From contig SMXG01000048.1 of the NCBI GenBank assembly GCA_004356775.1, positions 1-60,632 on the forward strand: DNA of 60,632 nucleotides, given 5' to 3'. Every line of letters starts with the position of its first letter. The first letter of the stretch is position 1. The translations under genes and the position numbers were made by a program. Below the pieces are notes generated by a model. That model worked only from the letters and a program-made list of their open reading frames with translations, was not told where the DNA came from and did not search any database. The DNA is from Betaproteobacteria bacterium (GTDB lineage: Bacteria > Pseudomonadota > Gammaproteobacteria > Burkholderiales > Nitrosomonadaceae). Positions 1-60,632 of this stretch are shown in pieces.

Positions 1-1
1 C

Positions 2-970
2 GCCACCGTAAGCTACCAGGGTACGCTTAACTTTAACGGCGTGGATACCTTAACGATGGTCTCGATCGATAGTGCGGGCGTGCCACTATCGGATACCGAT
101 GCGGTGACAATTAACGTGACCGCAGTCAACGATGCCCCAGTCGAACAACGTCGTTTCTTCGAACCACGTATGTTCTTGAATACCGATTCAATTAATACGG
201 CTATATTTAGATGGCTAGTCGCTAACGAGCCGACGTCACCTGTTTTGACCGCTATCCATAACCTTCGCAACCAGACTATCCTAAATTCAGGGCTAGGTGT
301 ATTTCAAACGGATAGTGTTACTAGGGCTGAGCTGATTGCTGGAAAGGGTTCTGATATAAAAGTTGAGTCTGGTTCAAACAGTGAAAATGCTATTACTAGG
401 CTAATTGAGCGTAATAGTAACCCATTAGGTATCGGTATAAACCAGTCTCATTCCGATACCCCAACCTATGTGCAAAATGCTGTGAGGCATTTAGATTTAA
501 AGACATCTTCAGCATCAGTGCAACAAGTGGTTAAGGAATCGCAGCTAGAGTCGGTGGTACGTGGAATACGTGTGGACTCTGCTGACAATACCGCGATTCC
601 AGTAGTAACCAACATAATTGATCCATTCGCACCATTTATTCCATTTGCAACTGATAAAGGATTGGCTGATTCTGAGCAACAAGTAAGTGGAGAAGATACC
701 CAAAATGAATCCACTATAAAACCAATTGCTACTGAGAAACCAGTGAGTGAGACCGATGCTCAAAGTGAAAATCCTCAGTTGACTACAGACGAGTCTCAGA
801 CTAAGAGGAGTCATATTGTAGACCCGGAACCAATCACTAATTTGAATCAAAAAGATGACACAGAAAAAAATCTAGGTGAGAAAGTGGCTGCCAAAAGCTT
901 TAGTAGCCAGATACAACGTATGGTTACCAATACGCGCGCACCTTCAAGTGGTACGCCAAATGGTGAATAG
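2..970 (+). CDS. Giant cadherin/VCBS-repeat surface protein, C-terminal part (partial)
   Basis: The reading frame is open from the left edge, so only the last ~322 residues are seen. The first ~45 residues are the end of a cadherin/VCBS-like beta-sandwich repeat, closing with the hallmark DTDAVTINVTAVNDAP motif. After it comes a ~270-residue tail rich in Ser, Thr, Glu, Asn and Gln, with no repeat, no Cys, no membrane segment and no GGxGxDxxx RTX nonapeptides. Proteins with such repeats are usually very large, secreted or cell-surface adhesins; that this one is exported by the genes just downstream is inferred from position. The next gene most likely starts inside its last codons (ATG at 960), which suggests one operon. 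The N-terminus and total length cannot be judged from this window. Confidence 0.75.
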   Translation, partial: ATVSYQGTLNFNGVDTLTMVSIDSAGVPLSDTDAVTINVTAVNDAPVEQRRFFEPRMFLNTDSINTAIFRWLVANEPTSPVLTAIHNLRNQTILNSGLGVFQTDSVTRAELIAGKGSDIKVESGSNSENAITRLIERNSNPLGIGINQSHSDTPTYVQNAVRHLDLKTSSASVQQVVKESQLESVVRGIRVDSADNTAIPVVTNIIDPFAPFIPFATDKGLADSEQQVSGEDTQNESTIKPIATEKPVSETDAQSENPQLTTDESQTKRSHIVDPEPITNLNQKDDTEKNLGEKVAAKSFSSQIQRMVTNTRAPSSGTPNGE

Positions 971-2912
971 AGGGACGGACGCTTGGCATTCTATTAATTC
1001 AAATTCTAAAAGAGATGACGTATTGAATGATTTGGTTACAAGGAAAGCTCCTAAGAAGGTTCTTGTTGGAATTGGTTTAGTGTTGCCGCTACTACTATTT
1101 TCAGGGTGCGCTATTATACCTAAGCCAATTACTCAAGATGAGGTAAGGAACCGGATCGCTGAAGATACCGCAGGCATGTATCTAAACCAAGAGCCCATTA
1201 ATGGGCCAGTTTCGGTTGAGGAGGCCATAGCACGCACACTAAAGTATAACCTTGATTACCGATTGAAGCAGATGGAATCTGCGCTTGAATTAGGCCTCAC
1301 GGGATTTGCCAGCTATGACATGCTACCTAGGCTACTTACCTCAGCAGGTTATCGTTCGCGTCTTAACGAACCGGGTGGTACATCTATAGGTATTATAGAT
1401 AATCAGATTTCATTGCGGCCATCTAGAGCAACACAAAAAAATCATGCACAAGCGGCTGCCGAGTTTTCCTGGAACTTGCTCGACTTTGGTGTTTCCTATT
1501 ATCGAGCACGTCAGCAAGCAAATAAATTCCTAATTGCCGAAGAGCGACGTCGTAAAGTTGTTCAAAACATGGTGCAAGATGTGCGCACTTCCTTCTGGCG
1601 TGCATTGGGTGCGCAGCGGCTCGCTAAGCAAACAAAGGAGATTCTTAACCAGGCCAATCTAGCTTTAGCTCGTTCACGTGAAGCTGAAGTGCAGCGTCTT
1701 ATTCCACCAGCACTCGCTCTAAACTATCAACGAGCTCTATTGGATGCAATCTCTTTGTTAAACTTGCGTAGACAAGATTTGGAGATTGCCAAGCGAGAGC
1801 TGGCTGCTCTAATGAATGTTGAACCAGGAGTAGATTTCATTTTGGAAGAAGCGGACGAAGCTAAACTACCTGCACCGCCAACTGATATCCGTAAGCTGGA
1901 AGAGTTGGCATTACTACAGCGCTCAGAGTTGCGTGAAGAGGACTCCAGGAAGCGTATTACCGCAGATGAAACACGCAAACAATTGCTTAGTATGTTGCCA
2001 TCCGTAAGCTTTGACTATGGGTTTAATTTTGATTCCAATAATCTTCTTTATAACAATAGTTGGTTCCAAGGTGGTGTTCGAATATCCTGGAATTTGATGC
2101 GCATTGCAGCCATTCCTTCGCTCCTTAAAGCACAAGAGGGACAAGTCGAAGTCGATCGTTCAAGAAGGATGGCATTGTCCATGGCGATTATGACACAATT
2201 GCGTGTAGGTGCAGAGCGATATCGTTTAGCAATAATAGATTTCAAACTGGCAGATATCGGTTTTCAAGTAGATCAGCGTTTAGCTGCCAATATGCGCGCC
2301 TCTGTTACAGCCAAACTGAATAGTGAATTAGAAGCAATCAGAATCAATGCACGCGCAGTATTGGGTGCCTACCAGCGAGCTAATGCCTACGCTAATGCAC
2401 AGATTGCCTTTGGGCGTCTCTACAATACACTGGGCTTTGATCCACTACCCGATAATTTTGATGATGATACTCTGGAAAAATTAACTGAGCGTATTCGTGA
2501 GCACCTTCAAACAACCGAAGAAGATACGCTTAGAATGACATCTAATTTATTTGGCCATTTACCAACACTTTCGATCACATTTGTAGGGGTTGAGGATCCG
2601 GTCTTGCAAGTTCGCATGAAAGCACAAGTGGCTGCATTATTAGCACGTCATCAGATTGATTTGGATGCAGAGAATGGTGTTCCCCTCATACTCACAATGC
2701 AACGTATCCCGAGTGACGAGATCGAGACGACTATCTGGACTCTAGAACTAGAAGGCGGTAGCGATACGAACAAAAAACCAGCAAAATTCGTAACTACATT
2801 ACCAAGTAACTCGCGTGCCTCAGCATATGAAAGCGCATTAATTGCGGCAGTAACTTCTGTGCTCCCTGAGCTCCGCTCATGGCTGGCAGAGTTAGCAAAG
2901 GAGGATAAATGA
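960..2912 (+). CDS. TolC-family outer membrane channel lipoprotein with C-terminal extension
   Basis: The product is a TolC/OEP-type outer membrane channel of about 650 residues. It has a hydrophobic stretch ending in a lipobox (LLLFSGC, Cys about residue 50) and then two long helical repeats typical of the family, for example the segment around RTSFWRALGAQRLAKQTKEI. The family runs to about residue 500; a further ~150 residues follow that do not look like TolC helices. The start is uncertain. ATG 960 overlaps the previous gene by 11 bases and gives an unusually long region before the signal; TTG 1023 would give a normal lipoprotein signal. The open frame runs back to about 876, but that part lies inside the previous gene. 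The stop shares ATGA with the next gene, so translation is probably coupled. It would form the outer membrane exit for the adaptors encoded downstream. Confidence 0.8.
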   Translation: MVNRGTDAWHSINSNSKRDDVLNDLVTRKAPKKVLVGIGLVLPLLLFSGCAIIPKPITQDEVRNRIAEDTAGMYLNQEPINGPVSVEEAIARTLKYNLDYRLKQMESALELGLTGFASYDMLPRLLTSAGYRSRLNEPGGTSIGIIDNQISLRPSRATQKNHAQAAAEFSWNLLDFGVSYYRARQQANKFLIAEERRRKVVQNMVQDVRTSFWRALGAQRLAKQTKEILNQANLALARSREAEVQRLIPPALALNYQRALLDAISLLNLRRQDLEIAKRELAALMNVEPGVDFILEEADEAKLPAPPTDIRKLEELALLQRSELREEDSRKRITADETRKQLLSMLPSVSFDYGFNFDSNNLLYNNSWFQGGVRISWNLMRIAAIPSLLKAQEGQVEVDRSRRMALSMAIMTQLRVGAERYRLAIIDFKLADIGFQVDQRLAANMRASVTAKLNSELEAIRINARAVLGAYQRANAYANAQIAFGRLYNTLGFDPLPDNFDDDTLEKLTERIREHLQTTEEDTLRMTSNLFGHLPTLSITFVGVEDPVLQVRMKAQVAALLARHQIDLDAENGVPLILTMQRIPSDEIETTIWTLELEGGSDTNKKPAKFVTTLPSNSRASAYESALIAAVTSVLPELRSWLAELAKEDK

Positions 2913-3883
2913 TATATTGGCTTACTGGTAGCTTGGTAGTCCTGGCTCTAGTGACCTTTTTGTTTAAGCCTGAATCTACTCAATCCACTGATGTGGATGT
3001 AAAAAAGGTTGTCAACAGCAAAAAGGTTATCACTACAAGTGATACTAATAATCTAGCTCCATCACTTAATGCATCTTCGGAAAAAAGACAGGCTGGTGGA
3101 GGCCTTAAAACTACAGATTCTGACACTATAAATGTGGGAACTCTAGTTGATTCTAAATTTGTTGGAGATAGTATTTACGGAAATCGAGCAAAAAAAACGA
3201 GCGCTGTTGGAACTGAAACAGTGCGAGTTTTACTTATACCTGACCAAGAGACAACTGTTTCTCGGTCAGGCTCCAGCCTGGCGGCTGCACGAATCAACAA
3301 ATTGAATGTAACCCTAGGCAGCACGTTTAGTGCTGGTAAAACACTAATCACCTTTAATTGTAATGTGCCACGGGCACGACTGGATATGGTTGAAGCGGAA
3401 TTGTCAGGTGCTATAGAGACGCACACAGCTAAGCTGAGAATGCAGGGTTTGGAACAGGCGGGTGATGTCGAGGTCGCTTTGGCAGCAAGTGTTGTAGCTA
3501 AAGCTCGTGCAGAGGTTAAATTAGGAGAATTACAAATAAGCTATTGTTCGATCACAGCGCCTTGGGATGGTCGTGTTGCAAAAGTTTACGTACGTAACCA
3601 TATGACCGTTACACCTGGGCAGCCGATGCTTGATTTGGTAAAGTCTGGCCCGTTAAGACTGAGGGCAAATATGCCGTCCAGGTTACTGAGTCAACTTAAG
3701 GTTGGCTCGGAGTTTGAAGTAACAATCGATGAGACTGGGGAAACATACCAAGCAATTGTGATAGCCATCAACAGTCGTGTTGATGCTGTAAGTCAGACAG
3801 TTGAGATTGAAGGTTTGATGACCCAAAGTTTTCATGGACTACTCGCAGGAATGAGTGGTACAGCAATAATGCCTGAAATGTAG
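2909..3883 (+). CDS. RND/HlyD-type periplasmic adaptor (membrane fusion) protein
   Basis: This 324-residue protein starts with one membrane segment (residues 2-20), followed by a ~70-residue polar linker. The rest resembles RND efflux adaptors: a split lipoyl-like half (GSTFSAGKTLITFNC), a short helical hairpin, the second lipoyl half (ITAPWDGRVAKVYV), and a beta-barrel region ending in a GLLAGMSGTAIMP motif. Its ATG overlaps the TGA of the TolC gene (ATGA). Adaptors of this family bridge an inner membrane pump and a TolC-like channel, but no pump gene follows, so its partner is unknown. The hairpin is short, so it may not reach the channel alone. Confidence 0.78.
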   Translation: MIYWLTGSLVVLALVTFLFKPESTQSTDVDVKKVVNSKKVITTSDTNNLAPSLNASSEKRQAGGGLKTTDSDTINVGTLVDSKFVGDSIYGNRAKKTSAVGTETVRVLLIPDQETTVSRSGSSLAAARINKLNVTLGSTFSAGKTLITFNCNVPRARLDMVEAELSGAIETHTAKLRMQGLEQAGDVEVALAASVVAKARAEVKLGELQISYCSITAPWDGRVAKVYVRNHMTVTPGQPMLDLVKSGPLRLRANMPSRLLSQLKVGSEFEVTIDETGETYQAIVIAINSRVDAVSQTVEIEGLMTQSFHGLLAGMSGTAIMPEM

Positions 3884-3933
3884 TAACTTGATGGCCACCT
3901 CAATTCACTTCATAGTGATATTTATACTGCACG

Positions 3934-5292
3934 ATGAGTAATATCAACGAAACTACTAAGCAGCCTTCATTAGATGCACTTCTCAACTTAGATTTACGTT
4001 CTGTAAAAGCTGTCAATCCGGCAGATCTGGCTTTCATTATAGTTAATGAAACAATAACCTTGGTGTCGTATCGGCAGGCAGCGTTCTTTACAATATCAGC
4101 TGATGGAAAGTTTGAGTTTACCACCGCATCAGGTTTGGTGAGCGTGGCAGAAGATTCTCCCTACGCTATATGGATTAGCAGTTTCGTTAAAACTTTCCCA
4201 AGAATACTTCCAAAAGAAGCTGGTTGTCATAAGCTTGATTTTTCAGAAGTACCAGAAGAATTTAAAGATGGTTGGGAGGAGTGGTTGCCCGAGCATTTAC
4301 TTATAGCACAGTTGTTTGACCAAACTGGCACGCAACTAGGGATGGTGATGTATGCCAGAGAAGAGCCGTGGCTTCCCGATGAACTTGAGAAGTTGGAACG
4401 CATACATCAAATCTATGGATCTTGTCTTGGGTTTTTAAGCAAAGTAAAGATTGATTTTATTACAAGAATACGTGGATGGATGCGTAAGGCAGTAAGTTAC
4501 TGGGTAGTGATTGCTATTTTTGTAGGTTTGTCTATCCCTATTCGTTTGTCTGTTTTAGCCCCAGGTGAGGTTGTCGCTTTAAATTCATTTGCTGTTGCGG
4601 CCCCACATGACGGTGTAATCAGTGCAGTTCATGTGCAACCAAACTCAGTAGTTAAAGTTGGAGATTTATTGTTCTCATTAGATAACACCACTGTAACTAG
4701 CAGGTTGGATATAGCAGAAAAGGCATTGTCAATTGCGCGCACGGATGCTTTAAGTGCGCAACAGCGAGCGTTTAACGATCTAAAAAGTAAAGGTGAGATT
4801 GCCTCCGCGATAGGTCGTGTTCGCGAGAAAGAGTCTGAGCTAGCATTAGTAAAAGCTTTAATGGCGCGAATAGAAGTGAGAGCTGAGCGTGATGGTATCG
4901 CGATCTTTGGTGATCCAAATGATTGGATAGGAAAGCCTGTGCAAACTGGTGAACGCGTGATGCAACTGGCGAATCCGCGTGACGCAGGTATACTGGTATG
5001 GCTACCAGTACACGAAGCATTGAACTTAGATATCGGCGCACCGATGCGCTTATTCTTGCATATTGATCCACTTAATCCATTGTCTGCATTATTATTGCAA
5101 ACCAGTTTTCGTCCTGTGTTGAGTCCAGAAGGTGTATCTGCGTATCGAATAAAAGGGGAATTTGAGAAAGACGTGGAGAAGCCGCGTATCGGCCTGCGAG
5201 GCACTGTACGTATCTCTGGAAAGTGGGCTACTTTGGGGTATTATTTTTTTCGAAGACCAATAACTGCAATACGTGAATGGACTGGCTTATGA
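3934..5292 (+). CDS. HlyD-like adaptor with cytosolic GAF-like N-terminal domain
   Basis: The 452-residue product has an unusual layout. Residues 1-185 contain no signal and look like a soluble, cytosolic domain with a GAF-like pattern (hydrophobic strands around 35-55 and a helix at 148-165). One membrane segment lies at about 189-206. The periplasmic part follows: a lipoyl half-motif (APHDGVISAVHVQPNSVVKVGD), a short coiled hairpin at about 255-305, the second lipoyl half (RAERDGIAIFGD) and a beta-barrel. Ordinary HlyD proteins have only a short cytosolic tail, so the head may sense something or bind a partner. The GAF call is from pattern only. It follows the previous gene by 50 bases and overlaps the next. 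No clear ribosome binding site precedes ATG 3934. Confidence 0.7.
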   Translation: MSNINETTKQPSLDALLNLDLRSVKAVNPADLAFIIVNETITLVSYRQAAFFTISADGKFEFTTASGLVSVAEDSPYAIWISSFVKTFPRILPKEAGCHKLDFSEVPEEFKDGWEEWLPEHLLIAQLFDQTGTQLGMVMYAREEPWLPDELEKLERIHQIYGSCLGFLSKVKIDFITRIRGWMRKAVSYWVVIAIFVGLSIPIRLSVLAPGEVVALNSFAVAAPHDGVISAVHVQPNSVVKVGDLLFSLDNTTVTSRLDIAEKALSIARTDALSAQQRAFNDLKSKGEIASAIGRVREKESELALVKALMARIEVRAERDGIAIFGDPNDWIGKPVQTGERVMQLANPRDAGILVWLPVHEALNLDIGAPMRLFLHIDPLNPLSALLLQTSFRPVLSPEGVSAYRIKGEFEKDVEKPRIGLRGTVRISGKWATLGYYFFRRPITAIREWTGL

Positions 5293-7409
5293 GTTCATCC
5301 ATGCATCCGGAGTCGAATAGACAAATTTTTCTTCCCCCACTGCGTGAGGAGCTTAAATTGCTTCCCGCAGCACCAAATAAAGATGGATCGTTAGCCTGGA
5401 TGGTGCAAGATCCCATTAATAATAGTTTCTTTCGTATTGGGTGGCTTGATTTTGAGATGTTATTGCGCTGGACTTACGGCTCGCCAGAGAAAATTGTGGA
5501 TTCGGTTAATAACGAAACCACATTAGATATTGAGGTCACAGATGTCAATGATTTAAAGCTTTTCTTGGAGCAAAATAGTTTGCTCCAAGCGAGCAGTCAG
5601 GAAGCTGTTGATCAGCTTAGGCAGCGTGCTAAAGAACTGAATAAAGGTTTTCTCAATTGGATACTGCACCACTATCTTTTTTTTCGCATTCCTCTCTTTC
5701 GTCCGCAAGTTTGGTTAGCAAGCCTAATGCCCTGGGTTGGTTGGATATTCACTCGTACTACTTTCATTGTTGTTACCTCTCTTACCCTGATCGGAATTTT
5801 TCTAGTTATACGGCAATGGGAAACGTTCTCTAGTACTTTTGTTGATCAGCTTACTTGGTCAGGTTTGCTAGGGTATACAGTAGCACTAGTTTTTGCGAAA
5901 ACTCTGCATGAAATGGGGCATGCACTAACTGCGACTCGTTATGGAGTAAGAGTAGCGCACATGGGTGTGGCATTGTTAGTAATGTTACCTATGATGTATA
6001 CCGATACCAGTGAAAGCTGGAAACTAAGTAACCCACGACAGCGTTTGGCAGTTGCAAGCGCCGGAATTATCACAGAGCTAGCTTTAGCAGGTTTGGCCAC
6101 ATTGGCGTGGAGTCTGTCACCAGATGGGTCCATCAAAAGTGCATTATTTTTTCTGGCAACGACAAGTTGGTTGCTTACGTTATTAGTGAATGTAAGCCCA
6201 TTTTTGCGCTTTGATGGCTACTTTATCCTGATGGATGCAATAGACTTCCCAAATTTGCACCAGAGATCTGGTGCATTTGCTCGCATTTGGCTTAGACGTG
6301 TTTTGCTTGGTTTTAATGATTCCTGGCCTGAAGATATTCAGGGTAATGGCAAGACCTTTTTAATTGTATTTGCATTCATGACGTGGTTGTACCGACTGGT
6401 AGTATTTCTTGGCCTTGCAGTATTGGTTTATTACATTTTCTTTAAGGTTTTGGGTATTATTCTCATGGTGGTGGAGCTGGTTTGGTTTATTTGGCGACCT
6501 ATACGGTCCGAACTAAGTATATGGCGTGAAAGAAAGTCGGAAATTAAAACTAGTCGTGTGTGGATGGCCTATGTGCTACTTGGGATTATTCTGGTGGTGG
6601 TGCTTGTACCATGGCATACGGCAATTAGTGGGCCGGGCTGGGTGCATCCAGAGCGTTTTCATGTACTGTATTCGCCTTTACCCGGTCGACTAGTTAGATT
6701 GCCAGAAAGTCACAATGTAACTAGTGGACAACCATTGTTTATCCTAGAGTCTCCAGACTTGCAGTTGTCTGCAGCGCGAGCAAGGTGGCTCGCTCAAGCT
6801 CGTGCTAACGAATTGGTTGGTTTAATGGGAATACCAGGCGGCGAGGCGCGCAGAGAGCAAGTTCGAGCGCAGCAAGAAAAATATATTGCTGAAGAAAAAC
6901 TTTTTCTGGACGAGCAGTCGCGATTAAAAATATTAGCACCATTTTCTGGGACGATTGTAGATTTGGACTATGAACTTGCACCCGGTGTGTGGATTAAACC
7001 TAGTCAACCTTTGGCTACTTTAGTAGATTATTCGCAATGGGTGGTTGACGCGTACATTAACGAGGAGGATATTTATCGAGTAAGTGTAGGTGACAAAGCA
7101 CAGGTATACAGGCCTCTAAGGCTGGGTGTGCTTCAAGGACAAGTCATTGAGATTGACACTACCCGGACGACAGTACTTCCGCATTACAGTTTAAATGCAA
7201 AGTCAGGAGGTGACATTGTTACTCTGGATAATGAGAAAAATGTCCCTCGACATGCAATATATCGCGTACGTGTGAAGTTAGACAGGCCTCCACCTGAGAG
7301 CCACCAAATGAAAACTGGAAATGTAGTAATTAGTGGTGAGGCTAAAGCATGGCTACCAACCGTCCTTAAGCGAATTGGTGCTGTAGTAGTTCGAGAGAGT
7401 GGCTTCTAG
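5289..7409 (+). CDS. M50 site-2-type metalloprotease fused to HlyD-like region, PqqD-like N-terminus
   Basis: The product is a ~706-residue multi-domain membrane protein. Residues ~10-115 are soluble and resemble a PqqD/RiPP-recognition winged helix (PPLREELKLLP, then FFRIGWLDFEMLLRW). The middle is a polytopic M50 zinc protease: HEMGH at about 207-211 is the zinc and catalytic motif, and VNVSPFLRFDGYF at about 300-312 supplies the family's third zinc ligand (FDG). From about 455 on, after a last membrane segment, comes a periplasmic HlyD-like part with both lipoyl halves (YSPLPGRLVRLPESHNV and LAPFSGTIVDLDYE). Start ATG 5289 shares ATGA with the previous stop; ATG 5277 is the alternative. 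The combination suggests a membrane protease built into an export complex; the substrate is unknown. Confidence 0.75.
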   Translation: MSSSMHPESNRQIFLPPLREELKLLPAAPNKDGSLAWMVQDPINNSFFRIGWLDFEMLLRWTYGSPEKIVDSVNNETTLDIEVTDVNDLKLFLEQNSLLQASSQEAVDQLRQRAKELNKGFLNWILHHYLFFRIPLFRPQVWLASLMPWVGWIFTRTTFIVVTSLTLIGIFLVIRQWETFSSTFVDQLTWSGLLGYTVALVFAKTLHEMGHALTATRYGVRVAHMGVALLVMLPMMYTDTSESWKLSNPRQRLAVASAGIITELALAGLATLAWSLSPDGSIKSALFFLATTSWLLTLLVNVSPFLRFDGYFILMDAIDFPNLHQRSGAFARIWLRRVLLGFNDSWPEDIQGNGKTFLIVFAFMTWLYRLVVFLGLAVLVYYIFFKVLGIILMVVELVWFIWRPIRSELSIWRERKSEIKTSRVWMAYVLLGIILVVVLVPWHTAISGPGWVHPERFHVLYSPLPGRLVRLPESHNVTSGQPLFILESPDLQLSAARARWLAQARANELVGLMGIPGGEARREQVRAQQEKYIAEEKLFLDEQSRLKILAPFSGTIVDLDYELAPGVWIKPSQPLATLVDYSQWVVDAYINEEDIYRVSVGDKAQVYRPLRLGVLQGQVIEIDTTRTTVLPHYSLNAKSGGDIVTLDNEKNVPRHAIYRVRVKLDRPPPESHQMKTGNVVISGEAKAWLPTVLKRIGAVVVRESGF

Positions 7410-7632
7410 TTTGTTTATCATGATAGCGTTGGGTTTAGTCTTCAACATAACAAGCTTGGATCTCTACTATGTTTTGATAGAAGTACCACACAGAGGCAGT
7501 TATGATTTTGGTCAGAGACTGTGGTAGGTTGACCCTACGTACTGTCGAGTATAAAGTTAGTCATGGGGCGACGAAATTCCCATCCTTGCCTTGTGTTTTT
7601 TGTAAATTCCAGAGGCTAAGGTTTAAATTATC

Positions 7633-8661
7633 ATGAAATCATTAGTTACTGGTGCAAATGGTTTTGTCGGTTCAGCGGTCACACGTTGTTTGTTGGCTGC
7701 TGGTCACGAAGTACGGTGTCTAATCAGACCGGAAAGTGACCGGCGTAACCTTGATGGGTTGCCCGTTGAAATTTCAGAAGGTGATTTACGTGATATCGCA
7801 TCATTGAAGCGTGCAATCTCCAATTGTGAAAATTTGTTTCACCTTGCTGCAGATTATCGTCTTTGGGTGCCGAATCCGGAGACCATGTATGATATTAATG
7901 TCAAAGGGACTCAGGCACTGATACTTGCTGCGGCCGAAGCTGGCATGAGTCGTATTATATATACCAGCAGTGTAGCTACTTTGGGATTAAATTATGATGG
8001 TAACCCAGCAAATGAAGAGACCCCCTCCAGCCTTGACGCAATGATTGGGCACTATAAGCGTTCAAAATTCATCGCAGAACAGGTAGTCCGGCATCTCACC
8101 AACAAACATAAGCTACCTTTAGTTATTGTCAATCCTTCTACTCCCATAGGGCCACGTGATATCAAGCCAACGCCTACAGGGCGAATAGTGGTTGATACGC
8201 TTCGTGGCCGGATGCCAGCTTACATGAATACTGGCCTGAACATTGCGCATGTCGATGATATTGCACAGGGCCACCTGCTGGCATATATGCATGGGAGACC
8301 AGGAGAGCGTTATATTCTGGGAGGCGAGAACATGAATTTATTGCAAATTTTGCAGACAATAGACGAGATTGTCGTAAAAAAGATAAAACGAATAAATATT
8401 CCAGTGACGTTGATTTTCCCCATAGCTTGGATAATGGAGAAGATTGCGATTATTACGAATGTTGAACCCCGTGTGTCAATAGACAGTATTCGTATGGCGC
8501 AGAAAAAGATGTTTTTCTCTAGTGAAAAAGCTATACGTGAGCTAGGCTACCAATATCGATCTTCAACAGAGGCGATTAAAGATGCGATAACTTGGTTCCA
8601 GAATAATGGTTACTGCGGTAGATATATAAATTCACCCGCTAGAAAAAATTCCCTAGTGTAA
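7633..8661 (+). CDS. hpnA: Hopanoid-associated sugar epimerase (NAD-dependent, SDR family)
   Basis: This is a 342-residue extended short-chain dehydrogenase. It shows the Rossmann nucleotide motif TGANGFVG (6-13), the active-site Tyr-x-x-x-Lys (Y141, K145 in HYKRSK) and the Ser region TSSVATLG (111-118). The HLAADYRLW segment near residue 70-78 and the overall length match HpnA, found in many hopanoid producers and thought to act in building or modifying the hopanoid side chain. No other hopanoid genes lie here, so the role rests on family resemblance alone. The gene stands alone between the secretion module and the convergent copper operon. A weak AAGG lies 12 bases before ATG. Confidence 0.82.
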   Translation: MKSLVTGANGFVGSAVTRCLLAAGHEVRCLIRPESDRRNLDGLPVEISEGDLRDIASLKRAISNCENLFHLAADYRLWVPNPETMYDINVKGTQALILAAAEAGMSRIIYTSSVATLGLNYDGNPANEETPSSLDAMIGHYKRSKFIAEQVVRHLTNKHKLPLVIVNPSTPIGPRDIKPTPTGRIVVDTLRGRMPAYMNTGLNIAHVDDIAQGHLLAYMHGRPGERYILGGENMNLLQILQTIDEIVVKKIKRINIPVTLIFPIAWIMEKIAIITNVEPRVSIDSIRMAQKKMFFSSEKAIRELGYQYRSSTEAIKDAITWFQNNGYCGRYINSPARKNSLV

Positions 8662-8735
8662 ATCTTACCTACCAAAATCCAGAATGCATATTTTATTATT
8701 GGGTCAGCGCAACAAGGGTTCATTCTGTGAAAGTG

Positions 8736-8758
8736 TTTGCACACTGCTATCGTGCAAA
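8736..8758 (+). terminator. Possible weak terminator hairpin between hpnA and csoR
   Basis: TTTGCAC (8736-8742) and GTGCAAA (8752-8758) form a 7-bp stem with a 9-base loop, followed on the + strand by TTTTCG. It could end hpnA transcripts, but it overlaps the last codons of csoR, and the stem is short. Confidence 0.3.
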
Positions 8759-9058
8759 TTTTCGTAACACAACCATCAGTTCATCAATTGCTACATTACC
8801 TTTTCCAGACTTGATTGCACCTTGCATGCAGCCGTGAGTATGATTTTCTAGCAGTCGCATGGCAACGGCATCAAGCGCAGATTGCAGCGCAGATACTTGG
8901 TTTAAGACGTCAACGCAATAACGATCTTCCGCTATCATTTTGGTGACACCGCGTACCTGTCCCTCAATACGGTTGAGTCGCTTTATCAGTGCATCTTTGT
9001 TTGGCTGCACCACAGTCTTAGGTGTGTTGCATGGTTTTTTTTTAGATAATGACTTCAA
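8747..9058 (-). CDS. csoR: CsoR-family copper-sensing repressor
   Basis: The 103-residue all-helical protein belongs to the CsoR/RcnR (DUF156) family. It has the family signature [14 protein letters not shown] and the copper triad of true CsoR proteins: Cys48, His73 and Cys77, with the same spacing (25 and 4) as the Cys36-His61-Cys65 set of the founding member. Such proteins release operator DNA when they bind Cu(I). The start is TTG at 9058, supported by AGGAG six bases upstream, and it overlaps the end of copZ by 17 bases, so translation is likely coupled. Being last in the copA-copZ-csoR operon, it probably represses its own promoter upstream of copA. Confidence 0.88.
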
Positions 9059-9248
9059 AACCCGCTCCTACGATTGCTTCTTTGAAATGATTTTCATTAG
9101 TTTTTTTGGCATCGTATTGGATTGTGGCCTGTTTGTCTTCTAGCGAAACATCTGTACTACTTACTCCGGAAATTTCCTCCAGTACGTTTTTTACACTCCT
9201 GACACAACCCATGCAGGTCATGCCTTTGATATTCACTATAGTTTGCAT
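9042..9248 (-). CDS. copZ: Copper chaperone CopZ (heavy-metal-associated domain protein)
   Basis: A 68-residue single HMA domain with the Cu(I)-binding loop GMTCMGC at residues 9-15. CopZ-type proteins carry Cu(I) in the cytosol and pass it to the ATPase CopA or to CsoR. ATG 9248 ([12 protein letters not shown]) is chosen over upstream in-frame starts because it begins right at the domain's first strand. The gene lies 32 bases after copA and overlaps csoR. Confidence 0.88.
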
Positions 9249-9280
9249 TTTATATACTTCATTGATAAAAGATTTGTGTT

Positions 9281-11674
9281 TCAAGAACCTGCCTGCCACC
9301 GTTTCAACAACAAAGAGTTGCCTACTACCGACACTGAGCTCATCGCCATTGCTGCGGCCGCAATCATCGGATTGAGTAATCCCATTGCCGCAAGAGGTAT
9401 GCCAAGTACGTTGTAGATGAAAGCAAAAAATAGATTCTGACGGACTTTACTAAGCGTTCTGTGGGAGAGAGAAATCGCATCAGCTACACTCATCAGGTCA
9501 TCGCGTACTAGGGTGATGTCGGCGGCTTCAATCGCCACATCAGAGCCAGAACCTATGGCGAAACTCACGTTAGCTGCTGCCAGCGCTGGAGCATCATTTA
9601 TGCCATCTCCCACCATAGCGGTAAACTTACCACTAGCTTTCATTCTTTCCACTTCAGCGGCCTTATCTTGTGGCAGTACTTCGGCGCGGTAACTGGTAAT
9701 TCCTACCTGCTCGGCAATAGCGTAGGCAGTAGCGGGGTTGTCACCTGTGAGCATCATCACTTCGATTCCCATGGATTGCAAACGCTCTACCGCCTGTTTG
9801 GAAGTACTCCGCAGTTGGTCGGCAATTGCGAGGTATCCAAGGACTTCAAGTTTGCCGCTGAACATTTTGGCAACACCGATGACGGTTTTACCTTCAGCTT
9901 GAAGTGTGGCTATACGATCGCTATCAATTACGGCACCGCGATTAATTAAAAATTTTGTTGCACCGAGCATAAACTCAGTTCCATCAATGCGAGCAATGAT
10001 TCCGTTGCCAGTGACGGCGATAAAATCACTGACTGTTTGCGGTCTAATATTCATGCCCTCGGCACGTTCTAATACTGCTTTGGCAAAAGGATGTTCCGAA
10101 CTCTGTTCCAAGGTAGCGGCAACCTGCATTAAAACATGCTCAGCAATCGATCCTGCAGGAACAATATTGGTAACCACTGGCTTACCTTCTGTGAGGGTAC
10201 CAGTCTTGTCCACAATAAGTGTCTGGATTTTTTCTGCCTGTTCCAGTGCGGCAGCATTTTTAATCAGTACGCCGACTTGCGCGCCGCGCCCTGTTCCGAC
10301 CATGATTGCTGTTGGTGTAGCTAGCCCTAGCGCGCAGGGGCAAGCAATTACCAATACTGTTACGGCGTTAATAAGTGCCAGAACGAAATCGTCGACAAAC
10401 CACCAAGTCAGTATCAGAGTCAGAGCGCTAATAGCTACCACTACAGGCACAAATATGCCAGAAATTGTATCGGCCATTCTCTGGATTGGCGCTTTGGAAC
10501 CCTGCGCTTCTTCTACTAGGCGGATGATGGCCGCAAGTTGGGTATACGTGCCAACACTGGTGGCACGGCATTTGAGCAGGCCTTGTTGGTTCATGGTTGC
10601 GGCGTAAACTTTTGTGCCAACCGGTTTGGGAACTGGCAGGCTCTCGCCGGTCAGCATTGATTCGTTTACACTGGACGAACCCTCGATGACGATACCATCT
10701 ACTGGCAGATTTTCACCCGGGCGTACGATAAAAATATCATTTATCTTAAGGGTGTTTGCGTCTACCTCAATGATCTCACCATCATGCTCCACCCGTGCAG
10801 TTTTGGGTTGTAGTCCGATAAGTTTTTCAATGGCCGCTGAAGTTTTACCTTTGGCACGAGCCTCCATTAGCTTGCCCAGCAAAACCAGAGTGATGATGGC
10901 TGCGCCTGACTCAAAATAAACATGTTGATTTAGCACCAACAATGTTACAACCGCACTAAAAAAATATGCCATGCTAGTGCCAAGTGCAACCAAAACATCC
11001 ATGTTTGCGCTGCCTCCGCGAATCGCGTGCCATGCGCCTGTATAGAAGCGCATACCAATCCAAAATTGTACAGGAGTTGCCAGTAACCACTGCAGCCAGC
11101 GCGGTAGCAACTCGGCATTTGTGTCCGAAAAAATAGCAACCATATGTAGCATTAATGGTAGGGTAAGGGCAGCAGAAATCCAAAACATACGAAGTTCTGC
11201 CTGGTAGGCAACAAGTCGTCGTGCTTTTTCTTCAGCACGGTTGGCTTCGTTGATCTCAGTCGCGCTATAGCCTTCTTTGACAACGGCAGCAATCAGATCA
11301 CTCACCGTTGTAAATCCAGGGTTGAAGCTAGCGTGGACTTTTTCTGAGGCTAGATTGACAGTGGCCGCAACCCCAGGAAGATTGTTCAACGCCCTCTTAA
11401 TACGCCTGCTACATGCTGTACAGGTCATCCCATTAATTTGTAGTTGTACCGATTGGGAAACAACATGAAATCCAGCTTTTTCAATAGAGCGAACCAGATT
11501 GTCAGGTATGGTCTGGGTATCATCGAATTTGATTCGTGCTTTCTCGTTAGCCAGATTAACTACTGCATGTACACCTGGCAGTTTATTTAGATTCTTTTCT
11601 ATACGTATTGCACAGGACGCACAAGTCATGCCCTCGATAGGTAGTTCGATTTGTTTAAGATTGGGAGAGTTCAA
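9281..11674 (-). CDS. copA: Cu(I)-exporting P1B-type ATPase CopA
   Basis: This 797-residue pump exports Cu(I) from cytosol to periplasm. It carries two N-terminal HMA domains (GMTCASC near residue 15 and GMTCTAC near 83), eight expected membrane segments, the Cu-translocating CPC motif in [13 protein letters not shown], the phosphorylation site [11 protein letters not shown], a TGES loop and the [10 protein letters not shown] hinge. Start is TTG 11674, preceded by AGGA with a 7-base spacing; no nearby ATG would keep the first HMA domain whole. It is the first gene of copA-copZ-csoR and is transcribed from a promoter carrying a CsoR-type operator. Confidence 0.95.
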
Positions 11675-11700
11675 AATAATTCCTAGTTACCAACAAAATA

Positions 11701-11729
11701 ACAATATACCCCTATGGGGTATAAGTCAA
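11701..11729 (-). promoter_or_regulatory. copA promoter (sigma70-type)
   Basis: Reading the minus strand, TTGACT (11729-11724) and TATTGT (11706-11701) are separated by 17 bases, a good match to -35 and -10 boxes. The predicted start of transcription, near 11694, lies about 20 bases before the copA TTG codon. Confidence 0.65.
11705..11723. promoter_or_regulatory. CsoR-type operator
   Basis: TATACCCC-TAT-GGGGTATA is an inverted repeat with 8-base arms and a 3-base centre. The pattern of a G/C tract flanked by A/T matches operators of CsoR-family copper repressors. It fills the spacer between the -35 and -10 boxes of copA, so bound repressor would block polymerase. The operon's last gene encodes the matching regulator. 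Confidence 0.7.
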
Positions 11730-11808
11730 TATGTCTTAATTTGGTACTGAGAAAATAGCTTTAGGAAAATACGTTTAAGTAAGTCTAGAACTACTTTAGC
11801 GTAATAGG

Positions 11809-13314
11809 TTAATTTTCCTGCCGCAATTGAGGGAACAGGATCACGTCACGAATACTGGGGCTATCGGTAAGCAGCATAACTAATCGATCTATGCCGATAC
11901 CTTCACCCGCAGTAGGGGGGAGGCCATGTTCTAGTGCACGAATATAATCGGCGTCGTAGTGCGTAGCCTCTGTATCACCCGCTTCCTTGGCATGCGCTTG
12001 CTCCAGGAAGCGTACTGCCTGATCTTCCGGATCGTTCAATTCGGAAAAGCCATTGGCGATTTCGCGACCGGCAATGTAGAGCTCGAAGCGGTCAGTTATT
12101 TCTGGATTGTTGTCATTACGGCGCGCTAGGGGAGAGACATCTGTCGGATAATCAATGATAAAAATCGGATCGATTAGTAAGTGTTCAGTGGTTTCGCTAA
12201 ATAGATAAAGCTGTAATCCACCAATCCCTTCTTCCGGTTTGTGAATAATATTGAGTGACCGTAATTTGTTGATCAAAAATGTGCGGTCGTTGAGCTGTAC
12301 ATCAGTATATTCTGGTTGAAACTTTTGGATCGCTTTATTGATAGATAGTCGCAAGAACGGATACGCAAGATCAATTTCGTGTCCCTGATAAGAAATTTTG
12401 GTTGTGCCCAGTATTTTCACCGCTATTTCACGAAGCATAGTTTCAGTGAGGTCCATCAAATATGTGTGGTCTTGGTAGGCTTCGTAAAATTCTAGCATGG
12501 TAAACTCAGGATTATGCCGGATGGAAATTCCTTCGTTTCTGAAACTGCGGTTTATTTCAAAAACCTTTTCCATTCCCCCTACCACTAGGCGCTTTAAATA
12601 AAGCTCTGGTGCAATGCGTAAATAAAGGTCCATGTCTAGCGCATTGTGATGGGTGGCAAAAGGCCGTGCCGCCGCACCACCGGGGATAGGGTGCATCATC
12701 GGTGTCTCTACTTCCAGATAACCACGAGTGACAAAAAAATCACGTATAGACTGAATAATCTTAGAGCGCGCGACAAATACCTTGCGTGTGTCCTCATTAG
12801 CAATTAGGTCAAGATAACGCTGACGATATTTCTGTTCCCGATCTGTCAGACCGTGGAACTTTTCTGGCAGAGGGCGCAATGATTTAGTTAATAGGCGAAG
12901 ACTGGTGACACGCACAGAGAGTTCACCAGTTCTGGTTATGAACAGTGTTCCTTGCGCACCTAAAATATCACCTAAATCATAATGCTTGAATGTAGCATAA
13001 GTGGATTCACCAGTAATATCGTTGGTGACGTAAAGTTGAATATGTCCACTCATGTCTTGAATGGTTGCGAAGCTTGCTTTGCCCATGATACGTTTTAACA
13101 TCATGCGTCCAGCTACTCGCACGATTATTGGATTTGCTTCTAGAATATCGTTAGATTGTTCATCATATTTTTTGTGGAGGTCTGATGCCAGGTCATTACG
13201 GCGGAAATCGTTTGGAAAGGCATTACCCGCCAGACGCAACGCAGCCAATTTGGCACGACGCTTCTCAATAATCTGATTGATGTCTTGTTGCGGCTTGTCT
13301 TCCTGTTCACTCAT
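11809..13314 (-). CDS. lysS: Lysyl-tRNA synthetase (class II)
   Basis: The 501-residue enzyme charges tRNA-Lys. It has the N-terminal OB-fold anticodon-binding domain (residues ~60-150) and a class II core: motif 2 around [20 protein letters not shown] and motif 3 [13 protein letters not shown] near the C-terminus. Length is normal. ATG 13314 is preceded by AAGGGCAGGAA. In many bacteria prfB lies next to lysS; here msrB lies between the two. Confidence 0.96.
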
Positions 13315-13623
13315 TTCCTGCCCTTAAAAACATATAAATCTCTTACTATATGTGGCGCAGATTATAGCGTGTGTGCCACACTCTGTGTCATCATCTTACC
13401 GAAACAAGTACGCATCAAATTATTTCTTACATTCCACGTGATGTTCGACTTATTGTATAGTTGAGTATATTTTTTTGCATACACAAAACATTAAACATAT
13501 AAAATTGTTTTTAATCTTCAAAGTTGTTACTACCATACTGTTAATAGTAAGTATTAAACTAGTAGTGAATAGCGTAGATAGCATACTGGAGAGCAACAGT
13601 ACTCTAATCAATCAGTCAATTCT
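13315..13623. other. Intergenic region between lysS and msrB
   Basis: These 309 AT-rich bases separate two divergent genes and must hold both promoters. Beyond A/T-rich stretches I see no convincing promoter, operator, hairpin or small gene. msrB has no clear ribosome binding site before its ATG. Confidence 0.5.
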
Positions 13624-14109
13624 ATGAAAAATTTACAGAAATCAGACCTGGCCGAGTTAAAACAAAAATTGCCCACTGAACAGTTTATCGTCACACAGCA
13701 AAACGCTACGGAGCGGCCTTTCCAGAACGCATATTGGAACAATTATAAGCCAGGACTTTACGTAGATGTGGTATCGGGTGAGCCGCTTTTTAGCTCGCTG
13801 GATAAGTTTGATTCCGGTACTGGCTGGCCGAGTTTTATGCGCCCAGTTAATCGTAGTGGAATTGTAGAGAAGCAAGATCGCAAATATGGTATGGCGCGGA
13901 CAGAAGTGCGCTCGAGGCAAGCCGATTCGCACCTGGGACACGTGTTTGATGATGGCCCAGAGCCGACGTGGAAGCGCTACTGTATTAACTCGGCATCTTT
14001 ACGATTTATCCCGGTAGAGAGGATAAGTGAGGAAGGTTACGGAGCTTATTTGGATACGTTTATAAAAGCAGACTTAGTTAAAGCGAGTATGGGTAATTTG
14101 AAGGAATGA
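13624..14109 (+). CDS. msrB: Peptide-methionine (R)-S-oxide reductase MsrB
   Basis: The 161-residue enzyme reduces methionine-R-sulfoxide in damaged proteins. Family motifs are [15 protein letters not shown] (residues 64-71), [17 protein letters not shown] and the catalytic [11 protein letters not shown], with Cys120 as the nucleophile. It lacks the four Cys (two CxxC) that bind structural zinc in many MsrBs. Cys120 is the only cysteine in the protein, so there is no internal resolving Cys either; recycling would need direct reduction by another thiol. The gene is monocistronic. Confidence 0.92.
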
Positions 14110-14216
14110 ACCTAAACATTGTGTAAAATATCTTGGCTCTTGCTCCCTAAAGTCGAGGATAACCGAGAGAAAAAAACGGTGTAATAATAGTAACATCATC
14201 TTTTTCTGACTGAGGA

Positions 14217-15321
14217 TCAGACACCCTGTTTCAAACTTGCCAGGATAAATTCATCCAACCCACCATCGAGTACTCCTTGAGTATTGCCGATCTCTATACC
14301 TGTGCGTAGATCCTTGATACGAGACTGGTCCAGTACATAAGAACGTATCTGATGTCCCCAGCTGATGTCAGTTTTGGAGTCTTCCATCTCTTGTTTTTTG
14401 TCACTGCGTTTACGCAATTCTACTTCGTATAGGCGCGACTTTAGCATTGCCATTGCTTCTGCACGGTTACGGTGCTGAGATCTGTCATTCTGGCATCGCA
14501 CTACAATACCGGAGGGATTATGAGTAATGCGGATAGCCGAATCTGTTTTGTTGATGTGTTGTCCACCTGCACCGGAAGCACGATAAGTATCAATGCGCAA
14601 ATCTGCAGGATTGATTGCTATTTCGATTGTATTGTCCACTTCAGGATAGATAAATACACTGGCAAACGAGGTATGACGGCGATTACCGGAGTCAAATGGT
14701 GATTTACGTACTAGCCGGTGAATGCCACTTTCGGTGCGCAGATAGCCGTAGGCGTAATCACCAGATATTTTGAGAGAAGCACTCTTAATACCCGTGACCT
14801 CACCGGAAGATTCCTCTAGTACTTCTGCTTTATAACCACGTCGTTCGCAATAGCGCAGATACATGCGTTCTAGCATCGCCGCCCAATCCTGCGCTTCTGT
14901 GCCGCCAGAACCAGATTGAATTTCCAAGAAGCAGTTATTGGAATCCATCGGATTGGAAAACATGCGGCAAAACTCCATGTCTGCTACGGTTATTTCCAGT
15001 TTCCCCACATCCCTGCAGATGCTTTCTAGCATATTATTGTCATCTTCTTCTCTTGCCATTTGGAACAGATCACTGGCATCTTGCAATTGCTGTCCAATCG
15101 CTTTTAAAGTAAAGATAATGTCTTCCAGAATTTTCTTTTCGCGTCCCCATTCCTGAGCGCGTTTACTATCACCCCAAATTGCGGGATCCTCTGCCAGCCG
15201 AGAGAGTTCGTTCAGACGTGTTTGCTTGGCGTCAAAGTCAAAGATACCTCCGCAACTCTATTGCTCGATTATTGAGATCGGCGAGTTGGTTGGTAATAGC
15301 GTTAATTTGTTCTGCTTCCAT
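14217..15321 (-). CDS. prfB: Peptide chain release factor 2 (programmed +1 frameshift)
   Basis: RF2 ends translation at UGA and UAA. It is encoded in two frames. Frame one runs from ATG 15321 ([12 protein letters not shown]...) to an in-frame TGA at 15240-15238; shifting +1 at CTT-TGA-C continues with [12 protein letters not shown] and the rest to 14217, about 367 residues in all. The catalytic GGQ lies in [18 protein letters not shown], and the stop-codon-reading SPF tripeptide in RKSPFDSG. The shorter single-frame reading, from 15086, lacks the N-terminal domain and is not the full protein. Confidence 0.95.
15237..15252 (-). promoter_or_regulatory. prfB programmed frameshift site
   Basis: The minus strand reads CGGAGGTATCTTTGAC. 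An internal Shine-Dalgarno-like GGAGG lies just upstream of the slippery CTT and the UGA stop, followed by C. This is the known autoregulatory layout: low RF2 stalls at UGA and favours the +1 shift that makes more RF2. Confidence 0.93.
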
Positions 15322-15474
15322 ATACGTTTTATCCAAAAATGCGAAAAATGTGGAATTATACAGTAAGCTAAATAAGCTGCATCTGCCACTATTACTTTGT
15401 ATTCTACGATATGTTAAAAACCTGTTCCAAAGACTTGTCAGCAAGAAAGTCTATTTTTTCGTTACAATTGCAAA

Positions 15475-16197
15475 ATGTCAAAATTCTTTGCATTAATTCC
15501 AGCGGCAGGTTCCGGTTTGCGCATGGAGAATAATCTACCCAAACAATATTTACCACTAGCTGGCAGGCCAATGATTTATCATGTTTTGCGTACACTGTGT
15601 CGTTCTCCAGGGATTGCTAGCGTGCTTGTTGTTCTTGCGCCTGGTGATAGTGAGTGGTTAAAACATGACTGGTCGGAATTTTTTGGCAAGTTAGTAGTGC
15701 TTGATTGTGGCGGCACAACTCGTGCCATGAGCATACTCAATGGTCTTAAAGCAGCACCGGATGAATTGTCCATCAGCGATGATGATTGGGTGCTAGTGCA
15801 TGATGCAGCAAGGCCTTGTTTGAGTGAAGCGCAACTTGATAAGTTAATGAACGAACTTACTGACGATGCAGTGGGCGGGTTGCTAGCAGTTCCCTTGGCC
15901 GATACACTAAAACGAAGCGGTGCTAGCAATCGGGTTGAGCATACGGAATCTAGGAAAGGTTTGTGGCAGGCACAGACGCCGCAAATGTTTCGCTACAAGT
16001 TGCTGGTGGATGCCTTGAGCAGGCCTGGCAGCATGAGGATGACTGACGATGCTAGCGCAGTTGAGGCATTAGGTTTGCATCCTAAGTTGGTACTTAGCGA
16101 CGCACGTAATTTAAAAATAACTTATCCACAGGACTTGATTTTGGCAGAACTGATACTACGAGCACAACAAAAAGGGGAGTATGGTGAGTGTGGTTAG
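15475..16197 (+). CDS. ispD: 2-C-methyl-D-erythritol 4-phosphate cytidylyltransferase
   Basis: This is the third enzyme of the MEP isoprenoid pathway, joining CTP and MEP to give CDP-ME. The 240-residue product begins with the nucleotidyltransferase motif [20 protein letters not shown] (residues 8-27) and has [10 protein letters not shown] and the DDASAVE segment near the C-terminus. Start ATG 15475 has no obvious ribosome binding site. ispF starts 17 bases before its stop, and ispE, the next enzyme, is far away at 57913. Confidence 0.95.
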
Positions 16198-16681
16198 AAT
16201 TGGGCAAGGTTCTGATGTGCACCAGTTGATCGAAGGCCGTAAGCTTATCATTGGCGGCGTAACGATTCCTTATGATAAGGGTTTGCTCGGGCATTCCGAC
16301 TCAGATGTGTTGTTGCATGCAATTTGCGACGCATTACTAGGTGCGGCTGCGCTTGGAGATATTGGCAGGCATTTTTCAGATGCTAATCCGCGCTACAAAA
16401 ATATTGACAGTCGAGTTTTACTTCGGGAAGTCTCCCATTTATTGGGAGAAAATAACTACAAGCTGATCAATATTGATGCGACGATTATTGCACAGGCACC
16501 TAAAATGTCACCGCACATTCCAACCATGATTACTAACATTGCACATGACCTTGGGGTGCAGGCTAAGGATATCAACATCAAAGCCAAAACCACTGAACAT
16601 CTTGGTCCGATAGGTCGGGGTGAGGGTATCGAGGCGGAGGCAGTATGCCTGATTATCAGAACAAAGAATGTGGACGGCTGA
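16181..16681 (+). CDS. ispF: 2-C-methyl-D-erythritol 2,4-cyclodiphosphate synthase
   Basis: IspF closes CDP-ME 2-phosphate to the cyclodiphosphate. The 166-residue product has the zinc ligands in GQGSDVHQL (Asp12, His14) and the [11 protein letters not shown] segment, and the C-terminal [21 protein letters not shown] typical of the family. Its ATG lies inside the end of ispD (17-base overlap), so translation is coupled. Confidence 0.95.
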
Positions 16682-17259
16682 GACAAAGACAGACATCGGG
16701 AAGGTCTGTCCGTGTTTTCTTTGCGATATGGCCGAAATATACAGTGTGTCGGCAACTATGCGTTTTGTCAGAGAAGCTAGAATTAGTTTGCGGTGGACGA
16801 AGAACCAGAGCAGAAAGCATTCATCTCACACTGATTTTTCTGGGAGAAATGGGAACTAGCCAGTTGGATGCGCTATGCTTAGCAATTAATGCAGTAAAGG
16901 GGCGGGCTTTTAATTTTATTGTTGATGGAGTTTGCTACTGGAAATTCAACCGCGTAGTCTACGCAGGAGCAGGTGAGGTTCCACTGGAACTTTTTGATTT
17001 AGTGGGTTCTTTAAAGGAAACTTTGTCTGCCAATGGATTTCCGTTCGATCACAGAACTTTTACGCCACACATAACGCTGGTCAGAAAGGTTCGGCCCCAT
17101 GTTTTACCTAAATTGTTGAAAAGTCTGGCGGAGCCGATTGTCTGGCCTGTAAGTGAGTGGATACTGGTGAAATCGGAACAGGCGAGTGACAGATCAGTTT
17201 ATACCCCTATCGGACGCTGGCCCTTGGTATCCGACTCAAAGGTAAATGCAGTTTTCTAA
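16645..17259 (+). CDS. thpR: RNA 2',3'-cyclic phosphodiesterase (2'-5' RNA ligase family)
   Basis: The 204-residue protein belongs to the 2H phosphoesterase family. Its two H-x-T motifs are HLTL (near residue 62) and HITL (near 143); VRVFFAIWP is the usual first strand, here preceded by ~22 extra residues. ThpR enzymes open 2',3'-cyclic phosphates and can join 2'-5' RNA ends in vitro; the cellular role is unclear. ATG 16645 overlaps ispF by 37 bases, and I see no other good start upstream of the first strand. The 3' end overlaps a convergent gene by 24 bases. Confidence 0.82.
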
Positions 17260-17676
17260 ATGCTTTGTCAGTTGTTTCTTGCTGGCCTTGGTGTAATCCT
17301 TTTCGAAGCTGTCGCTTACTAGAATCCTCACATGGCTGTCTAAGTTGCTGTTAATGAGTCCTATAAAGGGTGCGGAAGCAACTAGGATCAGACGCTGATA
17401 ACTATTGGCAGTGCGTCCATGATCAAGTTCTTTGGCAAGCTGAAGAGCAAAGTGCTGGGCTTCGTTTTGTTTCGGATCAGTAGCGGGTATGAAGGAACCA
17501 TGACCACTACCATGACCATTGTAGCGCCCAGGACGGTCTGAAACCAAGTCTTGAGCCTTTCCCCTGCTAGCGTTGTGTTCAAATTCCTTGAGTTTATGAA
17601 GCCCTTTTTTTGGTCCATAGTTTGCATAGAGATGTGCTGCGCTTGCGTTTGCGACAAGAATCCACGTAATGCTCAT
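17236..17676 (-). CDS. Host-attachment family protein
   Basis: The 146-residue product resembles the Host_attach family, named for a plant-associated Agrobacterium protein but widespread in free-living proteobacteria. Visible family features are the first strand ITWILVANASAAHLY, a Gly/His-rich loop around residues 53-62 (RYNGHGSGHGSF), and LILVASAPFIGLI. Function is unknown; the fold may resemble release-factor-related archaeal proteins. There is no signal peptide. It converges on thpR with a 24-base overlap. Confidence 0.75.
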   Translation of the reverse strand: MSITWILVANASAAHLYANYGPKKGLHKLKEFEHNASRGKAQDLVSDRPGRYNGHGSGHGSFIPATDPKQNEAQHFALQLAKELDHGRTANSYQRLILVASAPFIGLINSNLDSHVRILVSDSFEKDYTKASKKQLTKHLENCIYL

Positions 17677-17848
17677 AGTATGCCCTCCATAAAATGATTA
17701 TGTGGCGATATGGGCGGAGAAAACACCCTCACCATCAGCATATCACTGCTACAATTAAGTACACAGTAAATCCCACACAAAAATTCACTGAGAAGTAGAT
17801 ATCATTGAATTTACTAAAATTTTCGATATTTCTTAAATTCTCGCTACC

Positions 17849-18520
17849 TTGAAAATTCTTGCTTTCGATACCTCCTCTGAATACTGTTCGATTGCCATTT
17901 GGATAGATGGGGAAATTCTGAGCCGAAGGGTTTTTGCAGGACAGCGGCATTCCGAACTTCTCCTACCAATGTTGCAGGAATTACTAGCGCAGGCTGAATT
18001 GACGCTGGTGCAATTGGATGGCATCGCTTTCGGTGCCGGGCCCGGATCATTTACGGGATTACGCATTGCTTGTGGGGTAGCGCAGGGACTGGCTTTCGGC
18101 TCAAATCTACCAGTAATAGGTATCTCCACACTGGAAGCATTGGCACAGCAAGCTAGCAATAATAGCGTGATTACAGCGATCGATGCCAACATGGGCGAGA
18201 TTTATCATGCTGCCTATGTAAAATCTGCGGACGATTGGCGACCGGTAAGCATACCAACTCTTTGTTTGCCACAGCATGTGCCGTTAGTACCAGGAAATAA
18301 TTGGGTTGCTTGTGGCAGTGGCTTTGGTACATATGGTGAAGCCTTGCGTAGTCAGTACGGTAGTTGCATCACTCGTATCGAAAGTGATCTTAAACCGCAC
18401 GCACGGGAGATGACACAATTAGCTGAAAAAGGTTTTGTGAAGGGACTTGGAATTGACCCGGTTGATGCTGCCCCAATTTATATTCGTAACAAGGTGGCTT
18501 TAAAGGAAAGCGAAAGATGA
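17849..18520 (+). CDS. tsaB: tRNA threonylcarbamoyladenosine biosynthesis protein TsaB
   Basis: TsaB is the non-catalytic ASKHA-fold partner of TsaD in making the t6A37 modification of ANN-decoding tRNAs. The 223-residue protein starts with LAFDTSSEYCSIAI and contains GAGPGSFTGLRIACGVAQGLA, the family hallmark. Start is TTG 17849; no ATG allows the first strand, and no clear ribosome binding site is seen. rimI overlaps its stop by ATGA. Confidence 0.92.
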   Translation: MKILAFDTSSEYCSIAIWIDGEILSRRVFAGQRHSELLLPMLQELLAQAELTLVQLDGIAFGAGPGSFTGLRIACGVAQGLAFGSNLPVIGISTLEALAQQASNNSVITAIDANMGEIYHAAYVKSADDWRPVSIPTLCLPQHVPLVPGNNWVACGSGFGTYGEALRSQYGSCITRIESDLKPHAREMTQLAEKGFVKGLGIDPVDAAPIYIRNKVALKESER

Positions 18521-18978
18521 GTGCCCAGTTAAAGGAAATACCAGGAATCAGGCAAATGTTTGTGACAGATCTAGATGAGATTATAGTCATTGAACAGGAA
18601 GTTTTTCTTTTTCCCTGGACACGGGGCAATTTCGGAGATTCGATGAGTTCCGGATACCATTGCTATGTATTAGAGTTTGCCGGCCATATTTTTGGCTACG
18701 GTGTGATGACAATTGGCTCCGGTGAGGCTCATGTGCTTACGCTTAGCGTCGCCGCAGGATCGCAACGAGAAGGGTGGGGAGAGAAATTATTGCAGCACTT
18801 TATTTGTCTTGCCAAAGCACATCACGCACGATCTTTATTCCTAGAGGTACGTAAATCTAATCTTGGCGCTGCCGGGTTGTACGAGCGAATAGGTTTTAGA
18901 AAGATTGCAACTCGCACAGGCTATTATCCTGCGATGGGTGGGCGCGAGGATGCGATTGTTATGGAGTTGACGCTATGA
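18517..18978 (+). CDS. rimI: Ribosomal protein S18 alanine N-acetyltransferase
   Basis: A 153-residue GNAT acetyltransferase. The acetyl-CoA motif is partly changed (SVAAGSQREGWGEKLL, where QRxGxG is expected); LFLEVRKSNLGAAGLYERIGF and the RTGYYPA region are typical of RimI. tsaB-rimI is a common pairing. Both ends overlap neighbours by four bases (ATGA). Confidence 0.9.
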   Translation: MSAQLKEIPGIRQMFVTDLDEIIVIEQEVFLFPWTRGNFGDSMSSGYHCYVLEFAGHIFGYGVMTIGSGEAHVLTLSVAAGSQREGWGEKLLQHFICLAKAHHARSLFLEVRKSNLGAAGLYERIGFRKIATRTGYYPAMGGREDAIVMELTL

Positions 18979-19676
18979 GCGCTAGACGCGAAGAAGTTCT
19001 CAAGGAATTGGGATTGGTTCCATTGTGGCGTACTAGAGAGAATTATCGAGCTGGTAATATGACACTGGCATCTAACTCGCTTGTTGGTGCAACGAATGAG
19101 AGGCGTTTGCAAATTCTGCAGTTGGACTGGGCTCAGCTCAAGGCAAGTGTGGCCAACTGTACAGCCTGTTCATTGTGCCAGGCCCGCACCAAGACAGTGT
19201 TTGGCGTGGGTGATGAGAATGCCGATTGGTTGTGTGTAGGTGAGGCACCGGGTGTCGAGGAGGATGTCAAGGGCGAGCCTTTCGTTGGTCCGGCCGGAAA
19301 ATTGCTGGACAACATGCTTGAGGCTATCAATCTGAAGCGTGGTAAGAATATTTATATTACCAATATCGTCAAATGTCGCCCTCCTGGTAATAGAAATCCA
19401 GACCCTAGTGAAGCGCAACAATGCGAGCCCTATCTTGCAAGGCAAATTGAACTGATCAAGCCAAAACTTATCCTTGCGCTGGGAAAAGTTGCAGCACAAA
19501 ACCTCTTGAATACTGGTGCTACTATCGCTAGCTTGCGTTGTAAGTTGCATGAGTATTCGGGTATTCCTTTAATTGTCACATATCATCCGGCATATCTGTT
19601 GCGCATACAGCTCGACAAAGCAAAGGTATGGGAGGATTTATGTTTTGCCAGAAATACCATGCAGACAATGTTGTAG
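18975..19676 (+). CDS. Uracil-DNA glycosylase, family 4 (4Fe-4S)
   Basis: The 233-residue enzyme removes uracil from DNA. It has the family-4 motifs GEAPGVEEDVKGEPFVGPAG and, near the C-terminus, TYHPAYLLR. Four Cys suit the 4Fe-4S cluster: two in CTACSLC, one in VKCRPPGNRNP and one in QQCEPYL. A ~50-residue N-terminal extension precedes the core, as in many proteobacterial members. It is the last gene of tsaB-rimI-udg. Confidence 0.92.
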   Translation: MSARREEVLKELGLVPLWRTRENYRAGNMTLASNSLVGATNERRLQILQLDWAQLKASVANCTACSLCQARTKTVFGVGDENADWLCVGEAPGVEEDVKGEPFVGPAGKLLDNMLEAINLKRGKNIYITNIVKCRPPGNRNPDPSEAQQCEPYLARQIELIKPKLILALGKVAAQNLLNTGATIASLRCKLHEYSGIPLIVTYHPAYLLRIQLDKAKVWEDLCFARNTMQTML

Positions 19677-19716
19677 AACTATTCTTATGGCAGACTATTG
19701 GATTTTAGCGATATCC

Positions 19717-20991
19717 TCAAAGCTTTTTATGTGCCCCGATTAGATGTAAAGAATCTTCCCTGCTTTGGTTAAGAAAGTGCCATCGGCGTACCAGAGTCAT
19801 GGTTACAGCTACGAATAAACCGAACATGATTATGACGGAGTAAACGTGTACTTCAAAACTTACCAACAAAGCATACACCGTTAACATGACCAGAATGCTC
19901 AAATTCTCATTAAAGTTTTGTACTGCGATAGAGTGGCCAGCACCCATCAGAATATGTCCACGATGTTGTAGCAGAGCGTTCATTGGTACCACGAAGAATC
20001 CAGCCAACCCACCAATAAGCATAAGTAAAACTATCGCGAACCACAAGTCGCGTACTATTATCATGGCCATTACTACGATACCCATAACGATACCAAGGGG
20101 GATCACTCTTAATGATTGTCTTAGGGATACTAACCGTGCAGCCATCACAGCACCTATCGCAATACCTACGGCGACTATGCCTTGCAGTTGTGCTGCTTTG
20201 TTTAGTGGATAGCCAAGGGCTATATCGGCCCATTTCAGCACAATAAATTGTAGTGTTGCACCTGCTCCCCAGAACAATGTTGTTACGGCGAGAGAAATCT
20301 GTCCTAGCTTGTCAGTCCACAGCAACTTGAAGCAATGCCCGAACTCATGTATCAGGAAAATCGGATTTTTATTGAGAACGCGGTGATCAACCCCAGTGTT
20401 AGGAATGTATAAATTGAAAATGGCAGCAATGCTATAAAAAACAGCAATAAGGAGAATAGATGCTTCAGGAGTAGTATCTACGCCAGTATCGATAAAGGGA
20501 AAATCAAATTCTAGAAATATAGTGGAAACCGCTGGCGTAATTAACACACCACCCAAAACCGTGCCAAGGATAATAGAGGTTACGGTTAGTCCCTCAATCC
20601 AGCCATTGGCAGCTACCAGTTTCTCCGGCGGCAACAGCTCTGTTAGTATGCCATATTTTGCGGGGGAGTAAGCGGCAGCGCCTAGCCCCACGAAAGCATA
20701 TGCAGCGAGCGCGAGATACTGGTGTGAGGCCAAAAAAAGTAAACCGCAACCCGTAATCTTGATGGTGTTGCTGATGAACATCACACGTCCCTTAGGCATG
20801 GAGTCAGCAAATGCACCGACAAAAGGAGCAAGAATCACATAGAACAATACAAAGACAAATTTGAGCATAGGGGTGAGATACGCAGGAGCATGCAGATCTA
20901 TCAGTAGTGCGATAGCAATAACCAACAACGCATTGTCTGCCAGCGACGAAAAGAACTGTGCCGCCATGATGGTATAGAAACCACGTTTCAA
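19717..20991 (-). CDS. lplT: Lysophospholipid transporter LplT (MFS)
   Basis: A 424-residue, 12-segment major facilitator protein. The start MKRGFYTIMAAQFFSSLADNALL and the PFVGAFADSMPKGRVMFISN loop between segments 2 and 3 match LplT, which flips lysophospholipids across the inner membrane for re-acylation. In enterobacteria it pairs with aas; no aas is present here. It converges on the uracil-DNA glycosylase and diverges from alr. Confidence 0.85.
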   Translation of the reverse strand: MKRGFYTIMAAQFFSSLADNALLVIAIALLIDLHAPAYLTPMLKFVFVLFYVILAPFVGAFADSMPKGRVMFISNTIKITGCGLLFLASHQYLALAAYAFVGLGAAAYSPAKYGILTELLPPEKLVAANGWIEGLTVTSIILGTVLGGVLITPAVSTIFLEFDFPFIDTGVDTTPEASILLIAVFYSIAAIFNLYIPNTGVDHRVLNKNPIFLIHEFGHCFKLLWTDKLGQISLAVTTLFWGAGATLQFIVLKWADIALGYPLNKAAQLQGIVAVGIAIGAVMAARLVSLRQSLRVIPLGIVMGIVVMAMIIVRDLWFAIVLLMLIGGLAGFFVVPMNALLQHRGHILMGAGHSIAVQNFNENLSILVMLTVYALLVSFEVHVYSVIIMFGLFVAVTMTLVRRWHFLNQSREDSLHLIGAHKKL

Positions 20992-21247
20992 ACTTTTACT
21001 CCCCGAATTGTTGTTAGGCGCTGAAGAATGCCATAGTTATCCATGCCTATTTTAGGTTGCAGTCTTATAACATGAAACAGCTTTGACGACCAATGCAACC
21101 GTCGTAATCCATTACTCAACTATTAAATTCTTGTTAAACGCTACCCTAGCAACAAGATTTGTGATTGAATGATACGCTAGACTTACAGTATGAATTTTAC
21201 TTGTATGTTGAAAAGATAAGTGGTGAATACTTCTAAACACCGAACAA

Positions 21248-22321
21248 ATGTCGCGACCCATCCGTGCCCTGATTGATCTTTCTGCGCTTGAACACAATCT
21301 TTCCGTAGTTCGTCGTCATGCTCCCCGCTTGCGAGTGATGGCAGTAATCAAAGCTAACGCCTACGGTCACGGATTGCTGCGTGCCGCCGAAGCGTTAAAG
21401 AGTGCAGATGGTTTTGCGATTCTGGAATTAGACGCCGCAATTCGTTTACGAGAATCCGGTTATCACCAGACTATCTTGTTAATTGAGGGATTTTTTTCAA
21501 CAACGGAATTAGCGTTGCTGGAGCAATATCAATTATGTACTGTAATTCATCACAGTGAGCAGCTGGAGATGCTACCTGCTTACAGACGACCTGGAGGGCT
21601 GGATGTGTTTCTGAAGCTCAACACTGGTATGAACCGTCTGGGGTTTACTTCCGAACAATATCCTGCTGCACTGGAGTCACTGAAGACTAATTCCGCTGTT
21701 GGCCAAATTACATTGATGACACATTTTGCTTGCGCTGATGAGCCCAGCGGGGGGAGGGAGGTAGCAGGGCAACTACAATGTTTTAACGCCGCTACTGCAG
21801 GATGGAATTTGCCACGCTCATTAGCCAACTCTGCAGCTATTTTACGCTATCCTGAAACACATGCCGACTGGGTTCGTCCAGGCATCATGCTCTATGGTGC
21901 ATCACCATTTTCTGATATAGCTGCTGGCGAACTGGATTTATGTCCAGTCATGACAGTCTCTAGCAGAATCATCGCGGTGCAGAATCTTCGTTCGGGAGAT
22001 GGGATTGGATATGGCCACATTTTTCGTGCAGATCGGCCCATGCGTGTGGGTATCGTCGCTGGTGGTTATGCAGATGGGTATCCGCGGCATGCGCCTATTG
22101 GTACACCAGTATTAGTAGACGGTAGGCGTACCCGTATTCTTGGGCGTGTGTCTATGGATATGCTGCATGTGGATTTGAGTGGGATTGAGAGTGCAGGTGT
22201 GGGTAGTTCAGTAATACTTTGGGGGAAAGGGATGCCCGTAGACGAAGTAGCACAGTCAGCTGGTACGATCAGTTATGAGTTACTATGTTCGATAGCACCA
22301 CGAATACGGATAGAGACGTAA
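21248..22321 (+). CDS. alr: Alanine racemase
   Basis: The 357-residue PLP enzyme makes D-alanine for peptidoglycan. Lys35 in AVIKANAYGHG holds PLP; the GIGYGHIFRADRPMRVG segment carries the catalytic Tyr region of the C-terminal beta domain, and RVSMDMLHVDLS follows. Length is normal. A strong hairpin terminator lies 15 bases after the stop. Confidence 0.95.
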   Translation: MSRPIRALIDLSALEHNLSVVRRHAPRLRVMAVIKANAYGHGLLRAAEALKSADGFAILELDAAIRLRESGYHQTILLIEGFFSTTELALLEQYQLCTVIHHSEQLEMLPAYRRPGGLDVFLKLNTGMNRLGFTSEQYPAALESLKTNSAVGQITLMTHFACADEPSGGREVAGQLQCFNAATAGWNLPRSLANSAAILRYPETHADWVRPGIMLYGASPFSDIAAGELDLCPVMTVSSRIIAVQNLRSGDGIGYGHIFRADRPMRVGIVAGGYADGYPRHAPIGTPVLVDGRRTRILGRVSMDMLHVDLSGIESAGVGSSVILWGKGMPVDEVAQSAGTISYELLCSIAPRIRIET

Positions 22322-22336
22322 GTGGAATATAATTTG

Positions 22337-22366
22337 AAAGAAGGCGGTCTTTTGACCGCCTTCTTT
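22337..22366. terminator. Bidirectional intrinsic terminator between alr and ppiC
   Basis: AAAGAAGGCGGTC, loop TTTT, GACCGCCTTCTTT: a perfect 13-bp stem with GC-rich core and A/T-rich base. It sits between the convergent alr and ppiC genes and can serve both. Confidence 0.9.
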
Positions 22367-22392
22367 ATCTTCAAAACCCCAGAATGTTGCGA

Positions 22393-23193
22393 CTATTCGA
22401 TCTTAGCTTCATCACGTAGTTCTTCGAGATAAGCTGCAAATTTACGCTCTAGCACACGCTGTTGTACCTTTAGTTTAACTTCTTTAAAGGGTGGTATTTT
22501 GAGGGGACGTATACCATCAAGTCGAATTATGTGCCAACCAAAGGAAGTTTTTACAGGTTGTTGAGTAATTTGGCCTTTCTTCAATTTGACTAGAGCCTCA
22601 GCAAAGGGTTGTGCATAGCTTCTGGCAGAGGTCCAGCCAAGTTCGCCGCCCTTATTTTTGGATCCGTCATCGATAGATTTATCCTTAGCAATCTGTCCAA
22701 ATTTAGAGCCTTTCTTGATACGTGCAATAATGTCTTTTGCATCTTCCTCAGTGCTGACCAGGATGTGACGTGGATTGTATTCCTGATCACCCAACGTAGA
22801 TGCGCTCACCGCTTCATATTCATTGCGTAGTTCTTTTTCGGTTACTTTGTTTTTCTCTATAAAATCAGCTTGAAGTGCCCTGATCAGGACAGACTGACGG
22901 GTAATATTAATCTGGGTTGCAACTTCTGGAAGTTTATCGAGTCCTTTTCTTATAGCCTCCTGAGTTAGTACCTCCTGCTTTATCAGGTCATCGCGCACAG
23001 CTTTTCTTGTCTCAGGAGTATCTTTTTGACCCTGAGCAGTGAGTCCCTTCATCACTGTTTCGAAGCGCGAATTTGGAATGACAACCCCATTTACTGTGAC
23101 CAAAGGTGCTGCAGGCTGAGCATGAGCCGTGGTAAAAGCTGCTAGACCAGAAATGCCAAGTACTATTAAATGCGAAAATTTCATCAGGTGCAT
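22393..23193 (-). CDS. Periplasmic parvulin-type peptidyl-prolyl isomerase
   Basis: A 266-residue exported chaperone/isomerase. A signal peptide (KFSHLIVLGISGLAAFTTAHA) precedes a SurA-like N-terminal helical region and a parvulin domain from about residue 140 (YNPRHILVSTEEDAKDII, GGELGWTSA, FGWHIIRLDGIRP). It probably helps fold outer membrane proteins. It is the last gene of yciB-yciI-bolA-ppiC, a common betaproteobacterial order. M4 (ATG 23184) is an alternative start. Confidence 0.9.
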   Translation of the reverse strand: MHLMKFSHLIVLGISGLAAFTTAHAQPAAPLVTVNGVVIPNSRFETVMKGLTAQGQKDTPETRKAVRDDLIKQEVLTQEAIRKGLDKLPEVATQINITRQSVLIRALQADFIEKNKVTEKELRNEYEAVSASTLGDQEYNPRHILVSTEEDAKDIIARIKKGSKFGQIAKDKSIDDGSKNKGGELGWTSARSYAQPFAEALVKLKKGQITQQPVKTSFGWHIIRLDGIRPLKIPPFKEVKLKVQQRVLERKFAAYLEELRDEAKIE

Positions 23194-23205
23194 TGAACTT
23201 TCCTT

Positions 23206-23487
23206 TCAGTGAATTGAATCTAATAAAATTTCTTCGGGAGTATACGCCTTTATACTCAGTGCGTGAATATCCTTGTTCATCATTTCTCCTAGAGCGGCAT
23301 ATATCATCCTATGCCGGGCCATGGTTGATTTTTTGGAAAAATCGCACGATACGATGGTAAGAAAAAAATGACCACCACCATTCTTAGCCCCCTCGTGACC
23401 TTTATGTTTAGCGCTTTCATCCAAAATTTCAATTTTCTCAGGATTAAGGACGGCAAGTTTTTGCTTGATCGATTTGATTGTGCTCAT
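23206..23487 (-). CDS. bolA: BolA family protein
   Basis: The 93-residue product has the BolA class II-like KH fold; the family motif is visible as [27 protein letters not shown], with the conserved His in MARHRMIY. BolA proteins pair with monothiol glutaredoxins and affect iron-sulfur handling and cell shape. Its ATG overlaps the stop of the YciI gene by four bases. Confidence 0.9.
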
Positions 23488-23789
23488 ATTGGCAAAACTT
23501 TCTTAAATGGTTTAATCGTTAGTTTCGCATACACGCCAGAAGTAGCATATGGATCAGCCTTAGCCCAAGTGCACGCTGCTTCCAGCGACATAAATTCCGC
23601 CACGATCAAGCTGCCAGAGAATCCAGCTGGGCCAGGGTCAAAACTATCAATCGCGGGGTATGGGCCAGCTAGGATAAGGCGCCCTTCCTCCTGTAAGACC
23701 TTGATGCGTTCCTGATGAGCAGGACGAGATGCCAAACGTTTTTCTAGGCTATTTGGAGTATCTTCACCATTTATCACGTAAAGCATCAA
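23484..23789 (-). CDS. yciI: YciI family protein
   Basis: A 101-residue small alpha-beta protein. Family marks are [29 protein letters not shown] and [21 protein letters not shown], with the His-Asp pair thought to form an active site. The reaction is unknown. It overlaps yciB and bolA by four bases each. Confidence 0.88.
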
Positions 23790-24331
23790 GTTTTATTGTC
23801 CTCATCCTCTGTTATAAATTTTCCCAGCATAAGGCCTTGTAATACTACAAACACTAACATTAGTCCTGTAGACCCAAATAGTTTGAAATTTACCCAGATA
23901 TCAGTGGGGTAGTTAAAAGCCACATAGAGATTAATCATGCCCATTAATGCAAAGAATGTTGCCCAACTAAGATTCAAGTTGTTCCATATTCCTTCTGGCA
24001 GCGAGATTTTCTTTTCCAACATGGCACGGATTAGATTTTTCTTAAATACAGCTTGCGAAACGAGCAGTGTACTAGTGAACACCCAATATAGTACAGTTGG
24101 CTTCCATTTGATAAAGGTTTCATCTTGTAGTATCAGTGTTGCGCTACCGAAGATGACAATGATTATGAGGCTCACCCACTGCACTTTTTCTACCTTGCGG
24201 TGACGAAACCAAGTCCAGACAATTTGAACAAAAGTAGCAGCAATAGCTACAGCAGTTGCAGCATAAATTCCATAAAGCTTGAATGCGACAAAAAATAGGA
24301 TGACCGGGAAAAGGTCAAAAAGTAACTTCAT
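23786..24331 (-). CDS. yciB: Inner membrane septation protein YciB/IspZ
   Basis: A 181-residue protein with five likely membrane segments; [18 protein letters not shown] and [22 protein letters not shown] are family marks. YciB is linked to envelope integrity and cell division. It is the first gene of its operon. Confidence 0.92.
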
Positions 24332-24656
24332 AAATATAGAATGGCAAAGTTTGTCGTTAGTTGAACAATGCGATTATGGCGGCTAAGCTTGGGAAAATCT
24401 ATTGAATTTCTGGACACATGTGGTTCAAACAATTTAATGGGCTTGGGTAAATATGTATTCACTAGCCAGATACTTTCATGGCGTAATAATCTTCTAATCT
24501 GACGTGAATAAAATGGAATTGATGCAGTACGCAAATAAAAGTTCTGTGGTGTAATCTATATTTTTCATTCATGTTTAAATTTGCTGATCTATTTTGTTCA
24601 TATATGGGCAATATCCGATTGAGAAATGATCGATTTTTGACAAGACCAAGTTTGCA
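24332..24656. other. Intergenic region between yciB and the DUF2863 gene
   Basis: These 325 AT-rich bases upstream of yciB hold its promoter. A 68-codon open frame on the minus strand (24534-24328) has no recognisable product or ribosome binding site and runs into the start of yciB. I see no terminator or repeat. Confidence 0.5.
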
Positions 24657-25868
24657 TCAGTGTAAATGTACCAGTATTTTTTCCCCTTCTTCAGGAAATT
24701 CGGCATGAACGACTTCTCCTTCTGAGTTTGGGAACAAGGGGACACCACACTCCTCGCAATACTCTAGAGAGAAACGATTATCTAGAAGTGTTATGTTAGT
24801 TATGCCGCATTCCTGCAGCGTAGTTTCTATTTGCGTAACGGTGTCGCTGTTTTCGTCTTCCTCGCCAACCAGTGCCCAGACGATACCGTAGAGTACATTA
24901 TTACGATCCATGGAAGTGAAACTTACACGGTATTCTTCTAGAAATTGGTCGTGGAATGGTGCAATCACTGCGCAAAGACCACTCGTCGGAATATTTAAGG
25001 TTGACTGCAAAAAATCAACGGTTGCATGCATGGAATAGGGGCGGGCAAGGCGATCTGCCATACGCCATGCGGAAAAAAATCCATCAGGCAATAACACTTC
25101 AAATGCACAACCCTGAAATAGTGAGCGTAATGCTTCGCCACACTGGGTTTTCCATGAATGGAGTATCTCCTGCTTCGAAGATTTCACACCAGGTACTCCA
25201 TTACTTACATGGTTCGTTCCACTAACTTCCTGCCAGTGGAACATAGGCTTTCCCTGTGGTACTGCAATCGCACCAAGAAGATAACGGGTATCTGATAGAA
25301 AACGCCCTGTTTCAGCAAGTTGGCGCGGATTCATGTGTAGGTCCTGTCCACCACCAACAGCAGCCCATAACTTACTGGCTAGTTCGTGTGTGAGACGATA
25401 ACCACGCGGCAATTGGTCAGGACTGAAAAGGTAATCTGCCAGCGAGAACTGAGCGTTTTCTAGCAACATATGTGTCTGGAACTGCTTTCGAAGATTGTTT
25501 AAAGTCGCTTCGGGTATCGGGCCGGAAGGGATCGAGAAACGAGACCATGTTAGTACTGGTGCAGCAAACATTAGCACATCATAGATACAGTCTTCATGTG
25601 TCAAAGTGCCACACTCAATTGCAGCCTCGATAGCATAGATAAATTCGCCATAACCAGCTGGGTCAGTATCATAAAGTAACTCCAATGCTGCTTCTAGGTT
25701 TTGATCATCCCCCGTATGTAACTGTGTGTTTATTTTTACCCCAAGTCGATTCTCCCAAAAGGTATCCTCTGTGCGACTACCAGAAGCTGCAAGTCCTGCA
25801 GCTAAACGGACAAGTTCCTGTACAGCACGTGGAGACCTAGTACGTCGTGGGACGTGGGATCTTTTCAT
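24657..25868 (-). CDS. DUF2863 family protein
   Basis: The 403-residue product matches my memory of DUF2863, a betaproteobacterial family of unknown function; the basic N-terminus and the LVRLAAGLAASGSRTEDTFWE opening are typical. It has no signal or membrane segment. A CEECG motif near residue 369 could bind metal but has no visible partner pair. Monocistronic. Confidence 0.7.
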   Translation of the reverse strand: MKRSHVPRRTRSPRAVQELVRLAAGLAASGSRTEDTFWENRLGVKINTQLHTGDDQNLEAALELLYDTDPAGYGEFIYAIEAAIECGTLTHEDCIYDVLMFAAPVLTWSRFSIPSGPIPEATLNNLRKQFQTHMLLENAQFSLADYLFSPDQLPRGYRLTHELASKLWAAVGGGQDLHMNPRQLAETGRFLSDTRYLLGAIAVPQGKPMFHWQEVSGTNHVSNGVPGVKSSKQEILHSWKTQCGEALRSLFQGCAFEVLLPDGFFSAWRMADRLARPYSMHATVDFLQSTLNIPTSGLCAVIAPFHDQFLEEYRVSFTSMDRNNVLYGIVWALVGEEDENSDTVTQIETTLQECGITNITLLDNRFSLEYCEECGVPLFPNSEGEVVHAEFPEEGEKILVHLH

Positions 25869-26019
25869 GGTGGGAGTTGCATAGTATTCAAAGATTCATT
25901 TTATCCTAAATTCGGTAGCTGGTCTGGGTCAGGTCACTATTATGCAAGATCGTGATATGTTGTTTCCGAAGTGTAGAAAATGGGAGACTCTTTACGGGTA
26001 GCGTTCCATGCTTGATTCC

Positions 26020-26760
26020 CTATAAATTCATGCTGCGTCCGCCGTCCACTGCTATGATCTGTCCCGTTATATAAGGCGCGTCAGAAATCAAGAAAAGTAC
26101 CGTTTTAGCGATGTCATCCGGTTCACCTGTTCGCTTGAGGAGTGTCTTTCCAATAATACGCTGGCGAGCTAATTCATCTGACCATTCACCGTTTTCTGGC
26201 CACAGAATAGTGCCTGGAGAAACACCATTTACCCGGATCTCTGGCGCAAGCTCTATCGCTAGAGATTTGGTAAGTGTAGCCAGTCCACCTTTCGCAGTAC
26301 TGTATATCACGTACTTTTTTAGCGGCCATGCGGCGTGAATATCGACAATGTTAACAATGCAGCCGCATTGTTTCTTTAGATACGGCGCTGCTGCTTGAGA
26401 TAAAAAAAGCGGTGCCTTGAAATTACTGCCAATAAGCTCGTCCCATGATTTTTCTGTTATCTCACCCATCGGAGTGGGGGAGAAGCTGGAAGCATTGTTG
26501 ACAAGCGAATCCATTTTGCCAAAATGTTTTATAGTTTCGGTGACGAGATTTGGTAGTTGGGTGGTGTCGAGCAAGTCAGCCTGCACTAATGCAACTGAGC
26601 CAGGACGCACCTGATTGAGTTCAGTTTGCAACATTCGTGCTTCCTTTTCAGAGGATCGATAATGCACCATCAGATTCATGCCCACAGTGTGTAGTTTGCG
26701 GCAGATGGCTGCACCCAATCGTTTGGTACCACCGGTAATTAGTATAATTTTACTTTGCAT
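26020..26760 (-). CDS. Pteridine reductase (FolM/PTR1-like short-chain dehydrogenase)
   Basis: A 246-residue SDR. The cofactor motif TGGTKRLGAAI replaces the usual TGxxxGIG, as in pteridine reductases that prefer NADPH; the active site is Tyr-x-x-x-Lys in YSTAKGG. Such enzymes reduce dihydrobiopterin or dihydrofolate. ATG 26760 has GGAA at good spacing and is preferred over the in-frame TTG 26772. It diverges from midA, leaving about 200 bases for both promoters. Confidence 0.8.
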   Translation of the reverse strand: MQSKIILITGGTKRLGAAICRKLHTVGMNLMVHYRSSEKEARMLQTELNQVRPGSVALVQADLLDTTQLPNLVTETIKHFGKMDSLVNNASSFSPTPMGEITEKSWDELIGSNFKAPLFLSQAAAPYLKKQCGCIVNIVDIHAAWPLKKYVIYSTAKGGLATLTKSLAIELAPEIRVNGVSPGTILWPENGEWSDELARQRIIGKTLLKRTGEPDDIAKTVLFLISDAPYITGQIIAVDGGRSMNL

Positions 26761-26963
26761 CACAATTTCCAATAGAGCATCTAGAAATCCAAATTGGTGG
26801 CCAGAAGTTGTGCGTATTAATTGCTTACCCTGTTACGTCACAATATTTAGTTATATATGCTTAGTCTTATTTTGAACCTTGAATTTTTAAAGGTACCCAC
26901 TACAATCGTTAATCTATAGTCCCAGATTAACGATAATTTACCATAAGGATACTACTTAAGCTG

Positions 26964-28148
26964 ATGTTGTCACTATCGACACCAACTGGGTCCGCTTACC
27001 AGCATAGTTGTGCTGTGCAGGAGATGATCTGTGCTGAGATTGCCACTGCAGGGGGGTGGATTCCATTTACACGTTATATGGAGTTGGCATTATATGCACC
27101 TGGCATGGGCTATTACTGTGGTGGTGCAGCTAAATTTGGTGGCACCGGAGATTTTGTTACTGCACCAGAAATTTCTCAGTTATTTGGTAAAGCCGTGGCG
27201 CAGCAAGGGGTACAGGTACTTGAATGTATGGGTGAGAATAGCAACAATATTTTAGAATTTGGGGCTGGCAGCGGCAAGCTGGCGCTCGATTTGTTACTTG
27301 AGATGGAAAAACTTGAAAGGCTCCCAAAGCATTATTTTATTCTCGAAGTCAGTGGAGAATTGCAAAATCGACAGAAAGAATTATTTGAAAAACTTGCACC
27401 ACATCTTTTGTCTCGGGTTGACTGGTTGGAACATCTGCCCGCTAAATTTGAAGGCCTGATACTTGCAAATGAAGTACTCGATGCTATGCCGGTTCATTTG
27501 GTTGTATGGCGTGGTACCAATTTATTCGAGCGTGGTGTTGCATGGAATGGTAGGGCACTCGAGTGGAGCGACCACATACTGGTTAACAGAGAACTTTTCA
27601 AGGTTGCACGTGAATTAAGTCCACAGATTAATTCAGATGGCGAAAATGTTGGCACTTATGTCAGCGAAATCAGTCTTTCTACACGTAGATTTATGCGAAG
27701 CCTGGCAGGTATTTTACAGCAGGGTGCAATAGTGCTGATTGATTACGGTTTCGGGTATAGTGAGTACTACCACTCCCAGCGAAATCGTGGCACGCTGATG
27801 TGTCATTACCGTCACCATGCCCACGAAGATCCGTTTTATTTTCCAGGCCTGCAGGACATTACTAGTCATGTAGATTTTAGTGCAATCTCTCAGGTGGCGA
27901 CAGCAGAAGGGCTCGAGTTGTTGGGATATACCTCCCAGGCACATTTCCTCATCAACTGTGGGATCACCGAAATTCTTGCACGAATTCCGGCAGAAAATGC
28001 AGGTGACTTTTTGCCCCTGGCTAATCAATTGCAGAAATTAGTGAGTCCCGCCGAAATGGGTGAACTGTTCAAGGTCATCGTTTTCGGTAAAAATATTCAA
28101 CAACCTCTTGTTGGGTTTACCAGTGGCGATAAAAGTCGTCAATTATAG
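26964..28148 (+). CDS. MidA/NDUFAF7-type SAM-dependent methyltransferase
   Basis: The 394-residue product matches COG1565. It has the family opening GGWIPFTRYMELALYAPGMGYY, GDFVTAPEISQLFGKAVAQQ, and the SAM-binding ILEFGAGSGKLALDLL. The mitochondrial homologue methylates an arginine of complex I; bacterial targets are not established. It is divergent from the pteridine reductase, a pair seen in other betaproteobacteria. Confidence 0.88.
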   Translation: MLSLSTPTGSAYQHSCAVQEMICAEIATAGGWIPFTRYMELALYAPGMGYYCGGAAKFGGTGDFVTAPEISQLFGKAVAQQGVQVLECMGENSNNILEFGAGSGKLALDLLLEMEKLERLPKHYFILEVSGELQNRQKELFEKLAPHLLSRVDWLEHLPAKFEGLILANEVLDAMPVHLVVWRGTNLFERGVAWNGRALEWSDHILVNRELFKVARELSPQINSDGENVGTYVSEISLSTRRFMRSLAGILQQGAIVLIDYGFGYSEYYHSQRNRGTLMCHYRHHAHEDPFYFPGLQDITSHVDFSAISQVATAEGLELLGYTSQAHFLINCGITEILARIPAENAGDFLPLANQLQKLVSPAEMGELFKVIVFGKNIQQPLVGFTSGDKSRQL

Positions 28149-28297
28149 AAAGAAGCATGATTTCTGCTGCTCTGAGGATTAACTAGCAAGCATACAGAGT
28201 CTTGGCGGCATAAATAAGATCGCAACATCACAGCAAATAGCGTGACCTCTTGCATTAAATGCCAAAAAAATTTTTACTAAAATGCAGTAGAGCTGGA

Positions 28298-30067
28298 TTA
28301 CTTCCTTGGCATATAAAGATCAGTTATTGATCCCTCTGCTATTTCGGCAGCGAAGAAAATAGTTTCCGATAACGTTGGGTGGGGATGGATGGTGAGGACG
28401 ATGTCTTCCATATCTGTGCCCATTTCCAGTGCAAGAACAGTTTCAGAGATCAGTTCTCCTGCATTAACGCCAACAATACCTGCACCGAGTAAGCGACGGG
28501 TATTCCTATCTAGCAGTAATTTGGTCATACCCTCATTGCTTTCCATTGAAAGTGCGCGACCACTGGTCGCCCAAAGGAAGCTAGTCTTTTCATAATCAAT
28601 ACCTTGTTTTTTTGCTTCAGTTTCGGTTAAACCCATCCAGGCAATTTCTGGGTTTGTGTAAGCCACAGAAGGAATGGTGCGAGCGTCAAATGCAGCTTTA
28701 TGTCCTGCGATGATTTCTGCAGCAAGCTTGCCCTCATACGTAGCCTTGTGAGCAAGCATGGGTTCACCCACAATATCACCAATACCAAAAATATGCGGCA
28801 CGTTAGTGCGAAGCTCTTTGTTCACCGGAATAAAGCCGTGCTTAGTAACATTGATTCCGGCATTTTCTGCGTTAATGTTGCATCCATTGGGACGGCGCCC
28901 AACTGCCATTATAATACGATCGTAAATTTGTGCCTCGGGAGATTTCTCTCCTTCAAAGGTAACTCTCAATCCATTTTTTTGTGCCTTGATTTCAGTAACT
29001 TTAGTTTTGAGATAAATTGCTTCATAACGTTTCTGCATACGTCTGTACAGTGGTTTAATGAGGTCTGCATCAGCACCGGGAATCAATTGGTCCATCAACT
29101 CTACTACGCTGATTTTACAACCTAGCGCATCATAAACCGTTGCCATTTCCAAACCAGTGACACCACCACCAATGATCAGCATACGTTCAGGGATATCCTC
29201 CAGTTTTAGCGCACCAGTAGAATCCATAATGCGCGGATCATTTTGGAGAAGACCGGGAATACGTGTCACACTTGATCCTGCAGCAACTATGCAGTATTCG
29301 AATGAAACAGTTTTCGCTCCATTGGGAGTTTTCACTAGAATCATGTTGGGCGTGGTGAACTTTCCCGTGCCTTGAACTACCTCTACTTTGCGTTGCCTTG
29401 CTAACCCTGTCAATCCATTGGTGAGCTTTCCAACGATTGAATCTTTCCATCTTCGCAGCTTATTTATTTCGATCCTGGGTGTACCGAAAGTGACACCTAG
29501 ATGTTCGGTTTCTTCCGCTTCGGTGACGACTTTTGCCACATGCAGCAGCGCTTTGGAAGGAATACAGCCTACGTTGAGGCATACGCCACCAAGTACTGGA
29601 TAACGTTCGATTAATACTACGCTCTTACCGAGATCAGCAGCGCGAAATGCGGCGGTATAGCCGCCTGGTCCTGCACCTAGCACCACCACATCAGCATGAA
29701 AGTCACCAAGTGGAACAGGGTTATCGTAAATGCGAGCCGAGATTGAATTGGCTATAGCGGGTGAGGCATACTTCGTTCCAACGTCTTTTTCGGGAGAAGG
29801 CGGAGGAGTGTTCGACTCGGGCGCTGTTTCCAATGTGAGTATTAGCGATCCTTCCGAAACTTTGTCACCGATTTTAACCTTAATTTCCTTTACTATGCCG
29901 GCATTGGGTGCAGGGACCTCCATTGTTGCTTTATCGGTTTCTAGTGTGATGAGCGGCGTTTCCTTTTCCACCGTATCACCTGGTTGTACTAGCAGCTCGA
30001 TAACAAAAATGTCTTTGAAGTCGCCAACATCAGGGATTTTGATTTCGATAAATTGAGTCATAGCCAT
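28298..30067 (-). CDS. lpd: Dihydrolipoyl dehydrogenase with N-terminal lipoyl domain
   Basis: E3 of 2-oxo acid dehydrogenase complexes, 589 residues. Residues 1-85 form a lipoyl domain with Lys in ETDKATMEVP; a linker (to ~125) leads to the flavoprotein core with the redox pair in GGVCLNVGCIPSK and the C-terminal His-Glu in HPHPTLSE. In many betaproteobacteria such a form closes aceE-aceF-lpd, but no E1 or E2 gene is adjacent here. ATG 30061 (MTQF) is an alternative start. Confidence 0.93.
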   Translation of the reverse strand: MAMTQFIEIKIPDVGDFKDIFVIELLVQPGDTVEKETPLITLETDKATMEVPAPNAGIVKEIKVKIGDKVSEGSLILTLETAPESNTPPPSPEKDVGTKYASPAIANSISARIYDNPVPLGDFHADVVVLGAGPGGYTAAFRAADLGKSVVLIERYPVLGGVCLNVGCIPSKALLHVAKVVTEAEETEHLGVTFGTPRIEINKLRRWKDSIVGKLTNGLTGLARQRKVEVVQGTGKFTTPNMILVKTPNGAKTVSFEYCIVAAGSSVTRIPGLLQNDPRIMDSTGALKLEDIPERMLIIGGGVTGLEMATVYDALGCKISVVELMDQLIPGADADLIKPLYRRMQKRYEAIYLKTKVTEIKAQKNGLRVTFEGEKSPEAQIYDRIIMAVGRRPNGCNINAENAGINVTKHGFIPVNKELRTNVPHIFGIGDIVGEPMLAHKATYEGKLAAEIIAGHKAAFDARTIPSVAYTNPEIAWMGLTETEAKKQGIDYEKTSFLWATSGRALSMESNEGMTKLLLDRNTRRLLGAGIVGVNAGELISETVLALEMGTDMEDIVLTIHPHPTLSETIFFAAEIAEGSITDLYMPRK

Positions 30068-30259
30068 CTCTTTAAAACAAAATATTGTCGCAATAATTTG
30101 TTGCTTACTAACGTTTTCTTACATATCAGACCATACACCATGCCAACATTCGTTGTTTGTTCCGAGAGTTAGCAAATAAGCCTGCTTATAACTTTAATTT
30201 TCTTGAGGCATCCTATGAGGGCTTTTTCTTTCTGAATGACATCAGAGTGATTTATTGAT

Positions 30260-31525
30260 TTATTGTCGAATCTGGCCGTCGCCCAACACAATATATTTTT
30301 GGCAGGTCAACCCCTCTAGTCCCACTGGACCGCGAGCATGGATTTTGTCGGTAGAGATACCGATTTCAGCACCCAGGCCATATTCAAAGCCATCGGCAAA
30401 TCGGGTGGAGGTGTTTACCATTACCGAGCTGGAATCTACTTCTCTTAGGAAACGGCGGGCGCGAGAGTAATCCTCAGTAACGATAGAGTCGGTATGTTTC
30501 GATCCGTACATAGCTATGTGCTCGATAGCTTGATCGAAACTATTAACCACCCGCACACTTAAAATTGGCGCGAGATACTCGGTTCGCCAATCTTCTTCTG
30601 TGGCCTCCTTCATCTTTTCTACAATAGCGCAGGAAGCCTTGTCTCCTCGCAATTCTACGCCTTTGTCGAGATAAATTTTGCACAAGGGTGGCAGTATTTT
30701 CCGTGCAATCTTCTTGTGCACTAACAGGGTTTCCATAGTATTGCAGGTGCCGTAGCGTTGAGTTTTGGCGTTGTCAGCTATGCGGATAGATTTATCCAGA
30801 TTAGCCCCATCGTCTATGTATACATGGCATATACCGTGAAGATGTTTGATGACCGGGATACATGCTTCATCTGAGATACGCTTGATCAGTCCCTTGCCAC
30901 CCCGTGGGACAATTACATCGACGAACTCTTTCATAGTAATAAGCTCGCCCACAGCTGCGCGGTCAGTGGTCTCGATCACTTGTATTACATTTTCCGGAAG
31001 ACAAGCAGCCCTCAAGCCTTCTTTTACGCAAGTGGCGATAGCCTGATTACAATGGATTGCTTCCGAACCACCGCGCAATATTGCTGCATTACCTGCTTTG
31101 ATACACAACCCGGCAGCGTCGGCCGTAACATTGGGCCGTGCTTCGTAAATAATGCCAACTACTCCTAACGGCACTCGCATTTTTCCAACTTGGATTCCAG
31201 AAGGGCGGTAATTTAGATCGCTGATTTCCCCAATGGGGTCAGCAAGTGCGGCGATTTGCAACAAGCCCTCTACCATGTTGGCAATGCCTTTGGGGGTAAG
31301 TGTCAACCGGTCTATCAAGGCTGAATCGAATCCCTTGATCTCTGCTGCCACCAGATCAGTGGTGTTAGCAGCCAACAATTTCTTTTTGTTTCGTCTGATG
31401 GCTGCAGCTATTGTGGTGAGTGCCTGGTTTTTGGAGGCGGTTTCGACTCTTGCCATCATACGAGATGCAGAACGGGCTTCACGACCAACTGCCTGCATGT
31501 AGGTTTTAATGTCTACAATATCCAT
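30260..31525 (-). CDS. proA: Glutamate-5-semialdehyde dehydrogenase (gamma-glutamyl phosphate reductase)
   Basis: Second step of proline synthesis, 421 residues. The catalytic Cys lies in [36 protein letters not shown] and [13 protein letters not shown] are family marks. proC, the third step, is at 50119. The 290 bases upstream, to holA, show no gene. Confidence 0.95.
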
Positions 31526-31815
31526 ATCCTAGTTCCACGTTTTCCAATAAATCTGCAGAGAGTTGTATTTTAACGTCGATATGCTGCTCTTGATACAGTA
31601 TAGCAAGTCAGGATAACCCACATATATTGCGATATGTAATAAACCAGAGACAGTAGACAAAGGAGCTACAATAAAAATATAAGGAAAATGTGTTTAAAAA
31701 CTAACAGATTGACGTCATGTAGGTGCGGGACAGCATATTTATTCATCTGTAACAACGAGCAATGTAGCATGAGAATACTCTAGTCATTTTATAGTGTTGA
31801 GGTTGTTGCCTTTAG

Positions 31816-32826
31816 CTAGTGGTTGTTGAAAGCAAAACGTAATCCCAGTTGCAGAAATTCGTCCCAGGTGTCCCCCTTTGCGACACCTTTACTGATCTTG
31901 TCAATTTTTGCGGCATGCAACAATGCGTGTACCAGCAATTTAAGACCGAGTCGTCTGGCGGCACCTTCCATTACCTTTTGGCGGATTCCCCATACTTTAG
32001 CTTCATTCATCAATTGTGTGAGCGGTTTGCCAGAATCCAGTCCTTTGCGAATAATGATCAATGAGCGAATCTGTGTTGCAAGCGCTGTCAGAATAAATGG
32101 CACTGCTGTGCCCTCGCCTTGCAATCCTTTCAGTACGAGAATGTAGCGGGTGGTGTCTCCTGTCACCAACGCTTCCGACAATTTAAAAAGGTCATATCGT
32201 GCTACTTCTAATACTGCGTCTTTTACCTGTGTAAATGACAATATACCAGGCGGATAGAGTAGCGCTAGTTTCTTAATTTCCTGGTTAGCCGCAAGAAGAT
32301 TTCCTTCTACTTTCTCAGCAAAAAATTGCAAAGTATTTGGGTCAGTTCTCTGTTCCTGCATACTTAGGCGCTGACTAATCCAAACTGGAAACTGTTCACG
32401 TTCTACTAAAGAAACTGGGATTATAGGCCCGATATTTTCAAGTACCTTAAACCACCTCGTCGCCCGCCCTTGCTTATCGATTCTGGGCAGGGTAACGAGC
32501 GTGACAGTATCTGACGGCAGTGAACTGCAATATTCCTCGATAGCTGCACTGCCTTCTTTTCCAGGCTTGCCAGAAGGAATACGCAGATCCATCACCCTTC
32601 GCTCTCCAAACAGAGACAAACTGTTACTGCTCATTCGTAGATCCGATCTGTTGAATTGATTGTCTATTGTAAAAATTTCGCGTTCGATATAACCAGTTTG
32701 GCGTGCCTTAGTGCGAATCAAGTCAGCGGCCTCAATGGCAAGCAGTGATTCATCCCCGAACACAGTATAAAGCGGTAAAAGTTGCTTTTGGAGATGCTGG
32801 GAAAGCTGAGTTGGATGGATGCGCAT
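31816..32826 (-). CDS. holA: DNA polymerase III delta subunit
   Basis: Clamp-loader subunit of 336 residues, opening the beta clamp. The N-terminal AAA-like part shows LYTVFGDESLLAIEAAD and the SLSLFGERRVMDLRIPSGKPGKEG clamp-binding region; the C-terminal helical collar is visible. It follows lptE by 91 bases in the common leuS-lptE-holA order. Confidence 0.93.
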   Translation of the reverse strand: MRIHPTQLSQHLQKQLLPLYTVFGDESLLAIEAADLIRTKARQTGYIEREIFTIDNQFNRSDLRMSSNSLSLFGERRVMDLRIPSGKPGKEGSAAIEEYCSSLPSDTVTLVTLPRIDKQGRATRWFKVLENIGPIIPVSLVEREQFPVWISQRLSMQEQRTDPNTLQFFAEKVEGNLLAANQEIKKLALLYPPGILSFTQVKDAVLEVARYDLFKLSEALVTGDTTRYILVLKGLQGEGTAVPFILTALATQIRSLIIIRKGLDSGKPLTQLMNEAKVWGIRQKVMEGAARRLGLKLLVHALLHAAKIDKISKGVAKGDTWDEFLQLGLRFAFNNH

Positions 32827-32917
32827 AGCTAGTATTTGCCGTAAAGAATTTTTTCCAATGCTATCTTTAAGGTATACAGAGGTTCTAGATTTCGATTATT
32901 TTCTCTTGAACAAGATA

Positions 32918-33400
32918 TTACTGACGTTGTACTTTCTCCAATCTTCGCATAATCTGCTGGATAGCATCACTACGCATCTCCCTGACAAGCATCCTCTCCT
33001 CGGCTTGTTTTGCTAGAACCTGCGCATTTGAAAAGGGGATAATACGGCTTATATCAACCTCACTGGTAGGTATAAGTTCTCGTCCCTTTGCGTCAGTGAG
33101 GCGAAATGAAACACGATAATGCAATTGAAACTCAAGTACTCTACCGCCTCCAGAAATTGACGAGATATTCTTTGTCTCGCTTGCACTGATGATTTCCAAT
33201 GTAGCTTCAGCGTCCTGTGACTTATCAATAACAAGAGTGCTGCTACCGCTCTGGATGTTGCGTTTAAGTTTTGGACCGATGAGATTTCCTTTCGGGGCAG
33301 AGATATACAGCGTTTCGAAAGGGAGCGAAGCTGTCCCACGCAGCTGAAAACCACAGGCCATGAGTAAAGAGCAGAGCACAACAAGCAACATTTCTTTCAT
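32918..33400 (-). CDS. lptE: LPS assembly lipoprotein LptE
   Basis: A 160-residue outer membrane lipoprotein that plugs the LptD barrel. The signal ends in a lipobox (SLLMACGF, Cys16), followed by QLRGTASLPFETLYISAP, typical of the family. It lies 28 bases after leuS. Confidence 0.9.
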   Translation of the reverse strand: MKEMLLVVLCSLLMACGFQLRGTASLPFETLYISAPKGNLIGPKLKRNIQSGSSTLVIDKSQDAEATLEIISASETKNISSISGGGRVLEFQLHYRVSFRLTDAKGRELIPTSEVDISRIIPFSNAQVLAKQAEERMLVREMRSDAIQQIMRRLEKVQRQ

Positions 33401-33428
33401 GGTTTATCCTCAAGCCTAAATTGAGTTT

Positions 33429-36370
<2,942 letters not shown>

Positions 36371-37246
36371 ATGTCACAAAACCATCCTGTTTTTGCTATC
36401 ACTGGATCGTCTGGTGCCGGCACATCAACAGTCAAAAACAGTTTAGAGCATATTTTTCGTCGCGAAAAAATTAATGTTGTTGTGATAGAAGGTGACAGCT
36501 TTCATCGCTACGACCGTGATTCGATGAAAAAAGCCATAGCTAAATCGGAGAAAGAATACGGTCATCCCATCAGTCATTTTGGTCCTGAGGCCAACGAATT
36601 TAAGAAACTTGAAGCGCTCTTCAAGGAATACGGCAAGAGTGGAAGTGGTAAGACTCGTCTGTATTTACATAACGATAAAGAAGCTGCGTTTTACAAGCAA
36701 AAGGCAGGTACGTTCACCCCTTGGTCATCAATTGCCCATGGTTCTGATATGCTGTTTTATGAAGGTCTGCATGGCGGGGTAAAGAGCGATACTGCTGATG
36801 TCACCAAATATGTAGATTTACTGGTAGGAGTTGTTCCTATAGTTAATCTGGAATGGATTCAGAAGATCCATCGCGATATGAATGCGCGCGGTTATTCGGT
36901 GGAGGCAGTAACTCACACTATCTTGCGACGCATGCACGATTACGTGTATTACATTACCCCTCAGTTCTCGCGCACTCACATCAATTTTCAGAGGGTGCCG
37001 ACTGTTGACACATCTAATCCATTTATCGCACGGGAAATTCCGATATTGGATGAGAGCTTCTTCGTGATTCGCTTCCGAGAGCCTAAAAACGTGGGCTTCC
37101 CTTATCTGCTTTCCATGATTCATGATTCCTTTATGTCGCGTCCGAATACTATTGTTGTTCCCGGTGGAAAAATGGGGCTGGCGATAGAGCTGATATTGGC
37201 GCCACTGATTCTTAATCTGGTGGCGAGGAGCAACAAGAGTAAGTAG
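36371..37246 (+). CDS. prkB: Phosphoribulokinase (proteobacterial type)
   Basis: Makes ribulose 1,5-bisphosphate, the RuBisCO substrate. The 291-residue product has the P-loop ITGSSGAGTSTV, the EGDSFHRYDR segment and the FYEGLHGG motif with the catalytic acid region, as in octameric proteobacterial PRKs; it lacks the regulatory Cys of plant forms. ATG 36371 has AGGAG nine bases upstream. It stands alone, away from any RuBisCO gene in view, and indicates autotrophy. Confidence 0.95.
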   Translation: MSQNHPVFAITGSSGAGTSTVKNSLEHIFRREKINVVVIEGDSFHRYDRDSMKKAIAKSEKEYGHPISHFGPEANEFKKLEALFKEYGKSGSGKTRLYLHNDKEAAFYKQKAGTFTPWSSIAHGSDMLFYEGLHGGVKSDTADVTKYVDLLVGVVPIVNLEWIQKIHRDMNARGYSVEAVTHTILRRMHDYVYYITPQFSRTHINFQRVPTVDTSNPFIAREIPILDESFFVIRFREPKNVGFPYLLSMIHDSFMSRPNTIVVPGGKMGLAIELILAPLILNLVARSNKSK

Positions 37247-37357
37247 CCAGGTCGGTTTTCTTGATAAGGAATACTCTAGCAAACTATGTTTCTACACGGA
37301 TTGGTGAAGGCTGTATAATTTCTGTTTAGAATTTACCCCGGAAACAGTCCCTTTCCA

Positions 37358-39631
37358 ATGTCTTCTCTACTTTCCGGTCTCAATACCGAGCAACTCAAAG
37401 CGGTCACTTTGCCACACCAGTCAGCCTTAGTACTGGCAGGTGCGGGTAGCGGCAAAACACTGGTACTTACTACCCGTATTGCGTATTTAATCCATTCTAG
37501 GCAGGTTAGTCCTCACAGTATAATAGCTGTCACTTTTACCAATAAAGCGGCAAAGGAAATGCGCACGCGCATTTCCAGCATGCTGCCAATTAATACGCAG
37601 GGCATGTGGATAGGTACTTTTCACGGTCTATGCAATCGTATGTTGCGCGCGCATTATCAGGATGCCGGATTACCACGAGTTTTCCAGATTCTTGATTCCG
37701 CTGATCAATTAGCGGTTATAAAGCGCACCCTGAAAGGTATCGGTGCAGACGACGAAAAATTTCCGCCACGCCAGGTTCAGTGGTTCATCAACAAAGCAAA
37801 AGAAGAGGGACTACGAGGATCCCAGGTCGAAGCCTACGATGATTTTACGCGTAAGATGGGCGAGTTCTATTTGATTTACGAGCAGCAATGTAACAAGGAA
37901 GGCATAGTAGATTTTGCTGAACTTTTACTGCGTTGTTACGAATTACTTACTCGCAATGAGATCCTGCGGAGTCATTATAGCGGGCGTTTCAGTCATATTC
38001 TAGTAGATGAGTTTCAGGATACCAGCCAACTGCAATACAAGTGGATTAAACTACTTGCTGGTGTAGGAGCCGCTGTATTTGTGGTGGGCGATGATGACCA
38101 AAGTATCTATGCGTTTCGTGGTGCCAATATCGGTAATATGAGGGATTTCGAGCAAGATTTTCGCATCTCAAAAATTATTAAACTGGAACAAAACTATCGC
38201 TCCCATGGCAACATACTGGACGCAGCTAATACATTGATACGCAACAATAGTGGACGTTTGGACAAAAACTTGTGGACTTCAGAAGGCCACGGTGAACCAT
38301 TGAGAGTGTATAACGCACCAACTGATTTTGATGAGGCCGCGTTCATTGTTGAAGAGGTTAAATCGTTGCATGCTGAGGGAGTAGGGTTAACTCAGATAGC
38401 GATACTTTACCGTTCTAATGCGCAATCACGCGTGTTAGAACATGCCTTATTTAACGCTTCGCTGGCTTATCGTGTATATGGTGGTATGCGTTTCTTTGAG
38501 CGTCAGGAAATCAAGCATGTGCTGGCATACTTGCGGATGATTGTAAATCCCGATGACGATAATGCATTGTTACGGATTATCAACTTTCCTGTGCGCGGAA
38601 TCGGCGCACGTAGCTTGGAACAGTTACAGGATGATGCCAAGCAGCAGGGGGGGAGCCTATGGCAAGCTGCGCTCGAGAAATATAGGAGTGGAGCCACCCC
38701 CATTCAGGACGCAGAAGACGTAGCTTCGGTTTTGCTTAGTATGAATAAAAAACTGGACAAACCAATGAAGGGAGTTAACAGTTTTGTAGTATTGATTGAG
38801 TCGATACAGCAAGTTTGCGTAGAGTTGTCATTGCCAGAAATCGTTGATCATGTTCTAGAGCATAGCGGACTTGTAGCACATTATCGCGCCGAGCGCGAAG
38901 GGGCTAACCGGCTGGAGAATCTGAACGAGTTGACCAATGCTGCCACCAGCTACATTCAAGAAGCTAGGGATGATAGTCTCGCGGCGTTTCTTGCACATGC
39001 ATCGTTGGAAGCAGGGGAACACCTGAGTAGTGACAATCAGGATGTACTTCAATTAATGACTGTGCATTCTGCCAAGGGATTAGAGTTTCATAGCGTTTTT
39101 CTGAGTGGACTGGAGGAAGGTTTGTTTCCCCACGAGAACAGTCGCAACGAAGATGGTGGATTAGAGGAAGAGCGGCGTTTAATGTATGTGGCTTTAACCC
39201 GTGCTCGGCGACGGTTGTATCTAAGCTTTGCTCAAAACCGTATGCTGCATGGTCAAATTCGCTACAATATTCCATCACGCTTTCTGCAGGAAATTCCGGA
39301 TAGCTTACTGAAGTGGTTACATCCTGTGCAAAAAAAAGTTATTAAGCAGCAGGTAACAAGAATCATGAGGCAAGAGTTAGGAACCACAAATCGAGAGCCT
39401 GGTATGCTGATTCAGAAGTCTAGACTTAGGATGCATGATCGCACATTAGGCATTCTAAACGCGGAGGCATCGCAGTGGTATGTAGGGCAGATCGTAACTC
39501 ACGCTAAGTTCGGTACGGGCGTAATCGTCAATTGTGAAAGTGGTGGTGCAGACGCACGCGTTCAAGTTAAATTCAACCACGCTGGAATGAAATGGCTATC
39601 GCTGGAATATGCCAAACTGGTTTCCACCTGA
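37358..39631 (+). CDS. uvrD: DNA helicase II (UvrD)
   Basis: A 757-residue superfamily 1A helicase of excision and mismatch repair. Walker A is AGAGSGKT (27-34); motif II is VDEFQDTS; DDDQSIYAFRGAN and LMYVALTRAR follow. The C-terminal ~50 residues (VGQIVTHAKFGTGVIV) form the Tudor-like domain that binds RNA polymerase in UvrD/PcrA. Confidence 0.95.
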   Translation: MSSLLSGLNTEQLKAVTLPHQSALVLAGAGSGKTLVLTTRIAYLIHSRQVSPHSIIAVTFTNKAAKEMRTRISSMLPINTQGMWIGTFHGLCNRMLRAHYQDAGLPRVFQILDSADQLAVIKRTLKGIGADDEKFPPRQVQWFINKAKEEGLRGSQVEAYDDFTRKMGEFYLIYEQQCNKEGIVDFAELLLRCYELLTRNEILRSHYSGRFSHILVDEFQDTSQLQYKWIKLLAGVGAAVFVVGDDDQSIYAFRGANIGNMRDFEQDFRISKIIKLEQNYRSHGNILDAANTLIRNNSGRLDKNLWTSEGHGEPLRVYNAPTDFDEAAFIVEEVKSLHAEGVGLTQIAILYRSNAQSRVLEHALFNASLAYRVYGGMRFFERQEIKHVLAYLRMIVNPDDDNALLRIINFPVRGIGARSLEQLQDDAKQQGGSLWQAALEKYRSGATPIQDAEDVASVLLSMNKKLDKPMKGVNSFVVLIESIQQVCVELSLPEIVDHVLEHSGLVAHYRAEREGANRLENLNELTNAATSYIQEARDDSLAAFLAHASLEAGEHLSSDNQDVLQLMTVHSAKGLEFHSVFLSGLEEGLFPHENSRNEDGGLEEERRLMYVALTRARRRLYLSFAQNRMLHGQIRYNIPSRFLQEIPDSLLKWLHPVQKKVIKQQVTRIMRQELGTTNREPGMLIQKSRLRMHDRTLGILNAEASQWYVGQIVTHAKFGTGVIVNCESGGADARVQVKFNHAGMKWLSLEYAKLVST

Positions 39632-39661
39632 CTGAGAAAGTTTGGCAAAGAATCGACCGAA

Positions 39662-40384
39662 TTATTCCGACTCGGGTGTATTAGCAAATATAGCCTTATA
39701 ACTCGCATAAATCGAGGCAAACAACGTTGGTATTAGTATAAAAAATCCCAATCCATAGGGGATCGAGGCAATTATTGCCAGAACAATAAACGAGATTGCA
39801 TAAATCTGAAGGGGTATGAAATTTGATAGGCAGCCAAAGAAGCTCAATCGCATGGCAGCAGATGGGGACATGTGATCAAACATTATCAACAACGGTGCAA
39901 ACCAAGTAGCCATCATCAGTGGGACAGACAACGCAAGTACTACTAGGGCGGCGGATAACATATTACCTGAGACACGTTTCAGCTCATTTTCGTTAACCAT
40001 CTCTCCCTCTAGCCATAAATCCATCAATGTGTCGCCTCCTACTAGCATGGCTATGCTGATGATGAGTATTTGTCCCACCAAATAAATTCCTCCCAAAGTG
40101 ATCAGTGGAACAGGATTGGTCCGAAATCCTGCAAACAAATGACCAATTTCCAATTCCTCATCTTGTTCAAGAGCTTTGCATCCAAGCATCAAACCAGCTA
40201 TAAACACCGGTGAAAGTAGTGTAAAAATAATTTGTCCTATTGTCTGGACGAATGAAAATGCGATGGCAATACTCAGCAAAGTACCACATAATATAATCCA
40301 GATTAGCGGACTACTACGGAATAGGTAGAAGCCATTCACGATCCACTGTAATCCTTGTTTTGCTCCAACTTGTTTTGCTTTCAT
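39662..40384 (-). CDS. BPSS1780-type multi-pass membrane protein
   Basis: A 240-residue protein with about six membrane segments. The opening GAKQGLQWIVNGFYLFRSSPL matches a betaproteobacterial membrane family (BPSS1780-like) of unknown function. It converges on uvrD with a 30-base gap. Confidence 0.68.
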   Translation of the reverse strand: MKAKQVGAKQGLQWIVNGFYLFRSSPLIWIILCGTLLSIAIAFSFVQTIGQIIFTLLSPVFIAGLMLGCKALEQDEELEIGHLFAGFRTNPVPLITLGGIYLVGQILIISIAMLVGGDTLMDLWLEGEMVNENELKRVSGNMLSAALVVLALSVPLMMATWFAPLLIMFDHMSPSAAMRLSFFGCLSNFIPLQIYAISFIVLAIIASIPYGLGFFILIPTLFASIYASYKAIFANTPESE

Positions 40385-40451
40385 CTCTTGGCATCTCCTA
40401 TATACCTAGAGTGGACATTCGTTGTCCAACTTTGATCTAGTAGTTTACCGC

Positions 40452-41402
40452 TCAAACCCAAATTTGTGCCAGCCTGGACTGCGATACTAAATGACTTTCC
40501 AGTATATGCCTGAAATAGGTAGGATTTTTGGCATAAGTAAGTTCTCCAGCACGTGGTAAATGGTAGTCATATAGTCTTGATACCCAGAAGCGTAATGCTC
40601 CGGCGCGTAGCATCATCGGCCAGACATTACGTTCGGCAGAGGTAAGAGGACGTATGTAATGATAAGCTTGAAGCAGGGACAACATGTGGGCTTCGTTCAG
40701 TTTGCCGTTTTCGACCATACACCAGTCATTGACAGCAATAGCGAGATCGTACAACAGTACGTCGTTGCAAGCGAAGTAAAAATCGATCACGCCACCGACG
40801 GTGTTGTTGACGAATAGCACGTTGTCTCGGAACAGGTCTGCATGAATTACACCGCGCGGGAGATCTCCAAACCGGTACAGTGATTGGAAACGCATCTCTT
40901 CCTTAAGAATACTCGCCTGTACTACTGGTAGAAACCGTATGAGTGTGGGTGCTACGGTTTTCCACCACTTAGGTCCACGTGGATTGTTCATTTTCTCAGG
41001 AAAAGATAAACCGGACAAATGCATGTTTGCTAGTAATGTTCCCACTTGTGCGCATTGTGAAAGGGTGGGACATTCAAGCGGTTTTCCCGGCAAATAGGTA
41101 ACGAGGCTTGCTGGCTTGCCATTTAGTTCACCCAAAAATTTATTGTCTAGACTAGCTATCGGGTTGGGACAGGGGACGCCATGGCACGACAGATGTACCA
41201 TCAGGTTGAGGTAGTAGGGTAGCTCATAGGCAACGAGTTTCTCAAATAGCGTGAGAATGTATTTGCCGTGAGTGGTAGTGACGAAATAGTTCGTGTTTTC
41301 AATACCGGAAGAAATACCTTGCAAATTAATTAGCGTACCTAGGGAATAGCTTCTGAGCCAGGTAGAAAGTTGTTCTTGGGTAACGGTAGTGAAGACAGAC
41401 AT
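40452..41402 (-). CDS. thrB: Homoserine kinase (type II, APH fold)
   Basis: Phosphorylates homoserine in threonine synthesis. The product (316 residues) is of the aminoglycoside-phosphotransferase-like type: the catalytic loop is [14 protein letters not shown] and the metal site [14 protein letters not shown] 41402 ([12 protein letters not shown]) is preferred, as ten residues upstream do not fit the family. It is in line with the DUF2782 and LOG genes. Confidence 0.92.
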
Positions 41403-41470
41403 GAATAAGAAGTAATAAAGGTGCAAAAGCATGGGCTGGCGCGCTATTCTTTCTTGTCATTTATGGAAAT

Positions 41471-41830
41471 TTAAAACTGGTATATCACCCACATTGGCGG
41501 GCGTATGCCATCTTCGAGAACGCCATCCCGGATGTATGTGCCATCGCCCGTATCGTCAATTAAATAATATGGAAAACCGATGCGTGGAGTAACCTTGATT
41601 ACGTAGACCCTTCCATTCAGGCTGTATTCCTCAATTCTATCTTCCCCGCGTTTCTTGATGACGACCTGTGGTTCTTCTAGCAAGGGATCTTCAGCGTTGG
41701 GAGATTCTAACGGCAATTCTGGAAGTTCTGGTGGCAGAGGTGCTTCCTGCAAGTTACTAGGTTGAGTGGACTGCGCTGTCGCAGGCGCTGCCAGACTCAG
41801 TAGTAGCAATACAAGAAATATTAGATGCAT
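41471..41830 (-). CDS. DUF2782 family exported protein
   Basis: A ~119-residue protein with a signal peptide (LIFLVLLLLSLAAPATAQ), a Pro/Glu-rich linker and a conserved C-terminal part (EEYSLNGRVYVIKVTPRIG...YYLIDDTGDG). The family is common in betaproteobacteria just before thrB; its function is unknown. ATG 41830 has AGGGGA upstream; M1 (41860) is an alternative. Confidence 0.8.
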   Translation of the reverse strand: MHLIFLVLLLLSLAAPATAQSTQPSNLQEAPLPPELPELPLESPNAEDPLLEEPQVVIKKRGEDRIEEYSLNGRVYVIKVTPRIGFPYYLIDDTGDGTYIRDGVLEDGIRPPMWVIYQF

Positions 41831-41877
41831 AGAGGTCCCCTGATGGGTTAATTTATACATTCTATCGACACGTACTG

Positions 41878-42606
41878 TTATAGATTGAGTTGAACTTCTA
41901 ATTCTGCTGCAGAAGGTTCGAAGCCACGGGTTTCGTAATACTGAAAAATTGCATTTACCACTTGACTAGGCTCATCTATTACTTGTATCAAGTCCATATC
42001 TTCCGCGGAGATCATATTCTCAGTTACCAGTGAGTGTCGGAACCAGCTAAGTATGCCACTCCAGAAATCCGAGCAAACCAGAATGATCGGCATTTTTCTG
42101 GTTTTTCCGGTTTGTACCAGCGTAAGTGCTTCCATCAGCTCGTCCAGCGTACCAAATCCACCAGGCATGACCACATAGGCGGTGGCAAATCTTATAAACA
42201 TATATTTGCGCGTAAAAAAATGGCGAAAAGTCTGACTGATGTCCTGGTAGCTATTATTATGTTGTTCATTGGGAAGCTGGATATTTAGGCCGATACTAGG
42301 TGATTTTCCGAAATATGCCCCCTTATTTGTTGCTTCCATAATGCCAGGGCCACCACCAGAGATCACTGAGAAACCTGCATCAGACAATTGCAGCGCAATT
42401 TGTTCGGCTAGTTTATAGTGGGGATGGTCAGCGTGAGTACGCGCACTGCCAAAAATGCTAACTGCGGGTTTAATGGAATTAAGGCGCTCCGTTCCCTCAA
42501 CAAATTCTGCCATAATTCCAAATACACGCCACGATTCCCGTGCTGCCCAGTTTTTTTCTAGGTAGTCAACGGTCATGTTGCTGGCTGGTTTATCTTGCTG
42601 GCTCAT
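41878..42606 (-). CDS. LOG-family Rossmann protein (nucleotide 5'-monophosphate phosphoribohydrolase)
   Basis: The 242-residue protein has SGGGPGIMEATNKGA and PGGFGTLDELMEALTL, the LOG-family active site. Relatives cleave cytokinin-type or other nucleoside monophosphates to base and ribose 5-phosphate; the label lysine decarboxylase often given to them is wrong. A ~45-residue N-terminal extension precedes the fold. Its start is only 21 bases from that of polA. Confidence 0.85.
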   Translation of the reverse strand: MSQQDKPASNMTVDYLEKNWAARESWRVFGIMAEFVEGTERLNSIKPAVSIFGSARTHADHPHYKLAEQIALQLSDAGFSVISGGGPGIMEATNKGAYFGKSPSIGLNIQLPNEQHNNSYQDISQTFRHFFTRKYMFIRFATAYVVMPGGFGTLDELMEALTLVQTGKTRKMPIILVCSDFWSGILSWFRHSLVTENMISAEDMDLIQVIDEPSQVVNAIFQYYETRGFEPSAAELEVQLNL

Positions 42607-42627
42607 GAATAACCTTTAAAGAGTTTT

Positions 42628-45387
42628 ATGAAAACACTGTTGTTAGTCGATGGCTCATCATACCTTTATCGCGCTTTTCATGCGCTACCTGATTTACGAA
42701 ATCGCAATAATGAGCCAACTGGTGCGATCAGGGGCGTTATCAGCATGCTGCGTCGTTTACACAACGATTACCCAGTCGATTATAGCGCGTGTGTATTTGA
42801 TGCAAAAGGCAAAACTTTCCGTGACGATTTGTACCCGGAGTACAAAGCACACCGCCCACCCATGCCAGACAATCTGGTAGCACAGATCACACCTCTATAT
42901 GAATGTATACATGCTTTGGGGTGGCCGATGCTGATAATTGGAGGAGTGGAAGCAGACGACGTGATTGGTACGTTGGCAAAACAAGCTGAGCACGAAAAGA
43001 TGCGTTGCGTGATTTCCACTGGTGATAAGGATATTGCGCAACTGGTAAATAAACAGGTAACACTGGTTAATACCATGAACAACGAAATTCTTGATGAGGC
43101 TGGTGTGCTTGCCAAGTTTGGTGTTACACCTGCAAGTATGCTTGACTATCTGGTGTTGGTGGGCGACAAGGTAGACAACATTCGAGGTGTGGAGAAAGTC
43201 GGACCTAAGACAGCGGTAAGATGGCTTAAGCAATATGGCACACTGGACAACCTCATCCTTCATGCTAAAGATATCGAAGGCGTGGTTGGGGAAAATTTGC
43301 GCAAAACATTCGACTGGTTTGAAAAATCGCGCAAACTACTCGCTATCAAGTGTGATGTGGTTCTACCAGTGAGTCTGCACAATCTTGGATTGCAACCACA
43401 AGATACGACAAAACTCATAGAACTTTATAAGCGGCTGGAATTCAGAACCTGGTTGCGAGAATTACAACAAGATACAAGTGTAGAACAGAAAAGTTCCAGT
43501 TTATCGGGAATAAACTATGCGCAATCCGCTGCTGAGTATCAGGAGATGGATACGAGTAGACAAACCCTTGTTGAAGTTGTTTCCACAGACTACCAAACCA
43601 TACTAACCGAATCTCAACTGGATGAATGGATTGAATATATCAATAACGCATCCCTAGTTTCAGTCGATACTGAAACTACCGGACTAGATCCAATGCGTGC
43701 GAAACTTGTCGGTATATCGTTTTCTGTCGAACCTCATCGCGCTGCTTATTTGCCGCTTGCTCATTGTTATACCGATGTTCCACAACAACTGGCAATCAAT
43801 CTTGTGTTAGATAAACTCAGATCTTGGCTGGAAGATCCCGACAAGCTCAAGCTCGGGCAGAACCTAAAGTACGACAAACACATTTTTGCTAATCATGGCA
43901 TTGCCTTAAATGGAATCATGCATGATACGTTATTGCAATCCTATGTACTGGAATCTCATCGTTCACATGATCTGGATAATCTTGCGTTACGCCATCTGGA
44001 CGTTAAAACCATTAGTTACGACGAGATTACTGGCAAAGGTGCCAGCAGAATCGGTTTTGACCAGGTGGACATAGAGCACGCCACGAAGTATGCGGCAGAG
44101 GATGCCGACATCACACTACAATTGCATCAACAGCTGTATTCACGAATTATGGGAGATACCAAGTTTGAATACGTTTATCGTACACTCGAGATGCCAGTGT
44201 TAGAGGTACTATTTAAAATGGAGTGCAACGGTGTACTGCTGGACATAAAGAAATTGGAAATCCAAAGTCGCGAACTGGGTGAGAAAATGCTTTCACTAGA
44301 GGAAAAGGCTTTTGTAATTGTTGGGCAACCATTTAATCTGAATTCTCCTAAACAAATCCAGGAAATATTGTTTGTCCGGCTCAAACTCCCTATAGTTAAG
44401 AAAACACCAAGCGGCACTCCATCCACAAATGAGGACGTGCTGCAACAATTAGCACTGGATTATCCTTTACCAAGAATCTTGCTTGATTATCGTAGTCTTG
44501 CCAAACTCAAATCTACTTACACCGATAAACTGCCGCGTATGGTAAATGCTGTCACTGGGCGGGTACATACTAATTATGCCCAGGCGGTTGCAGTGACTGG
44601 GCGGCTTGCCAGCAACGAACCCAATTTGCAAAACATTCCAATACGCACCGCTGAAGGTCGCCGTATTCGTGAAGCATTCATTGCGCCACCGGGGCATCAT
44701 ATTATTTCTGCCGATTATTCGCAGATTGAGTTACGCATCATGGCTCACATCTCAAAGGACACAGGATTACTTAAAGCTTTTACTTTAGGTACGGACATTC
44801 ATCGTGCCACTGCTGCAGAAGTGTTTGGCGTGTCACTTGATGCGGTAGATAATGAGCAGCGACGTTACGCCAAAATTATCAACTTCGGCCTGATCTATGG
44901 CATGTCCGAATTCGGGCTTGCTTTGCAGCTGGGTATTACACGCACCGCCGCACGTGTCTACATGGATCGCTACTTTGCTCGTTACCCCGGCGTAGCGGAC
45001 TATATGCAAAGTACCAGAGAAGATGCTAAAAAAACCGGCTACGTTGAAACCATATTTGGTCGCAGATTATGGTTACCGGAAATCAACAGTTCCAACGGTA
45101 ATCGCAGACAAGCTGCAGAACGTGCTGCTATCAATGCACCCATGCAAGGCTCCGCGGCAGATATTATCAAGTTAGCTATGATTGCGGTATGTGATTGGTT
45201 GGCTCGAGAAAATCTATGTAGCAAACTTATTATGCAGGTCCACGACGAATTGGTGCTAGAGGTACCCGATGACGAGGTCGAAATAGTAAAACAAGAATTG
45301 CCACAGCTCATGGGAGGTGTTGCCAAACTGGACGTCTCGTTACTAGTGGAACTGGGGGTGGGATCAAATTGGGAGCGTGCACACTAA
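42628..45387 (+). CDS. polA: DNA polymerase I
   Basis: The 919-residue repair and Okazaki-fragment polymerase has all three domains: 5'-3' exonuclease (residues 1-~290), a proofreading exonuclease with its acidic pair intact (VSVDTETTGLDP, near residue 345), and the polymerase with HIISADYSQIELRIMAHIS, RRYAKIINFGLIYGMSEFG and the final MQVHDELVLEVP. AAAGAG lies before ATG. Confidence 0.97.
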   Translation: MKTLLLVDGSSYLYRAFHALPDLRNRNNEPTGAIRGVISMLRRLHNDYPVDYSACVFDAKGKTFRDDLYPEYKAHRPPMPDNLVAQITPLYECIHALGWPMLIIGGVEADDVIGTLAKQAEHEKMRCVISTGDKDIAQLVNKQVTLVNTMNNEILDEAGVLAKFGVTPASMLDYLVLVGDKVDNIRGVEKVGPKTAVRWLKQYGTLDNLILHAKDIEGVVGENLRKTFDWFEKSRKLLAIKCDVVLPVSLHNLGLQPQDTTKLIELYKRLEFRTWLRELQQDTSVEQKSSSLSGINYAQSAAEYQEMDTSRQTLVEVVSTDYQTILTESQLDEWIEYINNASLVSVDTETTGLDPMRAKLVGISFSVEPHRAAYLPLAHCYTDVPQQLAINLVLDKLRSWLEDPDKLKLGQNLKYDKHIFANHGIALNGIMHDTLLQSYVLESHRSHDLDNLALRHLDVKTISYDEITGKGASRIGFDQVDIEHATKYAAEDADITLQLHQQLYSRIMGDTKFEYVYRTLEMPVLEVLFKMECNGVLLDIKKLEIQSRELGEKMLSLEEKAFVIVGQPFNLNSPKQIQEILFVRLKLPIVKKTPSGTPSTNEDVLQQLALDYPLPRILLDYRSLAKLKSTYTDKLPRMVNAVTGRVHTNYAQAVAVTGRLASNEPNLQNIPIRTAEGRRIREAFIAPPGHHIISADYSQIELRIMAHISKDTGLLKAFTLGTDIHRATAAEVFGVSLDAVDNEQRRYAKIINFGLIYGMSEFGLALQLGITRTAARVYMDRYFARYPGVADYMQSTREDAKKTGYVETIFGRRLWLPEINSSNGNRRQAAERAAINAPMQGSAADIIKLAMIAVCDWLARENLCSKLIMQVHDELVLEVPDDEVEIVKQELPQLMGGVAKLDVSLLVELGVGSNWERAH

Positions 45388-45561
45388 TATACTAAGGACT
45401 ATGGGGCATAAGGTAAATTATGTTGTGAAGATAAGAACAGCCATAGGATTCACACCCTGCTCCTTTTCATCCCTAACAAATGCTTTTTTATTTGCTAAAA
45501 CAAGGGAAATTACCGTAAAATCACATACCTTTAGTTTTAGATTCTTATAGGTGGATTAGAC

Positions 45562-45828
45562 ATGGTCATTATTCGACTGGCGCGGGGTGGTGCCAAGAAG
45601 CGCCCGTTTTTCAATATGGTAGTAGCGGATTCTCGTAATGCCCGCGATGGCAAGTTCATTGAGCGCATTGGTTTCTATAATCCCAAGGCGACCAAAGGTG
45701 AAGAAGGATTGCGAGTGCGACTAGATCGTATTACTTATTGGCAGTCACAGGGTGCGCAGTTATCAGACACCGTAATAAGGCTTGTCAAGCAGTTTGGTGC
45801 AAAGCAAAAAACCGCAGAAAGTAACTAA
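45562..45828 (+). CDS. rpsP: 30S ribosomal protein S16
   Basis: The 88-residue protein begins [40 protein letters not shown], family hallmark in pieces VIIRLARGG and [20 protein letters not shown] lies seven bases before ATG. First gene of rpsP-rimM-trmD-rplS. Confidence 0.97.
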
Positions 45829-45850
45829 GGTAAACGAAGCAGCTGAACCC

Positions 45851-46363
45851 ATGGTAGTGATGGGGCGGATCGTTGGCTCCTTTGGCGTACTTGGCTGGGT
45901 TAAGGTTTTGCCCTACACCGAATTTGTGGATGGGTTGCTTGATTACCCTGTGTGGTGGGTGGGAAAGGGTGATGGAAAATGGCGTGAGGTGAAGGTTACC
46001 GAGTGTAATGTTCATGCCAAAATGTTAATTGCGGTGTTGGAGAAAAGTGCCGATCGTACTGCGGCGATGATGCTGAGAGGTATGCAGATCGCAATTCCTC
46101 GCAATCAGTTACCAGTATTATCAGATAGTGGTGAAGACGGTTATTACTGGTCAGATATGATTAACCTAAAAGTGGTCAATCTGCAGGGCGAAGAACTGGG
46201 AAACGTAGCCGGCTTACTGGAATCCGGTTCCAGTGATATTCTGCAAGTTCATAACCTGAAAGATGGTAAAAGTGAAAGGTTGATTCCCTTCGTCGATCAA
46301 GTAATCATGAAAGTAGATTTGGAAGCTCACCAGATTACTGTAGATTGGGGATTGGACTATTAG
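45851..46363 (+). CDS. rimM: Ribosome maturation factor RimM
   Basis: Binds S19 and assists 30S head assembly. The product (~170 residues) has an N-terminal barrel (MGRIVGSFGVLGWVKVLPYTE) and a C-terminal PRC barrel (IPFVDQVIMKVDL). ATG 45851 is chosen because the family begins here; the frame stays open back to TTG 45782, which would overlap rpsP. Confidence 0.92.
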   Translation: MVVMGRIVGSFGVLGWVKVLPYTEFVDGLLDYPVWWVGKGDGKWREVKVTECNVHAKMLIAVLEKSADRTAAMMLRGMQIAIPRNQLPVLSDSGEDGYYWSDMINLKVVNLQGEELGNVAGLLESGSSDILQVHNLKDGKSERLIPFVDQVIMKVDLEAHQITVDWGLDY

Positions 46364-46374
46364 AGTGACGGACA

Positions 46375-47172
46375 ATGGCTTTTGAATTTGACGTCATTAC
46401 GTTATTTCCAGACATGTTCGATGCCATAACAAAACATGGTGTAACTGGTCGGGCGAAAGAAAACGAGTTTTACGGACTATACACGTGGAATCCACGCGAC
46501 TTTACGGAGAATGTTTATCGCACGGTGGATGACCGTCCCTACGGAGGGGGGCCCGGGATGGTGATGTTGGCTGATCCACTGGAAAAAGCCGTTACTGCAG
46601 CCAAACTAAGGCAGACAGCAAGTGGAGTCAGTGAAATGAAAGTGATTTATCTTTCTCCCCAAGGCCGTCTTCTTGATCATGAATTAGTGAAGGAGTTAGG
46701 TCAGTTATCAGGGCTAGTACTAATTTCCGGTCGCTACGAAGGCGTGGATGACCGCCTGATAAAACGGCAGGTGGACGAGGAAGTTTCCATCGGTGAGTAC
46801 GTACTTTCTGGCGGTGAGTTACCGGCAATGGTGTTGATAGACAGTATGGTGCGACAGATGCCAGGCGTGTTAGGCGATCCGGAATCAGCGAACCAGGACT
46901 CATTCGTGAATGGTTTGTTGGACTTTCCTCACTACACACGTCCTAAAGTCTATCAGGGTGATATCGTGCCGGAGGTATTGATGTCTGGGGACCCTGTTAG
47001 AATCAACCGCTGGCGTTTGCAGCAGGCGTTGGGTAGGACATGGCTCAGACGCCCGGATTTGTTGGCGTTGAGAATTAAACGAGGTATGACCGCTGAAGAA
47101 AATAAGTTATTGGAAGAGTTTAAGAAAGCTTATAAAGCTAATCAGAACAAAATGAATCAGGGCAAGGAGTAA
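46375..47172 (+). CDS. trmD: tRNA (guanine37-N1)-methyltransferase
   Basis: The 265-residue SPOUT enzyme makes m1G37, preventing +1 slippage. Motifs: [39 protein letters not shown] and the knotted SAM site [14 protein letters not shown]. Its end carries the AAGGAG for rplS. Confidence 0.96.
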
Positions 47173-47174
47173 AA

Positions 47175-47573
47175 ATGAATCTGATTGAACAACTTGAAAC
47201 AGATGAAATTAAACGCTTGAACAAAACTATACCGGACTTTTCTCCCGGAGACACCGTGATCGTTAACGTAAAAGTTGTTGAAGGTGAACGCAGTCGCATT
47301 CAAGCCTACGAAGGAGTGGTTATCGCCAAACGTAACCGCGGTCTCAACTCGGCTTTTACTGTGCGGAAAATATCCAGCGGAGAAGGTGTGGAGCGTACTT
47401 TCCAAACTTATTCACCATTGATTGCCAGTATAGAGATCAAACGCCGTGGAGACGTACGTCGCGCCAAGCTTTATTATCTTCGAGATCGTTCTGGCAAATC
47501 GGCGCGTATTCGGGAGAAGCTTCCAACACGCGCGGTAGCAAAAAAAGAAGCACCAAAAAAAGAACAAGCCTAA
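47175..47573 (+). CDS. rplS: 50S ribosomal protein L19
   Basis: The 132-residue protein shows [40 protein letters not shown] and the [20 protein letters not shown] end of L19, with a Lys-rich tail. A strong AAGGAG lies ten bases before ATG. Last gene of its operon. Confidence 0.97.
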
Positions 47574-47684
47574 GATTCTAGCTGTGAACATGCTCACTGT
47601 AATGATTTGCTTTAGAAAGAAGTGGAGTAGTTGTAGTTTTTTTATCTAAGAAAATATAGTTGATTATAGTAAGTGTTGTAAGCC

Positions 47685-47711
47685 GGTTGGTGTGGTTTTA
47701 CCACACCAACC
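47685..47711. other. Perfect stem-loop downstream of rplS
   Basis: GGTTGGTGTGG, loop TTTTA, CCACACCAACC: an 11-bp perfect stem between the convergent rplS operon and the cytochrome c gene. No T-run follows on either strand, so it is not a standard intrinsic terminator. It may protect 3' ends or act with Rho. Confidence 0.6.
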
Positions 47712-47779
47712 CAAATTGAAATAAAGTCAGCCGTCAGCCTATTGGTTTCCTAGACCTGCAATTACATCAGCACCTAATT

Positions 47780-48361
47780 CTATTGATGCTGCTTCATTTG
47801 TTGCTTTTGTTCAATTTCCTGATACCAAATATTGTATATCTCATCCGGCCATATTGAAGTGATCCAAACTGTCACATCGTCGATTTCCTGATTGGTTAAT
47901 TTATTATCCCATGCAGGCATACCTCCAATACCAGACGAGCTACCTTCGCGGATTATTTTTTTCAACGTATCGGATGAGTGGTGCCAAGTATGAGCGCTAC
48001 CATTTAGAGGCGGTGGAGGATACTTGTTGTCTGCACCTTGATTACGCCAGTCGGGAGTAGATTCTCCGTTCGGCCCATGACAGGTAGCACAGTTTGTGTG
48101 ATAAATAATCCCACCGCTCTTAACTTTCTCTGGATCCAGCGTGCGCATTACCATAGTCTGTGACTGTTGCTTCGGTTCGGCTATAGGTGGTGGCGTCTGC
48201 ACGGTGGTGTCAGGTAAGGCCGATGAAGAAGTAGATGGAGCTAATATGGTATTAGGTATAGGCGGGAGCGGCTCACTGCAGCCGACAATGAATCCAGTTG
48301 CTATGCCTAGAAGCAGGAGATGGCAGCAGTGAAAAATAAAAAATGATTTTACATTGTTCAT
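47780..48361 (-). CDS. c-type cytochrome lipoprotein
   Basis: The 193-residue product has a lipobox (GFIVGC, Cys28), a Pro/Ser-rich linker, and one class I cytochrome c domain: heme site CATCH near residue 94-98 and the distal Met in GIGGMPAWDN. It should sit on the periplasmic face of a membrane and carry one heme. Its ATG overlaps the stop of the DUF411 gene (ATGA), so the two are made together, suggesting a shared copper/redox role. Confidence 0.85.
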   Translation of the reverse strand: MNNVKSFFIFHCCHLLLLGIATGFIVGCSEPLPPIPNTILAPSTSSSALPDTTVQTPPPIAEPKQQSQTMVMRTLDPEKVKSGGIIYHTNCATCHGPNGESTPDWRNQGADNKYPPPPLNGSAHTWHHSSDTLKKIIREGSSSGIGGMPAWDNKLTNQEIDDVTVWITSIWPDEIYNIWYQEIEQKQQMKQHQ

Positions 48362-48840
48362 TTCAATCTCATAACTGACTTGTTTTTATCAGATGGGAGA
48401 TGCCGGCTGTATACACTCACGTTTCCTTCTTTATTAATTAAAAGCACGTTATAGGGATTACTACGTGAACTCTCCATACCGGGAGAACCCATGGGCATTC
48501 CGGGGACAGCTAGGCCGATAGCACTGGGTCGCTCACTAAGAAATCGCTTAACGTCTCGCGCTGGTACGTGGCCCTCGATAACATAACCGTCAACGAGAGA
48601 AGTATGGCACGACCCGAGTGAGGGGGAAATGCCCGCACGTTTTCGCACTTCCTTGTTGCCTACGTTCCTGGTTTCCACTGTAAAACCATTGGCACGCATA
48701 TGGTTGACCCATTTCTCACAGCATTTACAGGTTGGGCTTTTATAGACTTCAATCTTGGTTGCAGCTGCGTATGACATTACTCCGAATAGGGACGCGGCGA
48801 AGATGAACTTAGATAATAATGGGCGAGCTGATTTTTTCAT
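48358..48840 (-). CDS. DUF411 exported metal-binding protein
   Basis: A 160-residue protein with a signal peptide ending YAAA. Family features are YKSPTCKCCEKWVNHM (a thioredoxin-like CxCC), GSCHTSLVDGYVIEGHVPA and the Met-rich VPGMPMGSPGMES. DUF411 proteins often lie near copper genes and are presumed to bind copper; direct proof is scarce. Translationally coupled to the cytochrome c gene. Confidence 0.87.
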   Translation of the reverse strand: MKKSARPLLSKFIFAASLFGVMSYAAATKIEVYKSPTCKCCEKWVNHMRANGFTVETRNVGNKEVRKRAGISPSLGSCHTSLVDGYVIEGHVPARDVKRFLSERPSAIGLAVPGMPMGSPGMESSRSNPYNVLLINKEGNVSVYSRHLPSDKNKSVMRLK

Positions 48841-49039
48841 TTAGTTGCTTTTTTTCCGTTGTCATGACTAGCTTCAGAAGAATAACTTGTCGAAATCAAG
48901 CCTATTGCTGAGGTAAATACGATATAAATCCTTTTTATAATATCATCCTATCAGTTGTTGCTGTTGGAAGCTTAGAAAAATTCAATTTTATAAGTAGATT
49001 TATTTACTCATTCGTACCAATTTGTATGCATACTTGCCA

Positions 49040-49243
49040 TTACGCTAGGATGTCGGGTATTAGTTGTTCTTTAAGTTTAGTAATCATATTCTTGAGTTGT
49101 AGTATTCGTTTTTTCAGGCGTTTTAGTTGTAATTGGTCTGGGTAGGGATTTTCCGATAACTTAGTAATGACAACATCCAAGTCGTGATATTCGACTTGCA
49201 TATCCATAATTCTGCATTTGATTGCCTCGATTTCTTGATCCAT
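49040..49243 (-). CDS. YdcH/DUF465-like small coiled-coil protein
   Basis: A 67-residue, charged helical protein. The pattern YHDLDVVITKL...LQLKRLKKRILQLKNMI fits the YdcH (DUF465) family of unknown function. It has no signal. It stands alone with about 200 and 266 empty bases on either side. Confidence 0.7.
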   Translation of the reverse strand: MDQEIEAIKCRIMDMQVEYHDLDVVITKLSENPYPDQLQLKRLKKRILQLKNMITKLKEQLIPDILA

Positions 49244-49509
49244 GGCTACTCCCTGTCATCAATATGTCAAAAAATCATAAACTCCCAATTTTTGGGATAG
49301 CGATGGTGCTGTGAAAGCACGGTCCTTGATCGTGAAAGTGGCACACGCGTTCTTCGTTACATCAAACATCGTTAAGATGATTTTTAGCTGATAGTATCAG
49401 GCAAAGTGGTGGGGGGGCAGCTAGAGTCATTCCTATGTGACGACAAGAAACGCTGCATGGCAGTGCTCATATTTCTTAGTAATCGATATTGATGGCGAAC
49501 TACAATAAG

Positions 49510-50082
49510 TCAGAACAGCTGGTAAATTTCCCGCTGCAATCCCGTCATAAGCATCAGCAATAACTGAATGATCACTAGTATAAACAGTGGTGATAGATCG
49601 ATGTTACCAATAGGTGGGATACGTTCACGGAAAATTCTGAGGAATGGTCTGGTGAAGTCATCAAGCAAGGAAGCTATGGGACTATGCGGGCTGAACCAAG
49701 AGAGTAAGGCCTGCGCGATTACTGCTATCATAACAATGTGGAAAGTCATCTTGATGATTTCTACAAATGCTAGCAGCATAAGTCCCATAGTCGCTGTGCC
49801 TATGGTAGAACTGTAATTATAACCCTGAAGTTTGTGTATTCCTGTCAGTAGAATAAATTGAGTAAGCCACGCTAACAGAAGCGTGGAAAGATCCATACCC
49901 CGCAGGCCTGGGATCACTCGGCGCGTAGGGCGGACGACAAAATCGGTGAGGGCGACGAGAAATTGTGATAGCGGATTACGGTAAGGTGTGTGCATTAGTT
50001 GCATATAAAAGCGCAGTAGCAGTGCAAGAGAGAATAACCCTAGCAATGTGTTGAGTATAAAGATAATAATTTGATTAAGCAC
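49510..50082 (-). CDS. YggT family membrane protein
   Basis: The 190-residue protein holds two YggT repeats, each with a pair of membrane segments and an amphipathic loop (LVALTDFVVRPTRRVIPGLRG and LLDDFTRPFLRIFRERIPP). Function is not settled; homologues are linked to osmotic stress and division. It follows proC by 36 bases, a common pairing. Confidence 0.92.
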   Translation of the reverse strand: MLNQIIIFILNTLLGLFSLALLLRFYMQLMHTPYRNPLSQFLVALTDFVVRPTRRVIPGLRGMDLSTLLLAWLTQFILLTGIHKLQGYNYSSTIGTATMGLMLLAFVEIIKMTFHIVMIAVIAQALLSWFSPHSPIASLLDDFTRPFLRIFRERIPPIGNIDLSPLFILVIIQLLLMLMTGLQREIYQLF

Positions 50083-50118
50083 ATATTTTCCTAGTACGCA
50101 AGAATCTGTATCTGAAGA

Positions 50119-50931
50119 TTACTTGTTGGTGAATTCGTCGCCAAGTTCGCGAGAGCGTTTATTTGACGCATGAATAGCACGTATGATTTTCTTATTAATT
50201 TCATCATTTTCCATAGTCTGTATCGCGTGCTCGGTAGTGCCATTCTTTGAAGTCACCTTGGCACGTAGCGTGGTGACATCTTCGTTGCTCTGGCTCGCTA
50301 GTTTTGCCGCACCAAGAAAAGTTTCCAGGCTCAACCGGCGAGCCTGGGTTTCATTGAAACCTAGTTCCCGCCCGGCTTGCTGCATTGCTTCGATGAAATA
50401 GAAGACATAAGCGGGACCGCTACCGGACACGGCGGTGACTGCGTCCAACAACTCTTCGCGTTCAAACCATAGCACAGAGCCCACCGCTGTTAGTATGGTC
50501 TCTGCATTTTGTTTTTCCTTTGTATTTACTTCGGGCAGAGCAAAAAGTCCAGTGACCGCCGCGTGGATCAGCGCAGGTGTGTTGGGCATGGCTCGTATCA
50601 CACGTGTATAGTCGCCTAACCAGCGGCAAATTTCCGTAGTTCGGATACCGGCAACAATAGAAATAACCAAATTCGTTTTGAGGAGCGGTGCAAGTTCCTG
50701 TGCCACGGATGAAAGCTGTTGTGGTTTTACAGCAAGCAAGATAACGTTGCTACCAACCATTCCATCGGAAAGTTCTGCCGCCACTGTTACCCTAAACTTG
50801 CGGTTTATTTTCTCACGGACTTCAGTATTTATTTCTACCACACGTATTTGCGTAGCTGAGTAGCCTTGTTGTAACAGTCCACCGATCAAAGCGGTAGCCA
50901 TGTTACCTCCGCCGATGAAGGTTATATTCAT
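50119..50931 (-). CDS. proC: Pyrroline-5-carboxylate reductase
   Basis: Last step of proline synthesis, 270 residues. NAD(P) motif: ITFIGGGNMATALIGGLL; RAMPNTPALIHAAVTGLFA and AVSGSGPAYVFYFIEAM follow. The yggS gene often found upstream is absent. Confidence 0.95.
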   Translation of the reverse strand: MNITFIGGGNMATALIGGLLQQGYSATQIRVVEINTEVREKINRKFRVTVAAELSDGMVGSNVILLAVKPQQLSSVAQELAPLLKTNLVISIVAGIRTTEICRWLGDYTRVIRAMPNTPALIHAAVTGLFALPEVNTKEKQNAETILTAVGSVLWFEREELLDAVTAVSGSGPAYVFYFIEAMQQAGRELGFNETQARRLSLETFLGAAKLASQSNEDVTTLRAKVTSKNGTTEHAIQTMENDEINKKIIRAIHASNKRSRELGDEFTNK

Positions 50932-51350
50932 ATAAACCCTTTGATTGTGGAAGTTTGTAAACCCAAATGATATACCAAGCTAGGATATTTCATGGATTTG
51001 ATCGTCGGGAGTATCTGTAAGGCGTTTTCAGAATCTTTGGACTCTCGATGGTAGTTTGGTTTGCGGAAAATGATCTGCTGCAGTGGTTAATTGATACTCT
51101 ATAAAACCGGAAGGGGTGCAGCATGGTGGTCTTCAACTTAAATGGGGCATTCTCACAACAGTCAAAATGGGACGTATGTATACAGATTATATCTCTAACT
51201 ACACAGGAGCGTATTAGCTATTATCTTCGTAGGTACCTGTGCCTAAATGAGTACGTCTGTGTAAAAAATATAGAAATCTGGACACAACTCTTTCGTGACA
51301 CTTGCAGACAAAAGTTTCTCCCGAATCTGGCGCCATTTTAGCAATTTTGT
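50932..51350. other. Gene-poor region between proC and mutM
   Basis: The 419 bases hold the proC upstream region. A 72-codon + strand frame (51123-51341) has AAGGGG seven bases before its ATG, but the product resembles nothing I know and has no domain pattern. No repeats or terminator were seen. Confidence 0.45.
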
Positions 51351-52166
51351 TTATTTCTGACAGCCTGGGCAATAAAAACTTGAGCGTTGTCCTTGCTTGA
51401 TTTGCCTGATAGCAGCTCCACATTTTTGGCAGGGCTCTCCTGTGCGTTTATACACCCAATGCTGTTGTTGGAAATAGCCAGGGCTACTATCGCTATTGAC
51501 GAAATTGCGTAGACTGCTACCACCTGCGTTGATGGCAAGTCTGAGCGTTTTCTTTACAGCACGAACCAGCTTATCATAGCGATTTATGCCAATTCTGCCT
51601 GCAGCGATTCTGGGATTGATGCCGGCGTGGAACAGAGATTCACTAGCGTAAATGTTGCCGACACCGACAACAATACGGCTGTTCATTAGAGTTTCCTTAA
51701 TGCTAGTGCTACGGCCACGAGTCTTTTTGTACAGAAAATTCCCGCTAAATGTTGCAGTAAGTGGCTCAGGGCCAAGATGGGCCAGCAGTGGGTGGCGCAT
51801 GACATCACTGGTTGTCCACAAAACTGCACCAAAGCGTCGTGGGTCTCTTAAGCGTAAAATCATACCACTATCCAAAATTAGGTCGAAATGATCGTGTTTC
51901 TGTGGCGGTGTCCTGGGAGCTAGTATTAGCAGGCTGCCTGACATTCCTAAGTGCAGAATCAGCGTACCTTTACCACAATCGAGCAGGAGATATTTTCCAC
52001 GTCGTGTTACCTTGTGGATTTCCAGCCCAGCTAATATCTTTTTTAGATTGTTAGGGATCGGCCAGCGTAAACATGGATTTCGTATCATTACGCTAGTGAT
52101 GCGTTGTCTCACTAGATGGGGTTCAATGCCTCGACAAACCACTTCAACTTCTGGTAATTCAGGCAT
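51351..52166 (-). CDS. mutM: Formamidopyrimidine-DNA glycosylase
   Basis: Removes 8-oxoguanine. The 271-residue enzyme starts with MPELPEVE (catalytic Pro2, Glu3), has [11 protein letters not shown] and [17 protein letters not shown], and ends with a four-Cys zinc finger (CQKC...CPGC). Complete. Confidence 0.96.
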
Positions 52167-52335
52167 CTTTACCCCTATAAATCAGAATTCATCATGATAT
52201 GGTATTGTCAAACCAGCATTTTGTGTTTATATGTTAATTATATGCGATTCCCTAAAACTTCTATTCTGTTAAAAATTAGATGCTGGTTTATTTAATTCAG
52301 CACGCTGAATTTATAGAGGATAGTGTTATTTAGAT

Positions 52336-53709
52336 TCATTTTCTTTTTCGTCTCCACCATACAGCTACCCCACATACCACAAAAAAGAGTGGAAGAACGA
52401 TAAGGAAGCCAGTAGCAATTATGGCCAAAGCGGACTTGCTCATGGTCAGATTACTGTCAAGCGTGGCACGGGGTTGGATTGTAATGAGGTTTTCATCGTC
52501 TACGAGCCAGTTGATGAGATTGATGCCGAAGCCTAGATTGCTGCCGTTACCTATATAACTATTAGCTAGAAAATGCCCGCTACCGATTATCGCGACGTGC
52601 TGTTCGCGGTCTTGCAAAGTGCGGCTGAGTGCGGCAGCGATGCTTACCGGGCCGGCTACTTCATGCGTTTTATCAAAAGTAACATTGCTCCCCAGCTTAC
52701 CTGTTTCTACCCATCCGTTTTGCGCAACCTCTACCAACGAAACACTGTTCCATTCCTTACTTTCGTTTAAACTTATCTGGCGTGCAAAGGGAAAAACTGT
52801 GATGCTGTTGAAATTACGTGTGACTGGATGTTGTCCATAATTTGCGCCCAAAGCGAAGGTAATAGGCGCTTTTAATTGTTGTGCTTGAGGATCAACAACT
52901 ATGCCCGGTGTGAGCGTTAAACCTAATTTATCCGCCAACGGTTGCAGGCCACGTAAAGACTCTTGGTCGATTAGCCACAATAGGTTGCCACCGCGAGCAA
53001 CGTACGCAAGTATTTTGTCCACTTCACCTTTTAGTAAGTCCACCTGTGGTGAGGCAATAATGAGCACACTTGTGTTGACTGGTACGTCTTGAGCAATAGC
53101 TAGATTAAGCGCGGAAGTTTTAAAACCTATCATAGACAACTGTTTTCCAAATTCTCCCAGGTCATGATTAGCACGACCATCGAGTCTGCGTTCGCCATGG
53201 CCACTAAGGTCCATTACCAGTTTTTCACCAGAACGAACTAGGCGTATCAGTAAATTAGTAAATACCTGTTCATTGACTATAGTTAAATGTTTGCTTCGAC
53301 CATTGAAAGTTACTATCATTTCACCGTTAACCTTGATTCCTGCCTCCTGAGTGATTTTCGGGTGCTCTGTGGGATCAATAAATGTGAGTGTAAAATCAGG
53401 CTTAATGCGTTGATAAAGTGCAAGGAAGTCACTTATGATCTTGCGAATATCTCCTAACCGTGCATCCTGAGCCGTGGCATAGACAGTGACGGTAACTGGA
53501 CCATCCATATTTTGCAGTACCTCTACGCTCGCTTGGTTCAGAGTATTACGTCCGTTCTGGCTGATATCCCACTGAATGCTGTTTTCTCGTCCTAGATAAC
53601 CCAGCAAACCTACCAATAGTAATAGTAGTAAAACAAACAGACCATTTTGTATTAATAGGCGAAGACGTAACTTTTTGTTTATCGTAATCACTCGTATACG
53701 CTTATCCAA
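52336..53709 (-). CDS. GldG-like ABC transporter auxiliary protein
   Basis: The 457-residue product has an N-terminal membrane segment (residues ~18-40), a large periplasmic part with a Rossmann-like GldG/DUF4350-type domain (DLSGHGERRL, ANHDLGEF), and a C-terminal membrane segment before a basic tail (WRRKRK). It lies three bases after the permease gene. In Bacteroidetes GldFG serve gliding; in proteobacteria the substrate is unknown. Confidence 0.82.
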   Translation of the reverse strand: MDKRIRVITINKKLRLRLLIQNGLFVLLLLLLVGLLGYLGRENSIQWDISQNGRNTLNQASVEVLQNMDGPVTVTVYATAQDARLGDIRKIISDFLALYQRIKPDFTLTFIDPTEHPKITQEAGIKVNGEMIVTFNGRSKHLTIVNEQVFTNLLIRLVRSGEKLVMDLSGHGERRLDGRANHDLGEFGKQLSMIGFKTSALNLAIAQDVPVNTSVLIIASPQVDLLKGEVDKILAYVARGGNLLWLIDQESLRGLQPLADKLGLTLTPGIVVDPQAQQLKAPITFALGANYGQHPVTRNFNSITVFPFARQISLNESKEWNSVSLVEVAQNGWVETGKLGSNVTFDKTHEVAGPVSIAAALSRTLQDREQHVAIIGSGHFLANSYIGNGSNLGFGINLINWLVDDENLITIQPRATLDSNLTMSKSALAIIATGFLIVLPLFFVVCGVAVWWRRKRK

Positions 53710-53712
53710 TAT

Positions 53713-54456
53713 TCAACCACGTATGCGCTCTCCATCTAACCTGCGGATAGACAGTACTAAAAAGGTAAGTGTAAACAACACAAAATATGCAATATCAAAA
53801 GTGTCAATTATGCCGCGATTAAAATTTTCATAATGCTTAAGAAGAGAAAAGTCTTGCGCTATGCTGTCTATGTTATTCGTAGTAATGTCTACTGCCCATA
53901 GTACCAGCAGTGCGCCCAGCGCACCTGCAGCAGCAATCGACGGCTGTGCGGTGAGGCAGGACATATATAACCCCAGTGAGGCGAAACAAGCGGCTATCAG
54001 AAACAGACCAGCGATGTTACTCAACAATAAGCCGAAATCTAACATACTGCCTGACAACAGCGAGATCGATAGCGCTACAACCAGGGAGATTTCTACAGAG
54101 AAGAAAATCATCAGACCTAGAAATTTACCCAAAACGATATCAGTCATAGAAATCGGTGCAGAAATGAGAAAAATCATGGTGTGATTACGGCGTTCCTCGG
54201 CAATGAGTCGCATGGTCAGAAGTGGGGTAGCGATCAGCAACACTACTGCAGTTGTGGCGAATAATGGTGCAACTATAATTTCTGTCACCCCTGGCGGATT
54301 GGAGATTTGTACTAGTTGTGATTGCATTTCAAGAAAGGTGTCGAGGCGACCAAGAAAGATCCATGCCAAAACCAACTGCATCAGAGCGAGCAGCGTCCAG
54401 GCAAGCGGTGAAGCAAATAGAGTTCTTAATTCTTTATGAGCTATAATTAAAATCAT
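53713..54456 (-). CDS. ABC-2 type permease (GldF-like)
   Basis: The 247-residue protein has six membrane segments, begins IAHKELRTLFASPLAWTLL and has LLTMRLIAEERRNHTMIFLI, both typical of GldF/NosY-like permeases. The gene is four bases from the ATPase gene and three from the GldG-like gene: one operon. Confidence 0.87.
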   Translation of the reverse strand: MILIIAHKELRTLFASPLAWTLLALMQLVLAWIFLGRLDTFLEMQSQLVQISNPPGVTEIIVAPLFATTAVVLLIATPLLTMRLIAEERRNHTMIFLISAPISMTDIVLGKFLGLMIFFSVEISLVVALSISLLSGSMLDFGLLLSNIAGLFLIAACFASLGLYMSCLTAQPSIAAAGALGALLVLWAVDITTNNIDSIAQDFSLLKHYENFNRGIIDTFDIAYFVLFTLTFLVLSIRRLDGERIRG

Positions 54457-54460
54457 AGCA

Positions 54461-55213
54461 TTAAAGGTTTACTAAGGTTTCGTTGTTCAGGGTAAGTTGC
54501 GCGAACATTTCTTCTAGGCTGATTCCTTTTTGTTTTAGTCCAAATAGCGTGTCATTAAACACCGTCTTCCCTTGGTGAATGATCTGCACCCGATCACACA
54601 CACTTTCAACCTCTGGTAGGATGTGAGTGGAGAGAATCACACTGTGCTTTGTGCCAAGTTCACGGATGAGGGAAAGAATTTCTCGCATCTGATTAGGGTC
54701 TAGCCCTATTGTTGGTTCGTCAAGGATGATCACATCGGGATCATGAATAATCGCTTGAGCAATCCCGACTCGTTGTTTATACCCCTTCGACAGAGAGCCG
54801 ATTAAATGTTTACCAGTATCTTTCAGCCCGCAGTGTAGCTTGACCTCATCCAGTGCAGAATATATTTTAATGCTGCTGACCCGATGTAACTTTGCGGCGA
54901 GTCGTAAGTATTCGTTTACTGTTAATTCTTGGTAAAGAGGTGGTGTTTCGGGCAGATATCCGATGTGTATCTTGGCGTTACGTGGCTTGTCTAATAAATC
55001 TATACCACAAATCTCCACACTACCACTGCTGGGAGCAAGATTTCCAGTAAGCATACGCATGGTGGTAGTTTTGCCAGCACCATTAGGGCCAAGGAATCCA
55101 AGTACTTCGCCACGTTTCAACTCCAGATTGATTTCCCGGACAGCAGTATAGGTACCGAAGTCTCGCCTTAGGCTATGGGCAGAGATGGTGAGTATAGAAT
55201 CTTTTTCAGTCAT
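54461..55213 (-). CDS. ABC transporter ATPase (GldA-like)
   Basis: The ~250-residue ATPase has Walker A GPNGAGKTT, signature SLSKGYKQR, Walker B VIILDEPTIGLD and the switch His in LSTHILPE. ATG 55213 is preferred; GTG 55237 is in frame. First gene of the three-gene transporter. Confidence 0.92.
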   Translation of the reverse strand: MTEKDSILTISAHSLRRDFGTYTAVREINLELKRGEVLGFLGPNGAGKTTTMRMLTGNLAPSSGSVEICGIDLLDKPRNAKIHIGYLPETPPLYQELTVNEYLRLAAKLHRVSSIKIYSALDEVKLHCGLKDTGKHLIGSLSKGYKQRVGIAQAIIHDPDVIILDEPTIGLDPNQMREILSLIRELGTKHSVILSTHILPEVESVCDRVQIIHQGKTVFNDTLFGLKQKGISLEEMFAQLTLNNETLVNL

Positions 55214-55481
55214 AAGGACATAAAATTCTGTGAGCACTAATTTGCAAACAACCGTTATGTGGCATAGATGTCTATCTTAATTCATTTTTAATTATCAGTG
55301 GGTTAACTTGGAACTTTAAACTTGAAGTAATGCTCATTAAAAGTGAAAAATCGTATTGAAACCTTTACGCTTATCGGTAGTCTACTTGTGATGAGTGCAA
55401 AATATACCTAATATATGGGCTAAATTGAAGCCTACCTTTGTACTTTACAACTTTAAATTAGAATCTTGTCTGTATTTATTC

Positions 55482-57197
55482 ATGAATCTTAAACTTTTTG
55501 GCGTGTTGTTGCCCCTTTGTCTTGTTGCATGTGCACAGATCCCAGGCAAAGCTGTGGTCGAGGTAGATAAGCTGGAGGAGCAAAGCGAAACCGGACAGCT
55601 AGAATTACCCAAACAGGATTTGACCGCTTCCATGTTGTTTGATTTCTTGTTGGGGGAGACAGCTTTGCAGCGCGGCGATACAGAGATCGCTACGGAGAGT
55701 TATCTCAGGCTGGCAAAGACCACCCACGACCCACGTGTTGCTCAGCGTGCTACCGAGGTGGCACTTCTCTCACATAAACCCGTGCAGGCACTGACTGCAG
55801 CAAGGATTTGGGTGGAACTTGACCCAAATTCGGTAATCGCACATCAAACTATAGCGTCGGTGTTGGTGGATGCTGGTAGACTGAACGAAGCTCGGCCTCA
55901 CTTGGACAAATTGCTAGCTATGGAAGGCAATGTTAGTAAGTTTTTCATGCAGTTGAACAATCTCTTGGCACGTAATATCGATAAGACTGAAACACTTGAA
56001 TTGGTGCAACAGTTTGCTAAACCTTATCCTAAGTTGCCAGAAGCTCATTTCGCCGTGTCCCGGGCGGCATTGTTCGCAAATCAGTTTAATATTGCGCAGC
56101 AACAGATGAAGCTCGTATTGACTTTGCGTCCGGATTGGGAGATGGCTGCAATTTTTTACGGGCGAGTACTGCGTCGTATCTCCAGCACTAGCGCCATAGA
56201 ATTTTATGAGGGCTATCTCAAGACTTATCCCAAGGCCAACAAAACACGTATCACTTTTGCCCGGATGCTGGTAATAGAGAAAAATTACACCAAAGCCCGC
56301 AGCCAGTTTCAACAACTTCTAACTGAGAATCCAGAAAATGCCAATGTTTCTCTGGCAGTGGGGTTACTGTCTATGGAGATGAATGACCTCGACGCTGCTG
56401 AGGAAAATTTCAAAGAAGCGATAGAGTTTGGTTATAAAGATTTAAATACGATACGTTTTTATCTTGCTAGAATTTATGAGAAAACTCAGCGTATCGATAC
56501 CGCTATGGAGTGGTATTATTCAGTGGACAGAGGCAATCAATTTCTTCCGGCGCAAATTAGATACGCTTTCTTGCTTTCCAAGCAAGGAAAGTTGAGTGAG
56601 GCCCGCAAGCACTTACAGCAACTACCAGTCAAGAATGATCAGCAGCGTGCTTATCTGATAGTCACCGAGGCAGAATTTCTGCGTGAAGCAGGTTCGCATC
56701 AGAAGGTGTTTTATTTACTTAGTAGTGGACTAGAAAAATTACCTGATTATCCTGAATTACTCTACGATCGCGCTATGGCCGCTGAAAAAATCGGCAAACA
56801 TGATATTTTGGAAAAAGATTTACGTAAACTAATTCAGTTAAAGCCAGACCATGCTCACGCCCACAATGCGCTCGGCTATAGCTTTGCAGAACGTAGCAAC
56901 CGTTTGCCGGAAGCGCTGGAGTTGATCGAAAAAGCAATTAAACTTTCTCCTGAGGACCCATACATCATAGACAGTTTGGGCTGGGTGCATTACCGCATGG
57001 GTAATCTTAATAAAGGAGTTGGTTATCTGAAGCAAGCGTTCGTGATTAAGCCCGATCCGGAAATCGCAGCTCATTTGGGCGAGGTTCTGTGGATGCAGGG
57101 AACGAAGGAAGAGGCGAAAGAGGTTTGGCGTTCTACCATCAAAAGCCATCCAGGCAACGAAGTGTTGCTCAATACCATGAAGAAATTCATGCCTTAG
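55482..57197 (+). CDS. TPR-repeat outer membrane lipoprotein
   Basis: A ~571-residue lipoprotein: signal FGVLLPLCLVACAQ with the lipobox Cys near residue 15, then at least eight tetratricopeptide-like helix pairs; the C-terminal ones are clearest (HAHAHNALGYSFAERSNRLP and DSLGWVHYRMGNLNKGV). TPRs bind partner proteins; none is known here. In betaproteobacteria this gene usually precedes lolB. ATG 55482 is chosen because it starts the signal; the open frame goes back to 55395. Confidence 0.88.
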   Translation: MNLKLFGVLLPLCLVACAQIPGKAVVEVDKLEEQSETGQLELPKQDLTASMLFDFLLGETALQRGDTEIATESYLRLAKTTHDPRVAQRATEVALLSHKPVQALTAARIWVELDPNSVIAHQTIASVLVDAGRLNEARPHLDKLLAMEGNVSKFFMQLNNLLARNIDKTETLELVQQFAKPYPKLPEAHFAVSRAALFANQFNIAQQQMKLVLTLRPDWEMAAIFYGRVLRRISSTSAIEFYEGYLKTYPKANKTRITFARMLVIEKNYTKARSQFQQLLTENPENANVSLAVGLLSMEMNDLDAAEENFKEAIEFGYKDLNTIRFYLARIYEKTQRIDTAMEWYYSVDRGNQFLPAQIRYAFLLSKQGKLSEARKHLQQLPVKNDQQRAYLIVTEAEFLREAGSHQKVFYLLSSGLEKLPDYPELLYDRAMAAEKIGKHDILEKDLRKLIQLKPDHAHAHNALGYSFAERSNRLPEALELIEKAIKLSPEDPYIIDSLGWVHYRMGNLNKGVGYLKQAFVIKPDPEIAAHLGEVLWMQGTKEEAKEVWRSTIKSHPGNEVLLNTMKKFMP

Positions 57198-57257
57198 TGT
57201 GGCATCTGGAAAATGATAAACCATTCTGGTGGGAGGCATCTTTTGTATAAGGTGTGG

Positions 57258-57881
57258 ATGCCAGAATTTGGTGGAATAAGATTCTTTTTTCTGCTCTATC
57301 AGTTGATCCTTTGTATGTTTTCTTTGCTTGTTGGTTGTGTCTCATTTGCCCCTAGGGCTACCGTTGTGAACACTATTGTAATTGAGCCAGTAGCAGACGT
57401 GGCCTCCGTCAATTTTGAACTCATGGGGAGGGTCTCAGCAAAAAATAGGGAGCATGGTTTTTCCGGTGGGGTACGCTGGCGTCATACCAACGAAGATGAT
57501 GAAATTCACTTTCTCTCTCCATTTGGGCAGATTGTGGCGCAAATTCAGCGCAATCAAGATGTTGTTTTACTTACAACCTCGGAACAGAAGATTTACCGTG
57601 CTACTGATGTAGAAAATCTAACTGAACAAGTGTTAGGTTGGCGTTTACCCCTATTGGGCTTGCAATACTGGGTACGCGGCGTGAACTCACCTACAACGAA
57701 GTCGGAGATAGATCTGGATATAGATGGGCGTATTATAGCCATACGGCAGGATGGCTGGGAGATTGTATATTCAAGTTATTTTCCATCGCAATTAATACAA
57801 GCTCCACGCCCTAGAGCGTTAGTGCTTAAACGCAGTGATATTAAAATTAAATTAGTAATAGATAACTGGGAGACTGAATAG
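57258..57881 (+). CDS. lolB: Outer membrane lipoprotein receptor LolB
   Basis: Accepts lipoproteins from LolA and inserts them into the outer membrane. The product is about 207 residues: hydrophobic signal with lipobox (SLLVGC), then FELMGRVSAKNREHGFSGGVRW and the SPFGQIVAQI strand of the LolB barrel. ATG 57258 has AAGG five bases upstream; the frame is open to 57213. Confidence 0.9.
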   Translation: MPEFGGIRFFFLLYQLILCMFSLLVGCVSFAPRATVVNTIVIEPVADVASVNFELMGRVSAKNREHGFSGGVRWRHTNEDDEIHFLSPFGQIVAQIQRNQDVVLLTTSEQKIYRATDVENLTEQVLGWRLPLLGLQYWVRGVNSPTTKSEIDLDIDGRIIAIRQDGWEIVYSSYFPSQLIQAPRPRALVLKRSDIKIKLVIDNWETE

Positions 57882-57912
57882 CTAACTGCTAAATGAAGTG
57901 AACGTTAATTCA

Positions 57913-58761
57913 ATGGCCAAACTCACTTGCTCTGCTCCTGCTAAACTTAATTTGTTCCTGCATGTAATAGGTCGTAGAAAGGACGGCTACCATCTGTTGC
58001 AAACAGTTTTTCGTTTGCTTGATTTTTCTGATCAGTTAAGCTTCATCGTTCGGGAAGATGGCGAGATCAAATTACATACCCCTACTTCCGGAGTACCAGT
58101 TGAGAAAGATTTGTGCACCGGTGCCGCGAAGTTGTTGCAGCAGGAAAGTGGAATTCCTCTTGGTGTAGAAATATTCCTGGAAAAACGTATTCCATTGGGC
58201 GGTGGGCTTGGTGGAGGTAGTTCGGATGCGGCAACTACGCTTTTGGCGCTCAATCGCCTGTGGGATTTGGATTGGAGTAGGGAAAGCCTAATGAAGTTGG
58301 GCCTTAGTCTGGGGGCAGATGTGCCTGTGTTCATATTTGGTGAGAATGCCTTTGCCGAAGGGATAGGTGAAAAGCTCGTACCTATCGCGTTGCTACCGGC
58401 CTGGTATCTGATTCTGGCGCCACCTGTGCGAGTGTCCACAGCAGAGATTTTTGCCAGTAAAGAATTGACACGAAACACAACTCCGGTCAAAATACCGCCC
58501 TTTTCTGTCGGGCACGGACAGAATGATTTAGAGTCGGTGGTATGCTTAGCATATCCCGAGGTAGCGCATCACCTGGAATGGCTCAAACAGCTCGATAGCG
58601 CTACGATGGTGGCTATGACCGGTTCTGGTTCTTGTGTGTTCGCCGAATTTGCTACGGAGTCGGCAGCACGAATGGCACTTGCAAAAGTTCCTATCGATAT
58701 GAGTGGTTTTGTGGTGCAGGGATTGGATCGGCATCCCATGCAAGATTTTTCGAGACAGTAA
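57913..58761 (+). CDS. ispE: 4-diphosphocytidyl-2-C-methyl-D-erythritol kinase
   Basis: GHMP kinase of the MEP pathway, 282 residues. It starts with SAPAKLNLFLHVIGRRKDGYH; the ATP loop is PLGGGLGGGSSDAATTLLAL; GSGSCVFAEF follows near the C-terminus. ATG 57913 fits the family; GTG 57898 is in frame. Its last ~60 bases are duplicated, out of frame, between the two tRNA genes. Confidence 0.95.
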   Translation: MAKLTCSAPAKLNLFLHVIGRRKDGYHLLQTVFRLLDFSDQLSFIVREDGEIKLHTPTSGVPVEKDLCTGAAKLLQQESGIPLGVEIFLEKRIPLGGGLGGGSSDAATTLLALNRLWDLDWSRESLMKLGLSLGADVPVFIFGENAFAEGIGEKLVPIALLPAWYLILAPPVRVSTAEIFASKELTRNTTPVKIPPFSVGHGQNDLESVVCLAYPEVAHHLEWLKQLDSATMVAMTGSGSCVFAEFATESAARMALAKVPIDMSGFVVQGLDRHPMQDFSRQ

Positions 58762-58865
58762 TTTGTAATTATGGGGAGTCGCCAAGTGGCAAGGCACTGG
58801 GTTTTGATCCCAGCATTCGTAGGTTCGATCCCTACCTCCCCAGCCATATATACTAGGGACTAATT
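58701..58865 (+). repeat. Tandem duplication, copy 1 (ispE tail + tRNA-Gln)
   Basis: Copy 1 contains the last codons of ispE, its stop, and tRNA-Gln(TTG) with its CCA. The first 34 bases are identical to copy 2, and the tRNA parts differ at 3 of 75 positions. Confidence 0.9.
58772..58846 (+). tRNA. tRNA-Gln (anticodon TTG)
   Basis: Acceptor TGGGGAG pairs with CTCCCCA; the anticodon stem CTGGG/CCCAG encloses TTTTGAT, giving TTG, which reads CAA and, by wobble, CAG. The T-arm is GTAGG-TTCGATC-CCTAC, and CCA is encoded. Confidence 0.96.
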
Positions 58866-59031
58866 GAGTGGTTTTGTGGTGCAGGGATTGGATCGGCATT
58901 CCGTGAAGATTTTGCGAGACAGTAATTCATAATTCTGGGGAGTCGCCAAGTGGTAAGGCACTGGGTTCTGATCCCAGCATTCGTAGGTTCGATCCCTACC
59001 TCCCTAGCCATATATAATGTGGGGATTAATG
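58866..59031 (+). repeat. Tandem duplication, copy 2 (ispE remnant + tRNA-Gln)
   Basis: Copy 2 repeats the ispE tail with a 1-base deletion and several changes, so it no longer codes, then tRNA-Gln with a CTG anticodon. Similarity appears to continue for about 20 bases past the tRNA. Confidence 0.85.
58936..59010 (+). tRNA. tRNA-Gln (anticodon CTG)
   Basis: The same cloverleaf as the upstream tRNA-Gln with three changes: one in the D-loop, one at anticodon position 34 (T to C, giving CTG, reading CAG) and one in the acceptor 3' strand, giving a G-U pair. CCA is encoded. It looks intact and functional. Confidence 0.94.
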
Positions 59032-59098
59032 TCCCGGCTACTTTTCGATATGATGTTATAAGGAGTTACTTTTGTTTCCCAGTATCTAGTCTATATCT

Positions 59099-60049
59099 AT
59101 GTCTTACGATAGCCTAATGGTTTTTACCGGTACCGCCAACCCTAAGCTGGCTCAGGATGTGGTGCGTCATCTTAACATCCGCCTGGGACGTGCAACGGTC
59201 GGCCGTTTTAGCGACAGTGAGATAATGGTGGAGATCCTTGAGAACGTGCGCGGCAAGGACGTGTTTGTGTTGCAGTCTACTTGCATGCCTTCGAACGATA
59301 ATTTAATGGAAGTTTTGGTAATGGTGGATGCATTAAAGCGTGCTTCTGCTGGGCGTATTACTGCAGCAATTCCTTATTTTGGCTATGCACGTCAGGATAG
59401 AAGGCCACGTTCAGTACGGGTGCCAATTACTGCAAAAGTAGTGGCGGATATGCTAACTACTGTTGGAATCGATAGACTGTTGACTATGGATTTACACTCA
59501 GATCAGATTCAAGGGTTCTTTGATATTTCAGTGGACAATATCTACGGTATGCCGATTCTGCTAGGTGATGTATGGAAGTGTGATTACCAGAATTTAGTAG
59601 TGGTTTCGCCCGATGTAGGTGGTGTGGTGCGAGCCAGGGAAATGGCGAAGCGCCTAGAATGTGATCTAGCGATTATAGACAAGCGCCGTCCTAAGCCCAA
59701 TGTGGCCAAGGTAATGAACATTATCGGTGAAGTTAAAGGACGCACTTGCGTTATTATGGATGATATGGTGGACACTGCTAATACTTTGTGTGCGGGAGCT
59801 ATGGCATTGAAAGAAGAGGGCGCACAGAGTGTGGTAGCTTACTGTACTCACCCGGTACTTTCAGGTGAAGCTGTGAAGCGTATTGAAAATTCTGCGCTAG
59901 ACAAGTTAGTAGTTACAGACACCATTCCCTTGCGTGACGATGCGAAGGCTTGTGACCGCATTCAACAATTGAGCGTGGCGAGTTTGCTGGCAGAAACGAT
60001 GTTAAGGATTAGTAATGAGGATTCAGTGAGTTCGTTATTCATGGATTGA
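59099..60049 (+). CDS. prs: Ribose-phosphate pyrophosphokinase
   Basis: Makes PRPP for nucleotide, His and Trp synthesis. The 316-residue enzyme has [44 protein letters not shown] and the PRPP loop [14 protein letters not shown]. It lies between tRNA-Gln and rplY, the usual order in betaproteobacteria. Confidence 0.97.
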
Positions 60050-60114
60050 GGGTGGAGAGATATCTTTTTTACTTGGATCATCTGTTCGTGGGCAATCCTA
60101 TTTCGGAGAAGTAA

Positions 60115-60632
60115 ATGAAAATCGAAATCAGCGCGAATAAGCGTACGTTACAGGGCAAAGGTGCGAGTCGCCGACTGCGTGGTCGCGGGAAGGTTCCGGG
60201 AATCATCTACGGCGGAGAAAATCCAGCGCAAGCAATTGAGCTTGATCACAACAACCTATATCACAAGCTCAAGTTAGAAGCTTTTCATGCTTCCATTCTG
60301 TCCATTGACTTGGGAGGGGAAAAAGAGCAGGTATTTTTACGCGATCTTCAGATGCACCCGTATAAGTTGCAGGTGCTGCATATAGACTTCCAGCGGGTTG
60401 ACAAGAATAAGAAGATACATATGAAGGTGCCGCTACACTTTGTCAATGCTGAGGTTTCACCTGGAGTAAAAGTATCTGGTGGTATCGTCAGCCACGTACT
60501 CACTGAACTAGATATTTCCTGTCTACCGAAAGATTTACCTGAATTTATTCAGGTAGATTTGACTGAGTTGTCTACCAATAATCCAGTGCACCTGAGTAAC
60601 TTAAAGATGCCTCATGGAGTGGAAATGCCTGC
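60115..60632 (+). CDS. rplY: 50S ribosomal protein L25/general stress protein Ctc (partial, 3' end outside window)
   Basis: The frame is open from ATG 60115 to the window end, about 172 residues. It starts [20 protein letters not shown] and has [27 protein letters not shown] and the start of the C-terminal TL5-type domain ([20 protein letters not shown]), so it is the long Ctc form. GGAGAA lies before the start. Confidence 0.96.

Follow-up and report, generated by a model that had tools for sequence, protein, structure and literature searches.

The stretch of DNA analysed here (the window, 60,632 nucleotides) comes from a Nitrosomonadaceae-type MAG; among public genomes, a Nitrosospira MAG (87% identity) and a Nitrosomonadaceae MAG (79%) are the nearest to it. 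It opens with a cassette of genes lying on one strand, in the order giant repeat protein, TolC-type channel, adaptor 1, GAF-type adaptor 2 and, last, an M50 protease-adaptor fusion, which is the finding reported here. The giant protein, called the cargo below, is represented by its C-terminal part, an open frame running in from the contig edge (2..970, + strand, as for all features described below) to a stop at 968-970; the remainder, N-terminus included, lies beyond the contig start. It is a tandem-repeat protein of the cadherin/tandem-95 type, the first ~48 residues of the part in the window matching the tandem-95 repeat NF012211, and no RTX repeats were seen in this tail. Cargos at the equivalent position in homologous loci are 1300-4500 aa long. 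The missing N-terminus was sought in the MAG itself with NF012209/LEPR, DUF4347 and Cadherin_4, and no credible match was obtained.

The next gene (960..2912) encodes a TolC-family outer-membrane channel (Pfam OEP, E 1.6e-21), probably a lipoprotein as judged from its lipobox LFSGC. Its ORF opens at GTG 876, and its likely start is ATG 960, overlapping the cargo stop. Adaptor 1 (2909..3883), a periplasmic protein of HlyD/RND-MFP type (HlyD_3 4e-12, HlyD_D23 7e-11), has one N-terminal transmembrane segment (residues 1-19). The second periplasmic adaptor (3934..5292; HlyD_3 2e-10) combines a GAF-like N-terminal domain (about residues 1-180), a transmembrane segment (about 183-209) and a HlyD arm; GAF matches were found in 7 of 15 homologous adaptor 2 N-termini, the window copy itself giving none. 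No ABC or RND pump was found in the window cassette and no SecA paralog in the window locus, the window genome having a single SecA. The TolC channel invoked by the original prediction is indeed encoded next to the M50-adaptor, as are the giant cargo and adaptors 1 and 2.

The M50 protease-adaptor fusion

The fusion gene (5277..7409) encodes a protein of 710 aa. Its start had been placed earlier at 5289, which is the second ATG; the first one, at 5277, is the better choice, because relatives (L002 and L003) conserve the sequence MDxPVS and have no Met at codon 5. Pfam recognised Peptidase_M50 at residues 201-277 (E 8e-10), HlyD_D23 at residues 478-626 (E 2e-10) and HlyD_3 at residues 551-631 (E 6e-10). 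The presence of a HEMGH zinc/catalytic motif (residues 211-215; 5907..5921) and of an FDG motif (residues 312-314; 6210..6218), in which D313 is the third zinc ligand, had been taken as the mark of an intact M50 protease. This was borne out, as every one of the 72 homologs has an intact HExxH, and H211, E212, H215 and D313 are invariant in an alignment of 46 sequences with identities down to 20%. As is the rule in the M50 family, HExxH and a downstream (F/N)DG are found here in a multi-spanning membrane protein, which is the only one of the locus. Scans of viral contigs, made with the aim of enlarging the alignment, yielded no additional protein.

The C-terminal part of the fusion (residues 447-710; 6615..7406) is a periplasmic HlyD-type arm. 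By profile-profile comparison with hhalign it is homologous to adaptors 1 and 2 (99.6% and 99.8%), so that three different arms of this kind are encoded in the locus. Together with the Pfam matches, this confirms the HlyD-like arm that had been predicted. The closest named protease models are those of leader-processing enzymes of RiPP pathways: the daptide HExxH model NF041824 gave 180 bits (179.6) for a cut-off of 300, and the YydH/LiaK model NF058609 gave 40 for a cut-off of 225. The window protein shares with RiPP leader metalloproteases an M50 core and, probably, the cutting of a soluble N-terminal leader; it differs from them by its additional periplasmic adaptor arm, and by its cargo, which is a giant protein.

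Ahead of the protease lies a head domain (residues 15-125; 5319..5651), which the original prediction had likened to PqqD and RRE domains. PqqD-type domains bind leaders in RiPP enzymes. The homologs form two clades, described in the next section, and their heads were compared with 28 PqqD domains by profile-profile alignment (hhalign). A value of 90% was obtained for clade A, to which the window protein belongs, and 96% for clades A and B together; clade B taken separately gave 97%. Controls reached at most 5.4% with 60 column-shuffled alignments, and at most 0.2% with four unrelated family alignments. The Pfam PqqD model matches only 1 of 32 homologous heads, and the head profile obtained only chance matches among PDB sequences; the kinship is seen by profile-profile comparison only, because single-sequence searches are too weak. 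AlphaFold models were poor because the input consisted of four sequences only (pLDDT 41.6 for the whole M50-adaptor, 58.5 for the head alone). In the head model, three helices come after a hairpin, which is also the order in PqqD; a fold search with it against the PDB gave noise and no match. The likeness to PqqD holds for the profile of the whole domain. For a winged-helix fold of the head, the support comes from profiles, and not from a confident structural model.

Homologous loci and the motifs of their cargos

About one in five of the good Pseudomonadota genomes surveyed (79 of 390) has a homolog of the M50 family; some copies may have been missed, since this survey scored at most two candidates per genome. 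The block formed by adaptor 1, adaptor 2 and the M50 protein is present in nearly all of the 34 clade-A loci, with a giant protein as the usual fourth partner and a recognised channel in 25 of the 34. No conserved extra motor gene was found in the clade-A loci. An ABC transporter, hidden ones included, was sought across 43 loci and none appeared, except one incidental ABC gene in locus L090.

Clade-A cargos are mostly 1300 to 4500 aa long and carry, about 10-60 residues from their start, the motif LExRxxFD[GA]A, whose L, E, R and D do not vary among 28 cargos. Within the loci, 26 motif-bearing ORFs were observed vs 0.35 expected by shuffling, and once flanking DNA was added, giant ORFs with the motif were present in 31 of the 34 clade-A loci; two of the three others end at contig ends. 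We then have the co-occurrence in whole genomes: with a motif model applied to 396 genomes, the motif was detected in 66 of the 69 genomes with a clade-A M50, vs 0 of the 327 without, and in 45 of the 48 clade-A genomes lying outside the set used to build the model. Fisher values for this co-occurrence overstate its significance, because the genomes are related and not independent. In several genomes, up to seven motif proteins, on separate contigs, are found for one or two M50 copies, which suggests that a single exporter probably serves several cargos.

No evident Sec signal was found on the cargo N-termini. These are less hydrophobic than the signal peptides of the channels (median maximum 1.40 vs 2.37), and in many of them FDGAA comes after a moderately apolar stretch, before which there are basic residues. 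As the motif includes no membrane-spanning segment, the cargo is not a classical intramembrane substrate. Some of these N-termini are recognised by the LEPR-XLL model NF012209 (NCBIfam, a 24-residue domain), and scores of the FD[GA]A form are mostly near or below its cut-off; judged by sequence, LExRxxFD[GA]A is a form of the LEPR-XLL domain. In NCBIfam it has the status of a domain only; the cargo N-termini carry it or a variant of it. A link of this kind in planctomycetes would rest on a resemblance of motifs and on the Kamneva 2015 locus discussed below.

A second motif is shared by the C-termini of the cargos, S[FL]xxQ[LI], present in the window as SFSSQI (896..913), 24 residues before the end of the protein. 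The pattern [FL]xxQ[LIV], picked after viewing the same sequences, occurs in the last 60 aa of 20 of 25 clade-A cargos, where shuffled sequences would lead one to expect 2.0 (at most 6 in 500 shufflings). Three Nitrosomonadaceae cargos do not have it and end near a hydrophobic stretch instead. The loci of these three cargos include at least two with an inserted gene for a large protein of GGDEF/EAL type.

Clade B comprises nine loci, 20-23% identical to clade A and monophyletic in the tree with a support of 1.0. Their GAF-HlyD adaptor is longer and is encoded along with an M50-HlyD protein; a SecA paralog is common to six of the nine. Their cargos carry a variant motif, LExRxLLSAD. NF012209 matched in 13 of 13 genomes having only clade B, and by coordinates a giant LEPR-XLL ORF adjoins the M50 gene in 10 of 13. 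Since LExRxLLSAD goes with clade B and FD[GA]A with clade A, the type of motif follows the clade of the protease. Extra SecA genes were present in 10 of the 13 clade-B-only genomes vs 2 of the 314 genomes in which both clades are absent, and a single SecA in 47 of the 69 clade-A genomes, as in the window's own. SecA is the likeliest motor because its paralog is co-encoded in clade B; in clade A the motor, if it is SecA, would have to be the housekeeping one.

Clade B is the type of locus described by Kamneva, Poudel and Ward in 2015 (PMC4452313), in which SecA_DEAD, Peptidase_M50 and GAF-HlyD proteins are encoded without an ABC transporter. According to the accessible part of that paper, a T1SS-like role was proposed, with SecA as the ATPase and the M50 protein as a possible pore, and the broader role of the locus was called completely unknown; this part names no substrate, N-terminal motif or PqqD-like head. 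To the extent that the locus is described there, the window resembles it by its M50 protein, its GAF-HlyD adaptor and the absence of an ABC transporter. It differs by having its own TolC-type channel and adaptor 1, and by the lack of a SecA paralog in the loci of the window clade and in the window genome. The parts of the open literature that we searched contained no link of LEPR-XLL to an exporter, no established export route for LEPR-XLL giants and no established role for M50/HlyD/SecA loci.

A candidate exporter and its alternatives

The cassette can be compared with T1SS (HlyB-HlyD-TolC, or the LapBCE type for giant adhesins). Both have an adaptor and a TolC-family channel beside a giant, repetitive, adhesin-like cargo, and in both the cargo has a C-terminal motif. 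T1SS-like exporters normally need an ABC pump. The window-type cassette, in contrast, has no ABC transporter, three different adaptors and a protease fused to one of them, and its cargo has a conserved N-terminal motif; the absence of RTX repeats from the cargo tail seen in the window is a further difference. We consider it likely that giant repetitive surface proteins are exported by a T1SS-like, ABC-free system that has the M50-adaptor as its core component in the inner membrane. That the system exports the motif-bearing giant proteins is very likely, and is the best-supported step, because of the linkage, the co-occurrence, the matched clades of motif and protease and the presence of channel and adaptors.

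The scheme that we propose starts from parts, linkage, cargo, motifs and co-occurrence established by comparison, and speaks of binding, cutting, route and topology as predictions. The giant cargo would be made without a normal Sec signal, with LExRxxFD[GA]A near its N-terminus and S[FL]xxQ[LI] near its C-terminus. A cytosolic PqqD-like head, perhaps together with the adaptor 2 GAF domain, would bind the N-terminal motif, and the M50 membrane domain would be the place at which, or next to which, the cargo crosses the inner membrane. The arms of adaptor 1, adaptor 2 and the M50 protein would form a mixed ring docking on the TolC-type channel. The M50 site would cut at or near the motif, thus releasing or maturing the cargo, which would fold outside as an adhesin-like fibre. 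We lean towards the M50 protein being the reader of the N-terminal motif, because of its PqqD-like head and of the clade-specific motif. For cutting the balance tips only slightly in favour, because the catalytic residues are strictly conserved and the closest named relatives are RiPP leader proteases. According to the original prediction the protein could recognise a leader, cut it in the membrane and hand the cargo to a TolC channel; a conserved, leader-like N-terminal motif on the cargos of homologous loci, which tracks the M50 protein almost perfectly (66/69 vs 0/327), is in line with it, while binding, cutting and passage stay at the stage of prediction.

The M50-adaptor might instead be only a scaffold or a pore that does not cut, with SecA, adaptor 2 or some other factor as the reader of the motif. 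This would suit the only multi-spanning protein of the locus and a cargo motif that is not a transmembrane segment, and in the accessible part of the 2015 paper the SecA-linked locus was read as providing a possible pore (PMC4452313). A mere pore, however, would not need an HExxH conserved in 72 of 72 homologs nor a D313 invariant down to 20% identity, and the motif type changes with the protease clade; we find this unlikely. Somewhat unlikely, in our opinion, is that the cargo is a Sec substrate crossing by housekeeping SecA/SecYEG with LEPR-XLL as an unusual signal, the M50 protein replacing LepB as its signal peptidase and the adaptors and channel taking over from the periplasm. The SecA paralog linked to clade B, the lack of an own motor in clade A and the basic residues followed by a moderately apolar stretch before FDGAA would all be in keeping with it, but the hydrophobicity of the cargo N-termini is well under that of the channel signal peptides, and two charged residues (E and R) are invariant at the centre of the motif.

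The resemblance of the protease core to daptide and YydH/LiaK leader-processing proteases also brings to mind a RiPP or bacteriocin-type peptide exporter with leader cleavage, next to which the giant gene would be an unrelated neighbour. We rejected this as highly improbable: among ORFs of at least 100 aa in the 43 loci, no recurrent small peptide or modifying enzyme was found, and the giant protein co-occurs with the M50 genome-wide (66/69 vs 0/327), unlinked copies included. The cargo is a giant adhesin-like protein, and not a small RiPP-like peptide.

Coming back to the ABC-free exporter, the connection of M50/HlyD/SecA loci with LEPR-XLL giants gives a substrate to the loci, a likely function to the motif, and a signal that can be tested. 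If the reading is true, a protease-adaptor can take the place of an ABC or RND pump at a TolC-type conduit. In a wider view, to which we give even chances, M50-adaptors would make up a separate Gram-negative secretion class for giant surface proteins, with SecA-less and SecA-linked forms, in which LEPR-XLL is an address read by a RiPP-style domain and cut by the same conduit protein.

Occurrence in E. coli and other lineages

Of 5426 complete E. coli genomes, 24 carry the cassette, in most cases on a plasmid. It has there the form of a five-gene unit, with the order giant Ig-like protein, TolC, adaptor, HlyD adaptor and M50-HlyD, flanked by insertion elements that enclose exactly these genes. 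This IS-bounded form looks like a minimal mobile unit. The natural five-gene form also exists in an environmental laboratory strain of Cupriavidus, C. metallidurans CH34 (locus L026), so that genetic tests are practicable. In the tree, the window M50-adaptor groups with the same-order copies of G512 and G201 and with the Cupriavidus and E. coli copies, and not with copies of its own family, a placement which suggests that the cassette has probably been transferred between lineages.

Very large putative cargo proteins and a possible exception

Proteins above 10,000 aa are very large by bacterial standards. ORFs of this class carrying LEPR-XLL (NCBIfam NF012209), a domain of cargo N-termini, were found in several genomes, and lengths of 13,628 aa (locus L158, G255:C7:325859) and 19,427 aa (G180:C115) were recorded. 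Genome G473, where the M50-adaptor was not detected, encodes a protein of 3938 aa that carries the motif LExRxMLDA (L167, G473:C1:410303). This ORF may be an exception to the pairing of motif and M50-adaptor or, alternatively, may be served by a more divergent exporter. The Burkholderia thailandensis DUF4347 protein BTH_II1339, reported among the top stationary-phase induced proteins (PMC12322963), may be a cargo of the M50-adaptor system seen at the protein level.

Variant layouts and additional genes in related loci

Two Nitrosomonadaceae loci carry a gene for a protein of PAS-GGDEF-EAL type between cargo and adaptor 1 (L067:6028-9045 and L069:9189-12209), which hints at control of the export system by c-di-GMP. 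A TadE/G-like (Tad domain) protein, possibly an additional surface partner, lies immediately 5′ of the cargo in three loci (L071:51-1682, L070:2-772 and L090:4326-5981). In locus L003, a single shortened ORF of 744 aa (804-3035) matches both the channel and adaptor 1, reflecting a deletion, a fusion or an assembly error.

Genes downstream of the cassette

Directly downstream of the M50-adaptor gene, window positions 7633-8661 encode an NAD-dependent epimerase/dehydratase, which was no recurrent partner of the cassette and, judged from its sequence, resembles a hopanoid-associated sugar epimerase. On the minus strand, positions 8747-11674 read, from sequence only, as a CsoR-like regulator, a small HMA-domain protein and a CopA-type P-type ATPase, a probable copper-handling group.
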